From: a virus
Strand: one strand, 5' to 3'
DNA: 24,172 bases
IMG/VR virus record: IMGVR_UViG_3300036832_000799
Span: 1 to 24,172 of that record
This document shows, piece by piece, positions 1 to 24,172 of this stretch. Both the position numbers and the translations under genes were made by a program. The notes beneath the pieces are model-generated. The model saw nothing but the letters and a program-made list of their open reading frames with translations, was not told where the DNA came from and did not search any database. Each line of letters begins with the position of its first letter. The first letter of the stretch is position 1.

Positions 1-150
1 CGAGGCCGCTTCGTGCATTACGACGAAGACGTTTTGCGCCAGGATTTCAGGGTCTGGCCGATCTTGAGCCTTAAATCCCGCAATTATCCACTCAGCACCA
101 GCGCGCCGCATTTCTGGAGTAATGACCGGCGAGCGGTTTACATTAGTCAT
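1..150 (-). CDS. Small conserved phage protein, partial (runs off left edge)
   Basis: The first 50 residues are visible, and the frame is open to the window edge. The ATG at 150 overlaps the last 8 bases of the upstream gene (stop TAA at 145-143), so this is the next member of the leftward chain of overlapping small genes. The visible protein begins MTNVNRSPVITPEMRRAG and continues without a stop. An 'ITPEM-x2-AG' start followed by a short helix is a pattern I know from small phage proteins of unknown function, often 70-100 aa long; that is family knowledge, not a database result. No enzymatic motif is visible. A second in-frame ATG at 111 is possible, but the overlap favours 150. Confidence 0.6.
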   Translation of the reverse strand, partial: MTNVNRSPVITPEMRRAGAEWIIAGFKAQDRPDPEILAQNVFVVMHEAAS

Positions 151-340
151 GGAAGTCCCGCTGGAACACCAGCGTCTCCAATACCGCCTGCATCGCCCTG
201 ATCTGATAATCGGCCCGCTCCGGGGTCATCTTGCGGTCGGCGACGCGGCGCGGGTAGACACGGCGGCGCAGCTCGAGTTCCCGCTCGACGCACTTGATTT
301 GCTCGTCGAGCGTCACCGGCAGGGCGAGTTGCCCGGTCAT
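143..340 (-). CDS. Small phage protein, 65 aa, basic helical
   Basis: A 65-residue soluble protein with no signal peptide or membrane segment. It is rich in Arg, Glu and Gln, with a central 'ELELRRRVYPRRV' segment followed by a helix containing 'ADYQIRAMQAVLETL'. This arrangement (TLxEQIxxVERE, RRRVYPR, then a second helix) matches a small family seen often in phages of Alphaproteobacteria, whose function I do not know. Its ATG overlaps the upstream gene's stop as ATGA, and its own stop overlaps the next start. This implies translational coupling and fixes the start. A DNA- or protein-binding accessory role is conceivable from the charge but not shown. Confidence 0.75.
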   Translation of the reverse strand: MTGQLALPVTLDEQIKCVERELELRRRVYPRRVADRKMTPERADYQIRAMQAVLETLVFQRDFHD

Positions 341-519
341 GCGAGATCGTCCGGCAGCCGCGCGGCGATGCTCTCAAGGGCCTCGGCCGTGCGCTCGTTG
401 GCCTCGGCAAGGCGCGTCAGGACGCGAACCACATCGTCCATGAACACACGCGCGCCTTCATCGAGTAGCTCAAGGCTGGCAAGGGCGTTGATCAATTGAT
501 CCGCTTGTTCGTCGGTCAT
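337..519 (-). CDS. Small helical acidic protein, 60 aa, unknown
   Basis: Unrecognised. It is predicted entirely helical and rich in Ala, Leu, Glu and Asp, with heptad-like spacing in 'LTRLAEANERTAEALESIAARL', so it could form a short coiled coil. It has no cysteines, signal peptide or membrane segment. Start and stop both form 4-base ATGA overlaps with the neighbours (517-519 and 337-340), which is good evidence that this short frame is translated as part of the leftward operon. It may be a small structural partner for a neighbouring protein, but nothing in the sequence identifies which one. Confidence 0.7.
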   Translation of the reverse strand: MTDEQADQLINALASLELLDEGARVFMDDVVRVLTRLAEANERTAEALESIAARLPDDLA

Positions 520-743
520 AGGTGCGCCCGCAAGGTCGAAACCAGCGCCTTATATCCGGCTTCGAGCCGGTCGATGTTGATCCCCAGCCCCTCGGCCTGT
601 TCACGGAACGCGTCGTCGCGCAGACAGCAGATCAGCTCGTCGATCGCTGACGGCGAAGCGTATTCGGCCGCCCGTTCGGCATCGGCGAGGGCTTCAAACG
701 CGATATAACGCAGGGCCAGTTCCGCCTTTTCTTCCTCGCTCAT
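516..743 (-). CDS. Small acidic protein, 75 aa, unknown
   Basis: Unrecognised. An acidic, Ala-rich helical protein starting MSEEEKAELALRY. It contains two Cys residues in the centre ('ELICCLRDD'), and its C-terminal half looks amphipathic. It is coupled by ATGA overlaps both to the ParB-like gene upstream (740-743) and to the 60-aa gene downstream (516-519). Third codon positions are G/C-rich, as in neighbouring genes. No domain can be named; its position directly behind the second ParB-like gene suggests co-expression with it. Confidence 0.7.
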   Translation of the reverse strand: MSEEEKAELALRYIAFEALADAERAAEYASPSAIDELICCLRDDAFREQAEGLGINIDRLEAGYKALVSTLRAHL

Positions 744-1627
744 GAGAGGCTCCTTCGCACTGCCTCGTTCAACGCTTCCGCGCCAAGGACCGTGTCCTCA
801 AATTCGGCGGCGCCATCACCGCCAAACGCCGTCACCAGCCAGTCGTGGAAATCGGGGACGACCCAAGCCCCGGCGATGTCCTGCATCGTTTGGGTCATCG
901 CATAGGAACGCAGCCGACGCAGCGCGATGAGGTCTTGCTTGAGCTGTTCGCGTTTGGCGAGTTCCGCCTTTTCGACCTCGGCCAGGCGCTGGTTATAGGC
1001 CCCGACCGCCTCCGGCAGGGTGAGCGTCTCTTCGTCGACCTGGTCGGCGAGGTCCGGCGCTTCGTTGCGCAGTCGGTACATATGACTCTTGGCGGCGGTC
1101 GCGACCTCGTCGCGGAGCTGCGCTTCCTTGAACGCGGTCTCGAACTTCACGCCGCCGTCGCGAACGCCAATCGCCAGATCGGGATGCTGGACGATCTGAC
1201 GGGCCTGTCGTAAGCGTTCGTAACTGCAAATACCCGACTCGTGTATTTGCTCGATCGCCGGGTCTATCTTTCGCCCGCGCGCGCCGCCCGCACCCGGTCC
1301 CTCCGGGTAGAGCATCGCCAGCGCCAGCGCCTGCTGGCCCTTGGTCATGTTGCGGCGGGTGATATTGGTGGAATAAATATAGGCGATCGGGTCCATCCCT
1401 TCCGGCAGATAGTCATAGCGCGGCGGGATATTGGCCATCTCGCAGGCGCGCTTGCGGTTGCGCCCGTCGAGAACCCACTTCCCGTCATGGCTGAGCATGA
1501 TCGGCAGGATGAGACCGTTCTGGGCGATGTCAGCCGCCAGGGCGAGCAGCTCGTCCTCCGACAACATCGGGAAGGCTTGGGTCGCCGGGTGTGGCGCCGG
1601 GTCGGGCATCATCCCTCCTTCTGGCAT
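740..1627 (-). CDS. ParB-like N-terminal domain protein (copy 1)
   Basis: A ParB/Srx-fold protein of about 295 aa. An N-terminal ParB-type domain is visible: 'HPATQAFPMLSEDEL', then 'LAADIAQNGL', then the nucleotide-binding-type motif 'LDGRNRKRACE' and 'STNITRRNMTKGQQALA', which correspond to the GxRR and ENxQRxxL boxes of ParB. A helix-turn-helix-like stretch follows ('GICSYERLRQARQIV'). The C-terminal half is helical and basic. ParB proteins bind DNA at specific sites and clamp it with CTP; phage ParB-like proteins can also act as transcription regulators or nucleases. No ParA ATPase is nearby, so a partition role is unproven. Start choice: ATG at 1627 has GGAG three bases upstream; a TTG at 1636 and ATGs at 1612 and 1609 behind AAGGAGGG are alternatives. 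It is a clear paralogue of the gene at 2173-3009. Confidence 0.85.
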   Translation of the reverse strand: MPEGGMMPDPAPHPATQAFPMLSEDELLALAADIAQNGLILPIMLSHDGKWVLDGRNRKRACEMANIPPRYDYLPEGMDPIAYIYSTNITRRNMTKGQQALALAMLYPEGPGAGGARGRKIDPAIEQIHESGICSYERLRQARQIVQHPDLAIGVRDGGVKFETAFKEAQLRDEVATAAKSHMYRLRNEAPDLADQVDEETLTLPEAVGAYNQRLAEVEKAELAKREQLKQDLIALRRLRSYAMTQTMQDIAGAWVVPDFHDWLVTAFGGDGAAEFEDTVLGAEALNEAVRRSLS

Positions 1628-1651
1628 TTGCTCCAACAGCCGCCCGAATTG

Positions 1652-2173
1652 TCACGCAGTTTTTGCTTCAGGCTGCCAGTGGCCTTCTTCTCGAATAAAG
1701 ACACCCCAGATCAATTCGGCGACCTTGCGGCCCTGGGTCAATTGATTGACGACCCAAGCCGCAAACAGCTCAGATTCTTTTGATTTGATGTTCGACCAGT
1801 GCAGCGCTGAGTTGGCATGATCCCGCGCTCGGCTCGATTCGGCCTGAACTGCCGTAAGCGGAGCCTTGTCGCTTTCGTAGAGATTGCCGGAATTGTCGCG
1901 GATGAGCCGGCCAGGCTCATAATCGAAGGCATCAAACCCAGGTAGCACGATCTGGCCTTCAGTCGGTGTGCCGCCTGGTCGAGCAACGGCGTCGATCAAA
2001 GCCTGCGCTGCTTTGCGTCGCGCCTTATCAATATCGAATGGCTCGGTTTCGATAAGTTTTTCGAGTAACTTCTGTTCGGAATAGCTGCCATCTTCATTGG
2101 GTTCGATCAACGCCTTGGCGCGATTAATCCTTTCTATTTGCCGTCTGCGCACCCGTGCTAGATCAATCTTCAT
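1652..2173 (-). CDS. Unknown 173-aa protein between the two ParB-like genes
   Basis: Unrecognised. The N-terminus is basic and helical (MKIDLARVRRRQIERINRAK). The centre carries 'LPGFDAFDYEPGRLIRDNSGN', and the rest is a mixed-charge helical region with several Trp. There is no membrane segment or signal peptide. Its ATG shares one base with the stop of the upstream ParB-like gene (TGATG), so it is translationally coupled. Codon use is somewhat less GC-rich than the neighbours (TTT, TCG, AAT and TTG are common), which hints at a separate origin for this gene between two ParB paralogues. It could be a partner or regulator of the ParB-like proteins, but this is inferred from position only. Confidence 0.75.
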   Translation of the reverse strand: MKIDLARVRRRQIERINRAKALIEPNEDGSYSEQKLLEKLIETEPFDIDKARRKAAQALIDAVARPGGTPTEGQIVLPGFDAFDYEPGRLIRDNSGNLYESDKAPLTAVQAESSRARDHANSALHWSNIKSKESELFAAWVVNQLTQGRKVAELIWGVFIREEGHWQPEAKTA

Positions 2174-3009
2174 CAGCCAATCCTCCGCTTTTCGAGAATG
2201 GCGAACGCGGCTCGCAACTGATCTTTTTGATCCGTATCGAGCGAGATGAGTTCGCCGAGTTCACCTGCCGCCACCATCGCGGCAACATGGGCCGCGAAGG
2301 TCGGCACCACTTCAGCCGCCGCACGATGCCCCTGCTCAATGGTGACCCGCTTCTTGCGGACGCGTTCGTTGGCCTCGCTGATCGCGCCGAACAATGTCAG
2401 CCGATCCTCAACGACCAGATCAGCGAGGTCGGGTGCTTCCTCGCGCAGGCGGTGCATCTGCGCCTCCTCCGAGGTCAGCGCGGTTTGCGCTGCTTTGACC
2501 GTGGCGAGCGCTTCATCGAGTTTCTGGATGCCGTCGCGCACCGCCAGCGCCAGTTCCTCCGAGAAGCGCAACACCTGACGGGCCTGCTTCAAGCGATCAT
2601 GACTAACGCCGCTAGTTTCTAGCGGCATTCTCGCTGGATCACTTTTGCCAGGACCACCCTGGCCGCCATCGGGATAGGCCAGCGCGAGGGCCATTGCGCG
2701 CTCGCCCTTGGTGATGTCGCGGCGTTCGCTGCGCGAGACAACAAAGGCGCGGACCTCGTCGTCATCCTTGAAGTCGACAGCGACATAGCGCGGTTCGACT
2801 CCGGCGATGGCGCACGCCCAGTCCCGGTTGCGGCCGTCGACGATGCCGACATCTTGTCCGTCGATCCGACCCTTAGTGATCGGGTCGCGCAGTCCGTGCG
2901 CCGCGATGTCAGCGGCAAGACTGGCGAGTTCGTCCTGGTGCATCAATCGGAAGCAATTGGCCGCTGGATGAATCAGCGGCGGAAAATACGGTTGTTGTTC
3001 ACCGTCCAT
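2173..3009 (-). CDS. ParB-like N-terminal domain protein (copy 2)
   Basis: A 278-aa ParB/Srx-fold protein. Visible in order: 'HPAANCFRLMHQDEL', 'LAADIAAHGLRDPI', 'GIVDGRNRDWACA' (the GxRR-type nucleotide-binding loop), 'SRSERRDITKGERAMALALAYP' (the ENxQR-like box), a helix-turn-helix-like segment 'GVSHDRLKQARQVL', then 'MHRLREEAPDLADLV', which is nearly identical to 'MYRLRNEAPDLADQV' in copy 1. It has a strong Shine-Dalgarno (GGGGGAGGG, CCTCC at 3015-3019 on the plus strand) five bases before the ATG at 3009. It is probably a DNA-binding protein of the early operon. Two diverged copies separated by one gene suggest duplication followed by specialisation. Confidence 0.87.
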   Translation of the reverse strand: MDGEQQPYFPPLIHPAANCFRLMHQDELASLAADIAAHGLRDPITKGRIDGQDVGIVDGRNRDWACAIAGVEPRYVAVDFKDDDEVRAFVVSRSERRDITKGERAMALALAYPDGGQGGPGKSDPARMPLETSGVSHDRLKQARQVLRFSEELALAVRDGIQKLDEALATVKAAQTALTSEEAQMHRLREEAPDLADLVVEDRLTLFGAISEANERVRKKRVTIEQGHRAAAEVVPTFAAHVAAMVAAGELGELISLDTDQKDQLRAAFAILEKRRIG

Positions 3010-3070
3010 TTATCCCTCCCCCTTTAGGCACCAGCGGTGCCTCGCGTTCTGCGAGAGACAGTTCGGCCAT
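2999..3070 (-). CDS. Possible 23-aa leader peptide ahead of ParB-like copy 2
   Basis: A short frame encoding MAELSLAEREAPLVPKGGG plus four residues. Its ATG lies one base after the TGA of the 107-aa gene, with GAGG about seven bases upstream. It ends 11 bases inside the ParB-like gene, and the strong Shine-Dalgarno of that gene lies in its last codons. Translation of this frame would pass ribosomes over the parB-like initiation site, so it could act as a coupling or leader peptide. It is too short to judge by composition and may be chance. Confidence 0.35.
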   Translation of the reverse strand: MAELSLAEREAPLVPKGGGINGR

Positions 3071-3071
3071 A

Positions 3072-3395
3072 TCAGATCGCCTCGTAGGGAAGGTCCGGAA
3101 GATGCCGGCGCGGGTGGACTTCGCGGTGCCCGGTGCGCACCTTCGCGGGCTCGGCTGACGGCCGTTTTGGCGGTTCCCAGCGTGGCGGCAGCTTTCCGGC
3201 GTGCCGCAGATGGCAGAAGGTGTCGTACAACTGAGCGACATCTGTCGCACACAGCCGCTCGGCGTCGGGGTGCTGGTCGAGCCGCATCACGTAGATCATG
3301 TTGCGGACGGGTTCGCGCGGCAGCTCATCCCAGAAAAGCTGGGGCACTTCCCGCCCCAGCCATTGCGCCACCACGAAATAGCACGGGCGCGGCAT
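3072..3395 (-). CDS. Unknown 107-aa protein
   Basis: Unrecognised. The N-terminal 70 residues look globular and mixed (MPRPCYFVVAQWLGREVPQL), with three cysteines (C5, C49, C61). The C-terminal 35 residues are Pro-, Arg- and His-rich, probably flexible and nucleic-acid-friendly. The ATG at 3395 shares one base with the upstream gene's TGA (TGATG), which supports the start. It sits between a GapR-like/AT-hook gene and a ParB-like gene in the same operon, so a DNA-related role fits the neighbourhood, but nothing in the sequence shows it. Confidence 0.7.
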   Translation of the reverse strand: MPRPCYFVVAQWLGREVPQLFWDELPREPVRNMIYVMRLDQHPDAERLCATDVAQLYDTFCHLRHAGKLPPRWEPPKRPSAEPAKVRTGHREVHPRRHLPDLPYEAI

Positions 3396-3940
3396 CAGGC
3401 TGCGCCGTTGGCGCTCCGGGGCTTGTTCCGGCTACCAGGCGGCCGTCCCCGCCGTTTTGGTTCCTCGGCCTCGCCGTCCGCCTTTGCCTTGGCTTCCTCC
3501 AGCGCTTCCTGCCCCTGCACCCAGGCGTCGTCAAAGACCTGATAAAGCAGCGAGCCCGGTGCCCACTTATTAAACGTCTGGCGGTCGTGCCCATGTCGGC
3601 CGGCGCTAAAGCCGTCGCTCTCGACCTTGCGCCGCTGGTGATCGCCGATCGTGCCGTCTGGCGGCGGCGGCACCGCTTCCAGCGTCAGCGGTTTGCCGAG
3701 AAGGCCCATATAGGTATGGAGCGCAAAGAACTCCTGCTGCCGCCGCTCGCCGGATATATCGGCCAGCTTGCGGGCGGTCAGGAAGGACTGCTTGACGATG
3801 CCGACCGACTCGATGCGCTTCATCACCTCGCGCCGCTCGCCAAGCGACTTGGTCACCGCCTCGCAGGCGGCCTGGTACTCGTCAAAGAACTCCAGAAACG
3901 TCGCCTGCGTGACGTTGCTGGTTAACTCGGTGCTTTGCAT
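3395..3940 (-). CDS. GapR-like/AT-hook DNA-binding protein (putative)
   Basis: A 181-aa protein with three visible parts. Residues 26-84 are helical, with 'ERREVMKRIES', 'GIVKQSFLTARKL' and 'ERRQQEFFALHTYMGLLG'. This spacing resembles the GapR/DUF2312-like DNA-binding proteins of Alphaproteobacteria and their phages. Residues 110-145 carry 'GFSAGRHGHDR', then 'WAPGS', 'YQVFDDAW' and 'GQ', like the ribosome-modulation-factor-like tail found on some phage GapR relatives. Residues 161-176 hold a textbook AT-hook core (RRGRPPG) plus more basic residues. It probably binds AT-rich DNA, which is notable because AT-rich islands flank it. The ATG at 3940 has GGAGG four bases upstream (3945-3949); a TTG at 3976 would add 12 residues but lacks a ribosome site. 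The family assignment is inference; the AT-hook is directly visible. Confidence 0.75.
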   Translation of the reverse strand: MQSTELTSNVTQATFLEFFDEYQAACEAVTKSLGERREVMKRIESVGIVKQSFLTARKLADISGERRQQEFFALHTYMGLLGKPLTLEAVPPPPDGTIGDHQRRKVESDGFSAGRHGHDRQTFNKWAPGSLLYQVFDDAWVQGQEALEEAKAKADGEAEEPKRRGRPPGSRNKPRSANGAA

Positions 3941-3975
3941 GGGGCCTCCAGCCGGGGGAATTACGGGAGGAAGCA

Positions 3976-4005
3976 ATTTTTGCTACGACAAATCGGTACG
4001 GTCAA
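3976..4005 (-). promoter_or_regulatory. Candidate sigma70-type promoter for the GapR-like/ParB operon
   Basis: On the minus strand TTGACC (4005-4000) is followed, 18 bases later, by AAAAAT (3981-3976). This gives a good -35 and a modest -10, and would start transcription about 30 bases before the ATG at 3940. It lies in the only sizeable non-coding gap of the leftward block. This is pattern matching by eye; no start site is known. Confidence 0.4.
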
Positions 4006-4035
4006 CAACAGAGCCCAATATTAGCAACAAATATT

Positions 4036-4071
4036 TTTCTTCGAATATTCTTATTTCGTTATTCGAAGAAA
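4036..4071. promoter_or_regulatory. Perfect 12-bp inverted repeat (operator or hairpin)
   Basis: Left arm TTTCTTCGAATA (4036-4047) and right arm TATTCGAAGAAA (4060-4071) are perfect reverse complements with a 12-base spacer. The arms contain TTCGAA, and the left arm runs into GAATATTC (4043-4050). It starts 8 bases past the stop of the 135-aa gene and about 30 bases upstream of the candidate promoter of the next gene. No clean T-run follows on either strand, so a dimeric-regulator operator is at least as likely as an intrinsic terminator. Confidence 0.6.
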
Positions 4072-4079
4072 TTATATTC

Positions 4080-4487
4080 TTAGAACAGCGAGGGTAGACT
4101 AGCTAAATCAACCCGTTGGCGTGGATTGGCCTCTGGTTGTGCCCGCGCGTGATCAACCGCCCAGTCGCGCAGCGCCATCCGCCACTGATACTCGGCCGCA
4201 TCGATCCGCCGCCCCCGTTCCCACACCTCGTAGGGGTTGGCCTCGGTGTCGCCGATGCGGGCGCGTAGACGCCGCGACCGCTCGGTCGGGCGGCACCAAT
4301 CCTCCGGCGCGGGGGTCATCTCGTAGGCGATCGGCTCGATAAACGGGCACGGCAGCCAGATCACCGCCGGCACCCACGGGCCGCCGCGCACCAATTTTAA
4401 TTTCATAAAGCACGGCTCGGGAAAGGCAGTGTAGCGGACGCCGCGAGTCAGTTGCGCGATGTCGAGTTGTCGGGCCGGTTGGCGCAT
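4080..4487 (-). CDS. Conserved phage protein, 135 aa, unknown
   Basis: The first gene of the leftward early block, reading away from the divergent control region. The protein has a hydrophobic Trp/Pro-rich centre ('LVRGGPWVPAVIWLPCPF'), then 'NPYEVWERGRRIDAAEYQWRMALRDWA', and ends 'NPRQRVDLASLPSLF'. This order (GGPWVPxxIW, PYxVWxRG, AEYxWxxALxDWA, VDLxxLPxLF) matches a conserved small protein of alphaproteobacterial phages and prophages, as I remember it; its function is unknown. It has no signal peptide. The ATG at 4487 has only a weak AGGA far upstream. A perfect 14-base palindrome (4489-4502) touches the start codon, so a bound regulator would block translation or transcription directly. 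Confidence 0.75.
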   Translation of the reverse strand: MRQPARQLDIAQLTRGVRYTAFPEPCFMKLKLVRGGPWVPAVIWLPCPFIEPIAYEMTPAPEDWCRPTERSRRLRARIGDTEANPYEVWERGRRIDAAEYQWRMALRDWAVDHARAQPEANPRQRVDLASLPSLF

Positions 4488-4621
4488 CGGAAAATATTTT
4501 CCTGATGTGCGGCACTAATATTAAATATTAGGCCACAAATATTGTGCGGAACGTTTGCGCGCTCCAGTCAAAAAAATGTACGATGACCACAATAAAGGTC
4601 AATCCTCTGCGGAGGAGCAGC
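4488..4621. promoter_or_regulatory. AT-rich divergent control region with three palindromes
   Basis: The region between the leftward gene starting at 4487 and the rightward gene starting at 4622. It holds three dyads within 58 bases: GGAAAATATTTTCC (4489-4502, perfect), CTAATATTAAATATTAG (4515-4531, 8-base arms around one A) and CACAAATATTGTG (4534-4546, 5-base arms around ATA). All share an AATATT-type core in otherwise GC-rich DNA. It presumably contains the divergent early promoters and their operators. I could not assign clear -35/-10 hexamers on either strand. Confidence 0.6.
4611..4615 (+). promoter_or_regulatory. Shine-Dalgarno deciding the GTG start at 4622
   Basis: GGAGG six bases before GTG 4622. 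Upstream in-frame candidates (GTG 4544 inside a palindrome, ATG 4583) have no ribosome site, so 4622 is preferred. Confidence 0.75.
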
Positions 4622-5407
4622 GTGACACTTGCCGATCCCCCCGGCCTTGGTCACAACCAGCCGCCCGAAGCCGACCGTCTCGACGCTGCCGCGCTGCTCG
4701 AGCGGCTCCGCCGCGACCACGAGGAACTGCTGCGCCGGTTTGTCGAACTGGAACACGGCGCCGGTCGCGTGCCCTCCGAAATCCTCAACGAGGAACAGGC
4801 GCAGCGGGCGGCCGATTTTATCGCCCAGTGCCACACCGCGACGGGCCAAGCCGACAAGGCGCACAAGAGCGAAAAGGCCCCCTATCTGGCGTGCAGCCGG
4901 GTGGTCGATCGGTTCTTCCTCGACCGCGTCAAGCGGTTTGCCGAGGACGTGATCGCGCCGGTCAACGCGGCGAGCGCCCTCTATCTCGAAAAAAAGCGGC
5001 AGCGCCAGCGTCAGGCCGAGGCGGCACAGCGCCAGCGCGCGCTGGAAGAACAGCGCCGGGCCGAGGCCGAGGCGCAGCGGCTCGCGGCCGAAGCCGCCGC
5101 CGCGACCAACCGCCAGAAAGCCGCCGATCTCGGCCGCCAGGCCGAGGAAGCGCAGGAGCGCGCCGAGACGGCGGCGACGATCGCCGAGGCACCCCCCGCC
5201 CCTGTCCGCATCCACGGCGATTACGGCACCACGGCCTACGCCAAGGAGCGCTACCTGTGGGAGGTCGTCGACCCGTTCAAAATCCCGATGAAGTACCTGC
5301 GCACCAATGACGAAGTGATCAGTCAGGACATCAATCGGGGCGGCGTGCGCGAGATTCCCGGTCTGCGCATCTGGCAGGAAAACAAGTTCATCGTCCGGAA
5401 GTGTTGA
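4622..5407 (+). CDS. Coiled-coil phage protein upstream of the RecT-like gene
   Basis: 261 aa from GTG 4622. The N-terminus carries 'DPPGLGHNQPPE', a short motif seen at the start of many alphaproteobacterial phage proteins. Residues 20-120 are helical with basic patches ('ADKAHKSEKAPYL', 'DRVKRFAEDVIAPV'). Residues 122-190 are a Gln/Arg/Glu/Ala-rich coiled coil. The C-terminus has 'GDYGTTAYAKERYLWEVVD', then 'IPMKYLRTNDEVI' and 'REIPGLRIWQ', a conserved tail (YLxxND-VI-x-G-R-IPGLRI) I associate with phage proteins encoded beside single-strand annealing recombinases. Spacing to recT-like is 12 bases, with GAGGAG for the next gene directly after the stop. A Gam-like or nuclease-partner role is possible from context but unproven. 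The long antisense frame on the other strand is a composition shadow. Confidence 0.85.
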   Translation: MTLADPPGLGHNQPPEADRLDAAALLERLRRDHEELLRRFVELEHGAGRVPSEILNEEQAQRAADFIAQCHTATGQADKAHKSEKAPYLACSRVVDRFFLDRVKRFAEDVIAPVNAASALYLEKKRQRQRQAEAAQRQRALEEQRRAEAEAQRLAAEAAAATNRQKAADLGRQAEEAQERAETAATIAEAPPAPVRIHGDYGTTAYAKERYLWEVVDPFKIPMKYLRTNDEVISQDINRGGVREIPGLRIWQENKFIVRKC

Positions 5408-5419
5408 GGAGAAGCCTTT

Positions 5420-6577
5420 ATGGATGACACCAGCGGGCGGCATCTGGCGTTGCGACCCCACGGCACAGTGTTTCTGGATGTTGACCGCTTCGAACTGGCA
5501 CAGCGTGTCGCCCAAGTGTTCGCGACCTCAAAGCTGGCGCCGGAAGCCCTGCGCAGGAGTATGCCCGACTGCCTGATCGCGCTCGATATTGCCGAGCGGA
5601 TGGGTGAAAGCCCGCTGATGGTCATGCAGCAGATTTTCTTTGTGCATGGCAAGGCCGGCTGGTCGTCGCAGTTTATGATCGCCCGCGCCAACCAGAGCGG
5701 CATCTTTGACGGACCGCTGCGCTGGAAAACCGAAGGCGAGGGCGATGGGCTCAAGGTGACCTGTTTTGCCGACCTCGCCAGAGTCACGGAAGACCGCCGG
5801 GTCGAGGTCACGGTGTCGATGGCGATGGCCAAGGCCGATGGCTGGACCCAAAACGAAAAATACCGCTCGATACCGGAACAGATGCTGCGCTGGCGCGCGG
5901 CCGGCTGGCTGGTCAAGCTCTACTGCCCGCAGGTCATGATGGGGATGTCGTCGATCGATGAGCTGATCGACACGCGCGGCCGCGACGACCCGCTCGACAT
6001 CACCCCGCGCCCCGAACTGCACCAATATACCGGCCCCCTCACCCCGCCCGCTGCCGAGGTCGACGCAGGCGGAACCCCGGCGGCGGCGTCCCCCACGCCG
6101 CCGGGGAAGCGCACCCGTACCCGCAAGCCCGCCGCGCCGAGCCTGGTCGAGGCCGAGGCCGAGCGCACCGAACAAAGCGACATCCCCGGCGAACGGCTGG
6201 GTCTGGGGCCAGGCGAAACCGTCACCGCCGTCACCGGGCTGGGTCTGGGCGACGATGATGATCGCGATCCGCCCGAGCCCGATCCCGAGGACGAGCCCCC
6301 GGAAGACACCGAGCCGCCGATCGGCGACCCGCCCGAGGACGGCGAACTGGTGGTCGAAACCTCCTATAACGTGTTTGTGCCGGGCGGCGAGGCGCTGCAA
6401 AGCTGGTTTGCGCCGGCCAAGGCCAAGCTGGTCGAGATGCTCGACGCCGGCTGCACCGCGGCGGACTTCCGGCGCTTCCGCGCCGAGAACGAGAAGCCGC
6501 TGCGGGAAATGCAGGAGGGCTACAATTTCTGGTTCAAGAGCCTTGCCGAGCTGATGCAGCGGGGCGAGCGACGATGA
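5420..6577 (+). CDS. recT: RecT-like single-strand annealing protein
   Basis: 385 aa. Residues 25-185 match the RecT-family pattern of phage annealing proteins: 'PDCLIALDIAERMGESPLMVMQ', 'FFVHGKAGWSSQFMIARANQSG', 'AMAKADGWTQN' and 'SIPEQMLRWRAAGWL' followed by 'MGM'. RecT proteins coat single-stranded DNA and anneal complementary strands during phage recombination and replication in the cytoplasm. Residues 200-315 are an extended Pro/Asp/Glu-rich linker with few predicted structures; residues 318-385 form a second small helical domain ending in 'MQEGYNFWFKSLAELMQRG'. That long acidic linker and C-terminal extension are not part of the core fold. ATG 5420 has GAGGAG upstream. No exonuclease partner gene is visible next to it. 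The family call is from remembered motifs and is moderately sure. Confidence 0.8.
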   Translation: MDDTSGRHLALRPHGTVFLDVDRFELAQRVAQVFATSKLAPEALRRSMPDCLIALDIAERMGESPLMVMQQIFFVHGKAGWSSQFMIARANQSGIFDGPLRWKTEGEGDGLKVTCFADLARVTEDRRVEVTVSMAMAKADGWTQNEKYRSIPEQMLRWRAAGWLVKLYCPQVMMGMSSIDELIDTRGRDDPLDITPRPELHQYTGPLTPPAAEVDAGGTPAAASPTPPGKRTRTRKPAAPSLVEAEAERTEQSDIPGERLGLGPGETVTAVTGLGLGDDDDRDPPEPDPEDEPPEDTEPPIGDPPEDGELVVETSYNVFVPGGEALQSWFAPAKAKLVEMLDAGCTAADFRRFRAENEKPLREMQEGYNFWFKSLAELMQRGERR

Positions 6578-6684
6578 CCCCGCTGGCCCTGCGGCTGGTA
6601 GCCGGCGGCAGCGTGCGCGGCGGCGAGTCTCGGCGCCGGCTGCGCTGGTGGCAGCGTCTTTGGCATCACTGGTTTCCGGCCTGA
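6574..6684 (+). CDS. 36-aa Trp/Arg-rich small protein overlapping recT
   Basis: The ATG at 6574 overlaps the recT-like stop as ATGA. The peptide begins MTPLALRLVAGGSVRGG, has a basic 'RRRLRWWQRLW' stretch and ends 'HHWFPA'. It carries five Trp/Phe in the last 13 residues and a net positive charge of about +7, with no acidic residue except one Glu. The classic overlap supports translation. Such a composition could bind membranes or nucleic acid, but I recognise no family. Confidence 0.5.
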   Translation: MTPLALRLVAGGSVRGGESRRRLRWWQRLWHHWFPA

Positions 6685-6710
6685 AGCCCGAACTTCAGAA
6701 GAACCGGAAA

Positions 6711-6774
6711 GGGAGCCGCGCACCCTGAATGGCTTCCCCTAACCTCCGCAGGGTGTGCGGCCTCCCGCCCTTTT
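6711..6774 (+). terminator. Strong hairpin between recT unit and 81-aa gene (terminator/attenuator)
   Basis: CCGCGCACCCTG (6716-6727) pairs with CAGGGTGTGCGG (6749-6760) with one G-U. GGGAG just before (6711-6715) pairs with CTCCC just after (6762-6766) across a one-base bulge, giving about 17 base pairs. GCCCTTTT follows. It lies 27 bases after the 36-aa stop and 21 bases before the next ATG. The T-run is short and offset, so partial termination or an attenuating structure is likelier than full termination. Confidence 0.5.
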
Positions 6775-6794
6775 AAGAAAGGAGCAAGTCCCCC

Positions 6795-7040
6795 ATGCCT
6801 CACGACGGCAAAGCAATCATGACCGACACCGACGCCTGCAATCGCTTTGCGCAGGAACTGCACACGATCACCGGGCGCTTTCTCGAAGGCATCGGCGAAC
6901 CGCATCACGATTTGTGGTCGGTCGCCCGCCGTGTCGTCTGGGAGTGGCACCGCCCCGCCAGCGACAATTTCAAGCTGGCCGAGGCGCTCGAGCAACTGAG
7001 CGATCTTGTCGGGAGGCCGCGCACCGAGGACGAAATATGA
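6795..7040 (+). CDS. Unknown 81-aa protein
   Basis: Unrecognised. A helical soluble protein with 'CNRFAQELHTITGRFLEGIGEPHHDLWSV' cut into two helices, followed by 'RRVVWEWHR' and 'KLAEALEQLSDLVGR'. It is His- and Trp-rich for its size. The ATG at 6795 is ten bases after AAGGAG; an internal ATG at 6819 lacks a ribosome site. It lies just behind the hairpin at 6711-6774, so its expression may be set separately from the recombination genes. Fourteen bases separate it from the 480-aa gene, and they are likely co-transcribed. Confidence 0.7.
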   Translation: MPHDGKAIMTDTDACNRFAQELHTITGRFLEGIGEPHHDLWSVARRVVWEWHRPASDNFKLAEALEQLSDLVGRPRTEDEI

Positions 7041-7054
7041 CCGAGTCGTGAGCC

Positions 7055-8497
7055 ATGTTGTACGCCTCGACACTCGATCAGGCGTGGCTGCGCTATTGGG
7101 TCAGCGTGATGCCCGACAGCCGGCTGAGCCATCTGCTGCGGGAACCGCCGCCGGTCGTGTTGGCCCCGCCCCTGCCGGCACCGCCGCAAGACGCCCGCTC
7201 CTGGCTGCGGCCGACACCGGCACCCCCGGCACGGCCCCCTCCCCGTCCACGCGTTGCCAAACCGAGCCAGCCCAAAAAGCCACGGCCGCCCGCCGAGCGC
7301 GCCGAGCGCCGGATCGCCCGCGACATCGAGCGGGTGACACGCCTGCCGGTGTCCGAGTGGGCGAAGTCGATCGTCGGCGACCCGCGCAACGACCACATCA
7401 GGCTCGAAGACATCCTCGACGGGGTGGAGGACTATTTTGAGGTCTTCGAGCAGATGCGGCGCACGGCGCCCGAAGCCTACCAATACTTCTCAAAGATCGG
7501 GGCGCCGGTCTTTACCGCCCAATCGGCAATCTGGACGGCGCAGGTCGAGGCGCTGACAGTCGCCACGCCCGAGCAACTGCCGTCGTTTTTCGGGGTGTTC
7601 TTTGCCCACACGCAGGCCGAATACCGTGAGCGCATCCTCGACGACGCGCCGACGCTGCTTGATTTTCACTTATTTGAAAAACCCAAGAACCACGCGACGA
7701 TAGCGCCGCTCGGCTCGACGATCTTTGCTCACACCAGCCTGGCGCTGAAGCGCAACGGCCTCACTCCCGAGGAACGGCGCAAGTTCCCCTCGACACGCCG
7801 CAATTGGGGTGTGTGGTGGTATGTCGGGGTGTTGCCGGACGGCTCGGTCCGGGCGCTGCCGCACCGCATGACGCATTACCAGAAGCTGCCCAGCGGCGAC
7901 GGGATTTACCATTCCGCCTTTCACATTCCGCCGGGGCTTTACGAGGCGGGGGGCGACAAGGGACCACACGGTTTTGTCCGCGTCTGGTTCAACATTGCCG
8001 TCGCGGCCACGGCCTCGGCGGTGAGCGGGGTGACGGTGACGATCCGCCAGGGCAAGCGCGCGGCCCGACTGGGCGTGCCGGTCGGCAACCTCAAGGCGTT
8101 TTTTGCCGATCGCGACCCGACCTCCGAAGGCGCGCGGCGCAGGGCGATCATGCATCTGCGGCTCGGCCACGATCGGCACATGGCCGATGGCCGGATCATC
8201 GCGGTCGGCGAACATCTCAGCGGCGAGCGGCACTTCACATGGCGCGGCTATGAGATAACGGTCGGCGTGCCGGGGCTGCACTTCCCCTCGCCCGAGGGCT
8301 TTAATCATCCGGTCTGGGTCACCAACGATCCCGACGCCCCGCTGCCCGACGACGTTGATCCCGACAAGATGGCGCCGATCACCAGGCTCGCGAACCATGT
8401 GCAGACGATCGTGCGGAAGAACGAGCCCGTACCGATCCGCCACGGCGAGCCGACCCGGACCTATAAGGGCCCGACGCTGCAACTTCCTCGACGTTGA
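7055..8497 (+). CDS. Unknown 480-aa protein with Pro-rich N-terminal region
   Basis: I do not recognise this protein. Residues 1-30 are helical, 30-80 are a Pro/Ala/Arg-rich disordered stretch, 80-245 a helical domain ('ERRIARDIERV', 'AYQYFSKIGAPVFTAQ'), and 250-410 a mixed domain with notable conserved-looking blocks: 'NWGVWWYVGVLPDG', 'HYQKLPSGDGIYHSAFH', 'HLRLGHDRHMADG', 'VGEHLSGERHFTWRGYEITV'. The many His, Asp and Trp in these blocks suggest a metal site or catalytic core, but no known motif fits. No signal peptide or membrane helix is visible. ATG 7055 has only a weak ribosome site (GTGAG). It ends overlapping the next start (TTGA). It is the largest gene of the rightward block without an assignable function. 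Confidence 0.8.
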   Translation: MLYASTLDQAWLRYWVSVMPDSRLSHLLREPPPVVLAPPLPAPPQDARSWLRPTPAPPARPPPRPRVAKPSQPKKPRPPAERAERRIARDIERVTRLPVSEWAKSIVGDPRNDHIRLEDILDGVEDYFEVFEQMRRTAPEAYQYFSKIGAPVFTAQSAIWTAQVEALTVATPEQLPSFFGVFFAHTQAEYRERILDDAPTLLDFHLFEKPKNHATIAPLGSTIFAHTSLALKRNGLTPEERRKFPSTRRNWGVWWYVGVLPDGSVRALPHRMTHYQKLPSGDGIYHSAFHIPPGLYEAGGDKGPHGFVRVWFNIAVAATASAVSGVTVTIRQGKRAARLGVPVGNLKAFFADRDPTSEGARRRAIMHLRLGHDRHMADGRIIAVGEHLSGERHFTWRGYEITVGVPGLHFPSPEGFNHPVWVTNDPDAPLPDDVDPDKMAPITRLANHVQTIVRKNEPVPIRHGEPTRTYKGPTLQLPRR

Positions 8498-8679
8498 GCG
8501 GACAACAAAAAACCCCCGGTCCCGCGCCCGCAGAGGACGCAGAGCCGGGGGTGATCGAGCGGTGCCGTGCGCTACGCGCCGGCCATGCCTGTGTGACGAT
8601 CTACGGCGAGGACATGGTGACGGTCGTGCGCACCGAGGATTGTCGGGGCTGGTGCCCGCTGCTCAAACTGCCGATTTAA
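8494..8679 (+). CDS. Possible 61-aa protein at the end of the rightward block
   Basis: A frame beginning at TTG 8494, overlapping the previous stop (TTGA). The first 19 residues are Pro/Ala-rich; residues 20-61 look like a small compact domain ('VIERCRALRAGHACVTIYGEDMVTVVRTEDCRGW') with four cysteines in the complete protein. Codon use is G/C at third positions, as in real genes here. Against it: a rare start codon, no Shine-Dalgarno, and the leftward terminator occupies codons 5-20. A GTG at 8551 is an alternative start and would leave 42 residues. Confidence 0.5.
   Translation: MSGQQKTPGPAPAEDAEPGVIERCRALRAGHACVTIYGEDMVTVVRTEDCRGWCPLLKLPI
8507..8552 (-). terminator. Strong intrinsic terminator for the leftward tail operon
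   Basis: Read on the minus strand: ACCCCCGG (8552-8545), an inner helix GCGTCC/GGGCGC with a five-base loop, CCGGGGGT (8519-8512), then a run of six T (8512-8507). The GC-rich two-part stem followed at once by a U-tract is a textbook rho-independent terminator. It lies 131 bases past the stop of the last leftward tail gene (8683). On the plus strand the stem is not followed by T, so it acts in one direction only. Confidence 0.85.
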
Positions 8680-8682
8680 AAC

Positions 8683-8847
8683 TCAAGGCGGGATGATGCG
8701 GACGGTGAGATCGACCGTGCCGGGTGGCGGTTGCAGCGACGGCACGGTCAGCATGTGACCCAGCATTTCCTGCGCGGTGTCGGCGTTGAATGTCGCCACC
8801 AATAGCGGATTGCCGTTGGCGTCGTTGTAGGTCACTTCCCAGATCAT
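8683..8847 (-). CDS. Small 54-aa protein, last gene of the tail operon
   Basis: A short frame starting MIWEVTYNDANGNPLLVATF and ending 'VDLTVRIIPP'. It looks like a small all-beta protein: alternating polar and hydrophobic residues, with Pro-rich turns near residues 36-43. ATG 8847 has GAGGGGA about eight bases upstream, and that site overlaps the TGA of the upstream gene (8860-8862), which supports translational coupling. It is the last gene before the terminator. Function is unknown; small beta proteins at the end of fibre clusters are common but no match can be named. Confidence 0.65.
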   Translation of the reverse strand: MIWEVTYNDANGNPLLVATFNADTAQEMLGHMLTVPSLQPPPGTVDLTVRIIPP

Positions 8848-8859
8848 CGGCAATTCCCC

Positions 8860-9111
8860 TCAAGGATGGATGTGGGACTGTGCTTCGCAATCTCGGATGA
8901 TCTGCATGGCCTGCTCCGGCGTCTCGCGCACACCAAAGCCATTTGGCCGGATGCCGAGGTAGATCACCGCGTTTGTCCCGGCCGTGAGGTGCCCGTGATG
9001 CATCCCGGCCGGTTTGATCGCCTTGATCGTGTCGGAAATGACGAGAAGCTCGCCGCCGTCCGGCGAGTGGAATGTGAGCATGCACACTGCCACGGCGTGG
9101 AGGGCTGACAT
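8860..9111 (-). CDS. Small conserved phage protein, 83 aa
   Basis: An 83-aa mixed alpha/beta protein. A beta-rich core 'MLTFHSPDGGELLVISDTIKAIKPA' is followed by 'TNAVIYLGIRPNGFGVRETPEQAMQIIRDCE'. The order resembles small FlbD-like phage proteins that end with a 'V-x-ETPEE' helix; that is a loose resemblance from memory. GGAGGGGAAG lies directly before the ATG at 9111, an excellent ribosome site. An internal start at the second Met (residue 11) is possible. It follows the S74 fibre gene by 28 bases and is likely co-transcribed. No function can be assigned. Confidence 0.75.
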   Translation of the reverse strand: MSALHAVAVCMLTFHSPDGGELLVISDTIKAIKPAGMHHGHLTAGTNAVIYLGIRPNGFGVRETPEQAMQIIRDCEAQSHIHP

Positions 9112-9139
9112 CTTCCCCTCCCTGCAAAACGGGCGGAAA

Positions 9140-11437
9140 TTATGCGGAAGCTATGCGGGCTTCGAGCGCGGCGAGACGCGCCTCAACCTGCTGGATCGCG
9201 CGCACCGCGTAGGCAAGGATCGGCTGCCATTGCGGGTGCAGCACATCGGGCGCGTCCGAGTCTTCCTGATGCACCAGCCGGTCGACCGAGTTGGGGATCG
9301 CCGCTTCGAGGTCTTCCGCGACCCAGCCGCACGCGTAGTGATCCGTCTCGGTCCACTCGCCGTCGTCGGTCAGTGTCGCCCCCGGCGCGTCGTAGCTGTA
9401 GAACGGGATCGTCCGCAGCGCCGCCATCGCGTCGTAGTCCTCGACCACCGCGATCTCGCGCTTGACCGCACGACCGCTCGGCGTCGCCAGCGTGATATAG
9501 CCGTAGCTGTTGACAAAGCAATAAAGCGAGGTGCCGTCCCAGCGCATCGAGTAAAGATTGCTGTTGCCGTAAACGCCATAAAAGACGCCGTTCTGGGTAT
9601 TGACGTAATCGTTGACCACCAAAACCGCTGTCGCCGTGACAGTATTGGCAAACAGCCCGATCGAAACCAGATTGCCGGCGCTCGTGTTCTGAATATTGCA
9701 CGCGCCGCCGCCGCCCGAAATTAGCGCCGTGTTGCCTGCGATCAGCGTTCCAACGGCAGTAATATTGTTATTGCAGGAGATATTGCCGCTCACGCTCAGC
9801 GAGCCGCCATTCGGCACGGAGACCGTGCTGGCAAACAGACCGATCGAACTGAGCGCGCCGCCACCCGCCGCGCTGATGTTGCAGGAACCGGAACTGCCGA
9901 CGATGTCGACGGCGTTCCCGGCGCGAAGCGTTGACCCCTTGGCGATCAGACTGTTGTTGATCGTCAGGTTGCCGGTGTTGTCCAGCGCCATCGTGTTGAT
10001 GCCGGGGTTGGTGTACCACAGGAACTGCCCGTTACCCGTCCCGGTTTGAAACGCGAAATTTGTGGCCCCCGCCATATTGATCAAGCTACCGGCCGGTCCA
10101 TAGACAGTGCCGCCGGTATAGAGACTGCCGGTCGCGGTGATGTTGCCGCTGGCGGTGACATTGACCGCGCCGACATTGCCGCGAAACGTGCCGTTGCCCG
10201 CGCCGTCGAGGGTCAGCGCCACCGAGGGCACATTGTAGCTGGCGGGCGTCGTCCAGAAGGTCAGCTTGGTTTCGAGATTGGTCGGCGTCCACGCCGATCC
10301 GGCATTCATCAATATCGCCGCCGGATTGCTGTTGCTCATGGCTGAGCCTTGCCAGCCGTTCCAGCAGACGCCGCCGAGCGAATCGTTGGCGACAATCGCG
10401 GTCGGCGCGGCAAAGCTGCCGTTGACCCGGCGCAAATGCAAAACGGAACCGTTTGCCGCCGCGACGATGTTGTGGTCGAACCCTACCGAGGTCGCCACAT
10501 AGCCGCTCGCATACTGGTCCGGTTTGATCTGCGTGCCGGTCGTGATCATCACCGCGCCGGTCCACGCCGGGGCCCCGGCAAGGTTTGCGGGCAGCGGCTG
10601 GGTCGCGTTGGCGGTGCCGCCGCTGGCGATCGGCAGCGGGTTTGTCAGCCCCAGCCCGGTCGCGGTGATCCCGCCGGTAACGGTCAGACCCTGCATCGTG
10701 GTCGATCCGCTGATCGCCACATTGCCGCCCATCCGCGTGTCGCCGCCCAGCGGCTGAAGCAGGAGCGGGTAACGCTGCGACAGGTCGGTCGTGTTGGTCA
10801 CGTCCAGCCACGTTCCCGACGAGCCGTTGGTGCCGATGTCCAGTGTCGGCCCTGCCGTGCCGTTGACCAGCCGGGCGATCAGACTGCCCGACTGCGTGCT
10901 GCCCGAACCGGCCGGCATACTCGCCATTGCTGGCTGGCGCAGCGTCAGCGGCGGTGTGCCGTTGGCGATCACCGTGCCGCCGTTGATTGTCTCGCCGCCC
11001 GAGACGGTGAACCCGGCATTGGCTGTCAGGGCTCCGCTCGTCACGATGGAGCCGCCAATGGTGACCCCGCCCGCGAGCGGCACAACCTGCGCCCAGGCGG
11101 CATTGAGCCGCCCGTAATAGTTCGAATCGGCTGGCGCATCGGGAATACCGCCGCCGCCGCCGCCCGTCCCCGCGTGCTGATCGACATAGTGCTTGTTGGC
11201 CACGTCCAGATCGCTGGTCGGATCGAGCACACCATGCAGCGTGGTCACAGTGGCGCCGAGATTGATCTGGGTCGTGCCGATGGTGACGTAGGGGGTCGCG
11301 AGCATGACGTTGGTGATGGACCCCGGCGCAATGATGCTGACGGGACTGAGCGCCAGCGCGATGGCCGCGTTGAGGTCATCTGCGGTGAGAAGGGCCCCGT
11401 TTTTCCAGGGATAGCCGCCTAAATAGACACCTTGCAT
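9140..11437 (-). CDS. Tail fibre with C-terminal S74 chaperone (fibre 2)
   Basis: 765 aa. Residues 1-90 are an attachment-type N-terminus ('LTADDLNAAIA', 'DVANKHYVDQH', typical of phage fibres). Residues 92-97 are a Gly run. Residues 100-620 are repetitive beta-rich shaft with many 'VTGGITATG'-like turns. Residues 645-765 form a Peptidase_S74 intramolecular chaperone: 'TPSGRAVKREI' with S654 and K659 spaced five apart as in the Ser-Lys dyad, then '[14 protein letters not shown]' and a C-terminal coiled coil 'VRAIQQVEARLAALEARI'. S74 domains trimerise fibres and then cut themselves off. Residues about 448-765 are homologous to the C-terminus of the spike-fibre at 16513-19947. ATG 11437 has GAGGTGAG just upstream. 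It probably binds the host surface. Confidence 0.9.
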   Translation of the reverse strand: MQGVYLGGYPWKNGALLTADDLNAAIALALSPVSIIAPGSITNVMLATPYVTIGTTQINLGATVTTLHGVLDPTSDLDVANKHYVDQHAGTGGGGGGIPDAPADSNYYGRLNAAWAQVVPLAGGVTIGGSIVTSGALTANAGFTVSGGETINGGTVIANGTPPLTLRQPAMASMPAGSGSTQSGSLIARLVNGTAGPTLDIGTNGSSGTWLDVTNTTDLSQRYPLLLQPLGGDTRMGGNVAISGSTTMQGLTVTGGITATGLGLTNPLPIASGGTANATQPLPANLAGAPAWTGAVMITTGTQIKPDQYASGYVATSVGFDHNIVAAANGSVLHLRRVNGSFAAPTAIVANDSLGGVCWNGWQGSAMSNSNPAAILMNAGSAWTPTNLETKLTFWTTPASYNVPSVALTLDGAGNGTFRGNVGAVNVTASGNITATGSLYTGGTVYGPAGSLINMAGATNFAFQTGTGNGQFLWYTNPGINTMALDNTGNLTINNSLIAKGSTLRAGNAVDIVGSSGSCNISAAGGGALSSIGLFASTVSVPNGGSLSVSGNISCNNNITAVGTLIAGNTALISGGGGACNIQNTSAGNLVSIGLFANTVTATAVLVVNDYVNTQNGVFYGVYGNSNLYSMRWDGTSLYCFVNSYGYITLATPSGRAVKREIAVVEDYDAMAALRTIPFYSYDAPGATLTDDGEWTETDHYACGWVAEDLEAAIPNSVDRLVHQEDSDAPDVLHPQWQPILAYAVRAIQQVEARLAALEARIASA
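9143..10096 (-). repeat. Duplicated fibre/S74 module, copy A
   Basis: This segment codes for a shaft block and S74 domain homologous to 16516-17310. Shared protein landmarks: 'FLWYxNxGxNxMxLDNxG', 'SxGLFAxxVS', 'TPSGRxxKR' and '[13 protein letters not shown]'. At DNA level, 22 bases at 9221-9242 are identical to 16606-16627. Confidence 0.8.
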
Positions 11438-11445
11438 GGCTCACC

Positions 11446-12078
11446 TCACGCGATCGACTTGGTGCCCCATTCCGGCAGCGTGCCGCCAGCCGCCACGCCG
11501 CTTTGCCACGCATTGTAGTAGTCTTGAAGGCCCTGATAGACCTCGTTGAAGTCGGCGGCGGTGTCGAGCGTCACGCTCTTGTCGTAAGCGGGCCAGGTCA
11601 GCGGCTGATTGTTGGGCAATTGACCATAGGCGTTGACGTAGGTCGCGGTGCGCCCCATCGCATCAAAGGGTCCGCTCAACTGATAATGCGCATCGAGTGC
11701 CGGCTTCGCCGCCGAGGTCAGCTTGACCCCCGCCGCCTGCATCGCCGCCGTGATGTCCGCCGGCTGGCAGGCCCCCCACTCGGTCGGTGTCGTGTTGAGC
11801 ACCACTGCGCCTTCGAGCCCGGCCTTGGTCAGCACATCGGCGAGTTCGCCGTCGCACAGGATGGCCGAGGCGTTATTGCCTTCGGCGAGCCACGCGGTGT
11901 ACGTGCTGTCGTCCTCCGGCAGATACGCCGCGAGCGCGCTCGAATAAACCGGGCTGTCGGTGCGGTTGGCGACCAGCCAGTACCACGCGCGCGGCGTATA
12001 ACTCGCGCCTGCCGACATCGCGGTGATATTCGTCAGCAATTCCGGGACCGGATTATCCTCGGAGATCGGATCAGCCAT
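11446..12078 (-). CDS. Tail-fibre-associated/assembly-like protein
   Basis: 210 aa from ATG 12078. The N-terminal 60 residues include 'LVANRTDSPVYSSALAAYLPEDD'. The C-terminal half carries 'LDAHYQLSGPFDAMGRTATYVNAYGQLPNN' cut by a Pro-rich turn, then 'TLDTAADFNEVYQGLQDYYNAW'. This C-terminal pattern resembles the DUF4376-type region found in proteins encoded beside phage tail fibres, often thought to help fibre assembly; the match is by eye. Position between two fibre genes supports it. The start is decided by GGAGG at 12084-12088, five bases ahead of ATG 12078; the start overlaps the stop of the beta-helix fibre gene by 8 bases. An upstream start at 12114 lacks a ribosome site. Confidence 0.75.
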   Translation of the reverse strand: MADPISEDNPVPELLTNITAMSAGASYTPRAWYWLVANRTDSPVYSSALAAYLPEDDSTYTAWLAEGNNASAILCDGELADVLTKAGLEGAVVLNTTPTEWGACQPADITAAMQAAGVKLTSAAKPALDAHYQLSGPFDAMGRTATYVNAYGQLPNNQPLTWPAYDKSVTLDTAADFNEVYQGLQDYYNAWQSGVAAGGTLPEWGTKSIA

Positions 12079-13165
12079 ATTGTCCTCCGGTTGATAGCGT
12101 TCCGGCAGAGTCACCGGGCAGGAAGCTCGCGCCCCGTCCCGCTACATTGATGACGCCGTTGAGCACGGCGGTGTAGCGCGAGCCGGTCGCCGAGGTGCCC
12201 GAATAGGTACAGCCCGAGTAGACGTAGACCGCACCGCCACTATGAGCGACGCAAAACTGCTGGGCAAAATTCGGTGTGTTCTGGAGGGTGATCGGCATCG
12301 TCTTGGTCGTATCGGCCTGCGACATGATGATGCTGCCGTTAAACGACGCGTAGTAATGGCTGTTGGCCCCGCCCGCGATCGTGTAGCCGTAACCAAAGAA
12401 GATCACGCCGCTGCGATCCGCAAAGAACTGAACACAGCCGGGCGAGTTGCCGATCGTCAAATTCATTCGGGGATCGGAAGCGATCAGTGCGCCGCCGACC
12501 GCAAGAATGACACCGTTGGCGTAATTGAGAACCGAGGAACAACTCATCAGGAAATTACCGGCGATGACCACGACCGCGCCACCCTGCGCGGTCAGCACCG
12601 TGCCGTAGACCCCGGTGATGGCGACCTGTCCGTTGTAGGTGCAAAGAAAGATCGCGCCGTTTGACCCCATCGGCGTGGTATTCACCGCCAGCGATTCGTT
12701 GTAGGTGCCTGCCTCGATATTGACCTGCGCCGCGTAGGGACCAAGGTCGACATTGGACAGCATGTAGTTGATGCCGTGCTGGATGGTCTTAAACGCGGTT
12801 CCTGGCGTCAGCCCGTCATTGCTGTCGTTGCCGCTCGCCGTCGAGACATAGACATTGTAGGTGCCGCTTGCCTTGACCCGGATATAGCTGCTGATGAGCT
12901 TGCGCAGCGCATTGTCGAGATTGGTGACGTACTCATTGAGATTGCCGTCGTCGAGGATCGGGACGCTGACCAGTTCCTGGTTTATCCACTGCGACAGGCC
13001 GGCCCCGGCAAACGACCCCTGCCGGATCGCCTTGTTGGCGTCGGCGCTCTTGGCGTAGCCGCTGACAAACCCGGTCGAGACCGTGCTACTGCCCGCCCAG
13101 GTCGCCTGTGGCGTGACATTGGCGTTCGCCGCCGTCGCAAACGGCAAAAAATCGCATTGCGCCAT
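12071..13165 (-). CDS. Beta-helix tail fibre/tailspike-like protein
   Basis: 364 aa. Residues 1-95 hold a fibre-type N-terminus ('FLPFATAANANVTPQATWAG', 'GYAKSADANKAIRQGSF'). Residues 105-340 are Asn/Gly/Ser-rich repeats typical of a right-handed parallel beta-helix: 'YVSTASGNDSNDGLTPGTAFKTIQHGINYM', then 'QVNIEAGTYNES'. The 'GNDxNDGLTPxTAFKTIQ' start is the usual opening of pectate-lyase-fold tailspikes. No catalytic residues can be assigned by eye, so it may only bind polysaccharide. The short gap (TGAGGAATG) after the DUF2612 gene puts its Shine-Dalgarno over the previous stop. It likely sits at the baseplate rim. Confidence 0.85.
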   Translation of the reverse strand: MAQCDFLPFATAANANVTPQATWAGSSTVSTGFVSGYAKSADANKAIRQGSFAGAGLSQWINQELVSVPILDDGNLNEYVTNLDNALRKLISSYIRVKASGTYNVYVSTASGNDSNDGLTPGTAFKTIQHGINYMLSNVDLGPYAAQVNIEAGTYNESLAVNTTPMGSNGAIFLCTYNGQVAITGVYGTVLTAQGGAVVVIAGNFLMSCSSVLNYANGVILAVGGALIASDPRMNLTIGNSPGCVQFFADRSGVIFFGYGYTIAGGANSHYYASFNGSIIMSQADTTKTMPITLQNTPNFAQQFCVAHSGGAVYVYSGCTYSGTSATGSRYTAVLNGVINVAGRGASFLPGDSAGTLSTGGQYG

Positions 13166-13168
13166 TCC

Positions 13169-13906
13169 TCACTCCGCTGAATAGACGGTGAAATCTGCCC
13201 AGGCGCCGACATCCCAGCCGGCGCACAGCGCGGTCATCGTGTCGAACCCAAAAACCGGGGTGCCGCCCGGCCCTGCCGGATAGAGCGTCGGAAGAAAATG
13301 GTCGAGTTCGATGCCCGCCGGTTTGGTGTCGATCTCGCCAAAGGTGAAATAGCCCATCATGATCGGGTCGGGCGGCGCGGGGCCGATCAGCCCATACGCC
13401 ATCGAGCCGTTTTCCCAGTCTTGGATGACAAAGGTGTAGTCGGGATATTGCGACCAGATCGGCTGCCACGCTGCGTAGGCGCCGGGGATCGAGCCGTCCC
13501 AGTGATTGGCGAGGATGACCGCGCGCAGCAATAGCCGGTAGAGTTCGTCGGGCAGTGTGGCAAGACCGCTGTCGGGATCAAACGGACGCTTCCACACCGC
13601 CTGGTCCCAGCCGTAATTCTCGGCGTCCCAGGTAAAATAGGCGTAGATCGGCACCGGCAGGTAGCGCGACCGCCCGACCCACAGCCCGACCGCGTCGAGC
13701 TGCGCGCCAATCGCCAGATCGAGGTCGTAGTAGAGGTAGAAGTTCTGTTCCAGCCACGCGGTGTCGGCGAGCGGCTGTGCCGTGGTTTCGACCGTTGCGA
13801 CAAACTTGGGCTTGTCGCGGTGTTCCGAAGTGATTTCGTCCTGATAGGTCGAAAGATCGGCCGGCAGATGATCCTGCGGGTCGTCGGGACGGTTGATCGC
13901 GGCCAT
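13169..13906 (-). CDS. DUF2612 baseplate/tail protein
   Basis: 245 aa. The block 'ITSEHRDKPKFVATVETTAQPLADTAWL', then 'YDLDLAIGAQLDAVGLWVGRSRYLPVP' and 'YFTWDAENYGWDQAVWKRPFDP' followed by 'YRLLLRAVILANHWDGSIP', is the recognised DUF2612 signature. In contractile-tailed phages this protein follows baseplate J and is thought to link the wedge to tail fibres. ATG 13906 starts one base after the stop of gpJ (TGA-C-ATG). The rest (residues 150-245) is beta-rich and Gly/Pro-rich. It has no signal peptide. The assignment is strong; the exact structural role is inferred from order. Confidence 0.9.
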   Translation of the reverse strand: MAAINRPDDPQDHLPADLSTYQDEITSEHRDKPKFVATVETTAQPLADTAWLEQNFYLYYDLDLAIGAQLDAVGLWVGRSRYLPVPIYAYFTWDAENYGWDQAVWKRPFDPDSGLATLPDELYRLLLRAVILANHWDGSIPGAYAAWQPIWSQYPDYTFVIQDWENGSMAYGLIGPAPPDPIMMGYFTFGEIDTKPAGIELDHFLPTLYPAGPGGTPVFGFDTMTALCAGWDVGAWADFTVYSAE

Positions 13907-13907
13907 G

Positions 13908-15347
13908 TCAATGCGGATTGAGGATGATGTCGGCGATGTTGCTCACCGCCGCCGCCTCGTTGAATTGCACCAGCAGGTCGCCAACCCCGTAAATCTTGGC
14001 CCCGGCGACAATTGAGCGTGATGACGGTACCCCCGGCGCGATGGTGATCTGCGTCCCGCCAACGGCGGTCACGGTCGCCTGGAAGAAGGTCGCGTTGTCG
14101 AGTGTCGGCCACACCGTCTCGCCGACCACAAAGTACCCGCCATAGGTCACGTTGATCACGGTTGCCCCGGCGGGATAAGGACCGCCGGTCGCCTCCATCC
14201 CGGCGCGCGACAGCGCGAGACCATAAGGCGCATCGATCGAATAGGTGGCTCCCAAGGGATCGAGCTGCACCTGCAAGAGCCCGGTGCCGATGACCGCCGC
14301 GTCGCCATCGAGATTGGCCGGCGAATAGACATCGCCGAGCAGGACGTGCTGCCCGATTTCCAGCGAGTTGAAATATTCCGCCAGCGCCAGCTGGATGTAG
14401 CCGCCGACCGACTCGGTATAGCCGACAACCGCGGTCAGCCAGATCAGCACCGAAATCTCGATGCTGGTGAGTTGCCAGTAGGAGATGTAGTTCGCGGTAT
14501 TGGTCGAATCGTAGACGGTCACATGGGTGTTGCCGTAGGTCGGCACTCCCGGCGCCTTGACGGTCGCGATGGCCGTGGCGATGGCGTTCGGGTCGCCGCC
14601 CTGCACCACACAGGCGATGCTGCGGGCCGGGATGCCGGTGACGGGATCGGTCAGCACCGTGTCGTTCTGGAAGACCCTGGCCCGCGTCACGCCGGGAATG
14701 TTCAGCAGGTTCCCCTGGATACTGGCAAGCACCGTCTCGGCCGGGATCGCGGTCGACTTGGTCTGCCGCCGCCGGAGCTGCGCGTCGCTCTCGACCGGAG
14801 CGCCGGGTGTCGCGGCCTGGGCATTGTTGACGGTCTGCCAGCCGGGGGTCGGGGTGATGATCTGGGTGATTGTTCCCGGCGCGGCAATGGTCGCGCCGAG
14901 ACTGGTGCACACCGCGAGAACATCGATCAGACCCGATGGCGGAATGACCACGGTCTGCGAGATAAACCATTCCGTGCCGAGGTTGAGGTTGTCGGCCACG
15001 GTCGCGTTGGTGACGATGGTGCCCTCGGTGCCGCCGAGGGTCACGACCACGACGCTCGCGGACGAGGACTGGCGCTTGATGCCGTTGATCTTGACGATCG
15101 AGCTGAGGCCCGCGCCGACCGCATAGGACGGGACAAACTGGTTGAAGGCGGCGATGGCGCTGTTGTTGGTATCGTTCAGGCAATCGGCGATGATCCCCAG
15201 CCACTGCCCGTCCTGGGTGTCGGGGTCGATGTCGATGTCGATGCCGTAGATCGAGCGGTAGGCGTCCTGAAGATAGGCCAGCACCGCATCCATCGTCGGC
15301 GCGTGGATGCCGCTCTCATCGATGGTGACGACGATCGGAGTGGTCAT
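13908..15347 (-). CDS. Baseplate J-like protein (Mu gp47/P2 gpJ family)
   Basis: 479 aa. Typical of the Baseplate_J family: N-terminal 'AVLAYLQDAYRSIYGIDIDIDPDTQDGQWLGIIADCLND' helices, then 'LPGV'-like 'LNIPGVTRARVFQNDT' around residues 225-240, 'RSIACVVQGGDPNAIATAI', and a C-terminal beta-rich region. The protein forms the baseplate wedge that closes the contractile sheath. It is co-translated with the gp25-like protein (ATGA overlap at 15344-15347) and followed at once by DUF2612. Length is normal for the family (about 350-500 aa). A 605-aa frame on the same strand in another phase is a shadow. Confidence 0.92.
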   Translation of the reverse strand: MTTPIVVTIDESGIHAPTMDAVLAYLQDAYRSIYGIDIDIDPDTQDGQWLGIIADCLNDTNNSAIAAFNQFVPSYAVGAGLSSIVKINGIKRQSSSASVVVVTLGGTEGTIVTNATVADNLNLGTEWFISQTVVIPPSGLIDVLAVCTSLGATIAAPGTITQIITPTPGWQTVNNAQAATPGAPVESDAQLRRRQTKSTAIPAETVLASIQGNLLNIPGVTRARVFQNDTVLTDPVTGIPARSIACVVQGGDPNAIATAIATVKAPGVPTYGNTHVTVYDSTNTANYISYWQLTSIEISVLIWLTAVVGYTESVGGYIQLALAEYFNSLEIGQHVLLGDVYSPANLDGDAAVIGTGLLQVQLDPLGATYSIDAPYGLALSRAGMEATGGPYPAGATVINVTYGGYFVVGETVWPTLDNATFFQATVTAVGGTQITIAPGVPSSRSIVAGAKIYGVGDLLVQFNEAAAVSNIADIILNPH

Positions 15348-15793
15348 AGCGGATCAGACCCTCCCAGTGCCGACCAGACGATCACAAACCCCGAACGGAA
15401 GGCCGGCGGCTGGCTCACGGCAACGCCGAGCCGGCCATAGATCGTTTGGATGGCGATCTGTGCCGTGAAGCTGCGCAGGTCCGGGTCACCCTGCGAGGCG
15501 TAGCTTTCGATCGACTGCACACCCGGTGTCCGCAGCACCCGCTGCTGGATCGCGACATCGCGCGATAGCTGGGTGTGCGCGCCGAGAACCCGCCCCTGCT
15601 GCACGACCGCGTCCGACAGGGGGAAGCCGCCCCACGGCATTCCCTCGGTCAGATCGAGAAACCACTCGCCGCGATAGAGCAGCAGCCGGGTCATGGCCGA
15701 CTGCCCGACGCCCTCGGCCTGGTCGTGCCAGAAGTCGCCGGCATTGTGGCCAAACTGCATGTCGCCGGCAGCGTCTTGCTTACGAAGGCGCAT
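15344..15793 (-). CDS. Baseplate wedge protein, gp25/Mu gp46-like
   Basis: 149 aa. 'LLLYRGEWFLDLTEGMPWGG', 'VLRTPGVQSIESYASQGDPDLRSFTAQIAIQTIYG' and the position directly before baseplate J match the gp25-like/Mu gp46 wedge family, which joins the sheath to the baseplate. The start at 15793 overlaps the stop of the 89-aa gene by 14 bases. It has only a modest ribosome site (GCAGGGCG), so translation may depend on upstream ribosomes. Size fits the family (100-150 aa). Confidence 0.85.
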   Translation of the reverse strand: MRLRKQDAAGDMQFGHNAGDFWHDQAEGVGQSAMTRLLLYRGEWFLDLTEGMPWGGFPLSDAVVQQGRVLGAHTQLSRDVAIQQRVLRTPGVQSIESYASQGDPDLRSFTAQIAIQTIYGRLGVAVSQPPAFRSGFVIVWSALGGSDPL

Positions 15794-16049
15794 CGCCCTG
15801 CTCTACCGGCGCCGTCCTTGGCAGCGGATCGTGGTCGAGCCCGTTCCCCTCGATCGTGCTGTTCGCCTGCTGCGCCTGCTGCTGAAGCTGGTCGGTGACC
15901 GCCTGCACCAGCGCCGCAACCACGCGGTGGGGCAAGGGCAAATGGGGCGTGTCCAGCAACACTGCGAGGACGTTGTTCCATTGCTGCGCTTGCAGCGTCA
16001 CCGCCAGCGGCAACTCCGCGGCGACCGGGATTGGCTGTGATGTCTGCAT
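15780..16049 (-). CDS. Small phage protein, 89 aa
   Basis: 89 aa from ATG 16049, with AGGAG nine bases upstream overlapping the previous stop TAG (16061-16063). Residues 10-60 include 'VTLQAQQWNNVLAVLLD' and 'PHRVVAALVQAVTDQLQQQAQQ', a helix-turn-helix-like small fold common in phage tail clusters (the 'LxAQxWNxVLAxL' pattern). The C-terminus is Asp/Pro-rich and flexible. Function is unknown, possibly structural. An earlier start at 16127 would read into the upstream gene and has no ribosome site. Confidence 0.7.
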   Translation of the reverse strand: MQTSQPIPVAAELPLAVTLQAQQWNNVLAVLLDTPHLPLPHRVVAALVQAVTDQLQQQAQQANSTIEGNGLDHDPLPRTAPVEQGDAPS

Positions 16050-16060
16050 GGAGGTCGCTC

Positions 16061-16513
16061 CTACGGCATGGGGGGAAACGACGGCAGCGTGAGATCGGGC
16101 GGTCGCGGGTAGCCGTTGCGGTCGCACCAGTTGGCGACCTCGGAATCGCTCACCGTCGCGGCGGCGTATTCGGGCATGACCACGGCCATCGCGCTGTCGA
16201 GGTCACTCGTCAGCGTCGCTTCGTCCGCGTCGTTGTTCCACGGGCTGAGATGCATCCGCACCTTTTGCTGGATGCCGGGCGTCTCCAGCAGGTAAGGCGC
16301 CAGACGCTGCACCATCATTCCGGTGCTCAGCAGCGCGGGGGCCTGTTCGGCGGTGACCCGCTGCTGCACCCACGCCTTTTCGGGCGCCTCGTCGGTCGGC
16401 GGCAGCGGCTGCGCCGTGATGTAGGCCGCCCACGACAAGACCCGCGCGTAGATGCGGTCCTGGCAGATCGGCGAGCGCGGAAACGCCGCAACGCACTCGT
16501 TGTCGCTTGCCAT
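16061..16513 (-). CDS. Unknown 150-aa tail-cluster protein
   Basis: 150 aa from ATG 16513, which shares a base with the stop of the spike-fibre gene (TGATG). Unrecognised. A mostly helical N-terminal half ('ICQDRIYARVLSWAAYITAQPL', 'EKAWVQQRVTAEQAPALLSTGMMVQRLAPYLLE') is followed by 'DEATLTSDLDSAMAVVMPEYA' and a Pro-rich end 'PPDLTLPSFPPMP'. There is no signal peptide or membrane helix. It sits between the spike-fibre and the wedge genes, so a structural or assembly role is likely but not shown. A longer frame starting at 16741 is an artefact. Confidence 0.7.
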   Translation of the reverse strand: MASDNECVAAFPRSPICQDRIYARVLSWAAYITAQPLPPTDEAPEKAWVQQRVTAEQAPALLSTGMMVQRLAPYLLETPGIQQKVRMHLSPWNNDADEATLTSDLDSAMAVVMPEYAAATVSDSEVANWCDRNGYPRPPDLTLPSFPPMP

Positions 16514-19500
16514 CAAAGCCTCCCCTCTAAAGCTGCCAGCCGCGCGTTGGCGGCGTCGAGTTGCTCGCTCAATTGCTGGATGGCGCGCACCGCGTAGGTC
16601 AGCACCGGCTGCCATTGCGGGTGCAGCGAATCCGGCTTTTCCGGGTCTTCCTGATGCTGATAGCGCCGCACCGCGTGGGGGATCGCCGCTTCCAAATCCT
16701 CGGCGACCCAGCCGCAGTCGTAATGCGCGCCCACGGTCCATTCGCCGTCATCGTCGAGCGGCCCGCCGGGGGCGTCGTAGGCATACATCGGGATCGAGCG
16801 GATCGGGGTCAGCGCGTCGTAATCCGCGACCTCAACGATGTTTCGTTTGATGTTCCGTCCGCTGGGGGTCGAGAGAAAGATATAGCCGTAAGTATTGACC
16901 CAGATGTAAAGCGAGCTGCCGTCGTAGCGGATCGTGTAAAGCGCGCCGTTGCCGTTACTTGAAAAATAAGCACTGTTCATATTGACGTAATAACCAACCG
17001 TCAAAACGCTGTTGCTGCCGACGACCGAAACATTGTTGGCGAAGAGACCCAATGAACTGAGATTAGCGCCCGCCGCCGCGCTGATATTCAAAGCGGGGGC
17101 GCTGGTCGTGGCAAGAACGCCATAACTACTTAAATTGAGCGTGCCGCCGCTGATGATCGCCGAACCGCCGACGACAAGCCCGCCGGCGTTGTCGAGCGAC
17201 ATGCGGTTGGTGCCGGCGCTGTTGTACCAGAGGAAGCTACCGTTGCCGGAACCAAGCTGAAACGCGTAGTTGGTGCTGGTCAGGTTGAGCAAAGCGCCGC
17301 CGACGCCCCAGAGCGAGCCGCCGTTGATCGTCATCACGTCATAGATCAGCACCGAGCGGCTGGGTGACGCACCTGCGCCGACGATACTCAGGTTGTTGGC
17401 GTTGTAGCCGCGATAATCGATCGTCCCGGCGGCGGTATCGTCACCGCTGACAATCGGAAACCGCCAGCGGGTCGGGCTGAATTGGGCATTGACGGTCGTC
17501 GAGCCGAGGTCGGTCGTGCTGAAATTAAAGATGGGACCGGCACCAATTGCGCCCGAGCCGGTAAACAGGCCGATGGTGCCGCTGCGCGCCCAGATCGCCA
17601 GATTTCCGGTCGCGTCGCCACTGGTCGCGTTGGCCTTGCGTGCTTGTATCCCGGCCAGATCGGCCCACGCGCCCGCTGTCGTATAGTGTCCTTCAAGCGT
17701 GATCCCACCACCGACCCCCGCCGCCATCGGCCGCGCATCAAGAAACTGAGCGCTCGCGATCTCCCACCAGTTGGTCGGGGAGCTTGGATTAAAGATACTG
17801 CCGACGTTGAGCGGCCCGGTCACCGTCATCGCCCCAGCACCCGAGATGGCGGCGACATTAGCCCCGGCGTAGTTCTGAAACAGAAAGTTCGGAGTAGCGC
17901 CACTGCCGAGCTTGAGAAGCGTGCTGTTTGCGTCGGCGAAGATCAGCGGGCCGCCCGTGGTATTAGCCGAGCCGGTCGCGTTGGCGAAATAGTGGTAGTT
18001 GCTCGCCTGCGTGACGTTGCCGGTCACGTTGAGCGTGCCGCCCACCGTCAGGTTTCCTGGCCCGCTCAGCGAGCCCCCGGTCAGCGGCAGGTATCCGGCG
18101 GCGACACTGTTGAGTTGCTGGAGCGGCACCGCCTGCAAGGCCGATGCGGCATTGCCCGGTAGCGTCACGGTTCCGGTAAAGACCGGCGACGCGAGCGGAG
18201 CCGCGCCCAAATTGACCAGCGCTGCCGCTGCGGTCGTCGCGTTGGTGCCGCCGCTGGAAATAGCGACCGGCACCGTCAGCAGAACCGTATTCGGCGTCGT
18301 CCCGGTATTGAGCGTCAACCCGGTGCCGACCTGCCAGTTTGGTCCCTGCGGGCCGGTTGCCCCCGTCGCGCCGGTTGCTCCGGTCGGACCCGTCGGCCCC
18401 GGCACAGTGGACGCGGCCCCCGTTGCACCTGTGGGGCCGGTTGGCCCCGCGACACCCTGCGGACCTTGCGGACCCGTTGGTCCGGCTGGACCCGGAACCG
18501 TACTATCAGCGCCGCTCGCACCCGTCGCGCCGGTATCACCTTTGGGTCCGGTCGGACCTGCCGGGCCGGGAACGGTGGAGTCGGCACCAGTTGCGCCCGT
18601 TGGGCCTGCCGGTCCGGTTGGGCCGGCAATGCCCTGCTGTCCTTGTGATCCGGTATCGCCTTTGGGTCCGGTCGGTCCCGCCGGACCCGGCACCGTGCTA
18701 TCCGCACCAGTTGCGCCCGTTGGCCCCTGCGGCCCGGTCGGACCTGCGACGCCCTGCGGCCCCTGCGTGCCGGTCGCTCCGGTATCGCCCTTTGGTCCCT
18801 GCGATCCGGTTGCGCCGGTAGCGCCGGTTGGACCCGGCGCACCCTGATTGCCCTGCGGCCCCTGCGGCCCCGTGCCGCCCGTTGCGCCTGCTGGGCCGAC
18901 CGGACCCTGCGCCCCCGTCGCGCCGGGATTGCCCTGCGCCCCCGGCGCTCCCGGCGGCCCGGCGATGCCCTGCGGCCCAACCAGCGACGTTCCGGGTGTC
19001 GGCCATGTTCCGGCCTTGGGGCCGTAGATGTTGTGCGGCGTCGTGTCGATGTAGAAATCGCCGTCGACGCCGGTCGTGTTCGGCGGCGCTCCCGTGCCGT
19101 TGAGTACGGTGTTGCCGTCCGTGCCATCCGCACCCGGCGGCCCCTGTGGTCCTTCCGGTCCCGGCGGTCCCGGCCCGCCGCCGCCGCCGCTGCCGATCGG
19201 CACGCCGTTGACAAAGAACCCGCCGAGCGCGTCGATCAGCCCCTTCGCCCGGTGATCGCCGTCCGTATTGACATTGCCGGTGTGGTGCGTGGTCGGCGAA
19301 TCGAGGGTGTTGGTGCCCGACGCTTTGAGGTTGTTGTTCTCGGTGTTGGTGTTGAGCCCCTTGCCGTTGACCGAGGTCGGGTTGTCGGGCGCCGTGAAGG
19401 TGAACATCCCGCTGCTCGACCCGTCGCGTGTCGTGCTGACTTGCGGATTGAAATCGAGGTTGGTCTTCCCGTCGTTGGTGCGGAGCTGCCAGGTCTTGGC

Positions 19501-19947
19501 CGAGACGTTCTGGAGCTTGTTCGGCTGGCTCTTGAACCCCGGAATAAAGAAGCCGTCGGAGAGCGAGTGCATTCGGCTTTCGGGCTGGGTCTGCTGGCCG
19601 CCCTGCGCCCACCAATTATCGATGCTGCGCGACGCGAAGATCGTCAGCCCCTCGTCGCCTTTGGTGACCGGGATCGTGATCGCCATTCCGCCGCCGCCCA
19701 ATTGGAGCGTCGGCATGTCTTGCAGTGTCGGGATGGTCTTCCACGTGACCTTACCGCCCGGTGCCTGTTCCGCCATCTGCACCGCAGGATTGGCGTCGAC
19801 CGTGTTCTGCCCGGTGTCGTGCTTCTCGGCGATCGTCGGCATCGCCGTCTGGATGCGCGCTTGCAGTGCCTCGCCATCCTGGCGCGAGGCTTCGTCCCAG
19901 TCGGTAAAGCGCTCGACGGGATCGAAAGTACCGTTGCTCTGTGCCAT
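16513..19947 (-). CDS. Central spike (Gp138-like) fused to collagen-like fibre and S74 chaperone
   Basis: 1144 aa from ATG 19947 (GAGG overlaps the previous stop; a start at 19989 is rejected). Residues 1-165 match the Gp138/GpV-type membrane-puncturing spike N-terminus: '[50 protein letters not shown]' (OB-fold), then '[13 protein letters not shown]' and 'WQLRTNDG'. Residues 230-252 link to collagen-like Gly-X-Y repeats (258-278, 324-536) around a 45-residue '[21 protein letters not shown]' module. Residues 540-1000 are a beta-rich shaft, and 1020-1144 an S74 domain with S1029 and K1034 spaced as a Ser-Lys dyad. Usually the spike is a separate short protein. Here one chain appears to serve as baseplate spike, fibre shaft and trimerisation chaperone. 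Order (hub, Dit-like, plug, spike) supports the spike call. Confidence 0.85.
16516..17310 (-). repeat. Duplicated fibre/S74 module, copy B
   Basis: The counterpart of 9143-10096 within the spike-fibre gene, sharing the shaft blocks and the S74 domain. At DNA level, 22 identical bases lie at 16606-16627 and 9221-9242. It is about 160 bases shorter than copy A because copy A has one extra 'SIGLFA' shaft block. Confidence 0.75.
18337..18978 (-). repeat. Collagen-like Gly-X-Y coding repeat with 120-bp period
   Basis: About 70 Gly-X-Y triplets in frame. Blocks '[19 protein letters not shown]' recur at residues 415 and 455 (exactly 40 residues, 120 bases apart) and again, varied, at 480 and 511. 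On the plus strand the segments near 18531-18600 and 18651-18720 are near identical. A smaller collagen block lies at 19114-19176. Confidence 0.85.
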
Positions 19948-19954
19948 CAGCGCC

Positions 19955-20287
19955 TCACGGCAGCACCAGATAGACCCGCCCGTCGCCACCCAGATTGGTA
20001 AAATTCGGTATCTGATCGGGCGAGTTCGCCGGCCCGATGGTCATCACCGTGATGATCGTGTGCGCCGCCAGCGGCAGGTAGGCGAACTGTTCGAGCACGT
20101 CGCAGCCGGTGACCACCGCCAGCCCGGAGAGAATCGGCGCGGCATTGAGCCCGTCCCAGATGTCGAGCAGCCAATACTGGGCCATGCGGTTCCACTTGAA
20201 GTGCAGCGTGTAGGACGCGCCCTGCCAGGTCACGATTTCCGAAAACGGCCGCCCCGACAGCGTCGGTATCTCGGTAACGGTCGCCAT
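19955..20287 (-). CDS. Baseplate plug protein (DUF6983-like)
   Basis: 110 aa. '[27 protein letters not shown]' and '[18 protein letters not shown]', followed by a C-terminal '[12 protein letters not shown]', is the pattern of the small phage baseplate plug family (Pam3 gp18-like/DUF6983), which seals the tube at the baseplate hub. The start at 20287 shares one base with the upstream TGA (TGATG). It lies between the Dit-like and the spike genes, as expected. A longer 188-aa frame starting at 20521 is out-of-frame padding over the upstream gene. Residue positions 15-50 form the conserved core. Confidence 0.85.
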
Positions 20288-20961
20288 CACGCCGCCATCG
20301 TTTCGGGCAGGTCGATGCCCTTGGCCGTGCCGGCATCGTTGTTGTTTTTGACCGTCTCGGTCTCGACCTTGCTCGAGGTCGCGGCGGGCGGGTTGGTCGT
20401 CGGCTGTTCGCCCTTCTCCTGCGGCGGCGCGGTGTCGTCGGGCTGGGCGTGCTGGTCGGGATTGTCCGCCATGCCCTGGTATTCGACGGTCTGCGTCCCG
20501 ACGATGATCACCTGTCGACACGTGATCGTCGCCATCAGCGCGAACTCGCTGGTCGGGTCGGTGACGACGCTCAGCCGCTGCATCAACATATTGGAATAAC
20601 TGCGTTTGCCGGTGATTACGTCAAACGGCATCATCGCCGCCTGCCAGCTTAGCAACAGCCCGTAGACGCCGGTTTCGGCGGACAAATCCTTGGCGTGAGC
20701 CACATCCCAGCCGGCACGAATATTTACCGTTACTGGGGTCTTAAAGGCATGATCCGAAATCGGAGCGCCTTTTTCTACGGGATGGTCGGTAATTTGAAGT
20801 GCATCTTCCCCCGTTTCGTCAATGGTTACTTGCGCGACGATGCCGCCGATCGACCGGCCGTGCGGCACAAACATCGCGGGCGACCAATTGCCATAGGGCA
20901 GCACCGCACTCGGCGCAGACTCGCCCGGTGTCGCCCCGCGCGACGGGAAGACCGCGCCCAT
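20287..20961 (-). CDS. Dit-like phage tail protein
   Basis: 224 aa. Residues 42-155 contain 'AQVTIDETGEDALQITDHPVEKGAPISDH', cut by 'TPVTVNI', then 'YGLLLSWQAAMMPFDVITGKRSYSNMLMQRLSVVTD' and 'FALMATITCRQVIIV'. This is the Dit-like N-terminal domain that forms a ring at the end of the tail tube. Residues 160-224 are a Pro/Glu/Thr/Lys-rich disordered tail, which is longer than usual. ATG 20961 directly follows the stop TAG of the hub gene (TAGATG). No catalytic role is expected. Confidence 0.85.
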   Translation of the reverse strand: MGAVFPSRGATPGESAPSAVLPYGNWSPAMFVPHGRSIGGIVAQVTIDETGEDALQITDHPVEKGAPISDHAFKTPVTVNIRAGWDVAHAKDLSAETGVYGLLLSWQAAMMPFDVITGKRSYSNMLMQRLSVVTDPTSEFALMATITCRQVIIVGTQTVEYQGMADNPDQHAQPDDTAPPQEKGEQPTTNPPAATSSKVETETVKNNNDAGTAKGIDLPETMAA

Positions 20962-22137
20962 CTATTGATCCGGCGCCCCCGACCGGCGCTTAAACACGGT
21001 CGAGGGGTTTTCGATCATGACGTTGCCGTCGGCATCGAGCGCGACACAGGTCATATCGCAGTACCAGGGCTGCCCGCGCGTGTCCCCGGTGTAGGTCATC
21101 ATGATGACCTTGTAGCGCCCGGTCGGTGAAGTCGGCGCGACCTCGAAGTTCTCGTCGCCGGTTGCGATCGACTTGGTCGGCATCCCCTGCGCCCACTCGG
21201 CGCCGCTGCCAGGGACAAAGGCGACACCGCTCAGCAGTTCCTTGTCGATGCGAATGACCCCGCCGAGGCGGATTTTCGGGTTGAGCAGGCAGCGCGCCTG
21301 GATGCCCTGCGGCGTCACCTCGGGGATGCTGACCAAGCCGGTCTTGGGGTTCAAGACCACTTCCTGCCCCGGCAGGTACTTGTCCTTCCGCACGACATAG
21401 ATCACCCCCAGGTCGACGTACATATTCGCGCCTTCTTTGTTCATGTAGTCGCGGAGGTGGTCGCGGGTCGCCCCGGCGAGCGTCTTGCCCCGCTGCAAGA
21501 TGCCCTGGCCGATGCTGGGATCGATAAAGCCCAGTGTGGCGCCTCCGACCGAGACGAGATTGTTGACCAGCGCGTTGATCACCGCCTTGTCCTGCACCCC
21601 CTTCTGAAACTTCATGTAGGACGTTGCGGTGTTCATGATGGTGTCGCCATCGCCCGCGTGGATTTCGAGATAGGTATCGGTCGGGTTCTCTTTGCCGCGT
21701 CGGTACTGCACGACGGTGCCGTCAAAGATCACCCCGTAATTGGCGTATTTGTACCCCGCCGACAGTTGCACGCGGGTGAACTCGTAGACCTTCTTCATCG
21801 TCTGTGGCGCCATGTTGTAGACCCGCGCGCGCAGCAGGTTGGGCGAGGAATTGGTGGTGCGGTTCACGGTGAACTCGACCCGCAATTCGGCGAGTTCCAG
21901 CCCTTGCTTGGCGTTGGTGCCGGCGGCGGTGCCCCCGGTGCTGCCGTTGACATCCGCGCCGGTTCCCGAGCCGTAGACGATGAGGCTGACTTGCCGCAGC
22001 CACTGGGCGTCGTTGGTCGCCGTCGCCCCTGGCGTGAAATAGCCCGAATAGGGCCCGTCGCTGGGCTCCATCTGAAAGGCCAGCTTGCGCCAGCCTTCCA
22101 GCGTCTTGCTCATGTCTGTGCCGCTGGTGTCGCTCAT
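20962..22137 (-). CDS. Baseplate hub protein (gp27-like)
   Basis: 391 aa. It lies directly after the tape measure gene with an ATGA overlap (22134-22137). The core has 'LRVEFTVNRTTNSSPNLLRARVYNMAPQTMKKVYE', 'VQLSAGYKYANYGVIFDGTVVQYRRGKENPTDTYLEIHAGDGD' and 'PKIRLGGVIRIDKELLSGVAF', typical of the hub proteins in compact myovirus baseplates (gp27/gpD-like). It binds the tube and the central spike. The first 60 residues are an unusual Gly/Thr/Ser-rich, probably flexible extension. The start at Met 9 (22113) is possible, but the overlap favours 22137. The family call is by order and pattern; moderate to good. Confidence 0.8.
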   Translation of the reverse strand: MSDTSGTDMSKTLEGWRKLAFQMEPSDGPYSGYFTPGATATNDAQWLRQVSLIVYGSGTGADVNGSTGGTAAGTNAKQGLELAELRVEFTVNRTTNSSPNLLRARVYNMAPQTMKKVYEFTRVQLSAGYKYANYGVIFDGTVVQYRRGKENPTDTYLEIHAGDGDTIMNTATSYMKFQKGVQDKAVINALVNNLVSVGGATLGFIDPSIGQGILQRGKTLAGATRDHLRDYMNKEGANMYVDLGVIYVVRKDKYLPGQEVVLNPKTGLVSIPEVTPQGIQARCLLNPKIRLGGVIRIDKELLSGVAFVPGSGAEWAQGMPTKSIATGDENFEVAPTSPTGRYKVIMMTYTGDTRGQPWYCDMTCVALDADGNVMIENPSTVFKRRSGAPDQ

Positions 22138-24172
22138 ACCGCGATCGGCCGCAGATTACGCGTGTGCATCGCCGAGTGCCGGTCCTGCACCGCCGCCACC
22201 TGATCGGCGACCGCCTTGGCGTTCTCGCCGTGCACGTTGATCGTGACTTGGTGATTGCTGTTGATATTGCGGTTGCTGGCGACCTTGCTGTCGGCGCCGA
22301 GCGGGCGCTGGTACATATCCTCGGTCGCGCGGCGGATGGCGCGGAACTTCTCGGCGGCGATCCACTCCTTCTTGACCTGATCGGAGGTGTTGCCGGCGAT
22401 CATCTCGATAAACTCGCGCCCGTTCTTCCACTGGACGCCGCCGGTTGCCTGTCCGACATGCCCGCTGCTCTGTCCGTGCGGCGGCAGCAACAGCACATCG
22501 CCCTTCATCACGTCCTTGGGGTTCACCCCCTTGCCCCAACCGGCAAAGCTCGACGCCAACTGGCTTCCGGTGCCCTTGACGCCGTGCAGTTTGAGGTTGG
22601 CGTTGACATAGGCGGCGCACCACGCGCTCACCGCCGGATCGAGATTGACGCCGCCGGCCTTCATAAACTTGATGAGCGACTGGCGGTCGCGCTGTTCGTG
22701 CATTCCCTGCATCGACAGTGCCTGATCGACCGCGCCCTCGGGCGACATCGGCCCCTGCCCGCCGCCAAAGCCGCCGCCGCCGCCGGTCGGCGCGACCGCA
22801 TCGGCAGGGGCCTGCTGGCTGAGATACTTCTGGACCGTGCCGAGGTAGCCGTAACGCGATCCCGGTGTCTGAATTTTGGGCCGTTCGATCAGCTTCTGCC
22901 ACGCATCGGTGAGCTGCTCGGGACTGCCCTTCATCTGCAAGAATTTCTGGATACCGCCCTGCTCGCCCTGTTCCTCCAGCGCGTATTTGAGTTGGGCGAA
23001 GGGGTTGTTGATGTCCTTGCCGAGCGCTTCCTTCATCTTCGCCCAGCGATCGGCGTGCCACTGCACCAGGCCGAACGAAGTGCCTTTGTCGCCGAGCGCC
23101 TGCGGATTGAACCGGCTCTCGGTGTAGACGTTGGCGAGCAGCCCCTTGGCGTGGGCGTCGTCGAGCCCCAAACCGCCCTGATCCTTGGGCTTGGTCAGGT
23201 AGTCATAGTATTGATGCGCTAGGCCCGCCTCTGAGCCCGACATCTTGCCGGAGGGAGCGCCGCCGGAATAACCGCCGCCGCCACCACCACCGCCACCACC
23301 GCCGCCGCCGCCGACACTGGGATAGGCACCGCCGGTCGTTTCGGTAGGAACGGCGCCCGGTGCCGCCGTGCCGGCCGAGGGGCTGTAGCCCATCTTGGCG
23401 AGCGTATCGGCAGAGAGGTCGACCTGCGGCTTCATCGAACTGTCGCCCGCGAACCACGCGAGGAACGACTGCAACATCTTCTTTGAGTTGTCGACCAGCC
23501 CGCCGGCAGTGCCCGAGAACATCGACTGGATGCCCTCGCTGATGCCCTTGGGCAGCACCATCTCGCCCGCGTGCAGGCTCGACAGGATACCGCCGTGCTG
23601 GAAGCTGGGAACAATCCCGCCGTGCTCGTAACTGCCCATGAGGCGGCTCTTGAGCCAGCCTAAAATACCGGGACCGCCGGCACCGGGCTTGAACCCTGGA
23701 TTAAACTCCTTCTGAAACTCCTCGATGTTCCAGAAGCCTTCCTTTTTTGCCCGGTCCTCTGCCGCTTTCTGGTGCTCACCGCCGCCCGGCAGCCATGACG
23801 GCGCCTTGATGCCGTTGAGGAGGTCGCGCAGTTCCTTCAGGTGATCGATCAGCCACTTGACGCCGTTGACCGTATTCGTGACGGCGCTGCCGATACCGAT
23901 AAAACCCTCTTTGATGTCTCTGAGATTGTCCCCGTTAGTGACGAAATCGTGGAAGGATTTAACCAGCCCGTTGAATGCTTTTATTGTCTCCGGGTCTTTG
24001 AGGTAGTCGGTGATCGCCTTGATCGTCGATTCGATCAGGTCGAAGTTCTGGACGATGACGCTTTGCAGGAAGCCGCCGATCCGCTCCAGCAGCTCGTGCC
24101 AGTCCATCGTGATCTTGCGGGCGTCGTCGATCGACTTCTGGCTGTCGAGCCCGTAGTCCTTCTGGATTTGCG
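22134..24172 (-). CDS. Tape measure protein, C-terminal part, with tail lysozyme and CHAP-like domains (partial)
   Basis: The frame is open to the right edge (at least 679 residues), so the N-terminus is missing; the ATG at 24107 is internal. Numbered from that Met: residues 1-100 are helical tape-measure sequence; 160-195 'HGGIVPSFQHGGI' and 'LHAGEMVLP', common in tape measure C-termini; 262-283 a Gly run; 293-430 a phage tail-lysozyme domain ('ANVYTESRFNPQALGD', E330 as candidate acid); 455-598 a TIGR02594/CHAP-like cysteine peptidase domain ('SAWCAAYVNANL' with C497, 'SGHVG' with H550, 'AGNTSDQV'). The last 45 residues 'VTINVHGENAKAVADQVAAVQ' are tape-measure-like. It likely sets tail length and cuts peptidoglycan on entry. 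Confidence 0.9.
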   Translation of the reverse strand, partial: QIQKDYGLDSQKSIDDARKITMDWHELLERIGGFLQSVIVQNFDLIESTIKAITDYLKDPETIKAFNGLVKSFHDFVTNGDNLRDIKEGFIGIGSAVTNTVNGVKWLIDHLKELRDLLNGIKAPSWLPGGGEHQKAAEDRAKKEGFWNIEEFQKEFNPGFKPGAGGPGILGWLKSRLMGSYEHGGIVPSFQHGGILSSLHAGEMVLPKGISEGIQSMFSGTAGGLVDNSKKMLQSFLAWFAGDSSMKPQVDLSADTLAKMGYSPSAGTAAPGAVPTETTGGAYPSVGGGGGGGGGGGGGGYSGGAPSGKMSGSEAGLAHQYYDYLTKPKDQGGLGLDDAHAKGLLANVYTESRFNPQALGDKGTSFGLVQWHADRWAKMKEALGKDINNPFAQLKYALEEQGEQGGIQKFLQMKGSPEQLTDAWQKLIERPKIQTPGSRYGYLGTVQKYLSQQAPADAVAPTGGGGGFGGGQGPMSPEGAVDQALSMQGMHEQRDRQSLIKFMKAGGVNLDPAVSAWCAAYVNANLKLHGVKGTGSQLASSFAGWGKGVNPKDVMKGDVLLLPPHGQSSGHVGQATGGVQWKNGREFIEMIAGNTSDQVKKEWIAAEKFRAIRRATEDMYQRPLGADSKVASNRNINSNHQVTINVHGENAKAVADQVAAVQDRHSAMHTRNLRPIAV

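Follow-up and report, generated by a model that had tools for sequence, protein, structure and literature searches.

A probable central tail spike continued by a collagen-like fibre and a putative S74 chaperone in a clade of uncultured phages

The window, that is, the whole stretch of viral DNA analysed here (24,172 nucleotides), is a 24 kb metagenomic fragment and represents the entire record for its virus. It contains a set of baseplate genes around one long gene, P0001, and a second fibre gene, P0012. The features referred to below are as follows:

20962..22137, minus strand: baseplate hub, E217_GP41 family (PF22759, 53 bits; phrog_196, baseplate hub)
20287..20961, minus strand: Dit-like tail protein (PF21821, 98.7 bits)
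19955..20287, minus strand: plug (110 aa, Pam3_gp18 family), immediately preceding the spike gene (frame translation, PF22479, 51.7 bits)
16513..19947, minus strand: spike-collagen-fibre-S74 gene, P0001, 1,144 aa (ATG at 19947, stop at 16513)
19198..19947, minus strand: predicted OB-fold central spike and stalk, residues 1-250 (Pfam, AlphaFold2, Foldseek)
19537-19842, minus strand: Gp138_N, residues 36-137 (Pfam, 81.9 bits, cut-off 26.1)
19108-19188, minus strand: first short collagen block of P0001
18337..18978, minus strand: collagen-like Gly-X-Y repeats, broken briefly by VPG, residues 324-537 (Pfam Collagen, run lengths)
16864..18336, minus strand: fibre shaft and tip, residues 538-1028 (BLASTP)
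16516..16863, minus strand: putative S74 intramolecular chaperone with a C-terminal helix, residues 1029-1144 (Pfam Peptidase_S74, dyad, profile match)
16861-16863, minus strand: S1029 of the putative dyad
16846-16848, minus strand: K1034 of the putative dyad
15344..15793, minus strand: baseplate wedge subunit (phrog_120)
13908..15347, minus strand: baseplate J-like wedge protein (PF04865, phrog_6)
9140..11437, minus strand: second fibre, P0012, 765 aa, with an S74 end

A preliminary description of this DNA had read the gene order as hub, Dit-like protein, plug and spike, and Pfam found this order upstream of P0001, while wedge, J and DUF2612 proteins are encoded downstream. The order hub, Dit-like, plug and spike is that of the window's clade (see below); in the short-spike loci L016, L031 and L049, it is Dit-like, gap, hub and spike. 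In the tape-measure protein P0005 (22134-24107, minus strand), a long run of glycines leads to a C-terminal Phage_lysozyme2 domain, and beyond this domain there is another region with similarity to a tail lysozyme PHROG.

Three Pfam domains were found in P0001, each over its cut-off: Gp138_N, Collagen and Peptidase_S74. The Gp138-type spike claimed for the N-terminus was borne out by sequence, with the 81.9-bit match, and also by fold. Residues 1-265 were modelled by AlphaFold2 from 71 homologues with a pLDDT of 85.6, the monomer having strands at 163-185 in the stalk region, and the best solved matches obtained with Foldseek were all contractile-tail spikes (E217 gp43, SN Orf41, the Pa193 tail tip, Pam3 gp20, PhiTE, P2 gpV, phi92 gp138 and the R2 pyocin spike). 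The Phage_spike profile matches the relatives L074 and L076 below its cut-off. In E217, the spike is a trimer that closes the tube beneath the hub and comes off upon contraction (PMC10329688).

The chain then continues, as the preliminary description had it, into a collagen fibre, a shaft and an S74 domain. Pfam recognises five collagen stretches (86.8 bits, cut-off 27.2), and P0001 has 75 Gly-X-Y triplets in runs of at least five, residues 324-537 being almost unbroken. The collagen triple helix rises by 0.286 nm per residue, and this region would be about 61 nm long if it were wholly triple-helical; the threefold symmetry of such a helix suits a trimeric spike. In the shaft and tip that follow (residues 538-1028), BLASTP found parts that resemble side-fibre ORFs (L071 and L084) and the spike of L080.

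The Peptidase_S74 match, at residues 1030-1094, is marginal when taken alone (23.4 bits, where the cut-off is 22, or 28.7 bits by a frame search), the scores in relatives being 26-48 bits. It is strengthened by three other observations. Firstly, a profile made from eleven related C-termini matches solved S74-type domains (8jov, E 3e-15; 6f45, 6e-11; MYRF, 7dc3; endosialidase, 3gw6). Secondly, the Ser-x4-Lys pattern is kept in 10 of the 11 aligned C-termini. Thirdly, the dyad of MYRF, S578/K583, which also occurs in phage relatives, has a spacing equal to that of S1029/K1034 (PMC3742443), two residues that are exactly where they had been claimed to be. The exception to the pattern is L078 (3591-6614), where Cys replaces the catalytic Ser (CDYRVK) and where Pfam does not call S74. 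The monomer model of the P0001 S74 domain is poor (pLDDT 49.7, too low for a fold search), with a C-terminal helix at a pLDDT of 93. Going by its sequence, this domain probably trimerises the chain and trims it by self-cleavage. S74 is absent from the tips of the long spikes L070, L073, L075 and L077, and is therefore not obligatory.

The end of the spike is not confined to the spike gene. The last 157 residues of P0012 are 60% identical to residues 982-1144 of P0001, S74 included, and the P0012 S74 has the same dyad (PSGRAVK), which suggests an exchange of modules between the two genes. Elsewhere, residues 830-1239 of the L086 spike and residues 1214-1542 of the L085 spike match one and the same L078 fibre at 43% and 41%, respectively, and the C-terminal parts of the clade spikes are mosaic, with modules shared with side-fibre genes. 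Most relatives have extra fibre genes between the spike and the wedge, whose products end in S74 and are anchored by a different N-terminus, and many phages of the P0001 kind have two or three S74 proteins. Among the viral contigs searched, there were no close relatives of P0001's own C-terminus. In P0001 and its relatives, Pfam found neither a known binding domain in the tip nor carbohydrate-binding modules past the spike domain.

One explanation of this last result is that the extension is only an axial spacer or tether, reaching, for example, through a thick surface layer and taking no part in recognition. Collagen and repeat shafts do serve as spacers in many fibres, and the Pfam result for the tip fits this role. 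However, the ends are highly variable and are common to side fibres, as receptor-binding tips would be, and several of them are S74, a domain whose normal role is the maturation of a folded tip; a pure spacer is thus an unlikely reading.

In all, 237 distinct N-termini were collected by scanning viral contigs and genomes. The window's clade consists of about 20 distinct viral contigs with complete spikes of 447-1621 residues; its phages are uncultured soil phages, all metagenomic and mostly fragments. In a quick tree, the clade is grouped with an SH-aLRT of 94 (99 without L086/L087), and the long/short label requires four changes versus about 22 with shuffled labels. According to Pfam, six chains besides that of the window (L069, L072, L074, L076, L080 and L086) combine Gp138_N, collagen and S74, two more (L084 and L085) combine Gp138_N with S74, and Gp138_N is followed by other ends in L070, L071, L073, L075 and L077. 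The union of an OB spike and S74 in one chain, which the preliminary description had expected in several phages, is therefore present in eight others. Misassembly or a chance gene fusion might be suspected in a 24 kb metagenomic fragment, but about 20 contigs, independent of one another and drawn from different samples, have the same architecture with different C-termini, and no matched frame has an internal stop; the recurrence of the long chains in so many independent contigs rules out such an artefact.

Several clade spikes have further peculiarities. In those of L070, L072, L075 and L081, an insert at residues of about 210-370 shares homology with the central part of the DUF3383 sheath (about 80-220 of the profile), and the same phages also have a complete sheath gene. 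In L071 (10001-15309), the spike is 447 aa long and two fibre ORFs come after it, a similar DGG-F motif closing both the spike and the first of these ORFs; the axial fibre of this phage may be built from several subunits.

Outside the clade, complete spikes are overwhelmingly 200-300 aa, about 200 relatives being short, with the exception of L043, L028 and a group of 373-502 aa. L043 (9932-12235), from a Bryobacterales bin, has a 768 aa spike with collagen and without S74, and is a probable independent case. The 324 residues of L028, from Burkholderia, reflect a start-site call (303 aa by the other reading). The 373-502-residue Gp138_N spikes of L110, L113, L119, L121 and L127, a separate group, carry additional tails and have no clear HxH apex. 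Among 50,697 phage records, no clade member was found, the best N-terminal identities being about 44%, and the genome scan together with about 1,150 genomes of three groups, examined for prophage hosts, contained short spikes only for this family, except for L043. A homologous N-terminus is present in 433 cultured phage records (Vibrio, Burkholderia, Acinetobacter and others), and the spike is about 220-286 aa in seven of these.

The long spikes also differ from the short ones at the apex. An HxH motif is present in the last 90 residues of 175 of the 203 complete short spikes and is missing from the other 28. Among 20 long clade spikes (14 complete and 6 cut by the contig end), there was none, except for one inside an S74 domain. 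The lack of an HxH apex or a PAAR cap makes P0001 a variant of the Gp138-type spike, in which an apex is usual but not universal.

A protease could cut the chain upstream, such that the virion has a short spike (about residues 1-250) and a separate fibre. The L071 spike, which stops before its separate fibre ORFs, would be in line with this, as would phage Deep-Blue, in which the two functions are divided between two genes: its Gp188 corresponds to the N-terminal part of Vp4 Gp111 and its Gp186 to the C-terminal part (PMC11406892). Nevertheless, there is no apex or tip motif near residue 250, so the released N-terminus would still be without the usual tip, and a linker of the GGFF-NGVPIGGGG type recurs across the clade. 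Such a cut has, in our opinion, only a small chance of being the right explanation.

Another possibility is that Gp138_N is here only the adaptor of a lateral fibre and that another protein is the central spike. The C-terminal two thirds of P0001 are indeed like side fibres and have modules in common with them, and this possibility would also give a place to the two or three S74 proteins of many such phages. Several findings speak against it. Gp138_N occurs exactly once per record, in records of up to 114 kb; Apex, gpV-type and PAAR matches are absent from the window and from 12 long-spike relatives; and a separate short spike elsewhere, which had been named as a finding that would refute a central role, was not found in the window or in these 12 relatives. 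P0001 is positioned beside the plug and the hub, and its N-terminus is not that of the side fibres. Moreover, in L138 (929-1681), a 250-aa spike with a Pfam Apex is encoded between the plug and the wedge, at the same locus; L138 is nested in the clade as the sister to L068 (SH-aLRT 98). The apex-tipped spike in the same slot, together with the absence of any other spike, makes a lateral adaptor very improbable. Read most simply, L138 would mean that one and the same spike can end either in an apex or in a fibre.

A full-length DUF3383 sheath was found in all 12 relatives, which means that their tails are contractile; the sheath is not within the 24 kb window. From homology and gene order, P0001 would occupy the tail axis. 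The best explanation, to which we give a probability of about 0.7, is that P0001 is the single central spike, in which a long, trimeric and exchangeable receptor fibre on the axis has taken the place of the HxH apex. As we infer, the chain would sense the host, be flexible and cleave itself.

Such a spike could work in the following way. The OB domain and stalk would be docked as a trimer on the hub, closing the tube, as is suggested by homology to E217 gp43. The three chains would leave the stalk as a collagen helix of roughly 60 nm, and then form a beta-rich shaft and a tip on the axis. The S74 domain would align the chains, cut before S1029 by means of S1029-K1034, and depart. The mature tip would then bind a surface ligand on the axis, and could be exchanged by recombination with side-fibre genes. 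At contraction, the fibre might be moved aside, driven through, or lost together with the spike, as E217 loses gp43. For the clade as a whole, the chances seem to us evenly balanced that it has given up the metal-capped piercing tip, that its central spike has become an exchangeable axial receptor fibre, and that puncture occurs without a sharp apex.

The accepted view of contractile injection machines is that membrane puncture requires a sharp tip, usually capped with metal, and that recognising the host is the task of side fibres. Here, a whole clade is without this tip; the sheath and the other baseplate parts are retained, and the place of the tip is taken by a collagen fibre with exchangeable ends. 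This suggests that receptor modules can move between the side fibres and the tail axis, and that the spike itself also senses the host. The apex spike of L138 and its long-spike relatives constitute a natural pair for asking what the apex does.

The preliminary description had also stated that known contractile spikes are short. This is mostly so: the Gp138/gpV-type spikes (E217 gp43, Pam3 gp20, SN Orf41, phi92 gp138, P2 gpV and R2 pyocin), which gave the best fold and sequence matches and resemble P0001 in the OB fold, a probable stalk, the hub/plug neighbour and the single copy, are of about 160-250 aa and end at the tip, whereas P0001 has about 900 residues more and no HxH apex. It is not an absolute rule, since Gp111 of the Bacillus phage Vp4, with 2,033 aa, has carbohydrate-binding modules linked in one chain to a domain like the R2 pyocin spike (PMC11406892). 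The likeness to P0001 is in the combination of a central spike and probable host-binding domains in one chain; the differences are that Vp4 belongs to the Herelleviridae and infects a Gram-positive Bacillus, and that Gp111 has coiled coils and carbohydrate-binding modules, no collagen or S74 being reported for it in the text consulted (PMC11406892). The fusion of a spike to host-binding domains therefore has a precedent, while a spike of the Gp138 family bearing both a collagen fibre and S74 is apparently new, none being found in a weak search of mostly open literature.

In S74 fibres (K1F endosialidase, 8jov, 6f45, the 3gud neck appendage and human MYRF), the C-terminal domain, the S-x4-K dyad and the end helix are like those of P0001, but in those phages S74 matures side fibres, appendages and tail spikes, whereas in P0001 it would end the central piercing spike. 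The cultured Gp138_N phages (Vibrio, Burkholderia, Acinetobacter and others) have a homologous N-terminus and a similar baseplate set; their spikes, however, are short in the seven records examined. Finally, recognition of the host on the tail axis is the task of the central tail fibres of siphophages, such as lambda J and T5 pb4. These are unrelated proteins on non-contractile tails, in contrast to the fibre of P0001, which would sit on the piercing spike of a contractile tail.
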